Below are positions 1-64,000 of a DNA stretch of 64,000 nucleotides, piece after piece. The notes beneath the pieces were generated by a model. The model did not search any database. It saw nothing but the letters and a program-made list of their open reading frames with translations, and had not been told where the DNA came from. Both the position numbers and the translations under genes were made by a program. This DNA comes from Chromobacterium violaceum ATCC 12472 (GTDB taxonomy: Bacteria > Pseudomonadota > Gammaproteobacteria > Burkholderiales > Chromobacteriaceae): positions 4,597,752-4,661,751 of the forward strand of contig NC_005085.1 in the NCBI RefSeq assembly GCF_000007705.1. The letters are read 5' to 3'. Position 1 is the stretch's first letter, and every line of letters starts with the position of its first letter.

Positions 1-638
1 ATCTCGGCCCCGCCGCGGTCGGCCTCGAACTCGCGCGCGCGCGAGATCGCCATCTGGATCAGGCTGGCCGCCACCGGGGCGAGGAAAGCCACCGCCAGCC
101 GCGGCAGCAGGCCGACCGGCTGGCCGTTCTCGTCGCGGCCGCCGAAGAACATCGCGAAGTTGGCCAGCGCGGAAATGGCGCCGGCCATCGTCGCCGAGAT
201 AGTGGAGATCAGGGTGTCGCGGTGCTTGACGTGGGCCAGCTCGTGGGCCATCACGCCGCGCAGCTCGCGGTAGTCGAGCATGCGCATGATGCCGCTGGTG
301 GCCGCCACCGCCGCGTTTTCCGGGTTGCGCCCGGTGGCGAAGGCGTTGGGCTGGTCCTCGTGGATCACGTAGACGCGCGGCATCGGCAGGCCGGCGCGCT
401 GCGCCAGCTCGGCCACCATGCCGTAGAATTCGGGCGCGCTGTTGGCGTCCACTTCCTGCGCGTTGTACATCGACAGCACCATGCGGTCGGAATTCCACCA
501 GGCGAACAAGTTCATGCCGCCGCCGAACAGCAGCGCCAGCAGCATGCCGCCCTTGCCGCCCAGCATGCCGCCTATCAGGACGAACAGCGCCATGATGGCG
601 GCCATCAGCATCGTGGTCTTCAGCCAGTTGTCGTTCAT
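1..638 (-). CDS. htpX: Protease HtpX (partial, C-terminus beyond window)
   Basis: This is a membrane-bound zinc metalloprotease of the M48 family, known for quality control of inner-membrane proteins under envelope stress. About 212 residues are present; the C-terminal part lies left of the window. Two hydrophobic segments are seen at about residues 7-25 and 30-48. The zinc motif HELAH is at 132-136, and the third-ligand motif [10 protein letters not shown] sits at the window edge. The start ATG (complement of 636-638) has a GAGAG-type ribosome site just upstream. It follows fmt by 42 bases on the same strand, so def-fmt-htpX probably share transcription. No sign of damage in the visible part. 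Identity is secure from the paired motifs and membrane topology. Confidence 0.95.
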
Positions 639-680
639 GCTCTCCTCTCGAAACTGCGGGTTTGCCTGAAACTTAGTGCG

Positions 681-1604
681 TCAAACGCCCAGACGGGTTC
701 CCGCCGGCAGGCTCTTGCCGGCGACGAAATCGCGGGCGGCGAGCCGCTTGCCGCCCGCGGCCTGCAATACGGACACGCGCACCAGCCCTTGCCCTGCGCC
801 TACCAGCACGCCGTCGGCGTCGGCGGACACCACCGCACCCGGCTCGGCGGAGCCCGGCTCGGCGCTCGCCATCCACAGCTTCAGCGGCTCGCCGCCAAGC
901 TGGGTGAAGGCGCCCGGCGCCGGGTTGTAGGCGCGGATCGCGCGCGCGACCTGCTCGGCCGGCAGCGCCCAGTCGACCTCGGCTTCGGCCTTGGACAGCT
1001 TCTGCGCGTAGGTGACGCCGTCTTCCGGCTGCTTCCGCGGAACGATCCGGTCCAGGCGGCCCAATGTCTCGACGATCGCTTGCGCGCCGCAGGCGGCCAG
1101 CTTGTCGTGCAGCGTGGCGGCGGTCTCGTCGGCGGCGATCGCCACCGGGTGGATGCTCAGCATGTCGCCGGTGTCGAGGCCGACGTCCATCTGCATGATG
1201 GTGATGCCGGTCTCGTCATCGCCGGCCAGGATGGCGCGCTGGATCGGCGCCGCGCCGCGCCAGCGCGGCAGCAGGGACGCGTGGATGTTCAGGCAGCCGC
1301 GCGCGGGAATGTCCAGAACGTCCTGCGGCAGGATCAGTCCGTAGGCGGCCACCACCATGACATCGGCCTGGATGTCGCGCAGCATCTGCTGCGCTTCCTG
1401 ATTGCCGCGCAGCTTCTCCGGCTGCTCGACGCGCAGGCCGTGGGCCAGCGCCACTTCCTTCACCGGGCTCGGTTTCAGCTTCATGCCGCGGCCGGCCGGG
1501 CGGTCCGGCTGGGTCAGCACCAGCGCGATCTCGTGGCCGGCGGCGATCAGCTCGCGCAGCGCGGCGGCGGCGAATTCCGGCGTGCCGGCAAAAATCAATT
1601 TCAT
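681..1604 (-). CDS. fmt: Methionyl-tRNA formyltransferase
   Basis: The enzyme transfers a formyl group from 10-formyltetrahydrofolate to Met-tRNA(fMet), making the initiator tRNA. The 307-residue length is normal for the family. The N-terminus MKLIFAGTPEFAA is the usual start; an in-frame ATG 26 codons upstream was rejected because the extension is not family-like. The catalytic region reads NIHASLLPRWRGAAPIQ followed by TGITIMQMDVGLDTG, carrying the expected Asn, His and Asp. The C-terminal tRNA-binding domain follows. It lies 74 bases downstream of def, the enzyme that later removes the formyl group, and this pairing is widespread in bacteria. The stretch coding for EPGSAEPG contains a short internal duplication, apparently harmless. 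Confidence 0.97.
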   Translation of the reverse strand: MKLIFAGTPEFAAAALRELIAAGHEIALVLTQPDRPAGRGMKLKPSPVKEVALAHGLRVEQPEKLRGNQEAQQMLRDIQADVMVVAAYGLILPQDVLDIPARGCLNIHASLLPRWRGAAPIQRAILAGDDETGITIMQMDVGLDTGDMLSIHPVAIAADETAATLHDKLAACGAQAIVETLGRLDRIVPRKQPEDGVTYAQKLSKAEAEVDWALPAEQVARAIRAYNPAPGAFTQLGGEPLKLWMASAEPGSAEPGAVVSADADGVLVGAGQGLVRVSVLQAAGGKRLAARDFVAGKSLPAGTRLGV

Positions 1605-1678
1605 CTTGGTTCGGTCCCCGACAAAGACAGCGGCGCCGTCGCGCGGCGCCGCCCAATCCTGACCCTGCGGCCGGATGA

Positions 1679-2182
1679 TCACATGTTCTGCTTTTCGCGC
1701 TTTTTCAGCTTGGTCTTGATCCGCTGCTGCTTCATCTGCGACAGGCGCTCGACAAAGACCACGCCGTTCAGATGGTCCAGCTCATGCTGGATGCAGATCG
1801 CCAGCAGGCCGTCGGCCTCCAGCTCGAACGGCTTGCCGTCGCGGTCCTGCGCCTTGACCTTGACGCGCTCGGCGCGGGTCACCTTGTCGTAGATGCCGGG
1901 CACCGACAGGCAGCCTTCCTCGTAGACGGTCTCGCCGTCCTTCTCGACGATTTCCGGGTTGATGAACACCCGGCGCTCGTCGCGCTCCTCCGAGATGTCC
2001 ATCACCACCAGGCGGCGGTGGTAATCGACCTGGGTGGCCGCCAGGCCGATGCCCTTGGCCTCGTACATGGTCTCGAACATGTCGTCTATCTGCTGCTGCA
2101 ACGCGGCGTCGAAAACCTCCACCGGCTTGGCCACCGTGTGCAGTCTTTCGTCCGGGTAATGCAAAATATTCAACAGCGCCAT
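1679..2182 (-). CDS. def: Peptide deformylase
   Basis: This metal-dependent enzyme removes the formyl group from nascent proteins in the cytoplasm. The 167 residues carry all three family motifs in order: GIGLAATQ at 44-51, EGCLS at 89-93 (the Cys is a metal ligand) and HELDH at 133-137 (two His ligands and the catalytic Glu). The basic C-terminal tail (KTKLKKREK) is common in proteobacterial forms. It is the first gene of a def-fmt-htpX run on the minus strand and is divergent from the LysM-protein gene. The 126-base gap between them should hold both promoters. Confidence 0.97.
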
Positions 2183-2308
2183 TGCTATCCACTCACTCCA
2201 AGTTGTCGTATTGCCGCGCCCGCGTCGATAATAGAGCGGTCCGACGCAGCTTCGTTCCTCTCCGGCATCGCCCCCTGGCGCGCCGGCATCAAAATTGGGA
2301 TTCCTCGC

Positions 2309-3346
2309 ATGCGTAAACGCATTATATCGCTAGCCCTGCTGATGGGGCTGGCCTTTCCCGCCTTTTCAGACGAACTGACCGTCAAGCCCGACGCGCCTTC
2401 GCGCTACACGGTGACGCGCGGCGACACGCTGTGGAGCATAGCCGGACGCTACCTGCAGAGCCCGTGGCGCTGGCCGGAACTGTGGCGGATGAACCGCGAC
2501 CAGGTCCGCAACCCGCACTGGATCTACCCGGGCAACGTGCTGGTGCTCGACTACGTCAACGGCCGGCCCAGGCTGCGCCTGGCAGGCGACGTCCAGCGCG
2601 AGGTCAAGCTGTCGCCGCGCATCCGCCCCGAAGAGCAGGACCGCGCGATCGCCAGCATCCCGGCCGACGCCATCGAGCCCTTCCTCGCGCGGCCGCTGGT
2701 CATCGACCCCGTCCAGTTCGCCACCGGACCGCGGCTGGTCGCCGGGCCGGACGAGCGGATCAGCATCACCCAGGGCGACCGAGTCTACGCCAGCGGCGTG
2801 ACCGAGAAGGGCTCCTGGCAGGCCTATCGGCTGGGCAAGCAGCTGGTGGACCCCGATAGCAAGGAAGTGCTCGGGGTCGAAGCCGTATATGGTGGTGATC
2901 TGGCGGTAGACAAGCTTCGACCGGACATTCAGACGCTCAGCGTGCGCAGCGTGGCCGGCGAGGTGCTGGTCGGCGACCATCTGGTGCGCGCGCCCAAAAC
3001 CACGCTGGTCAACTACGTGCCGCGCCGGCCGGACGAGGCGATGCGCGGCAAGATCATCGCCGTCTACCAGGGCATAGACGGCGCCGCCCAGTATTCGACG
3101 GTGGCGCTGAACCTGGGCGCGCGCAACAACGTCGAGCCGGGCCTGGTGTTCGGCATCTACAAGAAAGGTAACACCATCACCGTCGCCGACGCCGCCGGCA
3201 AGACGCGCGAGGCCCAGTTGCCGACCGAACAGGCCGGCTCGCTGTTCGTCTACCGCGTATTCGACAAGGTGTCCTACGCGCTGGTGCTGGACAGCCGGGG
3301 CGCGCTCTACGTCGGCGACAGCGTCGCCACGCCGGAGAACGAATGA
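2309..3346 (+). CDS. LysM-domain secreted protein
   Basis: This is a probable periplasmic peptidoglycan-binding protein of 345 residues. A signal peptide ([20 protein letters not shown]) is followed by a LysM domain at about 33-82 containing [16 protein letters not shown] and a [12 protein letters not shown] second half. The remaining ~260 residues are a beta-rich region of unknown function. Genes of this architecture commonly precede dprA in betaproteobacteria. Here its stop overlaps the dprA start (ATGA), which suggests translational coupling. The biochemical role is unknown; binding to cell-wall glycan is inferred from LysM alone. Confidence 0.85.
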
Positions 3347-4422
3347 GCGGCGCCCCGCAAGCCTGGCTGACGCTGGCGCTGACCCCCGGCATCGGCCCGG
3401 TCGGCTTCCTGAAGCTGATAGACGCGTTCGGCTCGGCCGAGGCCGCGGCCGCCGCCCGTCCCGCCCAAACCGAGAAGCTGGTGGGCCGCGAGGCGGCCGA
3501 AGCGCTGCAGGCCGGCGCGGCGGCGGAATCGGCCCAGGCCGCGCTCGCCTGGGCCGAAGGCGACGGCTGCCACTTGATCACGCTGCTCGACGCCGACTAC
3601 CCGGCGCAGCTGGCCGAAGCCGCGTCGCCGCCGCCGCTGCTGTTCGCGCGCGGCCGGCGCGAGCTGCTGGCGCGGACCATGCTGGCCGTGGTCGGCAGCC
3701 GGGCTGCCACCCAGCAGGGCAAGCGCAACGCCGAGGACTTCGCGTCGGCGCTGGCCGCCCACGGCTACACCATCGTCAGCGGCCTGGCCAGCGGCATCGA
3801 CGCCGCCGCCCACCAGGGCGCGCTCGCGCATCCGGCCTCCACCGTCGCGGTGATCGGCACCGGCATCGACCGCGTCTACCCGGCGTCCAACCGCCAGCTC
3901 GCCCACCGCGTCGCCGAGCACGGGCTGATCCTGTCCGAGTTCCCGCTGGGCATGGGCCCGCTGCCCGGCCACTTCCCGCGCCGCAACCGCATCATCGCCG
4001 GCCTAGCCCGCGGCTGCCTGGTGGTGGAGGCCGGCATCGCGTCCGGCTCGCTGATCAGCGCGCGGCTGGCGATGGAGAACAACCGCGACGTGATGGCGAT
4101 ACCGGGCAGCATCCACAACGCCCAGGCGCGCGGCTGCCACCGGCTGATCAAGGATGGCGCGCGGCTGGTGGAGAGCGTCGACGACGTGCTGGACGAGATC
4201 GGCCGGCTGCCGGCTGCGCCACCGCCGCCCCTCCGGCAAGAAGAGCCGGAAACGCCGCCGCTGTTGAACAGCATGGGTTGGGAGCCGGTGCTGGCGGACG
4301 CGCTGGCCGGGACGCTCGGGTTGACTCCCGGGGAGGTTTACGCGATGCTGCTCGAACTGGAACTGGCCGGCCGCGTGGCCAGCCTGCCGGGCGGCCGCTT
4401 CCAGCGGCTCGCACAACTCTGA
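3343..4422 (+). CDS. dprA: DNA-processing protein DprA
   Basis: DprA loads RecA onto incoming single-stranded DNA during natural transformation. The 359-residue protein has an N-terminal SAM-like segment, then the Rossmann-fold core with VVGSRAATQQG, IVSGLASGIDAAAHQGAL, GTGIDRVYPASN and the basic PRRNRIIAGLA segment. It ends in a winged-helix-like region (LTPGEVYAMLLELELAGRVA). The start overlaps the upstream LysM gene by four bases. It is followed by smg after 29 bases, an arrangement typical of beta/gammaproteobacteria. Its intact state is compatible with competence but does not prove it. Confidence 0.96.
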   Translation: MSGAPQAWLTLALTPGIGPVGFLKLIDAFGSAEAAAAARPAQTEKLVGREAAEALQAGAAAESAQAALAWAEGDGCHLITLLDADYPAQLAEAASPPPLLFARGRRELLARTMLAVVGSRAATQQGKRNAEDFASALAAHGYTIVSGLASGIDAAAHQGALAHPASTVAVIGTGIDRVYPASNRQLAHRVAEHGLILSEFPLGMGPLPGHFPRRNRIIAGLARGCLVVEAGIASGSLISARLAMENNRDVMAIPGSIHNAQARGCHRLIKDGARLVESVDDVLDEIGRLPAAPPPPLRQEEPETPPLLNSMGWEPVLADALAGTLGLTPGEVYAMLLELELAGRVASLPGGRFQRLAQL

Positions 4423-4451
4423 ACGCCTGGCGTTCTTCACGAAAAATACCG

Positions 4452-4910
4452 ATGTTTGACGTACTCACCTATCTATTCGAGCAATACAGCGACCCGGCCG
4501 CCTTCGGCGACCGCAGCGCCCTGACCCGCCAGCTGAACGCCGTCGGCTTCGACGACGACGACATCGGCGAGGCGCTGGACTGGCTGGACAGCGTCGGCGA
4601 AGCCAGCGTCGAGCCCTATCTGGGCGCCGACGAGGGCAGCGGCCTGCGCATCTACGCCGACAGCGAGCTGGAATACCTGTCGCCGGACGTGCGCGGCCTG
4701 ATCCAGTTCCTCGAGGACAACGGCGCGCTCAGTCCCGCCCAGCGCGAAATGGTGATCGACCGGCTGCTGGAGCTGGACCCCGAGGACCTGGACATCGACA
4801 CCGCCAAGCTGCTGGTGCTGATGGTGTTGTGGGCGCAACAGGCGGAACTGCCCATCCTGCTGGGCGAGGCGCTGCTGGAAGCGGTGCACGGCGAGCCGAC
4901 CATGCAATAG
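4452..4910 (+). CDS. smg: Smg family protein (DUF494)
   Basis: This is a small acidic cytoplasmic protein of 152 residues, beginning MFDVLTYLFEQYSD, the characteristic N-terminus of the Smg/DUF494 family. The family has no established biochemical function; its conserved position between dprA and topA is its main clue. The start at 4452 matches the family N-terminus. A longer open frame upstream overlaps dprA and is not considered coding. A perfect-stem terminator follows at 4972-5001, so the LysM-dprA-smg unit appears to be transcriptionally separate from topA. Confidence 0.92.
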   Translation: MFDVLTYLFEQYSDPAAFGDRSALTRQLNAVGFDDDDIGEALDWLDSVGEASVEPYLGADEGSGLRIYADSELEYLSPDVRGLIQFLEDNGALSPAQREMVIDRLLELDPEDLDIDTAKLLVLMVLWAQQAELPILLGEALLEAVHGEPTMQ

Positions 4911-4971
4911 CTTGTCAGGCCCTGCGCGTCGGCTTAACATGCCGCCGTTCGGCAAACCGGCTTTCCGTGAT

Positions 4972-5001
4972 CAAGAGCGCGCTTGCGCTCTTGTTTTGTT
5001 T
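4972..5001 (+). terminator. Rho-independent terminator after smg
   Basis: A perfect 9-base stem (CAAGAGCGC / GCGCTCTTG) with a GCTT loop is followed directly by TTTTGTTTG on the plus strand. It lies 61 bases after the smg stop and before topA. Confidence 0.85.
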
Positions 5002-5060
5002 GACGGATATAACAAGATGTGTTCGCCGGAGACCCCGGCATCGAATATTGAAAAGACAAC

Positions 5061-7370
<2,310 letters not shown>

Positions 7371-7395
7371 GCCCGGGGCTCCCGAACCGATCAAC

Positions 7396-7433
7396 AAACA
7401 GCCCTGCCGGCGTTGCCGACAGGGCTGTTTTTT
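7396..7433 (+). terminator. Terminator after topA
   Basis: An 11-base stem (AAACAGCCCTG / CAGGGCTGTTT, 7396-7406 and 7420-7430) closes a GC-rich loop and runs into TTTTTT on the plus strand. The A-rich left side could also let it act for the convergent minus-strand gene at 7468-8745. Confidence 0.9.
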
Positions 7434-7467
7434 CGCCATATTCAAAGCCTAGGCAGAGATATCCCGC

Positions 7468-8745
7468 CTATTCGTTTTCCCCCAAGAAGGTGAAATAGCC
7501 CATAGGCACATGCACGCTGCGCAAGGTTGGCACCGCTCCGACTTCCCCAAGTAAATCGACGGCCTGCAGATAATGGCTGTTCGAATGCGGCACGCACCAG
7601 AGCATTCCAATCTCCACCGAAGCGCTGCTCGGCAATCCTCTGCCGTTCGGCCCTTCCAGATGCAGCTTCAGCTGGCCAGCGTAGAGTGGCGGCGCAATGA
7701 CGGAGACCCGCAATTCCTGGCTGTCTTTGACAACCGTTACCATGCCGCTGTCAAATGCCGCATCAGGATCGTCCGAATACATCCGCAGCTTGGAGCCCTC
7801 CGGCACGCGACGGCACCTCATAACAAAACTGAACTGCTCCGGCGTACCGTCCTGATTGTGGAAAACCAGCGATGTTTCTCCGAGTTTCGGCACCGTATTC
7901 ACATTGCGCCAAGCCGCAGCACCGTTATTGATAAGCCAAGTCACGAAGTTCCAGTTCCCCTGCTCAATTGTCAGCGGATTATTTTTTGTAAAGAAATCAG
8001 CATCGGTTATCGTGGCGACCAGGCAGACATGCCCTAGAGGCAGATCGGCAACGAAAGCTTCCGACGCTCCTCGTTCACCAGTCGTCAACTTGGCTGGGTG
8101 ACCATTTCTATCAAGAATGTTTCCTTCTTCCTGATCGCCATCGCGCGTACGGCATTGAACCCAGGAGCTAGCCGTTTGAGTAAAACCAGCCGGCACAGCG
8201 AACATCCGCACCTTGATACCAGAAATCTCTCCTTCAAATCCTAGGTTTTGACAGCGGGCATAAGCATAATTGACACCTGCTTTGGGCGGATTAACTGTCG
8301 AGTCCCAATGATCAATCAGCTCTCTCGGTGTTAAGACCAATACTTGAGAAGTGACAATATCCAAGGCATTAAAATAATTAGGAGACGGAATGGCTCCCCC
8401 ATCGCCTGGATATTTTCGGCACAATATGCCGCGCCATTGCCTGAACGATACCCTGGCGTACTGCAGCGCATCCACCTGACTAATCCCCATCGCCGCAGCT
8501 AAACTCGTAGCCAAGATATCAGCGCTCGCACCTTGACTCGTCCAATATGTGTCGATGTACACTGCTGCGAACACATCTGAAAAAAGTTGATTGGATGTCC
8601 TTGCAGGCATTTTTTTACGGACCGTAATCATTGCCTGAACATCACTATCTCCCTTCATCTGCCTTAGAATGACGCTACCCCAAAGCTCCGACTCGGAATC
8701 AAGCATTCCAGGCGCACTCACCGCTTCTTTAACGATATCGTTCAT
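7468..8745 (-). CDS. Unrecognised 425-residue protein
   Basis: I do not recognise this protein. It is a single uninterrupted reading frame of 425 codons with a GGAG ribosome site 8 bases before the ATG. Its codons are visibly richer in A/T than those of the flanking topA and gshAB genes, which suggests recent acquisition. There is no signal peptide or transmembrane segment. The N-terminal half (to about 170) looks helical, with W and Y residues (DTYWTSQG, FRQWRGILC). The C-terminal half looks beta-rich, with segments such as SFVMRCRRVPEGSKLRMYSDD and EIGMLWCVPHSN, and Cys residues scattered. It stands alone between the topA terminator and a gene-free AT-rich stretch. A cytosolic accessory factor or a toxin/effector are both possible; nothing seen decides. 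Confidence 0.8.
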   Translation of the reverse strand: MNDIVKEAVSAPGMLDSESELWGSVILRQMKGDSDVQAMITVRKKMPARTSNQLFSDVFAAVYIDTYWTSQGASADILATSLAAAMGISQVDALQYARVSFRQWRGILCRKYPGDGGAIPSPNYFNALDIVTSQVLVLTPRELIDHWDSTVNPPKAGVNYAYARCQNLGFEGEISGIKVRMFAVPAGFTQTASSWVQCRTRDGDQEEGNILDRNGHPAKLTTGERGASEAFVADLPLGHVCLVATITDADFFTKNNPLTIEQGNWNFVTWLINNGAAAWRNVNTVPKLGETSLVFHNQDGTPEQFSFVMRCRRVPEGSKLRMYSDDPDAAFDSGMVTVVKDSQELRVSVIAPPLYAGQLKLHLEGPNGRGLPSSASVEIGMLWCVPHSNSHYLQAVDLLGEVGAVPTLRSVHVPMGYFTFLGENE

Positions 8746-9474
8746 GACATAAACTCCACGCCAAAGTGACTAAAGCTGAAACAGCCCCCGCAACGAGATG
8801 ATCTAATTTCCGTGCGTAATGCACACAGTCAGGCCGCCATTTGGGCTGAGCGCACATCAAGACTCTCACCATTTCCCGATCATTAAATCAAAATGAAATG
8901 TGAAAATAGCAATTGCTCCATTTATCGGCATCTTGCCAGATGAAACTTAGCGCTATTTTAAGCAGATCGCCTGTCAGAAAGCACAGGGCGTATAAATCCT
9001 GATTCTGCACCTATTACCAGAAAACCATTAATGCGACTCATAATCTTGAGCAATGAAAAGATTCGGCCACAATATGATGCCCCTGCTGGTAATTGCCGGA
9101 ATGCTACGGATTGACAATCGTTGGCGCGGAAGAAAGGCATCAGCTGGCCGTTGCGACCTGATGTTGTCGATGGCCGCCGGATGCGGCGCGTCCACACGCC
9201 ATGGCGTCGATGACAGAGGGAGCCACCCTGCTCAGGAAAAGCCGGCCGCCGCCGCAGCTGTTGCGGATCGGCATCACCCAGACAAACGCGGCCGTTACAG
9301 GCGGCAAGCCGGCATCATGGATAAGTTGTTGATTATATGGAAAACCACTCTCCATCCAGCGCTATAATCGCGGTCTATGGCGCGCCTCCCTCGACCCAAT
9401 CTATCCCGCCGCCGCGACACGCCGCCTGCGCAGATCCCGGGAGCCGCCAACGTCCGCATCAATGGATAGAAACC
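8746..9474. other. Gene-free AT-richer stretch
   Basis: About 730 bases without a convincing gene. The first 320 bases are clearly AT-richer than the surroundings and presumably carry the promoter of the divergent minus-strand gene ending at 8745. Short open frames exist (for example 9053-9367 plus, 8958-9197 minus) but have no good ribosome site and low-complexity, arginine-rich translations. Nothing resembling an insertion sequence end or tRNA was seen. Confidence 0.6.
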
Positions 9475-9852
9475 ATGAAAGTCAGCAGCCATTTCCTGTT
9501 CACCGGCGCCTTCGTCCTCACCCTGCTCAGCCTCGCCGACCAGCAATACCTGATGCTGCCGGTGGCCTTCCTGGCCATCTTCCTCGGCCTGTCGGCAGCC
9601 GACCGCGAGCAGCTGGCCGAGATGTCGCCGCGCGCCGCCGCGATGCTGCTGCCGGCCTCGCAGCGGCCGCTGATGCCGCTGGATGCCTTCCGCGGACAAG
9701 ACCTGATGTTTTATCGCGCCGGCAGTCCGGTTTACCGCACCTTGCACGCGCGCGACGCCCGCTGGCAGTTCCTGGGCGAACAGGGGGAGGTGGCCGAGGA
9801 GCCGGGCTGCATACGAGTCTATCCCGGCTATCTGTACCGCCGGCAGCCCTGA
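9475..9852 (+). CDS. Small hypothetical membrane protein
   Basis: A 125-residue protein starting MKVSSHFLFTGAFVLTLLSL. Two hydrophobic stretches at about 6-20 and 24-43 suggest a short membrane hairpin, or a signal anchor plus one segment. A soluble C-terminal domain with several aromatic residues (DLMFYRAG, RWQFLGEQ, RVYPGYLYRR) follows. The ATG at 9475 was chosen because the hydrophobic segment begins there; the upstream in-frame extension is proline-rich and not plausible. The gene is convergent with the DUF1622 gene, leaving only nine bases between stops. No family was recognised. Confidence 0.6.
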   Translation: MKVSSHFLFTGAFVLTLLSLADQQYLMLPVAFLAIFLGLSAADREQLAEMSPRAAAMLLPASQRPLMPLDAFRGQDLMFYRAGSPVYRTLHARDARWQFLGEQGEVAEEPGCIRVYPGYLYRRQP

Positions 9853-9861
9853 GGGAGCGCC

Positions 9862-10236
9862 TCAGACTCGGACCGGCCGGCCGCCGGCCTCGGTCTCGCG
9901 GATTTCGCGCGCCAGGAAATAGTTGAGCGCGGTGCGCAGCACGGCGATGGCGCCTAGCTTGCCGATCTGGTCCCAGCTGGGCGCCACCGCGGTGGACAGG
10001 ATGTCGGCCGCCAGCTGCAGCTCCAGCGCCAGCGCGAGGAAACGGGCGAAGGTCAGCCGCAGCCGGTTATAGTCCCGCTTCTGCCCGGCCAGGCTCTGCC
10101 GCAGGCAGCGCCACGCCACCAGCAGCACGCCGCAAGCGATCACCAGCGCGCCGCAGGCCTCCACCGCCAGTTTCAGCCACAACACCAGGTTCTGCACCTG
10201 CTCCTCTACGCCAGCCTGTTGCGGGGAAATCCACAT
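9862..10236 (-). CDS. DUF1622 family membrane protein
   Basis: A 124-residue inner-membrane protein with about three hydrophobic segments: LVLWLKLAVEACGALVIACG, a segment near FLALALELQLAADIL, and GAIAVLRTALNYFL. The pattern LELQLAADIL followed by LRTALNYFLAREI is typical of the DUF1622 family, whose function is unknown. The ATG at 10236 has an AGGAGAG ribosome site. Upstream on the same strand lies dgkA, but a hairpin terminator in the gap (10265-10284) suggests separate transcription. Confidence 0.75.
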   Translation of the reverse strand: MWISPQQAGVEEQVQNLVLWLKLAVEACGALVIACGVLLVAWRCLRQSLAGQKRDYNRLRLTFARFLALALELQLAADILSTAVAPSWDQIGKLGAIAVLRTALNYFLAREIRETEAGGRPVRV

Positions 10237-10251
10237 ATCGCTCTCCTGTTG

Positions 10252-10284
10252 CGGACAAGACAAAGGCCCCGGCTAAGCGGGGCC
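10252..10284 (-). terminator. Terminator after dgkA
   Basis: Read on the minus strand, GGCCCC and GGGGCC arms (10265-10270 and 10279-10284) form a GC-rich hairpin followed by TTTGTCTTG. It sits just downstream of the dgkA stop. Confidence 0.7.
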
Positions 10285-10319
10285 TGCTTGTCAGAACCGG
10301 ACAGCCGCGTTCGGTTCCC

Positions 10320-10700
10320 TCAGCCGAACAGCACGATGCCCCACACCGTGGCCAGATTGATCAGGCCCAGGAGCTGGGCCGCGCTGCCCATGTCCTTGGC
10401 GCGCTTGGCCAGCGGATGCCGCTCCAGCGAGGTGTGGTCGACCGCCGCCTCGATCGCGGAGTTGAGCAGCTCGATGATCAGCGTGGCCAGGCTGCTGGCC
10501 ACCAGCAGCGCGCGCGCCAGCGGCGTGGTGTGGATGAGGAAGGCGGCCGGAATCAGGAGCAAGGCCAGGATGCTCAGCTGCCGGAACGCGTCCTCATGGC
10601 GCAGCGCCGCCTTCAGGCCGTCGATAGAATAGCCGAAGGCGTTGACCAGCCGAGTGACGCCGGTCTTGCCCTTGAACGGGCTTTCCTGCTGTTTTCCCAT
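10320..10700 (-). CDS. dgkA: Diacylglycerol kinase (prokaryotic type)
   Basis: A small integral membrane enzyme that phosphorylates diacylglycerol to phosphatidate, recycling lipid released during osmoregulated glucan or LPS modification. The protein has 126 residues and three membrane helices. The family segments AFGYSIDGLKAALRHEDAFR, then LIIELLNSAIEAAVDH (with the catalytic Glu) and AKDMGSAAQLL are all present. The start at 10700 has GGAG upstream; an ATG eight codons earlier is less well placed. It is downstream of gshB on the same strand with a 76-base gap. Confidence 0.96.
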   Translation of the reverse strand: MGKQQESPFKGKTGVTRLVNAFGYSIDGLKAALRHEDAFRQLSILALLLIPAAFLIHTTPLARALLVASSLATLIIELLNSAIEAAVDHTSLERHPLAKRAKDMGSAAQLLGLINLATVWGIVLFG

Positions 10701-10776
10701 CCTCGCTCCACAATCCGGCTGCACCGGCTTTCAAAAGACCGGCATGGTAGCGCGCATGCGCCGCGCAGCCAAGCGC

Positions 10777-11721
10777 TCAGTGCTGGCAGCGCCGCTCCAG
10801 CGCGTCGATGTACAGGCCGGCGACGTTGACCCCGGTCTGGTCCATGATTTCGCGGAAGCAGGTCGGGCTGGTGACGTTGACCTCGGTCAGGTAGTTGCCG
10901 ATCACGTCCAGTCCGGCCAGCAGGATGCCGCGCTTCTTCAACTCCGGCCCCACGGTCTCGGCGATCTCGCGGTCGCGCGCGCTCAGGGGCCTGGCCTCGC
11001 CGCGGCCGCCGGCCGCCAGATTGCCGCGCGTCTCGCCCGCCGCCGGAATGCGCGCCAGGCAATGGTCGACCGGCACGCCGTCTATCACCAGGATGCGCTT
11101 GTCGCCGTCGCGGATCTCCGGGATGTAGCGCTGGGCCATCACCGTGCGCTTGCCGCGCCAGGTGATGGTTTCGATGATCACCGACAGGTTGGGGTCATCC
11201 GGCTTGACGCGGAAGATGCTGTCGCCGCCCATGCTGTCCAGCGGCTTCAGGATCACGTCCTGGTGCTGGTTGACGAAGGCGCGCAGCCGGTGGGCCTCGC
11301 CGCTGATCAGCGTCGGCGAGATCAGTTCCGGGAAGTGCAGGATGGCCAGCTTCTCGTTGAAGTCCCGCAGCGCCTGGCCGCTGGTGAACACCTTGACGCC
11401 CTGCGCCTCGGCCAGCGTGAACAGCTGCGACGCGTACAGGTACTCCATGTCGAACGGCGGGTCCTTGCGCATCACCACCGCGCTGAACGCGGTCAAGGGC
11501 TGGCGCAGCTTCGGGCCGAGCTTGTACCAGTCAGGGCGTTCGTCGGTGACGGCGAGGTCGCAGGCGTCCACCTGCAGGCGGCCGCCCTCGACCGACAGCT
11601 GGTGGGCCTCGGCGAAGCTGATCGCGTGGCCGCGGCGGTGCGCCTCCTCCATCATCGCGAAGGTGGTGTCCTTGTAAATCTTGAAGTGTTCCAGCGGGTC
11701 GGCAATGAACAGGATGCGCAT
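10777..11721 (-). CDS. gshB: Glutathione synthetase
   Basis: An ATP-grasp ligase joining glycine to gamma-glutamylcysteine, the second step of glutathione synthesis. The 314-residue length is normal. The N-terminus [20 protein letters not shown] and the segments [46 protein letters not shown] and [18 protein letters not shown] are diagnostic. It lies 18 bases downstream of gshA on the same strand, so the two glutathione steps are co-transcribed. Confidence 0.98.
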
Positions 11722-11739
11722 GTCTGTGCTCCAGCGGGG

Positions 11740-13026
11740 TTATTCAGCGTCCGGGTCGGTGGCTTCCAGCTCCAGCGAAGCCGCCAGCAGCGCCAGCCGC
11801 GAGATCACGCCGTAGGCGTAGAAGCGGTTGGGCGCGCAGTCGGGCAGGCCCTTGCGGTCCGGCAGGCACGGCGTCTCGAACGACAGCGGCACGAAGTGCA
11901 TGCCCGGGGCGTTCAGGTTCTCGTCGATGCCGCGGCCGGTGTGGACCCGGTAGAAGCCGCCGATCACGTAGCGGTCCATCATGTAGACCACCGGCTCGGC
12001 CACCGCCTCGTTGACGGTCTCGAAGGTGTACACGCCCTCCTGGACGATCACCTCCGACACTTCCAGGCCTTCCTTGACCACCGACATCTTGTTGCGCGCC
12101 TTGCGGTTCAGGCCGATCACCTCGTCCGGGCTCTTCACGCTCATCACGCCCATGCCGTAGGTGCCGGCGTCGGCCTTGACGATGACGAAGGGGTCGTTGT
12201 CGATGCCGTACTCGCGGTACTTGCGGCGGATCTTGTCCAGCATCTGCGACACGGTTTCGGCCAGCTGCTCCTCGCCGGTGCGGGCGTGGAAGTCCAGGCC
12301 CCCGCAGCTGGCGAAGTAGGGATTGATGGTCCACGGGTCGATCGAGATCAGCCGCGCGAAATCGGTGCTGACCTTGTCGTAGGCCTCGAAATGATGCGTC
12401 TTGCGGCGTACCGCCCAGCCGGCGTGCAGCGGCGGCAGCAGCGTCTGCTCCAGGTTTTTCAACAGGTCCGGAATGCCGCCGGACAGGTCGTTGTTCAGCA
12501 GCACCACGCAGGGATTGAAGCCGTCGGCCAGCACCAGCCGGTTGCCGCGGCGCTCCAGCGGCTCCAGCGTCAGCTTGTCGCCGTTGGCGGCCACCAGCTC
12601 GGTCGGCTCGGTGATTTCGGGGCTCAGCGAGCCCAGGCGCACCTTGAGGCCGGCCTGCTCGAAAATGTGCACCAGCGTGGCGACGTTCTGCAGGTAGAAA
12701 GTGTTGCGGGTATGGTTTTCCGGGATCAGCAGGATGCTGCGCGCCTCCGGGCATACCTTGTCCACCGCGCTCTGCGCCGCCTGCACCGCCAGCGGCAGGA
12801 ATTCCGGGTTCAGGTTGTTGTGGCCGCCGGGAAACAGGTTCATGTCCACCGGCGCCAGCTTGAAGCCGCTGTTGCGCAGGTCCACCGAGCCGTAGAACGG
12901 CGTGGCGTGGGCATGCCATTGGCTGCGGAACCAGTGCTCGATCTGCGGCTGGGCCGCCAGGATGCGGCTTTCCAGCTCGTAAAGCGGACCGGTGAGAGCG
13001 GTGGCCAGGTGCGGAACGGGTGGCAT
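11740..13026 (-). CDS. gshA: Glutamate-cysteine ligase (GshA_ferroox type)
   Basis: It catalyses the first and rate-limiting step of glutathione synthesis. The 428-residue protein belongs to the non-enterobacterial GshA family (the Acidithiobacillus/Neisseriales type), recognised by VDLRNSGFKLAPVDMNLFPG and the GGIDE-like HTGRGIDENLNAPG segment. An ATP-grasp-like lysine region reads VIVKADAGTYGMGVMSV. A GGGGA ribosome site precedes the ATG. gshB follows after 18 bases; pgaB lies 72 bases upstream on the same strand. The family form supports a Neisseriales or neighbouring betaproteobacterial host. Confidence 0.93.
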   Translation of the reverse strand: MPPVPHLATALTGPLYELESRILAAQPQIEHWFRSQWHAHATPFYGSVDLRNSGFKLAPVDMNLFPGGHNNLNPEFLPLAVQAAQSAVDKVCPEARSILLIPENHTRNTFYLQNVATLVHIFEQAGLKVRLGSLSPEITEPTELVAANGDKLTLEPLERRGNRLVLADGFNPCVVLLNNDLSGGIPDLLKNLEQTLLPPLHAGWAVRRKTHHFEAYDKVSTDFARLISIDPWTINPYFASCGGLDFHARTGEEQLAETVSQMLDKIRRKYREYGIDNDPFVIVKADAGTYGMGVMSVKSPDEVIGLNRKARNKMSVVKEGLEVSEVIVQEGVYTFETVNEAVAEPVVYMMDRYVIGGFYRVHTGRGIDENLNAPGMHFVPLSFETPCLPDRKGLPDCAPNRFYAYGVISRLALLAASLELEATDPDAE

Positions 13027-13098
13027 GGTATCCCCTTGGAACGGACGTTGAATTCGCTAATGGTGGGGGTGGCGACAGCCATATTCAAGTGCCGGCGC

Positions 13099-15012
13099 TC
13101 AATGCGCGTCGAGCGGCAGATGAAAGTCGGGCCTCACCCGCTTCAATTCCGGACGGTCGTTGAAGAAATCGTCCGGGTAATAAGCCAGCGCCCGCGCGCC
13201 CCACTGCCGCAGCGCGCGCATGGAGGATGCCAGCTCGGCCGAGTCCACCGGCTTGCCGCTGCGCCAATCCTGGCTCTGCAGCTCGAACACCGTCTTGTCC
13301 AGCGCCCCCGGCACCGCCGCCGCCCGGTCGAAAAGCCGCCGCATCCACTCAGCCGGATCGGCCGCGCCTTCCATGTACGGCATCGCCATCACCGCCACCG
13401 CGTCGTAGCGGCGCAGCGCCTCGGGAAACGACTGGGCGAACCAGGCCTGGGACGCCGGCTGCAGCACCACCGGCGCGTACAGGTTGCGGGAAGTATAGAG
13501 CCCCGGCTGGTAGTCGCGGACAATGTCGGCCAACTGGCCGCTGAACGCGTCCAGCGCTTCGGTCTTGAAGCGGGTCCAGCGCGCCTGCAGCGCCGGATCG
13601 GCGCGCAGCGCGGCCACATCGTCCGGCAGGCCGGCCGCGCGGTAGGCGGCGCGGGCCGCGGGGCTTGCGTCCTCGTAGTCGGACAGCGTGGCGTCGTCGT
13701 GGAACAGCAGGCCGTCGAAACGCGCGCTGCGGGCCAGATCGGTGTAAATATCCGCGATAAACGCCTTCGCTTCCGGCGAGAACGGGCTGAGCCGGGGATA
13801 TCCCGCCGCCGCCCGCCGCCCCGGCGCGGCCAGCGCCGCCACCCGCGGCAGCGACGCCGGCCCGGCGAAGGCCAGCAGCGGCATCCAGGCGTACACTTTG
13901 ACCCGGCAGCGGGTTCTCAGCTGCCAGGCGGCCCGATTGAACAGGTCGGCGCGCACCGGCAGGCGGCGGTTGGGAAAATACAGCGCGCGGACCGCGCCGT
14001 CGCCGCCGGGATCGGCGAAAGCCTGCAGATAAACCGCGTCCGGCCCCATCTGCGCCACCCGCTCCAGCAGCTTGCCCAGATTGGCCTCCTGCGTCGCCGG
14101 ATCGGGATCGTACACATAGTCGAGATCGACGTGCATGATGCGCCTCGGCCCCGGCTGGCGGCCATCCGGCCACGCCTCGCGGCGGCGGATGGCGGCGGCG
14201 AATCCGTCCACGCCCATGCCGGCGGTCACCAGCACCCGTCGCAGCGAGGACAGCGGCTGGCCGGGCGGATTGAGGCCGTCCTCCAGCGACAGCGTGAGCG
14301 GCATGCCGGCGGATGCGGCCAGGCGGTCCAGCTCGCCGCTGTGGCTGCCATAAGGCCAGATCATCACCCTGGGCGCCCGGCCCAGCTTGTCGCGCAGCAG
14401 CGCGCTGTTGCGGGCCAGATCATCCGCGGCGCGCCGCAGATAGCGTTCGCGGCTTTCGTAGCCGCCTGCCGCGGCATAGGCCGGCGAGGTATAGGCCGGC
14501 AAGGCGTTGCCCTGTGGATTGGCGACGACGCCATGGTGCATCGCATAGCTGTGGCTGGCCACCTCCACCCAGCCGCTGCGCCGCAGCGCGCGGATCTCGT
14601 CCCAGGACAGGAAGTCGCCGCGCGGCGCCTGACCATCGCCGTAGTCGATGGCCTCGTCGGCCGACGCCTCCAGCCAGCTGCCCACCAGCCCGACCAGCGC
14701 CGGCGCGCGGTAGCGCCGCAACAGCGGCAGCGCCCGGGTGTAGACGCTGCGGTGGCCGTCATCGAAAGTCAGCAGCACCGGATGCGCCGGCAGCGGCTTG
14801 CCGCCGGAACGGGCGGCCAGAATCTGGTCGACGCCGACGAAGCGGTAGCCGTTGCGGCTCAGCCAGCCCAGCTGGCCGTCCAGCTGCTCGGCGCTGACGG
14901 CGTAGTCGTCGCCGTCTCCGACCTGATGGTAGGCCAGCACCAGCAGCTTGGATGCCGCCGCCAGCGGCGCCAGCAGGCATCCCAGCAACAGCCACAGCGC
15001 GATCCGTCCCAT
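13099..15012 (-). CDS. pgaB: PgaB-type poly-beta-1,6-GlcNAc deacetylase/hydrolase
   Basis: A 637-residue exported enzyme with the two-domain PgaB architecture. After a signal peptide (MGRIALWLLLGCLLAPLAAAS) comes a NodB-like polysaccharide deacetylase domain, about 25-270. It carries LVLAYHQVGDGDDY, LLTFDDGHRSVYTRALPLL and EVASHSYAMHHG, supplying the metal-binding Asp and His residues. A C-terminal glycoside-hydrolase-like domain, about 275-630, opens with HVDLDYVYDPDPATQEANL and includes LLFHDDATLSDYED. In known systems PgaB de-N-acetylates exopolysaccharide in the periplasm. The LLGC in the signal could be a lipobox, but the h-region is short, so ordinary cleavage at AAAS is as likely. No pgaA, C or D neighbours are in the window; it sits upstream of gshA instead. 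Confidence 0.88.
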   Translation of the reverse strand: MGRIALWLLLGCLLAPLAAASKLLVLAYHQVGDGDDYAVSAEQLDGQLGWLSRNGYRFVGVDQILAARSGGKPLPAHPVLLTFDDGHRSVYTRALPLLRRYRAPALVGLVGSWLEASADEAIDYGDGQAPRGDFLSWDEIRALRRSGWVEVASHSYAMHHGVVANPQGNALPAYTSPAYAAAGGYESRERYLRRAADDLARNSALLRDKLGRAPRVMIWPYGSHSGELDRLAASAGMPLTLSLEDGLNPPGQPLSSLRRVLVTAGMGVDGFAAAIRRREAWPDGRQPGPRRIMHVDLDYVYDPDPATQEANLGKLLERVAQMGPDAVYLQAFADPGGDGAVRALYFPNRRLPVRADLFNRAAWQLRTRCRVKVYAWMPLLAFAGPASLPRVAALAAPGRRAAAGYPRLSPFSPEAKAFIADIYTDLARSARFDGLLFHDDATLSDYEDASPAARAAYRAAGLPDDVAALRADPALQARWTRFKTEALDAFSGQLADIVRDYQPGLYTSRNLYAPVVLQPASQAWFAQSFPEALRRYDAVAVMAMPYMEGAADPAEWMRRLFDRAAAVPGALDKTVFELQSQDWRSGKPVDSAELASSMRALRQWGARALAYYPDDFFNDRPELKRVRPDFHLPLDAH

Positions 15013-15111
15013 GACATCCCCCTAGCAGGGCCTGCGCGCTTGCCGGCAGCAAACCGCCGCGGCCGGGAAAATCGTGGGCAGGCGCCCAGAACCCTCATCA
15101 TAACGCGGCGG

Positions 15112-15143
15112 ACAAACAAAAAGGCGCCGCGAAACGCGGCGCC
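15112..15143 (-). terminator. Terminator after the PfkB kinase gene
   Basis: On the minus strand a perfect 9-base stem (GGCGCCGCG / CGCGGCGCC, 15123-15131 and 15135-15143) with a three-base loop runs into TTTTTGTTTG. Confidence 0.9.
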
Positions 15144-15167
15144 CTCGAAGGCATGCGGAGTGGCCGA

Positions 15168-16112
15168 TTACAACGGCCATTCCTCGCCATAGGCCTTGAA
15201 ATAGATGTCCTTCAGCGAGTCCCAGTCGAAGAAGTGGTTCTGGCAACCCGGCGTGGTGACCTTGATCGCGCCGATCACATTGGCCAACCGGCCGGTGACC
15301 TTCCAGTCCACGCCGCGGCTGATGCCCCACAGCAGGCCGGCGCGGAACGCGTCGCCGCAGCCCATCGGGTCCACCGGCTTGATGGGCATCTGCACGCGCG
15401 GAATCAGGTGCACGGTGTCGTCGACGTAGATCTCGGCGCCCTTGGAGCCGCGGGTGACGATCAGCGCCTTCACCTTCTTGCGCAGGTCGTCCACGGTCAG
15501 GCCGGCGCGCTCGCGCATCAGCTCGCTCTCGTAGTCGTTGATCGCCACGTAGCTGGCCAGCTCGACGATCTCGTGGATCTCGTCGCTGGACAGCAGCGGC
15601 AGCTCCTGGCCCGGATCGAAAATGAAGGGGATGCCCGCGGCCGCCAGCTCGCGCGAGTGCTGGATGAAGGCGGTGTAGCCGCCCGGCGACAGGATGGCCA
15701 GCTCGATCGGGTCCTGGATGTCGGACACGTGGTTCTCGGTGGCGAAATCCATCGCGCCCGGATGGAAGGCCATCAGCTGGTTGCCGTCCTTGTCGGCAAT
15801 GCCGAAGCATTGCGGGGTATACTGCTTGCGGATCAGGCGGATGAAGCGGTCGTCCACGCCCACCCGTTTCAGGTGCTGGCGGTAAGGCTCGAAGTCCTCG
15901 CCGACCACGCCCATCACGATGGGCTTTTCGCCCAGCAGGCACAGGCTGTAGGCGATGTTGCCGGCCATGCCGCCGAATTCGCGGCGCATCGTCGGAGCGA
16001 GGAAGGTGGTCGAGATCTTGTGCAGCTGATCCGGCAGGATCTGGCTGTCGAATCGGCCATGGAACGAGAACAGGGTATCGTATGCGAGCGCCCCGCAGAC
16101 GAGGATAGACAT
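15168..16112 (-). CDS. PfkB family carbohydrate/nucleoside kinase
   Basis: A ribokinase-fold kinase of 314 residues. The family motif GGMAGNIA is at 47-54. The catalytic signature DPMGCGDAF is at 248-256, with the base Asp at 254; the usual T and A of DTxGAGD are replaced by P/M and C. The anion-hole region precedes it (IVTRGSKGAEIY). The ATG at 16112 is preferred because GGAG lies five bases upstream; an in-frame GTG two codons earlier is possible. Similar proteins are annotated as ribokinase or adenosine kinase, and the substrate cannot be told from sequence. It is a single-gene unit with a strong terminator, divergent from the thioredoxin-like gene. Confidence 0.88.
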   Translation of the reverse strand: MSILVCGALAYDTLFSFHGRFDSQILPDQLHKISTTFLAPTMRREFGGMAGNIAYSLCLLGEKPIVMGVVGEDFEPYRQHLKRVGVDDRFIRLIRKQYTPQCFGIADKDGNQLMAFHPGAMDFATENHVSDIQDPIELAILSPGGYTAFIQHSRELAAAGIPFIFDPGQELPLLSSDEIHEIVELASYVAINDYESELMRERAGLTVDDLRKKVKALIVTRGSKGAEIYVDDTVHLIPRVQMPIKPVDPMGCGDAFRAGLLWGISRGVDWKVTGRLANVIGAIKVTTPGCQNHFFDWDSLKDIYFKAYGEEWPL

Positions 16113-16232
16113 GCCCACTCCGCTAAGTAATCAATCGAACATTTTAACATAAAGTTTATTTTTCGATCATCCCCGGATAGCCGCAAGTTGCGGAAATCCA
16201 AGACAATTCCAATGACATCACAGGAAAAGCCG

Positions 16233-16712
16233 ATGAACACCAAACGCCTGTTCGCCTCCCTGCTGCTGGCCGCGCTGCCGCTGGCCGCCCACGCCGCGCC
16301 GACGCTGGAGCAGAGCCGCTTCGCCGACCTCAACGCCAAGCCGGTGGCGGTGTCCGCCTACAAGGGCAAGGTGACGGTGCTGAATTTCTGGGCCACCTGG
16401 TGCGGCCCGTGCCGGGAGGAGATGCCGATGCTCAACGGCCTGCGCAAGAAGCTCTCGCCCAAGGGCGTGGAAGTGGTCGGCGTGGCGCTGGACAGCAAGG
16501 AGCAGGTGGAACCCTTCGTCAAGCAGCTGAAAATCGGCTATCCGATCCTGCTGGGCAATGACGACACGCTGGACCTGATGCGCGGCCTGGGCAACAAGAC
16601 CGGCGGCCTGCCTTACACGCTGGTGCTGGACCGCCAGGGCAAGGTGGCGGCGACGCTGACCGGCAAGCTGGACGAGAAGAAGCTGGAAGCGGCGGTCAAA
16701 CCCTACCTGTAA
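16233..16712 (+). CDS. Periplasmic thioredoxin-like protein (TlpA/ResA type)
   Basis: An exported thiol-disulfide oxidoreductase of 159 residues. A signal peptide (MNTKRLFASLLLAALPLAAHA) is followed by a thioredoxin fold with NFWATWCGPC, the CGPC active site at 57-60, and the cis-proline region GGLPYTLVLDRQG. The ATG at 16233 has AGGAAAAG upstream and gives a clean signal peptide; a start 15 codons earlier would spoil it. TlpA/ResA proteins usually reduce apocytochrome c or other extracytoplasmic cysteines. No cytochrome maturation genes are adjacent, so the partner is unknown. Confidence 0.9.
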   Translation: MNTKRLFASLLLAALPLAAHAAPTLEQSRFADLNAKPVAVSAYKGKVTVLNFWATWCGPCREEMPMLNGLRKKLSPKGVEVVGVALDSKEQVEPFVKQLKIGYPILLGNDDTLDLMRGLGNKTGGLPYTLVLDRQGKVAATLTGKLDEKKLEAAVKPYL

Positions 16713-16782
16713 TCGCTTCTCCCGCGGCCCTTCCCCCTCGCGAAAAGGGAGGGGCCGGCTCTTCCCCCCTCCCTCACGCGGC

Positions 16783-17310
16783 TTACCCGGCGCGCCGCAA
16801 GCGGACCTTCTCCGCCAGTTCCGACATTTCCTCCGGCACTGCCCTCTCAATCAGCCAATACCGGCGGCAATCGTCGGTGCGGCCTATCCAACCGCCCTCC
16901 ACCAGCTCGCGCCGGATCAGCACGTGGTCGCCGAAGGCCTCCAGCGCGCGGATGGCGGCGTTGGCCGCCGGCTCGTCCCACTCCTCGCCGCGCGGCAGGC
17001 CGGCCCACAGCGCCCACAGGCAGGCGCGCTGCTCGCTGAACTTCTTCGGCCAGCGCGCGAGCCGGCCTTCGTCGTCGAAATGACGCAGCAGGCGGCGGGC
17101 TTCATTCGACACGGTTTGCGGCTCGGCCGGCGCCGGGCGGTCGTGCTCGGCGCGCAAGTGCTGGAAATTCTGGAAGCCGGCGGCGCGCGCCAGCATGTTG
17201 AGGATCTGCAGATGGCCGGGCGCTTCGGACTGCTCCGCCCATTGCTGTTTCAAGGAGCGGGCCAGCGCGGAGATATCGCTGCTGTAAAAAGGGTAAAGCG
17301 TGCGAGACAT
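16783..17310 (-). CDS. DUF2087 domain protein
   Basis: A 175-residue cytoplasmic protein. The C-terminal half matches the DUF2087 pattern: LLRHFDDEGRLARWPKKFSE, then a helix-rich segment, then HVLIRRELVEGGWIGRTDD and a final YW. The domain resembles a winged helix and is often attached to regulators. The N-terminal ~60 residues (SSDISALARSLKQQWAEQ; NMLARAAGFQNFQHLRAEH) look like a small helical, possibly DNA-binding module. Function is unknown. It is convergent with the thioredoxin-like gene and lies downstream of secA on the same strand, beyond a terminator. Confidence 0.75.
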   Translation of the reverse strand: MSRTLYPFYSSDISALARSLKQQWAEQSEAPGHLQILNMLARAAGFQNFQHLRAEHDRPAPAEPQTVSNEARRLLRHFDDEGRLARWPKKFSEQRACLWALWAGLPRGEEWDEPAANAAIRALEAFGDHVLIRRELVEGGWIGRTDDCRRYWLIERAVPEEMSELAEKVRLRRAG

Positions 17311-17521
17311 GGTTCGAATCCTGTCTGCGTGCCAAGGTCGGGAGGGACTGCCGCGGTCGCCGTTGCGGCCTGGCACGGGGTTCGAGCCAAGCGTGGAGTG
17401 GATGATGCTGCCAAGACAGGTTTAGCGTGGCGAAATCGCCGGCGACGCCTGGGTGAACTGTTGACCCGCCGCCATGCTAACACGCTGGCATAGCCTTGCA
17501 AAGCGCGGCGGCGCGCCAGGG

Positions 17522-17555
17522 CAAACAAAAAGCCGACGCGTTCGCGTCGGCTTTG
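17522..17555 (-). terminator. Terminator after secA
   Basis: A 10-base perfect stem (AGCCGACGCG / CGCGTCGGCT, 17531-17540 and 17543-17552) followed on the minus strand by TTTTTGTTTG, 24 bases after the secA stop. Confidence 0.9.
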
Positions 17556-17578
17556 TCGTTGACCGCGAAATCAGGCGG

Positions 17579-20290
<2,712 letters not shown>

Positions 20291-20556
20291 GTAGTCGAAT
20301 CCAGAAACCAGCGGGCCGTTGAGGAGTGTCCGCAAAAAATGCTGAAAAGTGTAGCACATTCGCAGACAAGGTTATGGGGGCATCCATGCTCCACATCAAG
20401 ATCTGAGTCGAGAAATCGTTGTTGGTTTTACGCGACGCTCACTTAGAGCAAGCGCTCGATTCAATTGACCGCCCCATTCATGCAACTTAAATATTGAGCC
20501 GCGATAATCCGCAACCTTGTGCATTCCTACAACAAACGACAGTCTCTGGAGAAACG

Positions 20557-22599
20557 ATGGATAGACGGCAATTCCTCAAGTGGGGCAGTTTCCTGACGGT
20601 ATCGGTGGCGGCGGTGGGCTGCGGCGGCGGAGGCGGCGACAGCGCCGGCGCGGCAGGGCAGCGCCTGCAGGCGGCGGGACAGGGCTTCGGCCTGGGCGTG
20701 GCCTCGGGCGATCCGCGCCCGGACAGCATCATCCTGTGGACACGCGTCGACGGCGGCGACGGCGCCAATCCGCTGTCGGTCACCGTGCAGCTGTCGGACA
20801 AGGCGGACTTCTCCAGCCTGCTAGTCAACCAGGCGCTCAGCGCCGATCCGGGCTGGGACTACACCGTGCGCCACAAGGTGACCGGCCTGTCCAGCGCCAC
20901 CACTTATTACTACCGCTTCCTGACCGGCAAGACCGTCAGCGCCGCAGGCCGCACCAAAACCGCGCCGGCCGCCGGCACGCCGCTGTCCCAACTCAAGTTC
21001 GCCTACATCACCTGCCAGGACTGGAGCGTCAACCACTGGGGCGCCTTCGACGAGATCGCCAAGCTGGACCTGGACTTCGTGATGCACGTCGGCGATTACA
21101 TCTACGAAACCGTCGGCGCCGGCTTCCAGACCGGCAACAACGAAACCCGGCACCCGCCGCTGACGCTGCCCAACGGCACCAAGCGCGCCGACGGCGCCAT
21201 CTACGCCACCACGCTGGCCGACTACCGCTACCTGTACAAGAGCTACCGCGCCGACCCGCGCATCCAGGCGGTGCACGCCAACTTCCCGGTGATCTCGATC
21301 TGGGACGACCACGAGTTCTCCGACGACTGCTGGCAGGACCGTCAGGTGTACTACCCCGGCGACGACAGCGCGCCCAGCACGCCGCGCCGCCGCAGCGCCA
21401 ACCAGGCCTGGTTCGAATACACGCCGGCCGATGTCAGCATCGATCTGGCGAACCCCTCGTTCCAGAACATCCAGATCTACCGCAGCTTCGCCTTCGGCAA
21501 CCTGGCCACGCTGGTGATGACCGACCAGCGCCTGTACCGCTCCGACCACATCATCCCGGAAACCGCCGCGCCGAACACCGGCCTGGCCAACCTGGGCAGC
21601 CGCTACTTCGTGCCCAAAACCACGCTGGCCCAGGCCGAGGCCGCCAAGATGGCGTCCACCGGCGGCAATCTGCTCAACGTGTCCATCCTCGGCGCCGTCC
21701 AGCGCGCCTGGTGGCAGCAGCAGATGCAAAGCGCCGCCACCACCTGGAAGCTGTGGGGCAACGAGGTGTCCCTGCTCAGGATGGGCGTGGACGGCACCAT
21801 GGCGGTGGCCAGCCTGCTGGAGCAGGGCTTGTCGTCCGCGCTGGCGCAGGGCTTCGGCCTCAACCTCGGCGCCGCCCAGCAGCAACAGCTGACCGGCGCG
21901 CTGTACCAGGACCTGCTGGCCGCCGACACCAGTGGCGCGACCCCGGTGCTGAGCTATGCCAACACCCAGCCGCTGCTGGCCGGCTTCAGCGGCGGCGCGA
22001 TCAGCGCCGGCGTGTTCGCCGCCGCGGTGAAGCCTTCGCTTGACGGCAACCTGCCGCCGAGCATGCTGCTCGCCCAGTACATCCTCAACGCCGACCAGTG
22101 GGACGGCTACAACGCCGAGCGCAAGACGCTGATGGCCTTCCTGAAAAGCAACAACATCGGCAACGTGGTGGGCATCACCGGCGACATCCACGCCTTCTTC
22201 GCCGGCCCCGTGATGGACGACTTCGACGCCGCCAGCCCGACGCCGGTGATGGTGGATCTGGTGACCGCCGGCATCTCCAGCAACTCCTTCTTCAGCTATT
22301 TCAAGAACGTGGTGGACACCGTGCCGGCCTTCGCCAAGGCCGCGCCGCTGATCTACCAGACGGTGAACGGCCAGACGGTCAACACCTTCAACAGCACGCT
22401 GAAAACCTTCAACCCGTGGCTGAAGTACGCCGACACTGACGCCCAAGGCTACGCGGTGGTGACGCTGACGCCGGGCAAGCTCAGCTGCACCTTCCACAAG
22501 ATGGCCAAGCTGGCGAACGGCGTCGCGCCGTCGCCGGCCACCGCCAGCACCCAGACGGTGGAAGTGCTGGCCGGCGCGCCGGCCGTCAACGTGCTGTAG
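20557..22599 (+). CDS. phoD: PhoD-like alkaline phosphatase/phosphodiesterase (Tat substrate)
   Basis: An exported metallophosphoesterase of 680 residues. The N-terminus MDRRQFLKWGSFL is a twin-arginine signal; the following AVGCGGGG could also be a lipobox. An Ig-like N-terminal domain (GDPRPDSIILWTRVDG) precedes the catalytic domain. That domain carries MHVGDYIYE, SIWDDHEFSDDCW, KLWGNEVSLL and GITGDIHAFFAGP, which provide the metal ligands of the PhoD family. Enzymes of this group hydrolyse phosphate mono/diesters using calcium and iron. I saw no obvious Pho box upstream. It appears to be a single-gene unit, with a strong hairpin downstream. Confidence 0.92.
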   Translation: MDRRQFLKWGSFLTVSVAAVGCGGGGGDSAGAAGQRLQAAGQGFGLGVASGDPRPDSIILWTRVDGGDGANPLSVTVQLSDKADFSSLLVNQALSADPGWDYTVRHKVTGLSSATTYYYRFLTGKTVSAAGRTKTAPAAGTPLSQLKFAYITCQDWSVNHWGAFDEIAKLDLDFVMHVGDYIYETVGAGFQTGNNETRHPPLTLPNGTKRADGAIYATTLADYRYLYKSYRADPRIQAVHANFPVISIWDDHEFSDDCWQDRQVYYPGDDSAPSTPRRRSANQAWFEYTPADVSIDLANPSFQNIQIYRSFAFGNLATLVMTDQRLYRSDHIIPETAAPNTGLANLGSRYFVPKTTLAQAEAAKMASTGGNLLNVSILGAVQRAWWQQQMQSAATTWKLWGNEVSLLRMGVDGTMAVASLLEQGLSSALAQGFGLNLGAAQQQQLTGALYQDLLAADTSGATPVLSYANTQPLLAGFSGGAISAGVFAAAVKPSLDGNLPPSMLLAQYILNADQWDGYNAERKTLMAFLKSNNIGNVVGITGDIHAFFAGPVMDDFDAASPTPVMVDLVTAGISSNSFFSYFKNVVDTVPAFAKAAPLIYQTVNGQTVNTFNSTLKTFNPWLKYADTDAQGYAVVTLTPGKLSCTFHKMAKLANGVAPSPATASTQTVEVLAGAPAVNVL

Positions 22600-23046
22600 C
22601 GCGGCTAACCAACGCCCTGATGCCGCGTGGCGCCGACCTGCCGTACCGCTTGCACTGTCGGCGTCGGCGCGCCTTGCCTCAGCCCTAAAACTGCGTGTTG
22701 TTAGCCACGCTGAACGCCGTTCGCCCTCCCGCTTGGCCGCGCCTGCGCGGCCAAGCGTTTCAATCAGTACATTTCGTCACAAAATCCCTACAAAGCCCTG
22801 CGGTTTTTAACAATCGTTTTATGGCTTCTCTGGTAGCATCCATGCCCTGAAAGCGGGGGCGGATCGCCGCCTCCGGCATCGCTTGCAAGCTCTCCAGCGC
22901 GGCTTTGGACATGGCGGACGCATCGATCGGCTCGGCAGCGCATGCCGGATGCCGCGGACATCGGCCGCCGCCCGCTCCAGAGTTGTCATAATAGAAGCGG
23001 GCCGCTTGCCGGCCGCCGCGATAAACATAGAAAACGGAGAGGCCTG
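22600..23046. other. Gene-free region between phoD and ABC permease
   Basis: About 450 bases. The first part holds the phoD terminator hairpin. The middle (about 22760-22840) is AT-richer (ACAAAATCCCTACAAAG; TTTTTAACAATCGTTTTATGG) and is the best place for the promoter of the ABC operon. I see no small gene or recognisable operator. Confidence 0.5.
22730..22762 (+). terminator. Probable terminator after phoD
   Basis: A perfect 12-base stem (CGCTTGGCCGCG / CGCGGCCAAGCG) with a four-base loop CCTG, followed by a weak T tract (TTTCAAT). Confidence 0.65.
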
Positions 23047-24786
23047 ATGACCACCGCCGTCCGCCACTTCATGCCCGCCACCGCCCGGCGGCTGATCCCC
23101 AACCGCTGGGACCTGATCGCGTTTCCGCTGATCCTGGGCTTCTTGCTGATGGCCACCACCGGCATCCGCGAAACCTGGGCGCCGATCACCGCGCTGCAGA
23201 CCGCGCCGATCTCGCTGGAGCCTGGCAACCTGCCCGAATACGCGCTGCGCACCACGCTGCGCATGCTGGCGGCGATGGCCGCCTCGCTGGCCTTCACCCT
23301 GGTCTACGGCACGCTGGCGGCCAAAAGCCGCCGCGCCGGCCTCTTGCTGGTGCCGATACTGGACATCCTGCAGTCGGTGCCGGTGCTGGGCTACATCTCG
23401 TTCACCGTCACCTTCTTCCTGGCCTTGTTCCCCGGCCGGGTGCTGGGCGCCGAGTTCGCCGCCATCTTCGCCATCTTCACCAGCCAGGCGTGGAACATGA
23501 CCTTCAGCTTCTACCAGTCGCTGCGCACCGTGCCGCGCGACCTGCAGGAGGTGTCGGTCAACCTGAGGCTGACCGCCTGGCAGAAGTTCTGGAAGCTGGA
23601 AGTGCCGTACGCGATGCCAGGCATGATCTGGAACATGATGATGAGCATGTCCGGCGGCTGGTTTTTCGTGGTGGCCTCGGAGGCCATCACCGTCGGCGAC
23701 AAGACCGTGATGCTGCCCGGCGTCGGCTCCTACCTGGCGCTGGCGATCCAGCACAAGGACCTGGCCGCCGTCGGCTGGGTGATCCTGACCATGTCGGTGG
23801 TGATCCTGATATACGACCAGTTCCTGTTCCGCCCGCTGGTGGCCTGGGCCGACAAGTTCCGGCTGGAGGACACCGCCAGCCAGAACGCGCCGGAATCCTG
23901 GGTGCTGAACCTGATCCAGCGCACCCGCTTCATCCAGCAGCTGCTCAAGCCCTTCGGCAAGCTGCTGAAGACCGCGGCGCGGCTCAGGCTCAACATCAGC
24001 CTGCCCAAGGGCCTGCACTCCGAAGCCCACACCCCGGTGTCGCGCGGCATCGACGTGCTGTGGTGGGCGCTGGTGGGACTGATCGCCGTCGCCGCCGCCA
24101 GCAAGCTGGTTCACTTCATCGCCACCGAAGTGGGCGCCTGGGAAGTGCTGAAGGTGTTCGGCCTGGGCCTGGTCACGCTGGTGCGTGTCAGCCTGCTGAT
24201 CGCCATCGCCTCGCTGATCTGGGTGCCGCTGGGCGTGCTGATCGGCCTGCGTCCGGCGCTGGCCGAGAAGGTCCAGCCGCTGGCGCAGTTTCTGGCCGCT
24301 TTCCCGGCCAACCTGTTGTTCCCTGTGTTCGTGATCGTCATCGCCCACTACAAGCTGAACCCTGACATCTGGCTGTCGCCGCTGATCGTGCTGGGCACCC
24401 AGTGGTACATCCTGTTCAACGTCATCGCCGGCGCCACCGCCTTCCCCAACGATTTCAAGGAAGCCGCCGCCAACTTCCGCATTCGCGGCTGGCAATGGTG
24501 GCGCAAGGTGATGCTGCCGGGCATCTTCCCCTACTACGTCACCGGCGCGATCACCGCCTCCGGCGGCGCGTGGAACGCCAGCATCGTGTCCGAATTCGTC
24601 TCCTGGGGCGACGACAAGCTGGCCGCCCACGGCCTGGGCGCCTACATCGCCCAGACCACCGCCGCCGGCGACTATCCCAAGATCCTGCTCGGCATCGCCG
24701 TGATGTCGCTGTTCGTCGTCCTGTTCAACCGGCTGCTGTGGCGCCCGATGTACGCCATCGCCGAAAACAAGCTCCGTCTCAACTAA
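23047..24786 (+). CDS. ABC transporter permease, duplicated NitT/TauT type
   Basis: An inner-membrane permease of 579 residues containing two binding-protein-dependent transport modules in one chain. The first is about residues 60-270, with its EAA-like loop around LRTVPRDLQEVSVNLRLTAW. The second is about 375-570, with NDFKEAAANFRIRGWQWWRK. This duplicated form is seen in a branch of the nitrate/sulfonate/taurine family. The ATG at 23047 follows GGAGAG. The ATPase gene begins ten bases after its stop. No substrate-binding protein gene is adjacent, so the substrate (an organic or inorganic anion by family) is unknown. Confidence 0.88.
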   Translation: MTTAVRHFMPATARRLIPNRWDLIAFPLILGFLLMATTGIRETWAPITALQTAPISLEPGNLPEYALRTTLRMLAAMAASLAFTLVYGTLAAKSRRAGLLLVPILDILQSVPVLGYISFTVTFFLALFPGRVLGAEFAAIFAIFTSQAWNMTFSFYQSLRTVPRDLQEVSVNLRLTAWQKFWKLEVPYAMPGMIWNMMMSMSGGWFFVVASEAITVGDKTVMLPGVGSYLALAIQHKDLAAVGWVILTMSVVILIYDQFLFRPLVAWADKFRLEDTASQNAPESWVLNLIQRTRFIQQLLKPFGKLLKTAARLRLNISLPKGLHSEAHTPVSRGIDVLWWALVGLIAVAAASKLVHFIATEVGAWEVLKVFGLGLVTLVRVSLLIAIASLIWVPLGVLIGLRPALAEKVQPLAQFLAAFPANLLFPVFVIVIAHYKLNPDIWLSPLIVLGTQWYILFNVIAGATAFPNDFKEAAANFRIRGWQWWRKVMLPGIFPYYVTGAITASGGAWNASIVSEFVSWGDDKLAAHGLGAYIAQTTAAGDYPKILLGIAVMSLFVVLFNRLLWRPMYAIAENKLRLN

Positions 24787-24796
24787 GGGGATACGC

Positions 24797-26110
24797 ATGA
24801 CTACCGAAAACAAGACCCCGGGACAAGAAATCTTCAAGCTGAAGAACGTCTGCCGCGGCTTCTCCAAGGGCAGCGACGAAATCCAGGTGCTCGACGACGT
24901 CAACCTGACGCTGCGCGAAGGCGAGATCGTCGGCCTCTTGGGCCGCTCCGGCTCAGGCAAGTCCACGCTCTTGCGCATCATCGCCGGCCTGATCCAGCAA
25001 AGCAGCGGCGAGGTCAACTACCAGGGCAAGCCGCTGAAGGGCCCGGCCGAAGGCGTGGCCATGGTGTTCCAGACTTTCGCGCTGTTCCCGTGGCTGACCG
25101 TGCTGCAAAACGTGGAAGCCGGCCTGGAGGCGCTGGGCGTGGAGGCCAAGGAGCGCCGACGCCGCGCGCTGGCCGCCATCGACCTGATCGGCCTGGACGG
25201 CTTCGAAAACGCCTACCCGCGCGAGCTGTCCGGCGGCATGCGCCAGCGCGTCGGCTTCGCCCGCGGCCTGGTGGTCAACCCGACGCTGCTGCTGATGGAC
25301 GAGCCGTTCTCGGCGCTGGACGTGCTGACCGCCGAGACGCTGCGCACCGACATGCTGGACCTGTGGAGCGAGGGCCAGCTGCCGATCAAGTCGGTGCTGA
25401 TCGTCACCCACAACATCGAGGAGGCGGTGTTCATGTGCGACCGCATCCTGGTGCTGTCGTCCAACCCCGGCCGCGTGGTGGCCGAAATCAAGGTGCCGTT
25501 CCCGCACCGCCGCAACCGGCTGGACCCGGCCTTCCGCAAGATGGTGGACGACATCTACGCGCTGATGACCGCGCGCCGCAGCGCCCACACCCTGCACAAG
25601 CTGCCGCTCGAAATCGGCAGCCACCTGACCGAGGTGTCCACCAACCTGATGGCCGGCCTGATCGAGGAAGTGGCGCAGGAGCCTTACTTCGGCAAGGCCG
25701 ACATGCCGGAAATCGCCGAGAAGCTGTTGCTGGAGGTGGACGACCTGTTCCCGGTGGCCGAAGTGCTGGAGCACCTGGGCTTCGTCGAGCTGAAGGACGG
25801 CGACATGCTGCTGACCGCCGCCGGCAAGCTGTTCGCCGACTACGGCACCCAGCAGCGCAAGGTGATGTTCGCCGAGCACCTGCTGCGCCACGTGCCGATG
25901 GCCGCCCACATCCGCAAGGTGCTGCAGGAGCGCCCCGGCCAGCGCGCGCCCCGGCTGCGCTTCGCCCAGGAGCTGGAAGACTCGCTGTCCGACCAGGCCG
26001 CCGAGGAAACGCTGGACACCGTGATCAGCTGGGGCCGCTACGCCGAGATCTTTTCCTACAACGACCACACCGAAACCTTCAGCCTGGAAGACGTCGAGGG
26101 CGGCCAGTAA
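24797..26110 (+). CDS. ABC transporter ATP-binding protein with AAA-associated C-terminal domain
   Basis: The energy-coupling subunit for the upstream permease, 437 residues. The ABC domain has Walker A GRSGSGKST (49-57), Q-loop FQTFALFPW, signature LSGGMRQRV (from 144) and Walker B LLLMDEP (D168, E169). The C-terminal ~160 residues, from about LHKLPLEIGSHLTEV, form the accessory domain found only in NitT/TauT-like ATPases partnered with duplicated permeases; its role is thought to be regulatory. A strong terminator follows, so the transporter is a two-gene operon. Confidence 0.93.
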   Translation: MTTENKTPGQEIFKLKNVCRGFSKGSDEIQVLDDVNLTLREGEIVGLLGRSGSGKSTLLRIIAGLIQQSSGEVNYQGKPLKGPAEGVAMVFQTFALFPWLTVLQNVEAGLEALGVEAKERRRRALAAIDLIGLDGFENAYPRELSGGMRQRVGFARGLVVNPTLLLMDEPFSALDVLTAETLRTDMLDLWSEGQLPIKSVLIVTHNIEEAVFMCDRILVLSSNPGRVVAEIKVPFPHRRNRLDPAFRKMVDDIYALMTARRSAHTLHKLPLEIGSHLTEVSTNLMAGLIEEVAQEPYFGKADMPEIAEKLLLEVDDLFPVAEVLEHLGFVELKDGDMLLTAAGKLFADYGTQQRKVMFAEHLLRHVPMAAHIRKVLQERPGQRAPRLRFAQELEDSLSDQAAEETLDTVISWGRYAEIFSYNDHTETFSLEDVEGGQ

Positions 26111-26129
26111 GCTGCCTCAGGCCACGCAG

Positions 26130-26158
26130 CGGGCGCCGGAACGGCGCCCGTTTTGTTT
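26130..26158 (+). terminator. Terminator after ABC operon
   Basis: An eight-base stem CGGGCGCC / GGCGCCCG (26130-26137, 26143-26150) followed by TTTTGTTT. Confidence 0.9.
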
Positions 26159-26216
26159 CGCCGGCCGGACGCCGGCGCGATGCTACAATACGGCATCGAC
26201 CGCTTACCCTCATCCC

Positions 26217-26645
26217 ATGTCCGGACGCCCGCTCAAAGACATCGCCCGCCAGGACCAGACGCTGGCCCTGCTCACCGCCGCCGCCCGCGAATTGATGGCG
26301 CTCGACCGCGCCTTCAAGAAGCTGATCCCGCCGGCCATGGCCGAAGCCTGCCGCGCGGTGCGCATCCGCGACGACGAGCTGGTGATCCACGCCGACAACG
26401 GCATCGTCGCCGCCCGGCTGCGGATGACCGCGCCCGGCCTGCTGCCGCAGCTGGCGCAGCAGGGCTATCCCGCGTCCAAGGTCAAGGTCAAGGTGGCGCT
26501 GCAGATCGTCCGTCCCAAAAAGCCGAAGTCGCTGGCGATCAGCGAAACCGCGCTGGACGGCATGGAGCAGGCCGCGTCCAGCATAGACAATCCCATGGTG
26601 CGGGCGGCGGTGGCGCGGCTGATCGCCCGCCAGCGGCGCGGCTGA
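26217..26645 (+). CDS. DciA-like protein (DUF721)
   Basis: A 142-residue protein resembling the DUF721/DciA family, which loads the replicative helicase in bacteria lacking DnaC. The recognisable part is the helical start (LLTAAARELMALDRAFKKLIPPAMAEACRAVRI) and the KH-like strand pattern DDELVIHADNGIVAARLRM...PQLAQQG, followed by a basic segment KVKVKVALQIVRPKKPKS. The C-terminus is less conserved. It starts 107 bases after the ABC operon, downstream of a terminator. The family assignment is likely, but the helicase-loading role is inferred only from the family. Confidence 0.7.
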   Translation: MSGRPLKDIARQDQTLALLTAAARELMALDRAFKKLIPPAMAEACRAVRIRDDELVIHADNGIVAARLRMTAPGLLPQLAQQGYPASKVKVKVALQIVRPKKPKSLAISETALDGMEQAASSIDNPMVRAAVARLIARQRRG

Positions 26646-26748
26646 GCCGACGCCGGACATGCCGGATGCCTGAACGCCTTCAGATCGGCATCAAAGCGGA
26701 GTAAAGTGGCGGTTTCCCGTTGAATGCCCGTCCCACAGGATGACCGCC

Positions 26749-28401
26749 ATGTCCGAACACGATACGCCCGAAACCGTTCCCGAAACCGCGCCGCAGGACC
26801 CGTCGCGCCGCCGCCTGTTCGAAGGCCTGGCCGCCATCGGCGCCGCCACCGTGCTGCCCGCCGTCGCCAGCGAAGCCGCCGACGCCGCGCCGGCCGCCCG
26901 CGGCTCGCTGGACGACAAGCTGCGCCATCATGTGAAGAACGTGGTCGTCATCTACCTGGAAAACCGCAGCTTCAACAATCTGTACGGCAACTTCCCCGGC
27001 GTGCGCTACCCGCTGTCCAAGGCCCCGGCCGAAGCCTGTATCCAGCTGGACCGCGACGGCGCCAGGCTGAAGAGCCTGCCCAAGATCTGGGGCGGCATGG
27101 TGCAGCGCGGCCAGACCGTCGGCGGCAAGTACTACCTGATCGAGGAAGACAAGATCCAGAACCTGCCCAACGGCCCGTTCCCGCTGAAGGACACCGACGG
27201 AGAGCCGCTGCCCGAGGGCGTGATCACCCGCGACCTGTGGCATTTGTTCTACCAGAACCAGATGCAGATCAACGGCGGCCGGAACGACCAGTTCGTCGCC
27301 TGGGCCGATTCCGGCGCGCTGGTGATGGGCTATTACAACGAGACCGCGAAGAACCTCAACCAATGGAAGATCGCCCAGCAATACACGCTGTGCGACAACT
27401 TCTTCATGGCGGCCTTCGGCGGCTCCTACCTCAACCACCAGTTCCTGATTTCCGCCCGCACGCCGGAATACTTCAACGCCAAGGACACCGCCGCGGCCAA
27501 GAAGATCGCGGTGCTGGAGGATGGCCCCAAGGGCTACCGGCTGAAGGTGAAGACGCCGACTTCGGCGATGGACGGCCCGCCGCAGTTCGTCAACAACGGC
27601 GCCATCACGCCGGACGGCTACGCGGTCAACACCATGGCCCCGCCGTTCCAGCCCAGCTACGTCAAGCCGGCCGAAGGCGGCGACAAGCGCTACGCCGATC
27701 CCGCCGACGCCAACACCCTGCCGCCGCAGACCTACGACACCATCGGCGACCTGCTGTCGCGCAAGGGCGTCAGCTGGGCGTGGTACGGCGGCAGCTGGCA
27801 GGCGGCGCTGGACGGCAAGGGCGGTCCGGACACGCCCAACTTCCAGTACCACCACCAGCCGTTCAACTACTTCAAGAACTTCGCGCCCGGTACCCAGGCG
27901 CGCGCCGAGCACCTGCGCGACGGCGGCCTGGGCGACAGCCCGATCAGCAACCGCTTCATCGCCGACGCGGTCGCCGGCAAGCTGCCGGCGGTGTCGTTCT
28001 ACAAGCCGCAGGGCAACCTGAACATGCACGCCGGCTACTCCGACGTGGAGAGCGGCGACCGCCACGTCGCCAACGTGCTGCAGCACCTGATGAGCGGCCC
28101 GCAGTGGAAGAACATGGTGGTGGTCATCACCCACGACGAGAATGGCGGCTGGTGGGACCACGTGGCGCCGCCCAAGGGCGACCGCTGGGGTCCGGGCAGC
28201 CGCATCCCCGCCATCGTGGTGTCGCCGTTCGCCAAGAAGGGCCATGTCGACCACACCTTCTACGACACCACCTCCATCATCCGCTTCATCAGCCGCCTGC
28301 ACGGCCTGCCGGAGCTGGAGGGCGTCAAGGTTCGCAACAAGGCCTTCCGCGAACGCGGCGCCCAACCGCCGGGCGACCTGACCGGCGCGCTGCAGTTCTA
28401 G
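26749..28401 (+). CDS. Phosphoesterase, AcpA acid phosphatase / phospholipase C family (Tat substrate)
   Basis: An exported phosphoesterase of 550 residues. The N-terminus carries SRRRLFEGLAAIGAATVLPA, a twin-arginine signal. The catalytic domain begins KNVVVIYLENRSFNNLYG, where the nucleophile region of the family lies. It ends with VVITHDENGGWWDHVAPP and SRIPAIVVSPFAKKGHVDHTFYDTTSIIRF, both hallmark metal-binding segments. Members are acid phosphatases or phosphatidylcholine-hydrolysing phospholipases C; sequence alone does not separate these. An alternative ATG three codons upstream (26740) is possible. A hairpin terminator follows. Confidence 0.9.
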   Translation: MSEHDTPETVPETAPQDPSRRRLFEGLAAIGAATVLPAVASEAADAAPAARGSLDDKLRHHVKNVVVIYLENRSFNNLYGNFPGVRYPLSKAPAEACIQLDRDGARLKSLPKIWGGMVQRGQTVGGKYYLIEEDKIQNLPNGPFPLKDTDGEPLPEGVITRDLWHLFYQNQMQINGGRNDQFVAWADSGALVMGYYNETAKNLNQWKIAQQYTLCDNFFMAAFGGSYLNHQFLISARTPEYFNAKDTAAAKKIAVLEDGPKGYRLKVKTPTSAMDGPPQFVNNGAITPDGYAVNTMAPPFQPSYVKPAEGGDKRYADPADANTLPPQTYDTIGDLLSRKGVSWAWYGGSWQAALDGKGGPDTPNFQYHHQPFNYFKNFAPGTQARAEHLRDGGLGDSPISNRFIADAVAGKLPAVSFYKPQGNLNMHAGYSDVESGDRHVANVLQHLMSGPQWKNMVVVITHDENGGWWDHVAPPKGDRWGPGSRIPAIVVSPFAKKGHVDHTFYDTTSIIRFISRLHGLPELEGVKVRNKAFRERGAQPPGDLTGALQF

Positions 28402-28409
28402 GGCGGAAC

Positions 28410-28440
28410 CGGCCCGCCTCCGCGGGCCGGGCGCTTTTTC
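28410..28440 (+). terminator. Terminator after phosphoesterase gene
   Basis: Stem GGCCCGC / GCGGGCC (28411-28417, 28422-28428) followed shortly by GCGCTTTTTC. Confidence 0.7.
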
Positions 28441-28483
28441 CGCTATCATGCCGCCTACCGCCCCTCAACAAGACAGTGGAACC

Positions 28484-28894
28484 ATGATCCGATCCGCCCT
28501 GCGCCTGTCCGCCCTGCTTCTGCTCGGCCTCCTGTCCTTCCGCGCCTTCGCCTGCGCCGAAGAGGCGATGTACAGCCACCATTACGACCAGTGCATGGAT
28601 CAGGCCGGCGGTGTCACCGCCGGCATGCTCGATTGCCTCTCGGCAGAACACGCGCGCCAGGACAAGCAGCTGAACGACACATACCGCAAGCTGATGGCCG
28701 CGCTGCCCGCCAAACGCCAGCAAAGGCTGCAAGTCGCCCAGCGGCTGTGGCTGAAATACCGCGCCGCCAACTGCAGCGCCTACGTCGACCCCGACGGCGG
28801 CAGCGCCGAATCGCTGGTGGCCGCCGACTGCGAGCTGGCGTCCACCGCCGCCCGCGCCGCCGAGCTGAGCAGGCTGCAGCCAAGCCCGCGCTGA
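28484..28894 (+). CDS. LprI-like secreted protein (DUF1311)
   Basis: A 136-residue exported protein. The signal peptide (MIRSALRLSALLLLGLLSFRAFA) is followed by the DUF1311/LprI-N pattern: CMDQAGGVTAGMLDCLSAEHARQD, LNDTYRKLMAALPAKRQQRLQ, AQRLWLKYRAANCSAY and a final DCELASTAARAAEL. Four conserved Cys suggest two disulfides. The family includes a mycobacterial lysozyme inhibitor, but many members have no known role. The ATG at 28484 gives the best signal peptide. It lies 79 bases before the MscS gene on the same strand. Confidence 0.85.
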   Translation: MIRSALRLSALLLLGLLSFRAFACAEEAMYSHHYDQCMDQAGGVTAGMLDCLSAEHARQDKQLNDTYRKLMAALPAKRQQRLQVAQRLWLKYRAANCSAYVDPDGGSAESLVAADCELASTAARAAELSRLQPSPR

Positions 28895-28973
28895 CGCCCG
28901 GACAAGCGGACTGATGCCGCGCGGCTCGGGCTGTGCGATGATGCCGACATCATCGCCGCCATCCGGAGCCGCC

Positions 28974-30575
28974 ATGTCCCTGATCCGCCGCTGCCTGCTG
29001 CCGCTGTTGCTGTCGATCCCGCTGCTCTCCCACGCCGCCGAGCCACGCGCCTCCCCATCCGCCGCCGACCAGGCCCGCACCCTGACGCTGGACAATCGCC
29101 CCATCTTCCTGTTTCTCGCCGCCCAAGGCAGCCTGACGCCCGAGCAACGGCTGCAGCGCACGCTGGAGCGGCTGAACGCGCTGCAGCCGGAAGACCTGCG
29201 CCAGCCGGTGGAGGCCGCGCCCTACGCAGACGGCCGGCTGCGCGGCCTGGCGCTGAGTGTGCGCGGCAAGCCGCTGTTCACCATCCTGGAGGGCGACCTC
29301 GATCCCGGCGACCAGCTGACGCTGGAACAGGCCGGCGCCCTGGTGCGCGACCGGCTGAACGCCTTGCGGCAGGCGGTGTTGGAGCAACGCTCGCCGCAGC
29401 GCATCGTCCAAGCCTCGCTGCTGGCGCTGCTGGCCACCGCGCTGTTCGCCGCCGCGCTGTACCTGATCGTCCGCGCCCGCGCCGCCTCGCGCCGGCGGCT
29501 GGCCCAGTCGCCGGCGGGACCGTTGCCGCTGCTGGCCGGCCGCCTGCACCTGCGCCGCTTCCTGCTGGCCGCGGAGCGGCAACTGGTGGACATCACCGCC
29601 CTGCTGTGCGCGCTGTTCGCCGGCTACGCCTGGCTGGGCTACACGCTGGCGCAATTCCCCTACACCCGCCCGCTGGGACGCAAGCTGGCCAACGCCTTCT
29701 ATCAGTTGCTGGCCACCATCGCCGACGATTTCCTGTCGGCGCTGCCCGGCCTCGCGATCGTCGCGGTGATCTTCCTGCTGACCCGGCTGATCGGCCGCGG
29801 CCTCGGCCTGCTGTTCGGTACCGTGGAGCGCGGACAGCTGGAGCTGCCGGGCCTGCACGCGGAAACCGTCGGCGCCACGCGCCGGCTGGCGTCGGCGGTG
29901 CTGTGGCTGTTCGCGCTGATCGTCGCCTACCCCTACCTGCCCGGCGCCAACAGCGACGCCTTCAAGGGCGTCAGCGTGTTCTTCGGCCTGATGGTGACGT
30001 TGGGCTCGGCCGGCCTGATGACCCACGCGATGAGCGGCCTGGTGCTGATCTACTCCCGGGCGCTGCGGCCCGGCGACTATGTGAAGATAGGCGAGGCGGA
30101 AGGCACGGTCAGCGAACTGTCGGCGCTGTCCACCAAGCTCCTCACCGGCCAGGGTTTCGAGATCACCATTCCCAACGCGGTGGCGGTGGGCGGACTGGTC
30201 AGCAACTACAGCCGCCACGACGGCGCGGGCGGCGCGATGATCGCCACCCGCGTCACCATAGGCTACGACACGCCGTGGCGGCAGGTGGAAGCGCTGCTGG
30301 AGCTGGCCGCGCGCCGCACGCCCGGCATCGATCCGGCTTTGCCGCCGCAAGTGCGCAAGCTGGCCCTGCAGGACTTCTATATCGAATACGAACTGCAGGC
30401 GAGACTGGCGCGCGGCAGCCAGGCGCCCGTCGCGCGCGACGCGCTGCACGGCGCGATCCTGGACGCCTTCAACGAATTCGGCGTGCAGATCATGTCCCCG
30501 CACTTCGTCGAACAGCCGGCCGGCCCGGTCGTGGTGCCGGCCGAACGCTGGCGCGACCCGCCTGCCCGACAATAA
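28974..30575 (+). CDS. MscS family mechanosensitive ion channel
   Basis: An inner-membrane channel of 533 residues. A cleavable signal (MSLIRRCLLPLLLSIPLLSHA) precedes a ~120-residue periplasmic segment. Then come about five hydrophobic helices, from ASLLALLATALFAAALYLIV to LWLFALIVAYPYL. The MscS core is clear: the pore helix SVFFGLMVTLGSAGLMTHAMSG, then LIYSRALRPGDYVKIGEAEGTV and the beta domain ending with VRKLALQDFYIEYEL. This belongs to the larger MscS subfamily rather than the minimal E. coli MscS. It probably releases solutes on hypo-osmotic shock. Confidence 0.92.
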   Translation: MSLIRRCLLPLLLSIPLLSHAAEPRASPSAADQARTLTLDNRPIFLFLAAQGSLTPEQRLQRTLERLNALQPEDLRQPVEAAPYADGRLRGLALSVRGKPLFTILEGDLDPGDQLTLEQAGALVRDRLNALRQAVLEQRSPQRIVQASLLALLATALFAAALYLIVRARAASRRRLAQSPAGPLPLLAGRLHLRRFLLAAERQLVDITALLCALFAGYAWLGYTLAQFPYTRPLGRKLANAFYQLLATIADDFLSALPGLAIVAVIFLLTRLIGRGLGLLFGTVERGQLELPGLHAETVGATRRLASAVLWLFALIVAYPYLPGANSDAFKGVSVFFGLMVTLGSAGLMTHAMSGLVLIYSRALRPGDYVKIGEAEGTVSELSALSTKLLTGQGFEITIPNAVAVGGLVSNYSRHDGAGGAMIATRVTIGYDTPWRQVEALLELAARRTPGIDPALPPQVRKLALQDFYIEYELQARLARGSQAPVARDALHGAILDAFNEFGVQIMSPHFVEQPAGPVVVPAERWRDPPARQ

Positions 30576-30666
30576 CCAATCTACATGCCGACTGTCTCTG
30601 TTCGCAGTCGCCGCTTTGGTTTAAGCTGCAAACAATCCGAAAACGACAGCACCGGGGCTCTCCGTC

Positions 30667-31926
30667 ATGAACGTCAAAGAATACATGCAGCAGTTGGGCC
30701 AGGCCGCGCGCAAGGCGTCGCGCCTGCTGGCCCGCGCCGACACCAATCAGAAGAACGCCGCGCTTCACGCCATCGCCGACGCCATCGTCCGCGAGCAGGA
30801 GGCGCTGCTGGCCGCCAACCGCCAGGACCTGGACGCCGCGCGCCAGGCCGGCCTGGACGACGCGATGCTGGACCGGCTGACCCTGTCCGCCAAGGGCGTG
30901 CTGGCGATGGCCGACGGCCTGCGCCAGATCGCCGCGCTGCCGGACCCGGTGGGTGAAATCGACGACATGTGCTACCGCCCGTCCGGCATCCAGCTGGGCA
31001 AGATGCGCGTGCCGCTGGGCGTGGTGGGCATCATCTACGAGGCCCGCCCCAACGTCACCGCCGACGCCGCCGGCCTGTGCCTGAAGTCCGGCAACGCCAC
31101 CATCCTGCGCGGCGGCTCCGAAGCCTTCCACAGCAACCAGGCCATCGCCGCCTGCGTGCACGAGGGCCTGGCCGCCGCCGGCCTGCCGGCCGAGGCGGTG
31201 CAGGTGCTGGCCACCACCGACCGCGCCGCGGTGGGCGAGCTGATCGCGATGCCCGAATACGTCGACGTGATCGTGCCGCGCGGCGGCAAGGGCCTGATCG
31301 CGCGCATCAGCGCCGAGGCGCGGGTGCCGGTGATCAAGCATCTGGACGGCAACTGCCACGTCTACATCGACGACACCGCCAACCCGGACAAGGCGTTCAA
31401 CATCGCCCTCAACGCCAAGACCCACCGCTACGGCACCTGCAACACCATGGAAACGCTGCTGGTGCACACGGCCTTCGCCGAATTCATGCTGCCGCGCCTG
31501 GCCGAGGCCTATTGGGAAAAAGGCGTGGAGCTGCGCGGCTGCGAACGCGTCCGCGCCATCCTGGGCGAGCCGGTCAAGGCAGCCACCGACGAGGACTGGG
31601 CCACCGAATACCTGGCGCCGGTGCTGGCGGTGAAGGTGGTGAAGGACATCGACGAGGCGATCGAGCACATCAACCGCTGGGGCAGCCACCACACCGACGC
31701 CATCGTCACCGAGGACTACGGCCGCTCGCGCCGCTTCCTGCGCGAGGTGGACTCCGCCAGCGTGATGGTCAACGCCTCCACCCGCTTCGCCGACGGCTTC
31801 GAATACGGCCTGGGCGCGGAAATCGGCATCTCCACCGACAAGATCCACGCCCGCGGCCCGGTCGGCCTCAACGGCCTGACCAGCCAGAAGTGGATCGTGC
31901 TGGGGGATGGCCAAGTGCGCTCATGA
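30667..31926 (+). CDS. proA: Gamma-glutamyl phosphate reductase
   Basis: It catalyses the NADPH-dependent reduction of gamma-glutamyl phosphate to glutamate semialdehyde in proline synthesis. The 419-residue length is normal. The aldehyde dehydrogenase-fold features are [40 protein letters not shown] and the catalytic Cys at about 258 in [12 protein letters not shown]. proB is not adjacent in the window. It precedes the LysR gene on the same strand, with a 91-base gap. Confidence 0.98.
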
Positions 31927-32017
31927 TCCAATTGGCAAATGACTTTTGCGCAGGAATTCCAATAACATCAAAATGGATTAAACTCACCGATTCTTTCTTG
32001 ATGAGTACCGTTTCTGC

Positions 32018-32938
32018 ATGAATGCCGCCAGGTACGCCGAGCACCTTGCCATCTTTGTCGAAGTCGCGCGCGGGGGGTCGTTTTCAGCGGTCGCCCGCCG
32101 CCACGGCGCGACGCCATCAACCATTACCCGAAAAATCGACATGCTGGAGGAGTTCGTCGGCACCAATCTGCTGGTTCGCTCCACCAGAGCGCTGCTGCTG
32201 ACCGAAGCGGGAGAAACACTGTTTGCCCGCGGAGTCAGCGTACTGGAAGCCTTGACCGACATCCATAACGAGGTCATCGCCCTGAGCGACAGCATGTACG
32301 GCACGCTGCGCATCAGTTGTCTGCCGACTTTCGGCAAACTGCATGTCCTGCCTTGGCTGGCCGACTTGCAACAACGCCATCCCAGCATGCGCATTGATCT
32401 CGACCTCACCGAACGTCTAACCAATCCATCGGTGGAGCGGCTGGATGCCGCCATTCGCATCGGCAAGCTCAAGGACAGTTCGCTGTTCGCCAAGCAGATC
32501 GGCACGCAACGCTGGGTGATCTGCGCCAGCCCCGACTACCTGCGCCAACGCGGCCATCCTTCCGATCTCGAAGACCTGCGCCGGCTCCGGCTCATCGACA
32601 AGTTGCACGATCCTCATTCCATGTGCTGGAGACGACTGGTGGAAAAAGGCCATATAGACCAGATTGAGGCCGCTTTCCGTTGCGACGACTTCGAAGCCAT
32701 GCGCCAAGCCGCGCTGTGCGGACTCGGCGCGGCTTTCCTGCCGGACTGGGTGATAGCCCAAGACCTGGCCGCAGGCGCGCTGATTCGATTGTTCGATGAT
32801 CCGGAAGGAAGGGAAGATGGCATTCACCTGGTGCGGGCCCTGCCCAAGATGTCGGCCAAGCTGGAGGTTTTCCACCAGGCCCTGAGCAACCATCTCGGGC
32901 AAGTCCGCATCGGCGGATGCCTGCCCGCCTCCCGTTAA
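32018..32938 (+). CDS. LysR-type transcriptional regulator
   Basis: A 306-residue DNA-binding regulator. The winged helix-turn-helix occupies about 7-65 (FVEVARGGSFSAVARRHGATPSTITRKIDMLEEFVG), with the usual LysR linker helix after it. The C-terminal effector-binding domain contains LRISCLPTFGKLHVLPWLADL and ends near EVFHQALSNHLG. Codon use is somewhat less GC-rich than in proA upstream. The gene is convergent with the thiolase/MFS operon, and the two stop codons overlap in TTAA. LysR regulators are more often divergent from their target, so the link to that operon is only plausible by proximity. Confidence 0.92.
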   Translation: MNAARYAEHLAIFVEVARGGSFSAVARRHGATPSTITRKIDMLEEFVGTNLLVRSTRALLLTEAGETLFARGVSVLEALTDIHNEVIALSDSMYGTLRISCLPTFGKLHVLPWLADLQQRHPSMRIDLDLTERLTNPSVERLDAAIRIGKLKDSSLFAKQIGTQRWVICASPDYLRQRGHPSDLEDLRRLRLIDKLHDPHSMCWRRLVEKGHIDQIEAAFRCDDFEAMRQAALCGLGAAFLPDWVIAQDLAAGALIRLFDDPEGREDGIHLVRALPKMSAKLEVFHQALSNHLGQVRIGGCLPASR

Positions 32939-34137
32939 ATCCGCTCAATCACCATAGCGATGCCCTGGCCTACGCCCACGCACATGGAACACAGCGCGTA
33001 GCGTCCCCCCGTCCGCGCCAGGTGGTACACCGCGGTGGAGACCAGCCGCGCGCCGCTGGCGCCAAGCGGATGGCCCAACGCGATGGCCCCGCCATTGGGG
33101 TTGACTCGGCTATCGTCGTCCGACAGACGCAACTCCCGCAGCACCGCCAGCGCCTGGGCAGCGAACGCTTCATTCAATTCTATGTGGTCGATCTGCTCCA
33201 GCCTCAACCCCGCCAGCGCCAAGGCCTTGTTGATCGCCGGCACCGGCCCCATTCCCATCACTCGGGGCGCTACTCCCGCTGCCGCTGCCGCCAAGATGCG
33301 GGCGCGCGGTACCAGTCCATGGCGGCGAATCCCCTCCTCGCCCGCCAACAGCAATGCGCAAGCGCCGTCATTGATGCCTGAAGCGTTTCCGGCAGTCACC
33401 GTGCCATCCGGAGTGACAACGCCTTTGAGCCGCGCCAGTTCCTCCAGCGAGGTTTGCCTCGGATGCTCGTCCTGGGCAAATATCTTGTCCTCGCCCTTCC
33501 GCTGCGGAATACGCACCTCCATCAGCTCATCGGCAAAAAAACCCCGCTCATAGGCCGCTGCGGTCCGTTGCTGGCTCAACAAGGCGAACGCATCTTGGTC
33601 GGACCGTGACACGCCGAACTCCTTCGCCACGTTTTCCGCGGTTTCCGGCATGGTATCCACGCCATACAGGGTCTTCATTCTCGGATTGACGAAACGCCAA
33701 CCCATGGTGGTGTCCTCCATCTTCAGAGAGCGCGAGAACACGCTGTCCGCTTTGCCCACCACGTAAGGTGCCCTGCTCATGCTTTCCACCCCGCCGGCGA
33801 CAAGCAGCTCCGCTTCGCCGCTTTTCAACGCCCGCGCCGACATCGCCAGCGCATCCAGGCTGGAACCGCACAAGCGGTTGACCGTAGTGCCCGGCACGGC
33901 TGCCGGCAACCCCGCCAGCAGCGCCGCCATGCGCGCCACGTTCCGATTGTCCTCTCCGGCCTGGTTGGCGCATCCATAGATCACATCGTCGATCGAAGCC
34001 GCGCCCAATTGCGGGTTCCTCGCCAGCAAGGCCTGGATGGGCAGCGCCGCCAGCTCGTCGCCGCGAATGGAAGACAGAGAACCGCCGTAACGACCAAAGG
34101 GGGTACGCACGGCATCGCAGATATAAGCATTTTTCAT
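32935..34137 (-). CDS. Thiolase (3-oxoadipyl-CoA / acetyl-CoA acyltransferase family)
   Basis: A thiolase of 400 residues. The acyl-accepting Cys90 lies in TVNRLCGSSLDALAMSA. The C-terminal catalytic segments are NEAFAAQALAVLREL, NPNGGAIALGHPLGASGARL and CSMCVGVGQG. The N-terminus (ICDAVRTPFGRYGGSLSSIRGDELAALP) and CANQAGEDNRNVARMAALLAG closely resemble PcaF/PaaJ 3-oxoadipyl-CoA thiolases. No other beta-ketoadipate or phenylacetate genes are nearby, so the physiological substrate is unclear. Its ATG overlaps the stop of the upstream MFS gene, so the two are translationally coupled. A role in making or degrading an acyl-CoA that relates to the exported compound is a guess. Confidence 0.88.
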   Translation of the reverse strand: MKNAYICDAVRTPFGRYGGSLSSIRGDELAALPIQALLARNPQLGAASIDDVIYGCANQAGEDNRNVARMAALLAGLPAAVPGTTVNRLCGSSLDALAMSARALKSGEAELLVAGGVESMSRAPYVVGKADSVFSRSLKMEDTTMGWRFVNPRMKTLYGVDTMPETAENVAKEFGVSRSDQDAFALLSQQRTAAAYERGFFADELMEVRIPQRKGEDKIFAQDEHPRQTSLEELARLKGVVTPDGTVTAGNASGINDGACALLLAGEEGIRRHGLVPRARILAAAAAGVAPRVMGMGPVPAINKALALAGLRLEQIDHIELNEAFAAQALAVLRELRLSDDDSRVNPNGGAIALGHPLGASGARLVSTAVYHLARTGGRYALCSMCVGVGQGIAMVIERI

Positions 34138-35306
34138 GAAACTCTCCAGATCAGGCGCAGCGCCACGATGGCATTCGCATTTAAAACAATCACGACGGTC
34201 GACGCAGCCAAGCCCAACGCCGCGATGCCGCTCCATCCGTACTCTCCGGCCAGCGCGGCCCCGGCTCGGGTGCCGAGGGCGCCGCCCAGGAAATAGCACG
34301 CCATGAACACCGTGTTCAGACGGCTGCGCGCGCTGTCGGACAAGGACAAGGCGCGCAATTGATTGCCCACCAAGCCGGCGCGGCCGCCCAAGTCCAGAAT
34401 GACGATTCCCAACAACAGCGCCGGCAACAGGGATGCGCTGCTGCCAATCAGGGCAAAGGCGCAGGCGGCGGCTATCGCGCCCAGCAACACAACCGCTCGC
34501 GCGCCCAGGCGGTCCGCCAGCCGGCCAATGAACGGGGACGCGAAAATGCCGGCGATGCCGACCAAGCCGAACAAACCGACGGCATCGCTATGAAAGCGAT
34601 AGGGCGGGCGGGACAGCAGATAAGCCAACGCGCCCCATAACGCGCTGAAGGCGCCAAACATCAAAGCGCCGCACAGACAGGCAAGCCGCAGTTCCCGCTC
34701 CGTCGCCAACAGCTGTCCCAGGGAGCGCAGCAATTGGCCATAGGATGAACGCGCCAATCCGCCGCTCGCCGGCAAAGTCGCCGCCACCACCGCGATCAAA
34801 CCGATATCGATGCCTGCGGCAAGGGCATACATCGTTCGCCAGCCGGCATAGCCGCCCACCAAGCCGGATAGCGTTCTGGCCAGCAAAATACCGGCCAGCA
34901 AGCCGCTCATCACCGTGCCGACCGCGCGGCCTCGCTGCTCGGGAGACATCATCAAAGATACGGCCGGTATGATGATTTGCGCGCCGACTGACGTCATGCC
35001 GATGACGACATGAGCGGCGATCAGCATGGGCAAACTGGAGGAGGACGCCGCCCAGATTGAACCGGCCGCATTGACGCACAGCAGCGAAATCATCAATTTG
35101 CGACGGCTAACCCAGTCCCCCAGGGGCACAAACAACACCAGTCCCACCGCATAGGCCAACTGCACGGTCATCGCGATGGAGCTGGCTTGGCCGACATCGG
35201 CCCCGAACGTCTGCGCGAACAACACCAGCAAGGGCTGGTTGTAATAGATGTTGGCGACAGAGAACGCGCAGATTCCGGCGAATAGAAACAATGTCCGCGA
35301 ACGCAT
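34134..35306 (-). CDS. MFS transporter (drug/metabolite exporter)
   Basis: A 12-helix major facilitator of 390 residues. The first helix is SRTLFLFAGICAFSVANIYYNQ. The loop 2-3 motif appears as PLGDWVSRRKLM and its second-half counterpart as GRLADRLGARAVV. It resembles the arabinose-efflux/DHA1-like group, with SVANIYYNQPLL typical of YgaY/YnfM-like members. The ATG at 35306 has GGAG upstream; a GTG two codons earlier is possible. It is coupled to the thiolase by a four-base overlap. Likely direction is export; substrate unknown. Confidence 0.88.
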   Translation of the reverse strand: MRSRTLFLFAGICAFSVANIYYNQPLLVLFAQTFGADVGQASSIAMTVQLAYAVGLVLFVPLGDWVSRRKLMISLLCVNAAGSIWAASSSSLPMLIAAHVVIGMTSVGAQIIIPAVSLMMSPEQRGRAVGTVMSGLLAGILLARTLSGLVGGYAGWRTMYALAAGIDIGLIAVVAATLPASGGLARSSYGQLLRSLGQLLATERELRLACLCGALMFGAFSALWGALAYLLSRPPYRFHSDAVGLFGLVGIAGIFASPFIGRLADRLGARAVVLLGAIAAACAFALIGSSASLLPALLLGIVILDLGGRAGLVGNQLRALSLSDSARSRLNTVFMACYFLGGALGTRAGAALAGEYGWSGIAALGLAASTVVIVLNANAIVALRLIWRVS

Positions 35307-35375
35307 GAACACTCCGGTTAATTTGACATGGTGAAACCGGGCATGCTCGCATGCCCGTGCCGATTAATCCGGCAA

Positions 35376-36554
35376 TCAAGTCATTGCGATTTCGGCCCAC
35401 TTCTGGAGCGGGACCGAATCCGATGCCTGGGACGGCAAGGGCAAGAACGCTTGCAACTGCAAATAGCACAGATATCGGTCCAGCAGCTCGAACTTCAGTT
35501 TCGGAGGATAAACATCGTGGGACTGGGCCGCCTCCTCGATCTTCTCCGTGCGGAATTTCTGGATTTCTCGTCCAAAGCGCAGGATCTTTTCATGCGCGCC
35601 CTCAGTGCCATACAAGGGGAAGAAACGATACAGCGCGTTGTTTTCTCCATCCGCCAACAGTTTCTTCTGCCATTCGTAGAATTCAAGCGTCTGAATCCGG
35701 TAACCACGGTTATTCAACCACGCGACGATCTCCTGCCAGGAAATCAATTCCGTGTAATTGAACAGGTTAACGACATGGCCGCCCTCGGTCATATAGCGGG
35801 GCAAATTCATAATCTGGGCGGTAAAGTCAACCGGTGTGAAATTGATCAGTCGCTTCAGTTCCGGCGCATAGCCCAGCTGAACACAACTCTTGATGAACAG
35901 CATGAACTGGTTGTCGCTGAACAGTGCCGCTCCGGTCTGGCTGTGGCCGGAAATATAACCTAGGCGGAATATATTCCCCTTTCCTCCAGAGCGGTGGAAA
36001 TCACCGACAAGCTTTTCGGCCTCCCACTTGGATAACAGATAGCCCATATCGGAGTTGAGGCGCTCCTCTTCCGGAAAGTCTTCGACATACTTTCCATCCG
36101 CGTCAACTCGGACAGCCGATCCCAGCGTCGAAACAAAATTCACCACCTTGCTTCGGCCCGTCCGCGCCATTTCCAGCAGGTCGGCGACACTATCCACATT
36201 CGCGCCCTTCAAAACATCATACGGACGGATGTGATTGACGCGAGCGGCGATGTGATGAATCACATCCACGTTTTCGCATAACTCTTGATAATCTTCGACG
36301 GACAAGCCCAGATTTTTCTGCGTGATGTCCCCATCGATCATTTTGATTTTGTCTATCTCCGCCAAGTCAGCATTGGCATAGATGGAAAATTTCTTAAAGG
36401 CATCCAGTATGCGCTGCCTGGGCTTGGACCAGTCAATTTTTCGGCACGCCACATAGACAGTTCCGACATCGCTAGAACTAACCAGTTCATTCAACAAATG
36501 GGCACCAATGAATCCGGTCGAACCTGTCAGCAATACATTTTTCTTTTCGCTCAT
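35376..36554 (-). CDS. Stand-alone thioester-reductase-like SDR enzyme
   Basis: An extended short-chain dehydrogenase of 392 residues that resembles the terminal thioester-reductase domains of peptide synthetases and carboxylate reductases. The NAD(P)-binding motif LLTGSTGFIGAHLL is at 8-21, HIAARVNHIRPYDVLKGANV corresponds to the family middle region, and catalytic Ser142, Tyr172 and Lys176 lie in NFVSTLGSA and GYLLSKWEAEKL. There is no carrier or adenylation domain attached. The gene is less GC-rich than housekeeping neighbours. Start is uncertain: ATG 36554 or ATG 36572, neither with a good ribosome site. It lies 69 bases upstream of the MFS gene on the same strand, so the three genes may form one operon for a small molecule. 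Confidence 0.82.
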   Translation of the reverse strand: MSEKKNVLLTGSTGFIGAHLLNELVSSSDVGTVYVACRKIDWSKPRQRILDAFKKFSIYANADLAEIDKIKMIDGDITQKNLGLSVEDYQELCENVDVIHHIAARVNHIRPYDVLKGANVDSVADLLEMARTGRSKVVNFVSTLGSAVRVDADGKYVEDFPEEERLNSDMGYLLSKWEAEKLVGDFHRSGGKGNIFRLGYISGHSQTGAALFSDNQFMLFIKSCVQLGYAPELKRLINFTPVDFTAQIMNLPRYMTEGGHVVNLFNYTELISWQEIVAWLNNRGYRIQTLEFYEWQKKLLADGENNALYRFFPLYGTEGAHEKILRFGREIQKFRTEKIEEAAQSHDVYPPKLKFELLDRYLCYLQLQAFLPLPSQASDSVPLQKWAEIAMT

Positions 36555-36748
36555 GACCACACCATCATTCATACATGTTGGAAACTGAATTGTATTAACG
36601 GTGATTTACATTTAGAAGCCAGTCTAAATCCGAAACAGTTTTGCCAATTTCGCAAAGATATCCCGCATCGATTGATGCAATCCCACGCGGCTCCACACGC
36701 ATCGTCTTTCGGGTCATAATCATGGTTTGTACTTACTAAAACATCGCC

Positions 36749-37225
36749 ATGAAGCTCCTGACCCAATCGGATCTCGCAGATCTGTCCGCCCAGGCCGCCT
36801 GTGCGCCGCGCCTGCGCGCCCACCACAACATCCACGCCGAACTGGGTGACGCCATTCAGCGCCTGGCCATCGCGATGGAGCCGGATACCTACGTCCGCCC
36901 GCACCGTCATCCCGGCAGTCCCGAGCTGTTGATCATGCTGTCCGGCGCGCTGGACTGGATCGAGTTCGACGCCGCCGGCGAAACCGTCGTCGCCCGCCAC
37001 CGGCTGAGCGAAGACGGCGCGCGCGTGTTCGAGATGCCGGCCGGCACCTGGCACTCGGTGGTGTCGCTGGAACCGGGCAGCGTGGTATTCGAGATCAAGC
37101 GCGGCCCCTACCTGCCGCTGCCGGCCGCCGATCAGGCCGCCTGGGCGCCGGCCGAAGGCGACGCCCGCGTCGCCGACATGCTGGCCTTCCTGCGCCGCTG
37201 CCAGCCCGGCGACCGCTTCGCGTAA
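36749..37225 (+). CDS. WbuC family cupin metalloprotein
   Basis: A 158-residue cupin. Cupin motif 1 reads YVRPHRHPGSPELLIMLSGALDW with metal-binding His residues; motif 2 is EMPAGTWHSVVSLEPGSVVFEI. The N-terminal LRAHHNIHAELGDAIQRLAIAMEPDT resembles the WbuC family, which is often found in O-antigen loci but also elsewhere. No polysaccharide genes flank it here. Enzymatic activity is unknown. It stands alone, divergent from the thioester-reductase-like gene. Confidence 0.85.
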   Translation: MKLLTQSDLADLSAQAACAPRLRAHHNIHAELGDAIQRLAIAMEPDTYVRPHRHPGSPELLIMLSGALDWIEFDAAGETVVARHRLSEDGARVFEMPAGTWHSVVSLEPGSVVFEIKRGPYLPLPAADQAAWAPAEGDARVADMLAFLRRCQPGDRFA

Positions 37226-37319
37226 CATCGCTTAACATCTTGCCGCCGCGGCCGCCGGAACCCGCGGCGGCCCGCGGCGCACCAAAAAGGCATTGTTTCA
37301 CCAACCGATGCCTAAGCCG

Positions 37320-37676
37320 ATGTCCCTACTCCGCGCCGTTCTCCCCCTCGCCATCTCCTTGTCCCTGCTGGCCTGCGCCACGCCGCTGCGCGCCGCGCCC
37401 GCGCTCAGCCTGAACAGCCCCCGTCCGCCGCAGCAGGTGGCCGACTGCCTGCAGCAAGGCCTGCAGAAGCTGCACATCCCCGACGATTTCGTCGAACGCC
37501 GCGAAGAAAGCGACGGCAGCCGCAGCCTGGCGCTGCGCAATCCGGTCAGCGACGCCTCCGGCACCCGGGTGGACATCCTGCCGCGAGGCGAAGGCAGCCG
37601 GCTGGAAGTCCGGTTGAACGGCATGCCCTTGAGTCCCGCCTGGAAGAAGCAGATCCACGGCTGCACCCGCAAATGA
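37320..37676 (+). CDS. Small exported protein, possible lipoprotein
   Basis: A 118-residue protein with an N-terminal signal (MSLLRAVLPLAISLSLLACA). The LLAC could be a lipobox, or cleavage could occur after RAA near residue 24. The mature part is small and polar, with two Cys at the ends (VADCLQQGLQKL and IHGCTRK). No family recognised. ATG 37308 (MPKPMSLL) is an alternative start. The DnaA-box cluster begins immediately after its stop. Confidence 0.65.
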   Translation: MSLLRAVLPLAISLSLLACATPLRAAPALSLNSPRPPQQVADCLQQGLQKLHIPDDFVERREESDGSRSLALRNPVSDASGTRVDILPRGEGSRLEVRLNGMPLSPAWKKQIHGCTRK

Positions 37677-37677
37677 C

Positions 37678-37848
37678 TGTGGATAAATCTGAAATTGCGC
37701 GAATGACTGTGGGCAAACTGAATATCCCGGGATAAGACTGTGGACAACTTGCCGAAAAACGCCTTTTCCTTTTCCGCCGTGTGGGTAAAGGATTTCATCC
37801 ACAAGCGCCTGTGCACAATGTGGACAATTTCTAATAAGCTGTGAATAA
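37678..37848. promoter_or_regulatory. Cluster of eight DnaA-box-like sites
   Basis: Within 171 intergenic bases there are eight 9-mers matching or nearly matching the DnaA box (TTATNCACA or its complement TGTGNATAA). Plus-orientation sites are TGTGGATAA at 37678 (perfect), TGTGGGCAA at 37708, TGTGGACAA at 37739, TGTGGGTAA at 37780, TGTGCACAA at 37810, TGTGGACAA at 37819 and TGTGAATAA at 37840 (perfect). TCATCCACA at 37795 is on the opposite strand. Of the six imperfect sites, all but 37708 (two mismatches) differ by one base. The first three are spaced 30 and 31 bases apart and the pair 37819/37840 is 21 apart, close to whole helical turns. No dnaA, dnaN or gyrB is in the window. This could be a DnaA-titrating or reactivating locus, a replication origin, or a DnaA-regulated promoter for the DUF2252 gene. 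Confidence 0.7.
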
Positions 37849-37942
37849 ACGTCGCGGGCCCGCACCTCGCCGAATGCTGTCGAATGCCCATCGCGCGCGC
37901 ACGCGGTTACACTGACGGCATACGCTCCCCACGGATACGCCG

Positions 37943-39337
37943 ATGACCACCGCCTCCCATCCGAAGTACGACCAGCATTACGCCGACGGCAAGGCCCGCC
38001 GCCGCGCCTGCCCCCGCTCCAGCCAGGCCGAACTCCACCTGGCACCGGATCGGGACGTGGTGGCGCTGGTGGAGTCCACCTCCCAAGGCCGGGTGCCGGC
38101 GCTGGCGCCGCTGCGCTACGCGCGCATGCACGCGTCGCCGTTCGCCTTCTTCCGCGGCATGGCGATGATCCAGGCCGCCGACCTCGCCGCCGGGCCGGAC
38201 AGCGGGCTCAAGATGCAGATCTGCGGCGACGCCCACCTGATGAACTTCGGCTTTTTCGCGTCGCCGGAGCGGCAACTGGTGTTCGACATCAACGATTTCG
38301 ACGAAACCCATCCCGGTCCCTGGGAATGGGACATCAAGCGGCTGGCGGTCAGCCTGGTGCTGGCCGGCCGCAGCCGCGGCTTCGACGCGCCGGCCGCGCG
38401 CGAAATCGTGCTGCGCCTGGCCGGCACCTACCGCCGCCGCATCCGCGCCTTCTCGCAGATGAGCCAATTGGACTTGTGGTACTGCCGCGTCGGCTTCGAG
38501 CAGTTGTTGTCCCAGGCCACCGACGAAGGCATGCGCCAGCAGCTGAACAAAGTGGCCGGCAAGGCGCGCAATCAGACCCAGGAGCGGCTGCTGCCCAAGA
38601 TGGCCGACCTGGAGGGCGGCGGCCTGCGGCTGCGCGACAACCCGCCGGTGATCTTCCACCTGGACGACCACAACAGCCCGCTCGCCGCCTGCGACGACTG
38701 GCTGGGCGAGGACAGCCGCGCCAAGATCCAGCGCATGCTGGACAGCTACATCGACACGCTGAAGGAAGACCGGCGCGAGCTGCTGCAGCGCTTCCGGCTG
38801 GTGGACGCGGCGTTCAAGGTGGTGGGGGTCGGCAGCGTCGGCACCCGCTGCCTGGCGCTGCTGCTGCAGGACGACTACGACCAGCCGCTGTTCCTGCAAC
38901 TGAAAGAGGCGCGGCCGTCGGTGCTGGAGTCCTTCACCCAGCCATGCGTGCACGGCAACCAGGGCAAGCGCGTGGTGTTCGGCCAGCGCCTGATGCAGGC
39001 CACCAGCGACCTGTTCCTGGGCTGGACCCAGGGCGCGGACGGCCGCCACTTCTACATGCGCCAGCTGCGCGACATGAAGGCCGCCCCGGCGCTGGAGGCC
39101 TTCGCCACCGCCGAAGAGCTGGCCAGCTACGGCCAGGCCTGCGGCTGGACGCTGGCGCGCGCCCACGCCAAGTCCGGCGGCTGCGCGGCCGAGATCGCAG
39201 GCTACCTGGGCGATTCCGACAAGTTCGACCAGATGCTGGCCGACTACGCCCAGGCCTACGCCGACCAGGTGGAAGCCGACTACCGGCTGTTCGACGCGGC
39301 GGTGCGCGGCGGACGCCTGCCAGCCGCCGCGGCATGA
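37943..39337 (+). CDS. DUF2252 family protein
   Basis: A 464-residue protein of the DUF2252 family, predicted to have a protein-kinase-like fold. Typical segments are YARMHASPFAFFRGMAMIQAADL, MQICGDAHLMNFGFFASPERQLVFDINDFDET, WEWDIKRLAVSLVLAGR near the start, and QLRDMKAAP and GWTLARAHAKSG near the end. The GDAHLMNFG / DINDFDE pair resembles the catalytic and metal-binding loops of aminoglycoside-phosphotransferase-like folds. Function is not established. It sits just downstream of the DnaA-box cluster. Confidence 0.88.
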   Translation: MTTASHPKYDQHYADGKARRRACPRSSQAELHLAPDRDVVALVESTSQGRVPALAPLRYARMHASPFAFFRGMAMIQAADLAAGPDSGLKMQICGDAHLMNFGFFASPERQLVFDINDFDETHPGPWEWDIKRLAVSLVLAGRSRGFDAPAAREIVLRLAGTYRRRIRAFSQMSQLDLWYCRVGFEQLLSQATDEGMRQQLNKVAGKARNQTQERLLPKMADLEGGGLRLRDNPPVIFHLDDHNSPLAACDDWLGEDSRAKIQRMLDSYIDTLKEDRRELLQRFRLVDAAFKVVGVGSVGTRCLALLLQDDYDQPLFLQLKEARPSVLESFTQPCVHGNQGKRVVFGQRLMQATSDLFLGWTQGADGRHFYMRQLRDMKAAPALEAFATAEELASYGQACGWTLARAHAKSGGCAAEIAGYLGDSDKFDQMLADYAQAYADQVEADYRLFDAAVRGGRLPAAAA

Positions 39338-39492
39338 CGTCCGGGTTAGGGAAAATTGCGATGTTGATATTTGCGTCCTGAACTAGACTGTAACAACAGA
39401 AACGCATAATCAGCCGGCGCCGGACCGCTCCCGCGGAACCGCGCCGCCGCCGCGCATGCGGCGGTTTGTTCCCCTACCCCAGAGTGTCGAAA

Positions 39493-41103
39493 ATGCAGCT
39501 GAATACTCGCCTGATCATCATCATCGCCGCCAGCCTGCTGGCGCTGCTCGGCCTGTCCACCACCGCGCTGCTTTCCACCCGCGCCACCCTGCACCAGGAA
39601 AAGCGCGACCAGATCGTCCACCTGCTGAAAATGGCGGAAAACAGCCTCACGCACTTCCAGCAGCTGGAAGCCAAGGGCATGCCGCGCGCCGAGGCGCAGA
39701 AGCAGGCGATCGCCGCGCTCTCCGCGCTGAAGGTGGACGACATCTACTTCTTCGGCCGCAACCGCGAGCACCGCGTGCTGTTCCACCCCAGCAAGGACCG
39801 CGTCGGCAAGCTGGACATGGGCAGCAAGCTGCCCGATGGCCGCAGCACGGTGGAAGCCTACGACGACGCGATGAAGGACGCCCACTACGGCGTGCTGGTG
39901 ATCCAGACCAAGCGCAAGGGCAGCGGCGACCAGGAGTTTCCCAAGCTGAACGGCGTGTTCCGCTTCGAACCGTGGGACTGGACCATAGGCACCGGCATCT
40001 TCATCGACGACATCGACCAGCTGTTCTGGAGCGAGGCGCGCACATTGATGGCGGTCGCCGCGATCTGCGTGGTGGTGCTGGGCGCGCTGGTGGGCTGGAT
40101 GTCGCGCTCGATACTGCAGTCGCTGGGCGGCGAGCCGCGCTACGCCGCCAACGTGGTCAAGGCCATCGCCGACGGCGACCTCAGCCTGGAAATCCAGGTC
40201 AAGGGCGGGCCGGACAGCCTGCTGGGCGCGATGAACGACATGCGCGGCAAGCTGCGGCAGATGATAGACGAAATCGGCCGCGCCACGTCCAGCATCAACC
40301 ACTCCTGCCACCAGCTCTCCAGCGACATGGACAAGGTGCATGAGGTGTCCGGCATCGCCAGCTCGTCCACCACCTCGGCCGCCGCCGCCATCGAGCAGCT
40401 GTCGGTCAGCATCGACCACGTCAGCGCCAGCACCCGCGACACCGAGACCGGCGCGCGCGACACCGCCGAGCTGGCGCGCCACGGCAAGAACCTGGCCGGC
40501 GACGCCGCCAACGGCATCCGCCAGATCGCAGACCAGATCCACGGCGCCAGCGACATGGTAGGCCAGCTGGCCGAGCGCAGCCGCAGCATCAGCAGCATCG
40601 CCGAAACCATACGCGACATCGCCAACCAGACCAATCTGCTGGCGCTGAACGCCGCGATCGAGGCCGCCCGCGCCGGCGAGATGGGCCGCGGCTTCGCGGT
40701 GGTGGCCGACGAGGTGCGCAAGCTGGCCGAACGCACCGCCAGCGCCACCGACGAGATCAGCAACATCGTGCAGGCGGTGATCAACGAGACCGGCAACGTC
40801 TCCGGCCGCATGGACGAAATCCGCCCCGCGGTGCAGGCCGGCGTCGAGCAGGTGCACCAGGCGGCGGAAACGCTGGAATCCATCAGCCAGCAGGCGACCA
40901 CCGCGCTCGAACACGTGCACAACGTGGTGGTGGCGATGGGCGAGCAAAGCCAGGCCGGCACCAATATCGCCGGCAACGTCGAGCAGGTGGCCGGCGTGGT
41001 CGAGGAAACCCAGAACTCGGTCAGCCACGCGGTGGAGGCGGTGCGCGCCATCGACCAGCAGGCGTCCAATCTGCACCAGACGGTCAGCCGCTTCCGGCTC
41101 TGA
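39493..41103 (+). CDS. Methyl-accepting chemotaxis protein with Cache sensor
   Basis: A membrane chemoreceptor of 536 residues. TM1 is about 5-27 ([19 protein letters not shown]). The periplasmic domain of ~150 residues looks like a single-Cache_2 domain ([41 protein letters not shown]). TM2 is about 188-208 ([19 protein letters not shown]), then HAMP. The signalling hairpin reads [41 protein letters not shown]. There is no C-terminal pentapeptide for CheR binding. The ligand is unknown; many such domains sense small carboxylates. Confidence 0.94.
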
Positions 41104-41128
41104 GCGTCCGTCCGGCATTTTCCGGCAA

Positions 41129-41153
41129 GCGGCCGTTTCCCGAAAACGGCCGC
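41129..41153. terminator. Hairpin after chemoreceptor gene, possible terminator
   Basis: A perfect 10-base stem GCGGCCGTTT / AAACGGCCGC with a five-base loop, 25 bases after the chemoreceptor stop. There is no T tract after it, so factor-independent termination is uncertain. Confidence 0.4.
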
Positions 41154-41306
41154 GAGGCGCTCGCAACAAGGACACAGGCCAGCTCCACGCACGCCGCACT
41201 TGCCGCCGCCGTTGCGGCTGGCATAATGGCAACGGGCACATGCTCCATGACAGCAAAAAAAACACCGAGGACGGACAGGAATCCCGCAAGCTCAGTGGAG
41301 AAACGT

Positions 41307-42653
41307 ATGTCCGAAGCCCGCATGCCCGCAGGCCGAGCCGAATGGCTGCAACACAGCAAGGTGCGAGACGTCGAGCTCGCCTTTGCCGATGTCCATGGTT
41401 TTCCCCGCGGCAAGACCCTGCCCGCCGCCGCCTTCATCCAAGGGCAGCCGCTGCGCATCGCGCGCGCGGTGCCGCTGCAAAGCTGCGTCGGCGAATTCCC
41501 CGACTACAGCTTTTACGGCGAGCACGATCCGGACGTCACGCTGGCGCCGGACTACGACACGCTGCGGCCGATGCCCTGGGCCAAGACTCCGCGCGCGATG
41601 GTGATCTGCGACTGCGTCGACCACGACGGCGGCCTGTCGCCGCTAGCGCCGCGCTCGGTGCTGAAGCAAGTGCTGGCGCGCTACCGCGCCCACGGCTGGG
41701 CGCCGGTGGTGGCGCCGGAGCTCGAGTTCTACCTGTTCGCCGCCCACGGCGACCCGGCGCAGCCATTCCAGCCGCCCCAGCTTGCCAGCGGCCGCCGCGA
41801 GGCCGGCTTCGACGCCTTCGGCTTCTCCGCGCTGGGCGAACTGGAGGCGTTCTTCGACGAGCTGTACCAGGCCTGCGAAACGCTGGAGATCGCCACCGAC
41901 ACCTGCGTGCACGAGATGGGCCCCAGCCAGTTCGAGATCAACCTCAAGCACGGCGACGCGCTGAAGCTGGCCGACGATACCTTCCTGTTCAAGACCGCGC
42001 TGAAGGAAATCGCCCACCGCCACGGCCTCAGCGCCGTGTGCATGGCCAAGCCGCTGCCCGGCCAGCCCGGCAGCTCGATGCACATCCACCAGAGCGTGGT
42101 GGACCGCCAGGGCCGCAACGCCTTCAGCCGCGCCGACGGCTCGGAAAGCCCGGAATTCTTCGGCTTCATCGCCGGCCTGCAGCGCTTCCTGCCCGAACTG
42201 ATGCCGATGTTCTGTCCCAATCCCAACTCCTACCGCCGCTTCGTCAAGGGCATGGCGGCGCCGGTCAACCTCAGTTGGGGGCTGGACAACCGCTCGGTCG
42301 GCCTCAGGGTGCCGGTATCCGGCCCCGAGGCGCGGCGGGTGGAAAACCGCCTGCCCGGCTGCGACGCCAATCCCTATCTGGCGCTGGCCGCCAGCCTGGG
42401 CGCCGGCCTCGCCGGCATAGAGGGTAAGCTGGTGCCGGACGAGGCGGTGCACGGCAATGTGTTCAAGCAGCAGGCCGCCAGCCTGCCGACCACGCTGGAC
42501 GCCGCCTGCGCGGCGATGGCCGCCGGCTGCGCCGAGGAGCTGTTCGGCGCCGACTTCAGCCGCGCCTACCTGGCGGTGAAGGAGGTGGAGCTGAACGACT
42601 ACCATCGCCAGGTCACCGCCTGGGAACGGCAATATCTGGGGTTTCTGGTCTAA
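41307..42653 (+). CDS. Glutamine synthetase family protein (PuuA-like)
   Basis: A 448-residue ligase of the glutamine synthetase type III/gamma-glutamylpolyamine synthetase group. Recognised segments are VAPELEFYLF, EMGPSQFEINLKHGDALKLADDTFLFK, CMAKPLPGQPGSSMHIHQS and RRFVKGMAAPVNLSWGLDNRSVGLRVP with the ATP and glutamate-binding residues. The N-terminus WLQHSKVRDVELAFADVHGFPRGK is the glutamine synthetase beta-grasp. Unlike GlnA it lacks the tyrosine adenylylation loop. Likely substrate is putrescine or another amine. No puuB, C or D genes are adjacent. GGAG precedes the ATG at 41307. Confidence 0.87.
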   Translation: MSEARMPAGRAEWLQHSKVRDVELAFADVHGFPRGKTLPAAAFIQGQPLRIARAVPLQSCVGEFPDYSFYGEHDPDVTLAPDYDTLRPMPWAKTPRAMVICDCVDHDGGLSPLAPRSVLKQVLARYRAHGWAPVVAPELEFYLFAAHGDPAQPFQPPQLASGRREAGFDAFGFSALGELEAFFDELYQACETLEIATDTCVHEMGPSQFEINLKHGDALKLADDTFLFKTALKEIAHRHGLSAVCMAKPLPGQPGSSMHIHQSVVDRQGRNAFSRADGSESPEFFGFIAGLQRFLPELMPMFCPNPNSYRRFVKGMAAPVNLSWGLDNRSVGLRVPVSGPEARRVENRLPGCDANPYLALAASLGAGLAGIEGKLVPDEAVHGNVFKQQAASLPTTLDAACAAMAAGCAEELFGADFSRAYLAVKEVELNDYHRQVTAWERQYLGFLV

Positions 42654-43085
42654 AGCGTCCCAACGTTGATTGTTTGTCGACAGGCGCCACATCCCCTTCG
42701 GCCCGTGCCGGCAAAGCAGCCTGGCTCCAGGGGCCTTTAAGCCGCCGTTTTTTCGATCGGCGGCGCCTGGATCAAGGCTGTTTTGCCGGGGTTTCTCGGA
42801 CCGCAGGGGTCGCCTAGGGGTGACTGCGTGCGAATCTCTGATTCGCTCAGTGATAGGGAGCAGGCGAAACAGCTCCCCGACCTGCTCGGCGGGCAGCCCC
42901 GCCATGCAAACATTCGTCCGCGCAGCGGACTCCATGAGCCAAACCCATAGCCTGATTCGAGCCAAGCATCGCGGCCACGCATTTGCCCTGGATCAACACC
43001 CGCGCTCGCCCGGCGAGACATCGCCGCCGCCATCAGAGTATGCTGAAGGCATCCCACCAAGCGGTAGTTCGCGAAGGAGCAGCCC
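42654..43085. other. Gene-free region with small hairpins
   Basis: About 430 bases between the glutamine-synthetase-like gene and the usp gene. Perfect short inverted repeats occur at 42830-42846 (GCGAATC TCT GATTCGC) and 42856-42877 (GGGAGC / GCTCCC). A 7-base stem with a T6 loop lies near 42739. An open frame on the minus strand has no coding character. The last 60 bases carry the usp promoter region and ribosome site (GAAGGAGCAGCCC). Nothing else recognised. Confidence 0.5.
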
Positions 43086-43562
43086 ATGTATCGTCACATC
43101 ATCGCCGCGATAGACGGCAGCAACAATTCCGACAAAGCCCTGCACGAGGCCATACGCGTCGCCAAGTTCACCGAAGCGCGCCTGACCCTGATCCATGTCG
43201 CCAGCCTGCGCGATCTGGCCGTGGACAGCCTGGGCGTCTACGCCGGCGACCCCGGCTACGACCTGGCGCTGCAGCAGGGCCAGGAAGCGCTGGCGCGCGC
43301 GCAGGAGATCGCCCGCAACGCCGGCCTGAGCAATGTGGTCAGCCATCTGGAAAAAAGCTGGGAAGGCGGCCATGACCTGGCCGATCTGCTGATAGGCTAC
43401 GCCAGCGCGCAGCAGGCCGATCTGATCGTGCTCGGCACTCATGGCCGCAGCGGCCTGGCCCATCTGTTCCTGGGCAGCTTCGCCGAGGACATCCTGCGCC
43501 GCAGCCAGTGTCCGCTGCTGGTGGTGCGCAGCCAGGAAGACGACGACATCCGCGTCGAGTAA
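43086..43562 (+). CDS. Universal stress protein (UspA family)
   Basis: A 158-residue cytoplasmic protein with the full UspA fold. It begins MYRHIIAAIDGSNNSDKAL, with the first-strand Asp that contacts ATP. It carries the nucleotide-binding signature near the C-terminus, GTHGRSGLAHLFLGSFAEDILRRSQCPLLVV. Such proteins help survival under starvation or oxidative stress; targets are rarely known. AAGGAG is placed properly before the ATG. A terminator-like hairpin follows. Confidence 0.95.
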   Translation: MYRHIIAAIDGSNNSDKALHEAIRVAKFTEARLTLIHVASLRDLAVDSLGVYAGDPGYDLALQQGQEALARAQEIARNAGLSNVVSHLEKSWEGGHDLADLLIGYASAQQADLIVLGTHGRSGLAHLFLGSFAEDILRRSQCPLLVVRSQEDDDIRVE

Positions 43563-43583
43563 GCCCTGGCCCGCAACACGCCG

Positions 43584-43611
43584 GCCCGCCTCGCGCGGGC
43601 CTTGCCGTTTC
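43584..43611 (+). terminator. Probable terminator after usp gene
   Basis: Stem GGCCCGC / GCGGGCC (43584-43590, 43596-43602) followed by TTGCCGTTT. The tail CGGGCCTTGCCGTT is identical to that of the hairpin at 47006-47035. Confidence 0.55.
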
Positions 43612-44358
43612 TCAGCGCCGCCCGGCGTGGACGAAGAACTCGCGGTTGCCGTCGCCGCCCTTGATCGGACTGTCGAACCAGGCCAGCGTCTGCATGTTCT
43701 GCTCGGCCAGCACCCGATCTATCTTGTCCCTCACCAGCGGGTACAGGGTCTCGTCGCGGACGATGCCGCCCTTGGACAAGCCCTCGCGCCCCACCTCGAA
43801 CTGCGGCTTGACCAGGCTGAGCAGCCGGCCGCCCGGCTTCAACAAGGGCAAGGCGGAAGGCAGCACCAGGCTCAGCGAGATGAAGGACACGTCGCACACC
43901 ATCAGATCGAAGCCGTCGCCGTCGTTGGCGGCCAGCAGCGCCGCGCGGTCCAGCGCGCGGGCGTTGACGCCTTCAAAGTAGCGGACCCGCGCATCCTCGC
44001 GCATCCGCGGGTGCAGCTGGTCGTGGCCGACGTCCACGCCCACCACCCGGCGCGCGCCGGCCTGCAGCAGGCAGTCGGTGAAGCCGCCGGTGGATTGGCC
44101 GACGTCCAGCGCGGTCCAGCCGGCGATCTCCAGCCCGGCGGCGTCCAGCGCGCCGCGCATCTTCAGCCCGCCGCGCGACACGTAGCGGTCGGCCTCGTCG
44201 GCGACGATGTCGAATGCCGCATCCGCTGGAAATTTCTGGCTGGGCTTGGCCACCACCGCGCCGCGGCAACTGACGCGGCCGGCCGCGACCAGGTTCTGCG
44301 CCGCGGTCCGCGACGCGGCAAGCCCTTGTTCCACCAGCAAAATATCCACTCGAATCAT
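43612..44358 (-). CDS. tlyA: TlyA family rRNA 2'-O-methyltransferase (hemolysin A family)
   Basis: A 248-residue protein with an N-terminal S4 RNA-binding domain (MIRVDILLVEQGLAASRTAAQNLVAAGRV) and a Rossmann-like methyltransferase domain. SAM motif I reads ALDVGQSTGGFTDCLLQAGA, followed by VGVDVGHDQLHPRM and LMVCDVSFISLSLVLP. Members methylate ribosomal RNA ribose; the hemolysin name is historical. The ATG at 44358 was preferred over one seven codons upstream because it begins the S4 domain directly. It is convergent with the usp gene and divergent from the BCCT gene. Confidence 0.92.
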   Translation of the reverse strand: MIRVDILLVEQGLAASRTAAQNLVAAGRVSCRGAVVAKPSQKFPADAAFDIVADEADRYVSRGGLKMRGALDAAGLEIAGWTALDVGQSTGGFTDCLLQAGARRVVGVDVGHDQLHPRMREDARVRYFEGVNARALDRAALLAANDGDGFDLMVCDVSFISLSLVLPSALPLLKPGGRLLSLVKPQFEVGREGLSKGGIVRDETLYPLVRDKIDRVLAEQNMQTLAWFDSPIKGGDGNREFFVHAGRR

Positions 44359-44751
44359 GTCCGCTCCCGATGCCCGCATCCCGATGAACGCGACAGGTTG
44401 GCGAAGCCGCCATCCGCTGTCAAGCCGGGCCGCCCGCCCGGGCCTTCTGCGCGGAATGCCACATTCCCTGTTTACAAGAAAACGCTAATAATGATAATCT
44501 AAAAAGCAATTGATTGATTTCATTCAATAATTCAGACAGCCATCTCTGCCAGAACGGGTACGCCGCCCGTCAATCCGTAGAATCATACCCATTTGCGCTG
44601 TCTCGCCCCGCCAGCGTCCGGCCTTTGCCCGGGCGGGGTCTTCGCGCCGGCCATCGCCGGCTTCGCCCGCGGCCCTGCCGCGCCATACGCCACCATCCAT
44701 CACGGTCGCGCGCCCCGAGCGGGGCGCCTCGCCGCCATGCAAGGAGTTCCG
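44359..44751. other. Intergenic region between tlyA and BCCT gene
   Basis: About 390 bases. The centre (44470-44545) is strongly AT-rich and holds a possible promoter (separate entry). Further on, a GC-rich leader contains an inverted repeat around GCGCCCCGAGCGGGGCGC (about 44709-44726) shortly before the AAGGAG ribosome site of the BCCT gene. No gene seen. Confidence 0.5.
44471..44499 (+). promoter_or_regulatory. Possible sigma-70 promoter with overlapping Fur-like half site
   Basis: TTTACA at 44471-44476, 16 bases, then GATAAT at 44493-44498. The segment ATAATGATAATC (44488-44499) resembles half of a Fur box and overlaps the -10 element. The distance to the BCCT start is about 250 bases, which would give a long leader. 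Both calls rest on pattern only. Confidence 0.35.
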
Positions 44752-46284
44752 ATGGTCCTACGCCTGTCTTTGTTGTTCGCCGTATTGTTCGCGCTCTGGG
44801 GCGCCGTCGCCCCCGGACACATGACCGCCGCCGCCTCGGAGTGGCTGAGCTTCACCATTTCCCGCTTCGGCTGGTTCTACCTGCTGTCGGTGTTCGGCTT
44901 CCTGCTGTTCGCCCTCTACCTGGCTTTCGGCCGCTTCGGCCACATCCGGCTGGGCAAGGAGGACGAAGAGCCGGAATTCTCCCGCCTGAGCTGGTTTTCC
45001 ATGCTGTTTTCCGCCGGCATGGGCATCGGCCTGGTGTTCTGGGGCGTGGCCGAGCCGCTGTCCCACTTCGCCACGCCGGCCAGCGCGGCCACCGCGCCGG
45101 AATCGGCAGAAGCCGCGCGGCTGGCGATGCGCCACGCCTTCTTCCACTGGGGCCTGCACCCATGGGCGGTGTACAGCCTGACCGCGCTGGCGCTGGCCTA
45201 CTTCAAGTTCAACCGCGGCCAGAAGGGCCTGATCAGCGCCGCCTTCCGCCCGCTGCTGGGCGACCGCGTCGACGGCCCGATCGGCGTCGCCATCGACGTG
45301 CTGGCGGTGCTGGCCACCGTGTTCGGCGTCGCCACCACGCTGGGCTTCGGCACGCTGCAGATCGAAAGCGGCCTGGAAATGCTGTTCGGCGTCACGCCGT
45401 CCGCCACGCTGACCGTGGCCATCGTCGTCATCGCCACCGCGCTGTTCCTGCTGTCGTCGCTGACCGGCCTGTCGCGCGGCATCAAATGGCTGTCCAACCT
45501 GAACATCGTGCTGGCGATGCTGCTGTTCCTGGCGGTGGTGATCCTGGGGCCCACCGGCTTCATCTTCGACACCTTCACCACCACGCTGGGCGATTACCTG
45601 GGCAATCTGACCAGCACCAGCCTGCGCATGAGCCCGTTCACCCAGGGCACCTGGATGGCCAACTGGACGCTGTTCTACTGGGCCTGGTGGGTCACCTGGG
45701 CGCCCTTCGTCGGCATGTTCATCGCCCGCGTCTCGCGCGGCCGCACCGTGCGCGAATTCATCGTCGGCGTGCTCTTGGTGCCGGCGCTGGCCAGCTTCGT
45801 CTGGTTCTCCGCCTTCGGCGGCACCGCGCTGGACCTGCAGCTGTTCGGCGGCGCCGACCTGGTCTCCGCGGTCAAGGCCGACGTGTCCACCGCGCTGTAC
45901 GTGATGTTCGAGCAGCTGCCCGGCGGCCGTTTCCTGTCGTTGCTGGCGATGACGCTGGTGATCATCTTCTTCGTCACCTCCGCCGATTCCGCCACCTTCG
46001 TGCTGGGCATGTTCACCAGCGGCGGCAGCCTGAACCCCAGCCACCGCGTCAAGCTGATCTGGGGCGTGCTCCTGGCCGCCATCGCGCTGGTGCTGCTGCA
46101 GAGCGGCGGCCTGAAGGCGCTGCAGGCGGTGCTGATCGTCAGCGCGCTGCCCTTCATGCTGATCATGATAGGCATGGCGGTGTCGCTGTACCGCGCGCTG
46201 AGCGAGGAGGAGCACGACAGCCGGCTGCGCCAGATCCGCCGCCTGCGCCAGTTGGAGGCGCTGGAGAAACGTCTGCCGGATTGA
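44752..46284 (+). CDS. BCCT family betaine/carnitine/choline transporter
   Basis: A 510-residue transporter with about twelve membrane helices, starting MVLRLSLLFAVLFALWG. The family signature is complete: MGIGLVFWGVAEPLSHF and FYWAWWVTWAPFVGMFIARVSRGRTVREFIVG. The tryptophan-rich helix 8 lines the substrate site. It imports a quaternary ammonium compound with sodium or proton, most likely for osmoprotection. The C-terminal tail after the last helix is short (~35 residues), so an osmosensory tail like BetP's is not obvious. The ATG at 44752 is preceded by AAGGAG at ideal distance; an ATG five codons earlier is less likely. Confidence 0.95.
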   Translation: MVLRLSLLFAVLFALWGAVAPGHMTAAASEWLSFTISRFGWFYLLSVFGFLLFALYLAFGRFGHIRLGKEDEEPEFSRLSWFSMLFSAGMGIGLVFWGVAEPLSHFATPASAATAPESAEAARLAMRHAFFHWGLHPWAVYSLTALALAYFKFNRGQKGLISAAFRPLLGDRVDGPIGVAIDVLAVLATVFGVATTLGFGTLQIESGLEMLFGVTPSATLTVAIVVIATALFLLSSLTGLSRGIKWLSNLNIVLAMLLFLAVVILGPTGFIFDTFTTTLGDYLGNLTSTSLRMSPFTQGTWMANWTLFYWAWWVTWAPFVGMFIARVSRGRTVREFIVGVLLVPALASFVWFSAFGGTALDLQLFGGADLVSAVKADVSTALYVMFEQLPGGRFLSLLAMTLVIIFFVTSADSATFVLGMFTSGGSLNPSHRVKLIWGVLLAAIALVLLQSGGLKALQAVLIVSALPFMLIMIGMAVSLYRALSEEEHDSRLRQIRRLRQLEALEKRLPD

Positions 46285-46350
46285 GCCGGCTTCGGGACGG
46301 CAGGCCGATTTGATGCGATGATGACAGCATTGTCTTGCCATGGAGGATGT

Positions 46351-46980
46351 ATGGACACGCACCAACTCGACGCGGCGGAAGTGCGCGTGCTGGGCGCGCT
46401 GCTGGAAAAGCAGGCGCTGACGCCCGACGCCTATCCGCTGACGCTGAACGCCCTCGTCGGCGCCTGCAACCAGTTGACCAGCCGCGAGCCGGTGATGCAG
46501 CTGTCCGAGTCCGACGCCAGCGCCGCGCTGGACGCGCTGATCGCCAAGAAGCTGGTCGCCGAGCGGCTGCCGGCCGGCAGCCGGGTCGCCAAGTACGAGC
46601 ACCGCCTCAATTACGAGTGGAACATAGACGGCGCGCGCCTGGCCGCGCTATGCCTGCTGACGCTGCGCGGCCCGCAGACCAGTGCCGAGATCCGCGCCCG
46701 CGCCGGCCGCATCTACAGCTTCTCCGGCGTGGACGAGGTCGAGACGGCGCTGAACGCGCTGGCCGACAAGTACCCGCCGCTGGCGGCGAAGTTGGAGCGC
46801 CAGCCGGGCGAGCGCGAGGCGCGCTGGTGCCATTTGCTGTCCGGCGAGCCGCAAATCCTCCCGGCCCAGGCCTGCGAAGTGATAGACGTGGGCCTGACCG
46901 GCCGCGTGGCGGCGCTGGAAGCCGAAGTGTCGGCGCTGAAGGCGATGGTGCTGGCGCTGGAGCAGCGGCTGAACGGCTGA
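46351..46980 (+). CDS. YceH family protein (DUF480)
   Basis: A 209-residue protein of the YceH/DUF480 family, built from two winged-helix-like repeats. The N-terminus MDTHQLDAAEVRVLGALLEKQALTPDAYPLTLNAL is diagnostic, as are QLTSREPVMQLSE, YEHRLNYEWN and LLTLRGPQTSAEIRARAGRIYSF. The C-terminus is a short coiled coil (AALEAEVSALKAMVLALEQRL). Function is unknown; DNA binding is inferred from the fold. GGAGG precedes the ATG. A strong hairpin follows the stop. Confidence 0.93.
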   Translation: MDTHQLDAAEVRVLGALLEKQALTPDAYPLTLNALVGACNQLTSREPVMQLSESDASAALDALIAKKLVAERLPAGSRVAKYEHRLNYEWNIDGARLAALCLLTLRGPQTSAEIRARAGRIYSFSGVDEVETALNALADKYPPLAAKLERQPGEREARWCHLLSGEPQILPAQACEVIDVGLTGRVAALEAEVSALKAMVLALEQRLNG

Positions 46981-47005
46981 GCCGCGCCGTCGCGATGTCC
47001 GCGCG

Positions 47006-47035
47006 CAAGGCCCGGCCCCGCCGGGCCTTGCCGTT
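47006..47035 (+). terminator. Probable terminator after yceH-like gene
   Basis: Perfect 10-base stem CAAGGCCCGG / CCGGGCCTTG (47006-47015, 47021-47030) followed by CCGTT. There is no real T tract; the 14-base tail is shared with the hairpin after the usp gene. Confidence 0.55.
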
Positions 47036-47154
47036 GGCGGTGGAGCCGGACGGCATGCCGTCCCGGGGCCGCGCGCTCGCGGCCGGCCAGATGAACTTGT
47101 TTTTTAGAAATTGGTCACTATCTGTTGTCGTTTGAACCAACAGGAATGGACCGC

Positions 47155-47685
47155 ATGAAGCACTTCGCAATCGCCCTGGCGCTGGCCGGGCTGGCCGGCG
47201 GCGCCCACGCCGCCGACTACATGTTCGGCGCCGGCAACGGCACCCAGCAAATCACCCGCACGCCGGACGGTTTCGGCATCGGCCTCAACCTCGACTACCT
47301 GCGCGACGACCACAAGGGCAGCGCCGGCGGCGCCGGCCTGGAGTTCGCGCTGCCGCTGGGCCCGCTGACAGTGGCCGGCGGCGGCAAGCTGATGGCGCTG
47401 TCGCCGGACAGCGGCTCCGCCACCGCCGCGCTGGTCGGCGGCCGCGCCAGCTTCGACGTCACCCCCAAGATCAAGCTGTTCGGCCAGGCCTACTACGCGC
47501 CGAGCAGCTTCGCCAGCGGCAGCGTCAACCGCGTCAACGACTACGCCGCCGGCGTGCGCTGGAACGTGGTCGGACCGCTCAGCGTGGAGGCCGGCTACCG
47601 TTACTTCGACATCCGCCGCGACAACGACAGCCGCAGCCGCAAGCTGGCCGACGGCGCCTACCTGGGCGCCGGACTGAGCTTCTGA
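47155..47685 (+). CDS. YfaZ-like outer-membrane beta-barrel protein
   Basis: A 176-residue exported protein: signal peptide MKHFAIALALAGLAGGAHA, then repeated amphipathic beta-strands with glycine- and aromatic-rich turns (GFGIGLNLDYLRDDHKG, KIKLFGQAYYAPSSFASG, VEAGYRYFDIRRDNDS). It ends in LGAGLSF, the C-terminal Phe expected for BAM-assembled barrels. The pattern fits the YfaZ family, of unknown function. The upstream region around 47100 is AT-rich and probably carries the promoter. A strong bidirectional terminator follows. Confidence 0.8.
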   Translation: MKHFAIALALAGLAGGAHAADYMFGAGNGTQQITRTPDGFGIGLNLDYLRDDHKGSAGGAGLEFALPLGPLTVAGGGKLMALSPDSGSATAALVGGRASFDVTPKIKLFGQAYYAPSSFASGSVNRVNDYAAGVRWNVVGPLSVEAGYRYFDIRRDNDSRSRKLADGAYLGAGLSF

Positions 47686-47700
47686 CCCCACCCCATGCAT

Positions 47701-47730
47701 GAAAAACGGCAGCCTTGGCTGCCGTTTTTC
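47701..47730. terminator. Bidirectional terminator
   Basis: A perfect 13-base inverted repeat AAAAACGGCAGCC / GGCTGCCGTTTTT with a TT centre lies between the stops of the yfaZ-like gene (plus) and the M13 peptidase gene (minus). It gives U tracts in both directions. Confidence 0.95.
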
Positions 47731-47742
47731 ATGCCTTGCCGC

Positions 47743-49758
47743 TCACCACCACAAATGGAAACGCTGCGCCGGCGGCAGATACATCTTGTCGCCCGACTTG
47801 ACGCCGAAAGCCTGGTAGAACGGATCCAGGTTGCGGACGGTGCCGAAGGCACGCCACAAATCGGGCGTGTGCGGATCGGACACCAGCTGCTTCAGCGTGG
47901 AGGCGTCGCGGCTCTTGCTGCGCCAGGACTGGGCGAAGGCGATGAAGAAGCGCTGGTCGCCGCTGAGGCCGTCGCGCAGCGGCGCTTCCTTGCCGCCCAG
48001 CGCGATCTTATACGCCTTGTAGGCGATCTCCAGGCCGGCGTTGTCGGCGATGTTCTCTCCCAGCGTCAGCTCGCCGTTGACCTTGTGTCCCTTCACCGGC
48101 TCGTAGCCGCCGTACTGCTTGACCAGCTTGGCGGTCACTTCCTTGAAGTGCGCCTCGTCGGCCGGCGTCCACCAGTTGCGCATATTGCCGTCGCCGTCGA
48201 ACAGATGGCCCTGGTCGTCGAAGCCGTGGCTGATCTCGTGGCCGATGGTGGCGCCGATGCTGCCGTAGTTGACCGCCGTGTCGAAGGCCGGGTCGAAATA
48301 CGGCGCCTGCAGGATGGCGGCCGGGAACACGATCTCGTTGTTGGCCGGGTTGTAGTAGGCGTTGACGGTCTGCGGGGTCATCCCCCATTCGGTCCTGTCC
48401 ACCGGCTGGCCCAGGTGCCTAGCCTGGCGGCGGTAGTTGAACGCGGCGACGCGCTCGGCGTTGCCTATCAGATCGTCAGGGCGGATCTCCAGGCTGGCGT
48501 AATCGCGCCACTTGTCCGGGTAGCCTATCTTCAGCGTGTACTTGGACAGCTTCAGATGCGCCTCGCGCTTGGTTTCCGCGCTCATCCAATCCAGCTTGTC
48601 CACGCTCTGGTCATAGGCGGTCAGCAGGTTGCGCACCAGTTCGTCGGCCTGGCGCTTGGCCTCGGCCGTAAAGTATTTGGCCACGTACAGCTTGCCCACC
48701 GCCTCGCCCATGCCTTCGTCGACGAATCCCACCGCCTTCTTCCAGCGCGGCCGGTCCACCGCTCGGCCGTCCAGCGCCTTGCCGTAGAAGGCGAAGCGGG
48801 CGGCCACCCACGGCTTGTCCAGATAGGGCGCGTAGGCGTCCAGCGTGCGCAGCGTCAGGTAGTCGCGCAGCGCCGGCAGCGGCGTCGCGCGCAGCAGGGC
48901 GGGCAGCTGTTCCAGATAGCTGGGCTGGTCCAGGTTGAGGTCAGCCGCGGCAGCCAGCTGCGCGTCCTTCAGCAGCGCCGGCCAATCGTAGCCGGGCAGC
49001 TTGCCGGCTAGTTCGCCCGCGGCGGTCTTGTTGTAGGTCTTCTGCGCGTCGCGGTTGTCGACATTGCTCCATTGCGCCTGGGCCAGCCGGGTTTCCAGCG
49101 CCAGCACCGCGGCGGCGCGCGGCTGGGCGTCCTTCTCGCCAGCCAGCGCCAGCAAGCGGGCAAGATAAGCCTGGTAAGCCTTGCGCGCGGCGGCGAAGTC
49201 GGCCGACTGGCCGAGATAATAGTCGCGGTCCATCGCCAGCCCCGACTGGGAGACGCCGGCGAGATAGGCGGCCGAGTTCTTGTTGTCCTGGCCGACATAG
49301 AAACGGAACGGCGTGTCTTCCGGCTGATCCTGCAGCCGGCCCATGTAGGCGATGGCGGCGTCGGCGCTGTCCAGCGCGGCGATGGCGGCCAGCTTCGGTC
49401 TCAGCGGGGCCAGCCCGCGCCGGGCGATGGTTTTCTCGTCCAGGAAGCTACGGTAGAGATCGGCGATCTTGCGCGAATCGGCGGATGCCGCCGGATCGGC
49501 GCGCTCGATCAGCTCCCGCACCCGCTGCTGGTTGCGCTCGTACAGCAGTTCGGCCACGCCCGTCGACGAGCGTTCGGGCGGAATCGACGTGCGCTTCATC
49601 CAGCCGCCGTTGGCGTACAGCGCCAGGTTGTCCTGCGGCCGCACCTCGCGGTCCATACCCTTGAAATCCACGCCGTAGCGGCCATAATCCAGCCCCCCGG
49701 CCCAAGCCGCCTGCAGGCCAAACAGCAGCGCCAGCGGCAGCAATTTCTTCCCTTGCAT
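47743..49758 (-). CDS. pepO: M13 family zinc metallopeptidase (PepO/neprilysin-like)
   Basis: An exported endopeptidase of 671 residues. A signal peptide (MQGKKLLPLALLFGLQAAWA) leads into the M13 N-domain starting MDREVRPQDNLALYANGGWMK. The catalytic domain has NPANNEIVFPAAILQAPYFD, the zinc motif HEISH at about 507-511, DDQGHLFDGDGNMRNWWT and the third-ligand segment LGENIADNAGLEIAYKAY. It ends with HLWW rather than the common CxVW. The GAGG site before 49758 supports this start over one 32 codons upstream. It probably degrades oligopeptides in the periplasm or outside. Confidence 0.94.
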   Translation of the reverse strand: MQGKKLLPLALLFGLQAAWAGGLDYGRYGVDFKGMDREVRPQDNLALYANGGWMKRTSIPPERSSTGVAELLYERNQQRVRELIERADPAASADSRKIADLYRSFLDEKTIARRGLAPLRPKLAAIAALDSADAAIAYMGRLQDQPEDTPFRFYVGQDNKNSAAYLAGVSQSGLAMDRDYYLGQSADFAAARKAYQAYLARLLALAGEKDAQPRAAAVLALETRLAQAQWSNVDNRDAQKTYNKTAAGELAGKLPGYDWPALLKDAQLAAAADLNLDQPSYLEQLPALLRATPLPALRDYLTLRTLDAYAPYLDKPWVAARFAFYGKALDGRAVDRPRWKKAVGFVDEGMGEAVGKLYVAKYFTAEAKRQADELVRNLLTAYDQSVDKLDWMSAETKREAHLKLSKYTLKIGYPDKWRDYASLEIRPDDLIGNAERVAAFNYRRQARHLGQPVDRTEWGMTPQTVNAYYNPANNEIVFPAAILQAPYFDPAFDTAVNYGSIGATIGHEISHGFDDQGHLFDGDGNMRNWWTPADEAHFKEVTAKLVKQYGGYEPVKGHKVNGELTLGENIADNAGLEIAYKAYKIALGGKEAPLRDGLSGDQRFFIAFAQSWRSKSRDASTLKQLVSDPHTPDLWRAFGTVRNLDPFYQAFGVKSGDKMYLPPAQRFHLWW

Positions 49759-49900
49759 GGTTTTCCTCTTATCGTTCTTGAAGCGGCCGGACACAAACCA
49801 GCCTCGAGCGATGGTACGCCCGCGCTCCCCGCGGCGGCAATCGGCAAAATGCAAACGACATCATCGTTCGGCAAACCGGCCCAAAGAGGCAAGCCGCCAT

Positions 49901-49926
49901 GAAAAAGGGCGCTTTCGCGCCCTTTG
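49901..49926 (-). terminator. Terminator after prolyl oligopeptidase gene
   Basis: Perfect nine-base stem AAAGGGCGC / GCGCCCTTT (49904-49912, 49917-49925) running into TTTTTC on the minus strand, 18 bases after the stop. Confidence 0.85.
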
Positions 49927-49943
49927 CTGCCACCTCTGCCGCC

Positions 49944-51977
49944 TCAATCGCACAAGCGCTGGTAGAGGTAGACCAGCACCCGCGCCAGCTCGGCGGCGGT
50001 GTCCTCCTGGCCGGCATTGCCGGCGTGGCCGCCGCCGTCGGTCTCGTAGAACAGCGCGTCGTGGCCCAGCGCCAGCAGCCGCGCCGCCATCTTGCGGGCG
50101 TGGCCGGGATGCACCCGGTCGTCGCTGGCGCTGGTGGTGAACAAGGCCAGCGGGTAGCGCGCGTCGGCGCGCAGATTGTGGTACGGCGAATAGGCGGCCA
50201 GCGCGGCGCGCTCGGCCTCGTCGTCCGGATCGCCGTACTCGTCTATCCAGCTGGCGCCTGCCAACAGCTGGGTGTAGCGCAGCATGTCCAGCAAGGGCAC
50301 CTCGCACACCACGGCCCGGAACAGCTCCGGCCGCTGCGCCATCGCCGCGCCCACCAAGAGGCCGCCGTTGCTGCCGCCCTCTATCGCCAGCCTGGCCGGC
50401 GAGGTCAGCTTGCGGGCGATCAGGTCTTCCGCCACCGCGATGAAGTCGTCGAAGCTGACCTGGCGCTTCGGCCCTTGCGCCGCCTGGTGCCAGTGCGGGC
50501 CGAACTCGCCGCCGCCGCGGATGCAGGCCAGCACGAAGGCGCCGCCCTTGGCCAGCCAGTGCGGCCCGAAGTTCTCGATGTAGTACGGCAGCATCGGCAC
50601 CTCGAAGCCGCCATAGCCATACAGCAGCGTCGGCGTCGCGCCGTCGAACGGCGCGTCGCGCCGCCTCACCACGAAGTACGGAATCCGCTCGCCGTCCGGC
50701 GCCGTCGCCTGCCATTGCTCGGCGACGTAGGGCGCCGGATCGAAGGCTTCCGGCTGCCGGCGCAGGCATTCGCTGTCGCCGCTTTCCAAGTCCAGCCGGT
50801 ACAGGCCGCTAGGCGTCAGGAAGTCGCTGTAGCTGTAATAGAGCACGTCGCTCTGCCACGGCTGGTCGGCGATCTCGATCACGCCGTCGGCCGGCAGCGC
50901 CAACGGCTGCGTCTCCCACGCGCCGTCGCGCTTGGCGAAGCACAGCATGCGGCTTTTGACATTGTCCAGCAGATTGACCAGCAGCCGGCTGCGGGTGGTT
51001 TCCACCGCCGCCACCGCCAGCCTGGGCGCGGGCGCCTGCAGCAGCTGCGGCGCCGGACCCTCGCCGATCAACCCGGGCAGGCCCACCGCCAACAGACTGC
51101 CGCTGGGATACGCTTCGCCGCGCCAGCGCCAGTCCTCGGCCAGCTTGACGATGAAATCGCCTGCGATATAGGCCTCGATCTCGGCCTTGGCCGGCAGCGG
51201 CAGCGCATGCGCCTCCAGGCCGCCGTCCACCAGGTGATACGTCTTGCGGTAGAAACCGTCGGACGCCTCGATCAGGTCCACGGCGCTGCCGTCGCTGTCG
51301 AGAAAGCGCCAGGCGGCGGTCATCATCGCGTCCTCCGGCGCGGCGAACAGCAGGGTCCAGCCGTGCCGGCCATCGGCGGCGCGCTCCACCAGCCACACCT
51401 CGCGCGGGTAGCCGGCGCGGGTCAGCGGCGCGCCCTTCCAGCCTGGGCAGACAAAGGCGCTGTCCGGATCGCGCCAGGCGATGTGGTTCTTGCCCTCGGG
51501 GAAATTGAAGCCGTCCTCCACCCAGCGCCGCGTCTCGACATCGTACTCGCGCGCCACGGTGGCGTCGCCGCCGCCGTCGGTCAGATGCACCAGCGCCCGC
51601 TCCGGCCTGACCGTGCAATGCGACACGCCGTCCAGATACCAGTCGCGCTCGTCGGCGTCGGCCAGCGCGTCGATGTCGAGCACCGTCTGCCAGTCCTGGC
51701 TGCCGGCGCGGTAGGCGTCCAGCGTGGTGCGGCGGTAAATGCCGCGCGGATGCGCCTCGTCCTGGTGGAAGTTGTACAGCCACCCTTTGTGCTCGGCGAA
51801 GTACGGGATCTGCCGCGTGTCGCGCAGATGGGCGAGGATGTCGGCCTTGAGGCCCGCGAAGCGCGGATCGGCGTCCAGCACGCCCTCGGTGCGGGCGTTC
51901 TGCTCCGCCACCCAGGCGGCGGCTTGGTCGGAATCCAGGCTTTCCAGCCAGGCATGGGGGTCGTGGGAAGGGTTCAT
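49944..51977 (-). CDS. Prolyl oligopeptidase family serine peptidase (S9A)
   Basis: A cytoplasmic peptidase of 677 residues with an N-terminal beta-propeller (from HDPHAWLESLDSDQAAAWVAEQN) and a C-terminal alpha/beta-hydrolase domain. The nucleophile Ser is at about 536 in IEGGSNGGLLVGAAMAQRPE. The Asp region is TTSASDDRVHPGHARKM and the His region ETDGGGHAGN. The propeller start and the LLYGYGGFEVPMLPYY segment are typical of S9A enzymes that cut small peptides after proline or related residues. No signal peptide is evident from the chosen ATG (51977). It is a single gene with its own terminator. Confidence 0.93.
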   Translation of the reverse strand: MNPSHDPHAWLESLDSDQAAAWVAEQNARTEGVLDADPRFAGLKADILAHLRDTRQIPYFAEHKGWLYNFHQDEAHPRGIYRRTTLDAYRAGSQDWQTVLDIDALADADERDWYLDGVSHCTVRPERALVHLTDGGGDATVAREYDVETRRWVEDGFNFPEGKNHIAWRDPDSAFVCPGWKGAPLTRAGYPREVWLVERAADGRHGWTLLFAAPEDAMMTAAWRFLDSDGSAVDLIEASDGFYRKTYHLVDGGLEAHALPLPAKAEIEAYIAGDFIVKLAEDWRWRGEAYPSGSLLAVGLPGLIGEGPAPQLLQAPAPRLAVAAVETTRSRLLVNLLDNVKSRMLCFAKRDGAWETQPLALPADGVIEIADQPWQSDVLYYSYSDFLTPSGLYRLDLESGDSECLRRQPEAFDPAPYVAEQWQATAPDGERIPYFVVRRRDAPFDGATPTLLYGYGGFEVPMLPYYIENFGPHWLAKGGAFVLACIRGGGEFGPHWHQAAQGPKRQVSFDDFIAVAEDLIARKLTSPARLAIEGGSNGGLLVGAAMAQRPELFRAVVCEVPLLDMLRYTQLLAGASWIDEYGDPDDEAERAALAAYSPYHNLRADARYPLALFTTSASDDRVHPGHARKMAARLLALGHDALFYETDGGGHAGNAGQEDTAAELARVLVYLYQRLCD

Positions 51978-52046
51978 GGCGATCGGGATAGAAAATCTGA
52001 GGATGGCGGCGAGGGTAGCATCGGCGCGCGCGGCTGCCAAATCGCC

Positions 52047-52814
52047 TCAATGCCGGCCATGCGCCAGCATCCAGGCGCCGGCCAGGCCCAGCACCCGGCG
52101 CTCGATGCCGTTGTAGCCATGCCAGGCCCAGGGTTGGCATGGGTCGCCCTCGCTGCCGCCGCCGTCCAGCAGCATCAGCTCGCGCGGCGCGTCCGCTCGC
52201 AGCCGGTCCAGCACCGGCCCCAGGTTGCCGGGCCGGCTGGCGCGGCATTCGTCGCGGCGGTGCTGGATCATCAGCACCGGGACCGCCAGCCGCTCCAGCG
52301 GCAGACCGGCCAGGCTGCCGCGCCCGGCGTCGATGCTGGAGGTCAGCAGCAGGCCGTCCGCCGCGTCCGGCCGGTTCAGCGCGACCGCCGCCGCCGAGGT
52401 CGTGCCGCGGCTGGTGCCGGCCAGCCACACCGGCAGCGCCGCGCCCCGCCGCAGGTAATCGGACACCGCGGCGATGTCGGCCGCGTGCTCGGCGCGCTCG
52501 CGGAAGTCGCCGAGCAGGCCGCGCGGCATGTCCGACGGCGCATCCACCACCGCGACGCGGAAACCCATGTCGGCCCAGCCCTGGCGGGTGCGCACCAGGA
52601 AGTTGCCCCTGCCGGCGCCCAGCTCGCCCTCGGCCGACAATTTGAGCAAGCCCTCGCCGCCGGCAAGCAGGATCAGATTGGCGCGCGGCGGCCCCGGCGG
52701 CTCCAGCAACAGGAAGCGCAGCGCGACGCCGGGGCGGGTGGGAATCTCCACCAGCGTCTCGGCCCTGGCGGGCCAGGCCAGCAGGCAGCACAGCAACAGC
52801 GAGAGATGGCGCAT
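52047..52814 (-). CDS. Exported alpha/beta hydrolase
   Basis: A 255-residue protein with a signal peptide (MRHLSLLLCCLLAWPARA) and an alpha/beta-hydrolase fold. Features are the oxyanion/strand segment ANLILLAGGEGLLKL, the nucleophile elbow LAGTSRGTTSAAAVAL, the acid region PVLMIQHRRDECRAS and a C-terminal HGYNGIE with the possible catalytic His. The substrate is unknown. It starts one base after the stop of the upstream substrate-binding protein gene, so the two are co-transcribed; the peptidase gene follows 69 bases on. Confidence 0.8.
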   Translation of the reverse strand: MRHLSLLLCCLLAWPARAETLVEIPTRPGVALRFLLLEPPGPPRANLILLAGGEGLLKLSAEGELGAGRGNFLVRTRQGWADMGFRVAVVDAPSDMPRGLLGDFRERAEHAADIAAVSDYLRRGAALPVWLAGTSRGTTSAAAVALNRPDAADGLLLTSSIDAGRGSLAGLPLERLAVPVLMIQHRRDECRASRPGNLGPVLDRLRADAPRELMLLDGGGSEGDPCQPWAWHGYNGIERRVLGLAGAWMLAHGRH

Positions 52815-52815
52815 C

Positions 52816-53547
52816 TCAGGGCACCTCGGCGGCGGCGGCCCGGAAACGGGCGATCACTTCTGGCGGCGTGTCCTTGTTGAAAGCGGCGTACAGCCCGCTG
52901 TCCAGCTTGTCCAGCCGGATGCCGCGCGCCACCAGACCGCGCTCCAGCCCCAGCGCCTTCAGCTTGCCGGCGATGCCGCTTTCGGTGGACGGCAGCAGGT
53001 CGCAGCGGCCTGCCGCAAGCTTCCTGACATTGAGCGTGGAATCGGGCGAGACTTCCAGCCGGGCGAAACCCTGCTCCAGCAGGAATTCATGCCGATAATC
53101 GTCCAGCACCACGCAGACGCTGTACTTGCGCGCCTCTTCCAGCGTGCGCGGCTGGATATCCGCGCGCGCGGCCAAACGGTAGAAATAAATGTCGGCGTCG
53201 AGAATCTTGAAGGTGAAATCCAGGTACTTCTGCCGTTCGCGGGTCCTGGCGATGGGGAACACCATCGCATAGGGCTGGGTGCGGGCCTGCTGGTAGGCGC
53301 GCGCCCACGGCGCGGCCTGCATCGCGCTGAACGGCAGGCCCAGCGCGCGCAGCACGCGCGTCACCTTCTCCACCGTGGTGCCACCCATCACCTGTCCGTC
53401 CGGGCTCACCATCACGTAGGGCGGATCGTCGTCGGTGTAGATGCGCACCCGCTCCAGGCCATCGGCCATCCCATGCGCCGGGTAAAAGCAAGCGGCCGCC
53501 AGCAGCGCGCCGAACTTCAAGCGTTGCCGCATGCGGCCAGCTCCCAT
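52816..53547 (-). CDS. Extracellular solute-binding protein, family 3 type
   Basis: A periplasmic substrate-binding protein of 243 residues. A signal peptide (RLKFGALLAAACFYPAHGMA) is followed by VRIYTDDDPPYVMVSPDGQVMGGTTVEKVTRVL, typical of the SBP_bac_3 fold, and AMVFPIARTRERQKYLDFTF. There are no permease or ATPase genes nearby, so it may be a sensory or orphan binding protein. Two starts are possible: ATG 53547 or ATG 53532, each with a purine-rich site. Its stop is one base before the hydrolase ATG. Confidence 0.82.
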   Translation of the reverse strand: MGAGRMRQRLKFGALLAAACFYPAHGMADGLERVRIYTDDDPPYVMVSPDGQVMGGTTVEKVTRVLRALGLPFSAMQAAPWARAYQQARTQPYAMVFPIARTRERQKYLDFTFKILDADIYFYRLAARADIQPRTLEEARKYSVCVVLDDYRHEFLLEQGFARLEVSPDSTLNVRKLAAGRCDLLPSTESGIAGKLKALGLERGLVARGIRLDKLDSGLYAAFNKDTPPEVIARFRAAAAEVP

Positions 53548-53575
53548 CGGTTTCTACCTCATGGTTATAGCCCGT

Positions 53576-54604
53576 TCAGTCGCAGAGCACGCGCTGCATC
53601 ACCTCCAACAGGCGGTCGATGTCGGCGCGGCCTACCTGCCAGTGGGTCACCAGGCGCATCGCGCCCTGATGCGGCGGATTGGCGAGGAAGCCGGCCTGCT
53701 TCAGCGCGGCCATCAGTTCAGCGGCGTCGATGTCGGCGTTGAAGCGGAACCACACCAGGTTGATGTGGACATCGGCCGGATTCAAGTCCACGCACGGCAG
53801 CTTGGCCAGGCCCTCGGCCAGGTAGCGGGCATTGCGGTGGTCCTCGTCCAGACGCGCGGCCATCTCGGTCAGCGCCAGGATGCCGGGCGCGGCGATCACG
53901 CCGGCCTGGCGCAGGCCGCCGCCCAGCAGCTTGCGCTTGCGGCGCGCCTGATCGATGAAATCGGCGGAACCGGCCAGGATGGAGCCGATCGGCGCGGCCA
54001 GGCCCTTGGACAGGCAGGCCATCACGCTGTCGACGTGGCGGGTGACCTCGCGCACGTCGCAGCCCAGATGGGCGGCGGCGTTGAACACCCGCGCGCCGTC
54101 CAGGTGCACCGGCACGCCGTGCTCGCGCGCCAGCGCCGCGGTGTCGGCCATCGCCGACAACGGCAGCACGCGGCCGTTGCCATGGGCGTTTTCCAGGCAG
54201 ATCAGACCGGTGCGAGGCTCGTGGATGTCGTCGCCGACGCGGATGCGCCGCTCGATCGCGTCCACCGCCATCAGGCCGTTATCGCCCTCTATCGTCCGCA
54301 GGTGGGCGCCGGCGATCACCGCCGCCGCGCCGGCCTCGTGCCAGACGATGTGGCTGTTGTCCTCGACAATCACCTCGTCGCCGCGGCGGCAGTGGGTGAA
54401 CAGCGCCAGCTGGTTGCCGAAGGTGCCGCTGGGGACGAGCAGCGCCGCCTCCTTGCCCAGCCTGTCGGCGGCCAGCGCCTCCAGCTTCAGCACGGTGGGG
54501 TCGTCGCCGTAGACATCGTCGCCGACTTCGGCCTCGGCCATCGCGCGGCGCATCGCCGGGGTCGGATGGGTGACGGTATCGCTGCGAAGGTCTATCCACT
54601 GCAT
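53576..54604 (-). CDS. ltaE: Low-specificity L-threonine aldolase
   Basis: A PLP enzyme that splits threonine or allo-threonine to glycine and acetaldehyde. The 342-residue protein begins [19 protein letters not shown]. It has [30 protein letters not shown] and [16 protein letters not shown] (the Asp pairing with PLP). The PLP lysine is at about 200 in [18 protein letters not shown]. Length and motifs match LtaE. It lies 12 bases downstream of the TetR gene on the same strand, so the regulator may be co-transcribed. Confidence 0.95.
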
Positions 54605-54616
54605 CTGCGCTTCTCC

Positions 54617-55222
54617 TCAAGTGTGTTGCCGCGCGGGCAGGGCCAGATAACCCGCCAGCGCGTCGGTAATCGCGTCTTCCAGCGCCTCGGCCTGCGGATC
54701 GGCGTCCAGCAGCAGGCCATGCACCAGGCTGTCGGCCATCCGCAGCAGCCGCTCCGCCCGCGCGGGATCCGCGCCGATGGCGGCCAGCCAGCCGGCCACC
54801 CGCGCGCGCAGCGCGGCGTCGATAGGATTGCTGGCCGGCGGCTCGTCGTAGATCGGCCATTCGCGCTCCAGCACCCGGTGCAGCCCCAGCTCTCGCCGGT
54901 GCAGATCCAGCGCCGCCGCCACCATCGCCGCCAGCTGTTCCCGGGCGGACCGGCCGGCGCTGCGCGCCAGCGCGTCGTCCAGCGCCGCCAGCGTCTCCTC
55001 GCCGTGGCGGCGGTGCAGCGCGGCCAGCAAGGCCTGCTTGTTGGGAAAGTACTGGTACAGCGAGCCGATGCCGACGCCGGCCAGCTCGGCGACGCGGTTG
55101 GTGTTGAAGGCGGCATAGCCGTCGATGGCCAGAATGCGAGCCGCCGCCTCCAGAATGGCGGCGACGGCATGGCGGGAGCGGTCCTGGCGCGGCTGTTTGC
55201 GCGGCTGCGGAATATCTGGCAT
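54617..55222 (-). CDS. TetR family transcriptional regulator
   Basis: A 201-residue repressor. The N-terminal helix-turn-helix is clear: [51 protein letters not shown]. The C-terminal ligand domain is helical and contains [20 protein letters not shown]. The start at 55222 is probable; an ATG ten codons upstream is an alternative. It is divergent from the darcynin-family gene (103-base gap) and immediately upstream of ltaE, so either could be its target. Confidence 0.92.
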
Positions 55223-55324
55223 GGGCCTAGCTAAACACGAGTTTTCCGCCATCGCAAGCGCGCCTACATTAATGGCTGAGCGGAGCCGGCCCGCCTTCCC
55301 CTTATTCCATGCAGGAGCATCGCC

Positions 55325-55660
55325 ATGTCCAAAACCATGACCTTCTTCGCGCTGATGCGCGTCCATGCCAACTGGCTGCGGCTGAGCCGGCCGGAACGCC
55401 GCCGGTTCGAAGAAGAGACCCTGAAGCCGATCTACGCGCGCTATCCCGAGGTGCGCATGCGCTGGTTCGACGCCGAAGCCTTCTCCGCCCGCTGCAGCGA
55501 CGTGGCGATGTTCGAGACCGAGTCGGTGCCGGCCTTCTATTACCTGATAGACGCGCTGCGCGACAGCCCGCTGATGACCGAGCCCTACTTCGAGTTCGTC
55601 GACATCATTCCGGCGGTGGAGGATGGTTTCCGCGACTACGACGCTCAGCTGGCGCAATAG
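55325..55660 (+). CDS. Darcynin family protein
   Basis: A 111-residue soluble protein that resembles the darcynin family, a small family of unknown function. The segment MTFFALMRVHANWLRLSRPERRRFEEETLKP and the acidic aromatic middle VRMRWFDAEAFSARCSDVAMFETESVPAFYYLIDALRDSPLMTEPYFEFVDII are typical. It may form a dimeric alpha/beta ferredoxin-like fold, judged from the family pattern only. It is divergent from a TetR gene, an arrangement common for regulator and target. Confidence 0.8.
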   Translation: MSKTMTFFALMRVHANWLRLSRPERRRFEEETLKPIYARYPEVRMRWFDAEAFSARCSDVAMFETESVPAFYYLIDALRDSPLMTEPYFEFVDIIPAVEDGFRDYDAQLAQ

Positions 55661-55670
55661 CCCAAATGCC

Positions 55671-55695
55671 GACGGCGGCCGCCAGGGCCGCCGTC
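55671..55695. terminator. Hairpin after darcynin gene, possible terminator
   Basis: Perfect 10-base stem GACGGCGGCC / GGCCGCCGTC with a five-base loop, just after the stop. No T tract follows. Confidence 0.35.
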
Positions 55696-55787
55696 ATCGG
55701 GCATGCATCGAAGATTCAGGCCTGGCCTGATAGGGCCGGCGCGCAAGGCCGGCATGGTGCATTCAACGGATTGTCAGTCTAGGCGGT

Positions 55788-56012
55788 TCAGTGGATTCGG
55801 TACGATTGTCGGATCGCGTCGGCCCGGCGCTCCGCCTTCTGGATGTCCGGCGCGGCCATCGTGATGTCGGCGCCGCAGCTGCAGCGCAGCGCGTGGTCGG
55901 GGAGCAGGGCCTTCAAATGTTGGCGGGTTTCTCGTCCGCATTCCTCGCAGGCGATCACCACGGTGGCGTTGTAATGCTTGTCCAGATCGATGTCGAATCT
56001 TTGCTGCTTCAT
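55788..56012 (-). CDS. Small putative zinc-ribbon protein
   Basis: A 74-residue protein starting MKQQRFDIDLDKHYNATVVIACEECGRET. It contains CEEC and a later CSC pair (HALRCSCGADITM), which could bind one zinc ion. AGGGAG lies seven bases before the ATG. The last third is helical and charged (QKAERRADAIRQSY). No known family recognised. It is convergent with the darcynin gene and divergent from tcdA. Small ribbons like this often bind nucleic acid or act in protein complexes, but that is not shown here. Confidence 0.7.
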   Translation of the reverse strand: MKQQRFDIDLDKHYNATVVIACEECGRETRQHLKALLPDHALRCSCGADITMAAPDIQKAERRADAIRQSYRIH

Positions 56013-56292
56013 CGGATTCTCCCTAGAACTGAGAGTCGACCGGCAGAGGACCTGCCGACGGCAATTCGTGCCGGTCTCGGAACGCGGCCGGCCTCGCCGG
56101 CGCGTACAGATGAAGATAGGGCAATCGGAAAAAGGTTCCAATCAATCAAGCGGTTGGATTGTAAAAAAATCTTCACGCCGGGCCAGAAACGCCACACCTC
56201 AACCGGTCGTGCTTGCGCCCGAACCCGCCAGGGCTGGCAGCCCGGCCGCGGCTTGGTTATCCTTGGCCGTTTTTGGGCAACAGGTTATCCCG

Positions 56293-57069
56293 ATGGACCA
56301 CTCCGCCGATCTCGACCGCCGCTTCGGCGGCATTGCCCGCCTGTACGGCGACGACGCGCTGGCGGGCTTTCGCCGCGCCCATGTCTGCGTGGTGGGCGTC
56401 GGCGGCGTCGGCTCCTGGGCGGTGGAAGCGCTGGCGCGCAGCGCGATCGGCAAGCTGACGCTGATCGACCTGGACAACGTCGCCGAGTCCAACACCAACC
56501 GCCAGCTGCCGGCGCTGGACCCGCTGTACGGCATGGCCAAGGTGACCGCGCTGGCCGAGCGGGTCAAGGCCATCAACCCGGCCTGCGAGGTGACGGAAAT
56601 AGAAGACTTCGTTACCGAGGAAAACATGGATGCGATGCTGGGCCAGGGCTACGACTACATCGTCGACTGCATCGACAGCCTGAAAGTGAAGACGGCGATG
56701 GCCGCCTGGTGCGCCAGGAAGCGCCAGCGCTTCATCGTCTCCGGCGGCGCCGGCGGCCAGATGGACCCGAGCCAGATCAAGCTGGCCGACCTGTCCGAGG
56801 TGACGCAGGACCCGCTGCTGTCCAAGCTGCGTTACAACCTGCGCCGCCACCACGGCTTCGCCCGCGACGGCAAGAAGATGGGCGTGCCCTGCGTCTACTC
56901 CACCGAACAGCTGGTCTACCCGCAGGCCCAGGCCTGCGACGCCGGAGAGGCGCGCGGGCCTCAAGGTTTATCCTGCGCCGGCTTCGGCGCAGGCATGGTG
57001 GTGACGGCCAGCTTCGGCCTGTTCGCCGCGTCGCGGGTGCTGACGGATCTGGCCAAGACTAAGAAGTAA
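56293..57069 (+). CDS. tcdA: tRNA threonylcarbamoyladenosine dehydratase TcdA
   Basis: An E1-like enzyme that converts t6A to its cyclic form at tRNA position 37, using ATP. The 258-residue protein shows HVCVVGVGGVGSWAVEALARS (nucleotide binding), LTLIDLDNVAESNTNRQLPAL, YDYIVDCIDSLKVKTA and FIVSGGAGGQMDPSQIKLADL, all typical of the TcdA/CsdL family. The C-terminus holds ASFGLFAASRVLTDL. The ATG at 56293 matches the family N-terminus; the upstream extension is not coding. Downstream lies an unusual hairpin-rich gap. Confidence 0.95.
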   Translation: MDHSADLDRRFGGIARLYGDDALAGFRRAHVCVVGVGGVGSWAVEALARSAIGKLTLIDLDNVAESNTNRQLPALDPLYGMAKVTALAERVKAINPACEVTEIEDFVTEENMDAMLGQGYDYIVDCIDSLKVKTAMAAWCARKRQRFIVSGGAGGQMDPSQIKLADLSEVTQDPLLSKLRYNLRRHHGFARDGKKMGVPCVYSTEQLVYPQAQACDAGEARGPQGLSCAGFGAGMVVTASFGLFAASRVLTDLAKTKK

Positions 57070-57105
57070 GCAGGCCCCAGCTGCTTACAAAAACACACGG
57101 TTTTG

Positions 57106-57339
57106 CATCCGCTACGCGGATGATGATTTCCATTGCCGGGGCTGCCCGGCAGACAGGGAGGGGATATTTGCTTGGCCAAATATCCCCTCCACCCCTAAAG
57201 GCCACCCTGCAAGCCTGGCCTTCGGCTCCCCGCAGGGTCCCGCCAGGCCCGAGGCGCGGCTGAACTCGCCCCGCGCTAACGTCGCGGGGCTCAAACAAGC
57301 AGCCGCTTAAAACCTCGGGCCTGCCACCCAGCGGCAGGC
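57106..57339. repeat. Dense inverted-repeat array (possible structured RNA or palindromic element)
   Basis: A 350-base gap between convergent genes is filled with perfect inverted repeats. CATCCGC/GCGGATG (57106-57122). TGCCGGG/CCCGGCA (57134-57151). A 14-base perfect stem GGAGGGGATATTTG/CAAATATCCCCTCC with a six-base loop (57157-57190). ACCCTGC/GCAGGGT (57204-57238). Then three nested stems: GGCCCGAGG/CCTCGGGCC (57246-57254, 57313-57321), GCGGCTG/CAGCCGC (57256-57262, 57300-57306) and GCCCCGCG/CGCGGGGC (57268-57275, 57283-57290). The minus-strand reading contains GTTTGAG...CGAGTTC around the innermost stem, which resembles recurring intergenic elements of beta- and gammaproteobacteria; that link is from memory. 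No U tract marks a simple terminator. Confidence 0.6.
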
Positions 57340-57422
57340 TTAAAGGAACCGGGGCACATCGAAAACGTCATGTCTCCGCAACAACAAGCGCAAATGCGGC
57401 GCCAAGAATCGCCAATCGATGC

Positions 57423-57815
57423 TCAGCCCTTGCGCTGAATCAGATCCCACTGATTGCCGCACAGGTCGCGGAACACCGCCACCGTGCCGTAATCCTGCTC
57501 CAGCGGCGGGCGGGTGAACTCGACGCCGGCCGCGCGGTAGCGCTCGTAATCGCGCCAGAAATCGTCGGTGTTCAGGAACAGCCACACCCGGCCGCCGGCC
57601 TGGTTGCCGATCGCCGCGCGCTGAACGTCGTCGCTGGCCCGGGCCAGCAGCAGGCCGGCCGCCGAGCCCGGCGGCGTCACCACCACCCAGCGCTTGTCCT
57701 GTTCCGCTTGGTAACTGTCCTCGGTCAGCTCGAACCCCAGCTTGCCGACAAAGAAATCGATAGCCTCGTCGTAATCGGCCACCACCAGCGACACCAGCGC
57801 CAAACTCTGCTTCAT
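57423..57815 (-). CDS. VOC (glyoxalase/dioxygenase fold) family protein
   Basis: A 130-residue single-domain protein of two beta-alpha-beta-beta-beta modules. It opens SLALVSLVVADYDEAIDFFVGKLGFELTED and ends VAVFRDLCGNQWDLIQRKG, the usual VOC start and end. Candidate metal ligands are limited: there is no His in the first strand (Leu/Val instead), so a glyoxalase I-type metal site is not assured. Function could be isomerase, resistance or binding. It reads toward the inverted-repeat array. Confidence 0.85.
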   Translation of the reverse strand: MKQSLALVSLVVADYDEAIDFFVGKLGFELTEDSYQAEQDKRWVVVTPPGSAAGLLLARASDDVQRAAIGNQAGGRVWLFLNTDDFWRDYERYRAAGVEFTRPPLEQDYGTVAVFRDLCGNQWDLIQRKG

Positions 57816-57926
57816 GTTCTCTCTCCGCGGCCGAACGCCGCCGCCGGCAGAACATCCGCCAGCCTGCGCCGCACCTCGGCCAGGATGCGATGATACCGCG
57901 AGTCGCCCGGCCGGACGCGCCCCCTG

Positions 57927-58688
57927 TCACGGCTTCAGAATCCGGCAATCGTGGTCCTGCAGCTCCTCGGCCGAGCCGCGGTTGATTTCGAGGAGATCGG
58001 ACCGGGTGGCCAGCAGCACGAAGCCCTCGCCGTCGGCGAAGCGCGCCGGCAGCATCGCCATGCCGTAGCGTCCCATCTCGGCGCGCGCGCCCGGCAATTC
58101 ATTGGCCAGCAAGCGGAAGGGGTCGTCCAGGGGGTCGCCGTTCTGGTCGGCGTCGACGCGCCTTGCCCAGTACGCGTGCCCTTTCAGCTCCACCGGCAGT
58201 TGCCGCCAACGGCGCTTCAGGCCGTCGGCCAGATCGTCGACCTGCTGGCGCACGGTCGGGTCGGTGCAGGAGATGTGGATGTGCAGCTGGTTCTGGCTGC
58301 GGCCGTACTCGGAATTGATGGCCAGCGACAACGCCAGCCTTGGCAGCGGCTGGCCGCGCCGCGCGTCCAGATAGCGCCGCGCCTGCCAGGCCGCGCGCCA
58401 ATAAGCGGGCACGCCGTCTCCCAGCAGCCGCGGGCTCTCGATGCCGCTGACCTTGTCGGTGGGAATCAGCAGGTACTGCAACGGGCCGTTCCTGTCCTTC
58501 AGCACCGCCACGCCCCGCTGCAGCGCCACTTCGGCGCAGGGGCCGGGCTGGCCCTGCGCCTGCTGGGCCGGCACGCACTGCCCGCCAACGATGCGCCACA
58601 AGGCGTCGCCATCCGCCAGCGCGTAGAACGACGCGCCCGCAAGCAGCAGGCCGCACAGGCTGACGCCCGCCAAGATTCTTCTTCTCAT
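57927..58688 (-). CDS. cdh: CDP-diacylglycerol diphosphatase
   Basis: A membrane-anchored pyrophosphatase that splits CDP-diacylglycerol to phosphatidate and CMP. The 253-residue protein has an N-terminal signal anchor (RRRILAGVSLCGLLLAGASFYALA). The family segments follow: LWRIVGGQCVPAQQ, DRNGPLQYLLIPTDKVSGIESPRLL, then SEYGRSQNQLHIHISC with the HxH motif of HIT-like hydrolases. GGAG precedes the ATG at 58688, favoured over an ATG 21 codons earlier. Confidence 0.93.
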   Translation of the reverse strand: MRRRILAGVSLCGLLLAGASFYALADGDALWRIVGGQCVPAQQAQGQPGPCAEVALQRGVAVLKDRNGPLQYLLIPTDKVSGIESPRLLGDGVPAYWRAAWQARRYLDARRGQPLPRLALSLAINSEYGRSQNQLHIHISCTDPTVRQQVDDLADGLKRRWRQLPVELKGHAYWARRVDADQNGDPLDDPFRLLANELPGARAEMGRYGMAMLPARFADGEGFVLLATRSDLLEINRGSAEELQDHDCRILKP

Positions 58689-59084
58689 TGAGACTCCATG
58701 ATTTGGAATGATCCGACGCGGCCCGGGGACCGCATCCGCAGGTTCCGCCAACTCAGAACAACACGCCCAGCCAGGCGAAACGCGCCATTCGGCGCATTTC
58801 AGAGCGTTCCCCGCCGCCTCCCGCGGCGACGCATTCTATGCCAGCCCGGATTGGAGTAAAAACTCATGCTAATGGTGTTGGTTATTCAACAAAAATGATT
58901 CCAAACAAATACAGATAGGCGACCTGATATTTCCCAAAATCACTCAAAACCAGCATAAACACAAAAATCCATCCCAAAGGACAGGTATTCCATCTGGTTA
59001 CTTGACCTACTCTGTGCGCCCTCCGCGCCGGATCACGTCCGGCGCTCAGCCATACATAGCCATTCTGCGAAAACTGCAACAATC
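58689..59084. other. AT-rich intergenic region before the exporter/LuxE cluster
   Basis: About 400 bases between the divergent cdh and mdfA-like genes. The stretch 58855-59000 is strikingly AT-rich for this genome and probably holds the promoter of the plus-strand cluster. A 66-codon minus-strand frame inside it has no good ribosome site and is not called. The leader of the mdfA-like gene contains a perfect hairpin (separate entry). Confidence 0.5.
59025..59045 (+). promoter_or_regulatory. Leader hairpin before mdfA-like gene
   Basis: Perfect eight-base stem GCGCCGGA / TCCGGCGC with loop TCACG, ending 39 bases before the ATG. It lies in the presumed 5' leader, not at a gene end, and could be an operator palindrome or an attenuation structure. 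Confidence 0.4.
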
Positions 59085-60341
59085 ATGCCAGAAGAATCAT
59101 TCCGTCCGCTGCTGCACATTACCCGCCGCCAGGCGCTGCTGTTCTGCCTGCTGCTCACTGCCTTCGAACTGCTGACCTACCTGGCCAGCGACATGGTGAT
59201 GCCGGCCATGCTGCGCGTCACCGCCGATCTCGGCGCCGACAGCCGCCACGTGCCCACCGCCCTCAACGCCTTCCTGCTGGGCGGCATCGCCTTCCAGTGG
59301 CTGATCGGCCCATTGTCCGACCGCTTCGGCCGCCGGCCGCTGCTGTTATCCGGCACGCTGATCTTCGCGCTCGCCTGCCTGGCCGCCGCCGGCAGCCAGC
59401 ACATCGCCTGGTTCAATCTGCTGCGCTTCGTCCAGGGCATCGCGCTGGGCTTCATCGTGGTGGTCAGCTACCCGGCGCTGCAGGAAACCTTCGCCGAGCG
59501 CGACGCGGTGCGGCTGATGGCGCTGCTGGCCAATATCGCGCTCTTGTCGCCGCTGGCCGGCCCGCTGCTGGGCAGCCTGCTGCTGGAAATCCTGTCCTGG
59601 CGCCAGCTGTTCGCCGCGCTTGCCGCGGCCACCGCGCTGGTGATGCTGGGACTGTGGCGCTGGATGCCGGAAACGCTGGGCGCGCCGCGGCGCGACGGCC
59701 CGGCGCAACAGCCGGTGCCGCTGCGCCTGGGCGTGGCGCTGGCCAATTACCTAGCGCTGCTGAAGCACCGCGACTTCGTCTGCGGCAGCCTGGCGCTGGG
59801 CCTGCTGACCCTGCCGCTGATCGCCTGGATCGGCCTGTCGCCGCTGCTGCTGATCCGCCATCTCGGCTACAGCGGCCTGGAATACGGCCTGTGGCAGCTG
59901 CCGGTGTTCGGCGCGGTGATCGCCGGCAACCTGCTCTTGAACCGGCTGGCCGGGCGGATGGAATTGTCCAGCCTGCTGCGGCTGGCGCTGTGGCCGATGG
60001 CCGGCGGCCTGCTGCTGACCGGCCTCTCCGCGCCGCTGTTCCCGTCGCTGCCGGCGCTGGCCGCCTGCCTGGCGGTCTACGCCTTCGGCCTGGGCCTGGG
60101 CAACGCCACGCTGTACCGGCTGACGCTGTACAGCAGCGACAACGCCAAGGGCAGCGTCGCCGCGATGCTGGGCATGCTGTCCACCGCGATGCTGGGCGGC
60201 GGCAGCGCCATGCTCGCCTTGCTGGATGCCGGCGGCAGCCCGGCCCGCTTCGCCGCCGGCGTCAGCCTGGCCTCGCTGCTGGCCTTGCCGCCCTTGTGGA
60301 TGCTGCTGCGCCGCCCGCGGCCCGAGCCCGTCGCCGCCTGA
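59085..60341 (+). CDS. mdfA: MdfA-like multidrug/proton antiporter (MFS)
   Basis: A 12-helix exporter of 418 residues closely resembling MdfA. The first helix TAFELLTYLASDMVMPAML aligns with the MdfA region carrying essential Glu26 and Asp34. The loop motif is WLIGPLSDRFGRRPLLLSG, and motif C-like sequence follows in SPLAGPLLGSLLLEILSW. The second half contains AWIGLSPLLLIRHLGYSGLEYGLWQLPVFGAVIAGNLLL. MdfA exports cationic and neutral drugs by proton exchange. Here the gene is 29 bases upstream of a LuxE-like gene on the same strand, so it may export the product of that pathway. Confidence 0.9.
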   Translation: MPEESFRPLLHITRRQALLFCLLLTAFELLTYLASDMVMPAMLRVTADLGADSRHVPTALNAFLLGGIAFQWLIGPLSDRFGRRPLLLSGTLIFALACLAAAGSQHIAWFNLLRFVQGIALGFIVVVSYPALQETFAERDAVRLMALLANIALLSPLAGPLLGSLLLEILSWRQLFAALAAATALVMLGLWRWMPETLGAPRRDGPAQQPVPLRLGVALANYLALLKHRDFVCGSLALGLLTLPLIAWIGLSPLLLIRHLGYSGLEYGLWQLPVFGAVIAGNLLLNRLAGRMELSSLLRLALWPMAGGLLLTGLSAPLFPSLPALAACLAVYAFGLGLGNATLYRLTLYSSDNAKGSVAAMLGMLSTAMLGGGSAMLALLDAGGSPARFAAGVSLASLLALPPLWMLLRRPRPEPVAA

Positions 60342-60370
60342 CGCCCGTTTTCTTCATCACTGGAACCGCC

Positions 60371-61501
60371 ATGACCACGCTTTCCCATGTCGAGGCGCTG
60401 TGCGCGCTGGAACAACCGTACCGCGCCGACGCCGAATGCGACCGCCTGTTCGACGCCGCGATGCGCGAACTGGTCGACTACCACTGCGAGCACAGCCCCG
60501 GCTACCGCCGCTGGCTGGAGCAGAACGGCTTCACGCCGGAACGGCTGGCCGGCCTGTCCGACTGGTCGCAGCTGCCGCCGATCTTCGCCAACTACTTCAA
60601 GCGCAGGCTGCTGCTGAGCACGAGCGGCGAGGACGCGCTGGAGCTGACCTCGTCCGGCACCACCGGCCAGAAGAGCCGGATGCGTTACGACGAACGCAGC
60701 ATCGGCGCCGCCCAGCGCATGGTGGACCGCATCTTCGACCACTACGGCTGGAACACGCCGCAGCAGCCGTGCAACTACCTGCTGCTCAGCTACGAGCCGG
60801 CCGGCGCCATCACGCTCGGCACCGCCTACACCGACCAGTTCCTGTGCAAGTACGCGCCGGTGAAGCGCGCCGTCTACGCGCTGCGCCACAACGGCAAGGG
60901 CAACGAGTTCGACCCGTTCGGCGCGATACGCGCGCTGCAGGAATTCGCCGCGGAAGGCCTGCCGGTGCGCATCTTCGGTTTCCCCGCCTTCCTGTGGTTC
61001 GCGCTGGAGCGGATGCGCGACATGGGCCTGCCGCCGCTCGCCCTGCACCCGGAATCGCTGGTCTTTCTCGGCGGCGGCTGGAAAACCCACGCCGACCAGG
61101 CCATCCCCAAGGCAGAGCTTTACCGCCGGCTGGGCGAGCAGCTGGGCCTGCCCGACGCCCGCTGCCGCGACGGCTACGGCTCGGTCGAGCACCCGGTGCC
61201 CTACGTCGAGTGCACCAACCACCGCTTCCACGTACCCAGCTGGGCGCGCGCCTGGGCGCGCGACACCGCGACGCTGGCGCGGCTGCCCTATGGCGAGGCC
61301 GGCTTCCTGCACCTGGTTTCGCCCTACATCACCTCCAGCCCGGCGCACAGCATGCTGCTGAGCGACCTGGCGGTGCTGCAGCTGGCCGAACGCTGCGGCT
61401 GCGGCCTGGCCACCGACTGGTTCGAGCTCTTGGGCCGCGCCGGCACCAGCAAGAGCCGCAGCTGCGCGATGGCCGCGTCCGAACTGATCAAGGAGTCCTG
61501 A
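60371..61501 (+). CDS. LuxE-like acyl-protein synthetase
   Basis: A 376-residue ATP-dependent acyl-activating enzyme of the LuxE family. In luminous bacteria LuxE activates fatty acid as acyl-AMP and passes it to LuxC. The nucleotide-binding segment LELTSSGTTGQKSRMRYDE lies at about 90-108. The start VDYHCEHSPGYRRWLEQNG and middle IFGFPAFLWFALERM are family-typical, and the C-terminal RCGCGLATDWFELLGRAG completes the domain. The substrate acid is unknown. The gene ends one base before the LuxC-fusion start, so the two are tightly coupled. No luciferase subunit genes were found in the window. Confidence 0.87.
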   Translation: MTTLSHVEALCALEQPYRADAECDRLFDAAMRELVDYHCEHSPGYRRWLEQNGFTPERLAGLSDWSQLPPIFANYFKRRLLLSTSGEDALELTSSGTTGQKSRMRYDERSIGAAQRMVDRIFDHYGWNTPQQPCNYLLLSYEPAGAITLGTAYTDQFLCKYAPVKRAVYALRHNGKGNEFDPFGAIRALQEFAAEGLPVRIFGFPAFLWFALERMRDMGLPPLALHPESLVFLGGGWKTHADQAIPKAELYRRLGEQLGLPDARCRDGYGSVEHPVPYVECTNHRFHVPSWARAWARDTATLARLPYGEAGFLHLVSPYITSSPAHSMLLSDLAVLQLAERCGCGLATDWFELLGRAGTSKSRSCAMAASELIKES

Positions 61502-61502
61502 C

Positions 61503-63908
61503 ATGTATCTGATTGATGGAGAACTGCGCGCCGACCTCGAGCTCGACGCGGCATTGGCCGCGCTGCGCGGCCGCCTGCCCGACGCGCTGGCTGCGGAGCC
61601 GGATGTCGACGCCGTGCTGTCCTGCGCCGAGCGTTTCGCCGACGCGCTGGCCGGCGCCGAGCGCCACCCGCTGCTGGACGAGCCCGGCCGCGCGCAACTG
61701 GCCGCCTTCTGCCGCCGCGAGGCGCTGCAGGCCAAGCTGGAGCGCGAGCTGGGCGAACGTCCGTTCTCGCTGCGCCGCCCCGACTACCGCGAGCCGCGCT
61801 TCGAGGCTTGGCGGCCGCTGGGGCTGGTGCTGCACGTGACGCCGTCCAACGCCGCGCTGCTGCCCTTCATGGCGGCGCTGGAAGGCCTGCTGGCCGGCAA
61901 CGTCAACTGGCTGCGCCCCAGCTCCAGCGATCAGGGCCTCAGCTCCCGGCTGCTGGCCGAGCTGCTGCGCCATGACGCCAGCGGCAGGCTGGCCGCCCGC
62001 GTCGCCGTGCTGCCGGCGCCGAGCGACGCGCTGCCGCGGCTGATGGCCGACGCCGACGGCGTGTCCGCCTGGGGCGGCGACGCCGCGCTGTCCGCGATCC
62101 GCGCGCGGCTGCCGGCCGGCTGCCGCTGGATAGACTGGGGCCATCGCGTCAGCTTCGCCTATCTCGACCCCGCCGCCGCCGCGGACGAGGCGCTGGACGC
62201 GCTGGCCGACGACATCTGCCGCTTCGACCAGCAAGCCTGCTCCAGCCCGCAGGCGCTGCTGGTGGACAGCGACGATCCGGCCGCGATCCACGAGATGGCG
62301 CGCCGGCTGGCCGCCGCGCTCGCCCGCCGCGCGCCGTTGTGGCCGGCGCTGACGCCGGACCTGCAGGAAGCCGCCGAGATCAGCGCCCGCATGGCCTTCC
62401 ACAAGCTGGACCAGGCTTTCGCCGACGATCAGGGCCAGGTGCTGTCCGGCCAGGGCTGGCGGCTGGCCTGGAGCATGGAACAGGAACTGGCGCCGTCGCC
62501 GCTGTTCCGCACCGTGGAGCTGCGGCCGGCCCCGCGCGCGGCGCTGGCCCGCATCCTGCGCCCCTGGCGCACCCACCTGCAAAGCTGCGGCCTGATCGCG
62601 CCGCCGGCGCGCTTGCCGGAGCTGAGCCGCATGCTGCTGGCCGCCGGCGTCAGCCGCGTCGCGCCGGCCGGCCGCATGCACGACGGCTACCACGGCGAGC
62701 CGCACGACGGCGTCTACGCGCTGCAGCGGCTGTCGCGCCGGGTATCGGTGAGCCTGGACGCCGCCGCGCTGCCCGGCCACGCCCACCTGGACGCGCCGCC
62801 GGCCGCGCCCGCGGGCCTGGCCGCGCTGCCGGTGATGGACAAGGCCGCCTTCCAGAGCCAGGCCGCCAGCGACAAGGCGCAGCTGTTCTTCCGCAGCGGC
62901 GGCAGCAGCGGCGCGCCCAAGCTGGCCGGCTTCAGCTACCGCGACTACCACCGCCAGATGCGCGCCGCCGCCGACGGCCTGCTGGCCGCCGGCCTCAACC
63001 CGGCCACCGACCGCGCGATGAACCTGCTCTACGGCGGCAAGCTGTACGGCGGCATGCTCAGCTTCTTCACCATCCTGGACCACATGGGCGTCGCGCAGTA
63101 CCCGATGGGCGGCCCGTCCGACGACGACTTCGCCGAGATCGCCCACTTCATCGTCGAGCAGCAGATCAACACCCTGATCGGCATGCCGGGCACGCTGCAC
63201 AGGCTGTTCGAGCGCGAGAACAAGGTGCTGCGCCGCTACGGCGGCGTGCGCAAGGTGTTCTGCGGCGGCGAGCACATCAGCGACGGCCAGCGCGCCTACA
63301 TCGGCAGCTTCGGCGTGGAGCTGATCCGTTCGGCGATGTACGGCTCGGTGGACGCCGGCCCGCTGGGCCACGCCTGCCCGCACTGCGCCGACGGCGAATT
63401 CCACCTGCTGGCCGAAACCCAGTGGCTGGAGGTGCTGGACATGGACAGCGACCTGCCGGCGGCGCGCGGCGCCGTCGGCCGCCTGGTGTTCACCTCGCGC
63501 GAGCGCGAGGCGCAGCGGGTAGAGCGCTACGACCTGGGCGACCTGGGCCAGTGGCTGGACGGCGGCTGCGCCTGCGGCCTGGCCGCGCCGCGTTTCCGCC
63601 TGACCGGCCGCCACGGCGCGCTGCTGCGGGTGGGCACCATCTTCGTCAATCCGGCCGCGCTGAGCGAGAAGATCGGCCTGCCCATGCAGTGGCTGGTCGA
63701 CCACGCCGACAGCGGCGGCGACCGCATCCGGCTGCTGGCCGACGGCGACCCGTGGGCGATACGCGGCCGCCTGCTGGAGGAGCCGATGCTGAATGAGGTG
63801 GTCGGCGGCGGCCTGCTGCAACTGGAAGTGGCCGCCACCCCGGCCGCCGAATTCCGCCGCCATCCGCACAGCGGCAAGACCCCGCTGGTGCTGGACCTGA
63901 GACGATGA
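61503..63908 (+). CDS. LuxC-type acyl reductase fused to a PaaK-like acyl-ligase domain
   Basis: An 801-residue two-domain protein. Residues ~1-425 are LuxC-like (acyl-CoA/acyl-protein reductase, aldehyde dehydrogenase fold): cofactor region LVLHVTPSNAALLPFMAALEG (109-129), NVNWLRPSS and the catalytic Cys246 in CRFDQQACSSPQALL. Residues ~440-801 form an adenylate-forming ligase: the P-loop FFRSGGSSGAPKLAGFSY (462-479), IGMPGTLHRLFERE, GGEHISDGQR, AMYGSVDAGPLG and ERYDLGDLGQW, as in phenylacetate-CoA ligases. A CPHC pair follows YGSVDAGPLGHA. The fusion suggests one chain that activates an acid and reduces it to an aldehyde. It follows the LuxE-like gene by one base. Confidence 0.87.
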   Translation: MYLIDGELRADLELDAALAALRGRLPDALAAEPDVDAVLSCAERFADALAGAERHPLLDEPGRAQLAAFCRREALQAKLERELGERPFSLRRPDYREPRFEAWRPLGLVLHVTPSNAALLPFMAALEGLLAGNVNWLRPSSSDQGLSSRLLAELLRHDASGRLAARVAVLPAPSDALPRLMADADGVSAWGGDAALSAIRARLPAGCRWIDWGHRVSFAYLDPAAAADEALDALADDICRFDQQACSSPQALLVDSDDPAAIHEMARRLAAALARRAPLWPALTPDLQEAAEISARMAFHKLDQAFADDQGQVLSGQGWRLAWSMEQELAPSPLFRTVELRPAPRAALARILRPWRTHLQSCGLIAPPARLPELSRMLLAAGVSRVAPAGRMHDGYHGEPHDGVYALQRLSRRVSVSLDAAALPGHAHLDAPPAAPAGLAALPVMDKAAFQSQAASDKAQLFFRSGGSSGAPKLAGFSYRDYHRQMRAAADGLLAAGLNPATDRAMNLLYGGKLYGGMLSFFTILDHMGVAQYPMGGPSDDDFAEIAHFIVEQQINTLIGMPGTLHRLFERENKVLRRYGGVRKVFCGGEHISDGQRAYIGSFGVELIRSAMYGSVDAGPLGHACPHCADGEFHLLAETQWLEVLDMDSDLPAARGAVGRLVFTSREREAQRVERYDLGDLGQWLDGGCACGLAAPRFRLTGRHGALLRVGTIFVNPAALSEKIGLPMQWLVDHADSGGDRIRLLADGDPWAIRGRLLEEPMLNEVVGGGLLQLEVAATPAAEFRRHPHSGKTPLVLDLRR

Positions 63909-63914
63909 AACCCG

Positions 63915-63934
63915 GCCGGCGCCGCGGCGCCGGC
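63915..63934 (+). repeat. Perfect 20-base palindrome after the LuxC-ligase gene
   Basis: GCCGGCGCCG directly followed by its reverse complement. It lies six bases after the stop and 16 bases before the next ATG. It could be an intercistronic RNA hairpin, or a terminator lacking a T tract. Confidence 0.45.
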
Positions 63935-63950
63935 ATGTACACACATAATC

Positions 63951-64000
63951 ATGAATCCGAAACTGATATCGCTGGTCGAACACGCCCGCAACCATTCGCC
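63951..64000 (+). CDS. Start of a further gene, possibly LuxE/PaaK-like (partial)
   Basis: Only 16 full codons are visible: MNPKLISLVEHARNHS. The pattern LVEHARNHSP is typical of the N-termini of LuxE and phenylacetate-CoA-ligase-like proteins, so a third acyl-activating enzyme is likely. There is no clear ribosome site before this ATG; coupling to the upstream gene or a different start remains possible. An overlapping frame from 63935 (MYTHNHESE) is less family-like. Confidence 0.45.
   Translation, partial: MNPKLISLVEHARNHS

Follow-up and report, generated by a model that had tools for sequence, protein, structure and literature searches.

A conserved two-module array of DnaA boxes near the replication origin of Chromobacterium, a candidate DnaA sink

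Chromobacterium violaceum ATCC 12472 carries an intergenic array of DnaA boxes, arranged in two head-to-tail modules of equal periodicity, which recurs in relatives at a similar distance from the probable replication origin. The array is most likely, judging by its sequence, a further variant of DnaA control locus outside the origin, with a role as a sink. In the best reading it would work like datA of Escherichia coli or the DnaA-box clusters of Bacillus subtilis, as a candidate DnaA sink, and on balance we consider the locus a non-coding, origin-linked putative DnaA assembly site which would retain DnaA after initiation. Such a sink looks like a means of helping to prevent too-frequent copying of the chromosome.

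Organization of the DnaA-box array

The window, i.e. the whole stretch of 64,000 nucleotides that was analysed, comprises bases 4,597,752–4,661,751 of a genome that forms one contig of 4,751,080 bp. A preliminary description had reported eight DnaA-box-like sites at 37678..37848 of the window, and all eight were found there. Two of them, 37678 TTATCCACA and 37840 TTATTCACA, are perfect, as had been claimed. Seven share one orientation, and the spacings of 30, 31 and 21 bases given before are present among the start-to-start steps of 30, 31, 41, 15, 15, 9 and 21.

The whole array (37678..37848), delimited by its sequence and by the alignment of relatives, is assigned to the minus strand, on which the seven co-oriented boxes take the TTATCCACA reading. 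Module A consists of the perfect box a (TTATCCACA, 37678..37686), box b (TTGCCCACA, 37708..37716), which has two mismatches and a position conserved in relatives, the degenerate sites c (ATATTCAGT, 37717..37725) and c' (TTATCCCGG, 37727..37735), and box d (TTGTCCACA, 37739..37747), all on the minus strand. Module B, also on the minus strand, consists of box a (TTACCCACA, 37780..37788), box b (TTGTGCACA, 37810..37818), the abutting box c (TTGTCCACA, 37819..37827), the degenerate site c' (TTATTAGAA, 37829..37837) and the perfect box d (TTATTCACA, 37840..37848). Three of these sites are degenerate in the window, and their status is deduced from other genomes: c and c' of module A are box-like in relatives, and c' of module B is box-like in the genus g2. 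The sole box of opposite orientation (TCATCCACA, 37795..37803, plus strand) faces box b of module B.

The intergenic placement was likewise borne out. An open reading frame of 127 aa without Pfam match (37293..37676, plus strand) ends with its stop codon one base before the first box, and a DUF2252 gene (PF10009; 37943..39337, plus strand), which served as the anchor for orthologous loci, starts downstream. The unusual local density held as well: seven boxes with at most one mismatch lie within 171 bp, compared to a maximum of three in 200 first-order Markov simulations. The total over the whole window is unremarkable, with 30 boxes versus 24 expected and at least 30 in 13 of 100 shuffles; the extreme property is the clustering and not the window-wide number of boxes. 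The earlier observation is confirmed, and the two-module periodicity and the genome-wide box pairs described below extend beyond it.

Position relative to the origin of replication

No dnaA is present in the window, in agreement with the preliminary description; dnaA, dnaN and gyrB open the contig about 116 kb further on (dnaA confirmed by Pfam, dnaN and gyrB identified by eye). Close behind gyrB, an open reading frame resembling an insertion-element integrase by eye was observed (L001:5504-5998). GC skew was sampled in 41 stretches. Of the 25 located from 2.62 Mb through the end of the contig to 239 kb, 24 were negative, and of the 16 between 245 kb and 2.42 Mb, 15 were positive. Eight strong boxes lie at this switch (C1:236,334-236,834; L007:2335-2835), flanked by genes for a heptosyltransferase (PF01075) and a family-2 glycosyltransferase (PF00535). 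Six other genomes, from two genera, share the layout of this cluster, and some of them lack one or two of its boxes. It is the probable oriC, located 236 kb from dnaA, and the array lies 352 kb from it on dnaA's side.

The earlier proposal that the array might be the replication origin itself can be excluded, as the skew switches at 239–245 kb, at the conserved eight-box cluster 352 kb away. The proposed GC-skew analysis revealed no sign change at the array, the skew being negative on both its sides. Nor was an AT-rich unwinding stretch detected beside the array: the 92 bp after it have a G+C content of about 70%, and a GC-rich open reading frame precedes it. Laribacter hongkongensis is a relative. 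Its oriC, as predicted, contains eight DnaA boxes; IHF, Fis and hda are present as well (PMC3135505).

In relatives, oriC was placed through its flanking genes. The glycosyltransferase anchor was unusable in G007 and G015 (40–42% identity, no strong boxes nearby) and hence the heptosyltransferase anchor was applied there. In all nine genomes of one or two contigs (six of Chromobacterium and three of g2) the array lies 242–527 kb from oriC, corresponding to 0.11–0.20 of the half genome, and in 9/9 it has the same side and the same orientation with respect to the oriC genes.

Conservation within the family

A DUF2252 match at E ≤ 1e-100 was obtained in 37 of 61 family genomes, 36 of them relatives, so that the window and the DNA upstream of the best match in each relative yielded 37 loci. 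The array was recognised in 29 of these: in 18/18 Chromobacterium genomes having DUF2252, in 10/10 genomes of the genus g2 (Aquitalea) and in G043 (g7). The other eight (L163-L170) have no array upstream of DUF2252, some with one to three boxes, and were excluded from the 29-row alignment.

Both modules follow equal steps: box a, 30 bp, b, 9, c, about 10, c', about 12, d. Departures at single boxes occur in some rows, in G027 where module B ends. The boxes b, c, c' and d of module B can be made out in most g2 rows, with steps of 9, 11 and 12. Averaged over columns, identity amounts to 0.80 in boxes against 0.46 in spacers for the 29 rows, and to 0.84 against 0.50 for the 18 rows of Chromobacterium; cutting the 29-row alignment by hand at the first and last box introduces a bias favouring the end boxes. 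An untrimmed alignment of the 18 Chromobacterium loci likewise displayed conserved boxes and non-conserved spacers. The comparison across relatives advised in the preliminary description thus shows boxes that are kept and spacers that drift in 29 aligned copies. Between modules A and B, the d-to-a step falls into classes of 22–24, 41–42 and 65–66 bp, roughly two helical turns apart. The inverted box opposite b in module B occurs in 12/29 rows, with a mean identity of 0.95 there, and is absent in 17/29.

In a genome of 3.5 Mb of the same genus, G014, neither box pairs nor a DUF2252 match was found, and both array and pairs may be missing. Given this genome and the eight of 37 loci without array, the system appears dispensable in the wider family.

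Dispersed pairs of DnaA boxes

A search for head-to-tail pairs of TGTGNRYAA at a spacing of 26–33 bp returned 16 matches genome-wide, four of them in the array, and none with the reversed pattern as control. Beyond the array, the genome contains 12 further pair loci. Although the pattern permitted 26–33 bp, the spacing was 29 bp in 102 and 30 bp in 38 of 140 listed dispersed pairs from 15 genomes of the genus, with no other value; array copies and the coding pair are left out of this count. That coding pair (C1:804517-804555, L013), spaced by 30 bp, lies inside a polA-like gene (by eye), and a near-identical pair is found in several Chromobacterium genomes. A weak consensus is common to the 20-bp spacers of pairs spaced by 29 bp, with T at position 19 in 38/70 and C at position 29 (the last) in 54/70.

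Array copies included, 18 of 19 genomes of the genus have 8–16 matches, with reversed controls at zero, and G014 has none. Elsewhere in the family, 1–2 matches were counted in most of g2, and 10 and 17 in G035 and G036 of genus g5, which have no array upstream of DUF2252. As most of g2 has the array but only 1–2 pairs, array and pairs need not form one system. Outside the family, 63 of 386 genomes of the order sample have at least one match and five at most; the reversed control matched in 21 order genomes, and single matches outside the family are therefore partly background. The five matches occur in G355, where four of them lie at the site between dnaA and dnaN.

All 59 pair loci of six Chromobacterium genomes lie within 0.353 of the half genome from oriC, and 57 within 0.3. 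These loci were taken from genomes of one or two contigs, with sites less than 1 kb apart merged, the array omitted and the coding pair kept; pair loci are shared by descent and the six genomes are consequently not independent. For the 12 pair loci of the C. violaceum genome alone, comparison with uniform placement gave p = 6e-7. Perfect TTATCCACA boxes are found within 650 kb of oriC in 30 of 37 cases, five in oriC itself, compared to 18/57 for other TTRTNCACA. Followed in the sense of fork movement, 47/62 unmerged pairs read TGTGGATAA, which places TTATCCACA on the lagging strand. The preliminary description had held that similar clusters everywhere in the genome would speak against its idea. 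The outcome is mixed and on the whole favours the idea: related box pairs do exist, but they lie in the vicinity of the origin. Both features looked for in titrating clusters were found, namely a box density beyond chance away from oriC and a position on the origin side (array 9/9, pair loci 59/59).

Matches to the array profile in the wider order

A sequence profile of the array was run against 399 genomes of the order at E ≤ 0.01, with filters that lose weak matches. It matched in 21 genomes: 6/13 of the family, each with a best E < 1e-24, and 15/386 others with E between 3.8e-10 and 0.0092, which are not counted as array. For the latter, gene context was read in two and boxes were listed in six more. 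Within the order sample, strong profile matches are limited to the family. In the C. violaceum genome itself, the second-best place is one of the pairs (E 0.005).

The best match outside the family, in G355, is located between dnaA and dnaN (by eye). At this place (L177:1513-1620) two rows of four TGTGGATAA follow each other at 11-bp steps, very regular and origin-like. The match in G152 adjoins genes resembling those beside the Chromobacterium oriC (by eye). Together these two matches indicate that similar rows of boxes are used by origins elsewhere.

Comparison with known DnaA-binding loci and proposed function

The datA locus of E. coli has been placed in the glyVXY-queG interval (PMC5742627); from the coordinates its distance to oriC is 467 kb, or 0.20 of the half genome. 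Array and datA resemble each other as intergenic DnaA-box clusters off oriC at a similar relative distance (0.20 versus 0.11–0.20). They differ in the layout of the boxes, in the duplicated head-to-tail module of the array and in the IHF site: datA requires IHF (PMC5742627), whereas the motif scan of the array retrieved no IHF match with fewer than two mismatches and one best match that overlaps box d. The IHF consensus of the genus itself may differ.

In B. subtilis, the deletion of six DnaA-box clusters caused early initiation, although the same source also states that the clusters have no significant role (PMC5295017). There, as here, several clusters are found outside the origin, and the title of that work calls them oriC-proximal (PMC5295017). 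In contrast, Chromobacterium has pairs fixed at 29/30 bp and one duplicated array, a distinction drawn from the description of the B. subtilis clusters and not from their sequences. E. coli has DnaA boxes that are denser near oriC and titrate DnaA (PMC12371093). The concentration towards oriC and the preference for the lagging strand are common to both organisms (PMC12371093), but the E. coli enrichment is a trend in density, averaging about 900 mostly loose boxes per genome, and not a set of discrete, rigid units. A further parallel is with the DnaA-oligomerising regions of origins. Boxes in head-to-tail order at intervals of 2–3 bp reportedly promote cooperative binding of DnaA (PMC8682772). 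The array has head-to-tail boxes at 9–12-bp steps, and its profile matches the origin-like arrays of G355 and G152; it differs by having neither a skew switch nor an adjoining AT-rich stretch. Because its gaps of about 0 to 3 bp are near the reported cooperative intervals, the array is read as a place for a DnaA oligomer away from oriC.

From the observed arrangement, conservation and position of the array we infer that it is occupied by DnaA. The protein would bind the strong boxes a and d directly, and b, c and c' would be filled cooperatively, as in the oligomerising part of an origin. Array and pairs would be duplicated early after initiation and thereby lower the free DnaA by titration, and the oligomer may also accelerate ATP hydrolysis, as at datA. 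Titration and the possibly faster hydrolysis would both keep oriC from firing again at once. An additional contact of the DARS type, head to head, is conceivable in the clade that carries the inverted box; the spacing speaks against a strict homology.

A sink is suggested by the clustering beyond chance, the conservation of the boxes, the distance of 0.11–0.20 from oriC and the rigid pairs on the origin side. The suggestion is weakened by the lack of a good IHF site in view of the requirement of datA, by the small number of sites (about ten pairs and one array) if DnaA is abundant, by the description of the B. subtilis clusters as lacking a significant role (PMC5295017), and by the absence of the array from 8/37 loci and the near absence of pairs from g2. 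A more far-reaching version, which we regard as rather doubtful, is a dedicated, previously undescribed sequestration network for the control of initiation. It would consist of the double-module array at its kept distance from oriC and of about ten 29/30-bp pairs, each pair with a defined DnaA complex, and the inverted box gained by the array in one clade would add reactivation, combining sink and reactivator in one locus.

The datA or DARS kind of regulatory locus named in the preliminary description is upheld in kind, since the boxes are conserved, the distance to oriC is kept and strong matches are restricted to the family; the assignment to DARS is not, because the spacing differs. In E. 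coli, gaps of 5 and 3 bp separate the boxes both in the DARS1 core (bioD-uvrB interval) and in a box trio near mutH, which we take to be the DARS2 core. The orientation and equal spacing of the DARS core boxes have been described (PMC5742627), and conservation of the DARS2 core has been stated for gamma-proteobacterial relatives of E. coli (PMC4245941), while a review names beta- or gamma-proteobacteria near E. coli (PMC5742627). If the array acted in the manner of DARS, two ADP-DnaA molecules would sit head to head on box b and the inverted box, ADP would leave and ATP-DnaA would be regenerated. The window displays the corresponding topology, a box I opposite to II and III, as do 12/29 copies overall, the inverted box is well conserved in its carriers, and a single perfect Fis consensus extends over boxes b and c in module B. 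Yet the gaps are 6 and 0 bp, for which strict membership was rejected; head-to-tail boxes dominate, 17/29 copies lack the inverted box, the scan gave no IHF site of good quality, and the Fis consensus is a loose one, by our estimate frequent by chance. A DARS-like function is thus unlikely. Another protein reading TGTGGATAA, for instance a chromosome-organising or segregation factor near the origin, could also account for the origin-side spread and the rigid spacing, and the weak consensus of the 29-bp spacers would also suit it. This explanation is distinctly less plausible, as the probable oriC is built of the same word, the word is the DnaA consensus according to PMC8682772, and the genome encodes a DnaA with a typical DNA-binding domain (PF08299).

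Control of the downstream gene by array-bound DnaA would agree with the position of the array 95 bp upstream of the DUF2252 start and with a TTACACT stretch, a possible promoter -10 element, that follows it in the Chromobacterium alignment. We consider such control improbable: in the g2 locus L153 the array is separated from DUF2252 by another open reading frame (252 aa, by eye hydrolase-like), in 7/10 g2 loci the array ends roughly 750–900 bp or more upstream of DUF2252, and two modules presumably exceed the usual needs of a promoter operator. Least probable is a second or former replication origin; the profile does match the origin-like arrays of G355 (dnaA-dnaN) and G152, but the array is neither at a skew switch nor followed by AT-rich DNA suited to unwinding.

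Whether bacteria time initiation through DnaA titration or through a switch in the nucleotide state of DnaA has long been asked, with tests mostly in E. coli, whose candidate titration sites are hundreds of loose boxes. The candidate sink sites of Chromobacterium are few, discrete, rigidly spaced and on the origin side, so that mapping or deleting every one of them is feasible. Conservation of an array in this lineage, at a distance like that of datA, would furthermore bear on the question of a repeated emergence of such control loci. A search of the openly accessible literature, with subscription papers outside its range, retrieved no description of the array or the pairs.

Gene neighbourhood

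The DUF2252 gene is not thought to be part of the mechanism. By its protein, the closest named relatives among the matches listed are Chromobacterium subtsugae (86%) and C. amazonense (85%). In a plasmid similarity search the matches fell on the DUF2252 part of the query (from about 735 onward), and none covered 80% of it. The G+C content, 0.67 over the whole window, dips to about 0.59–0.61 at 6001-10000 and 32001-38000.
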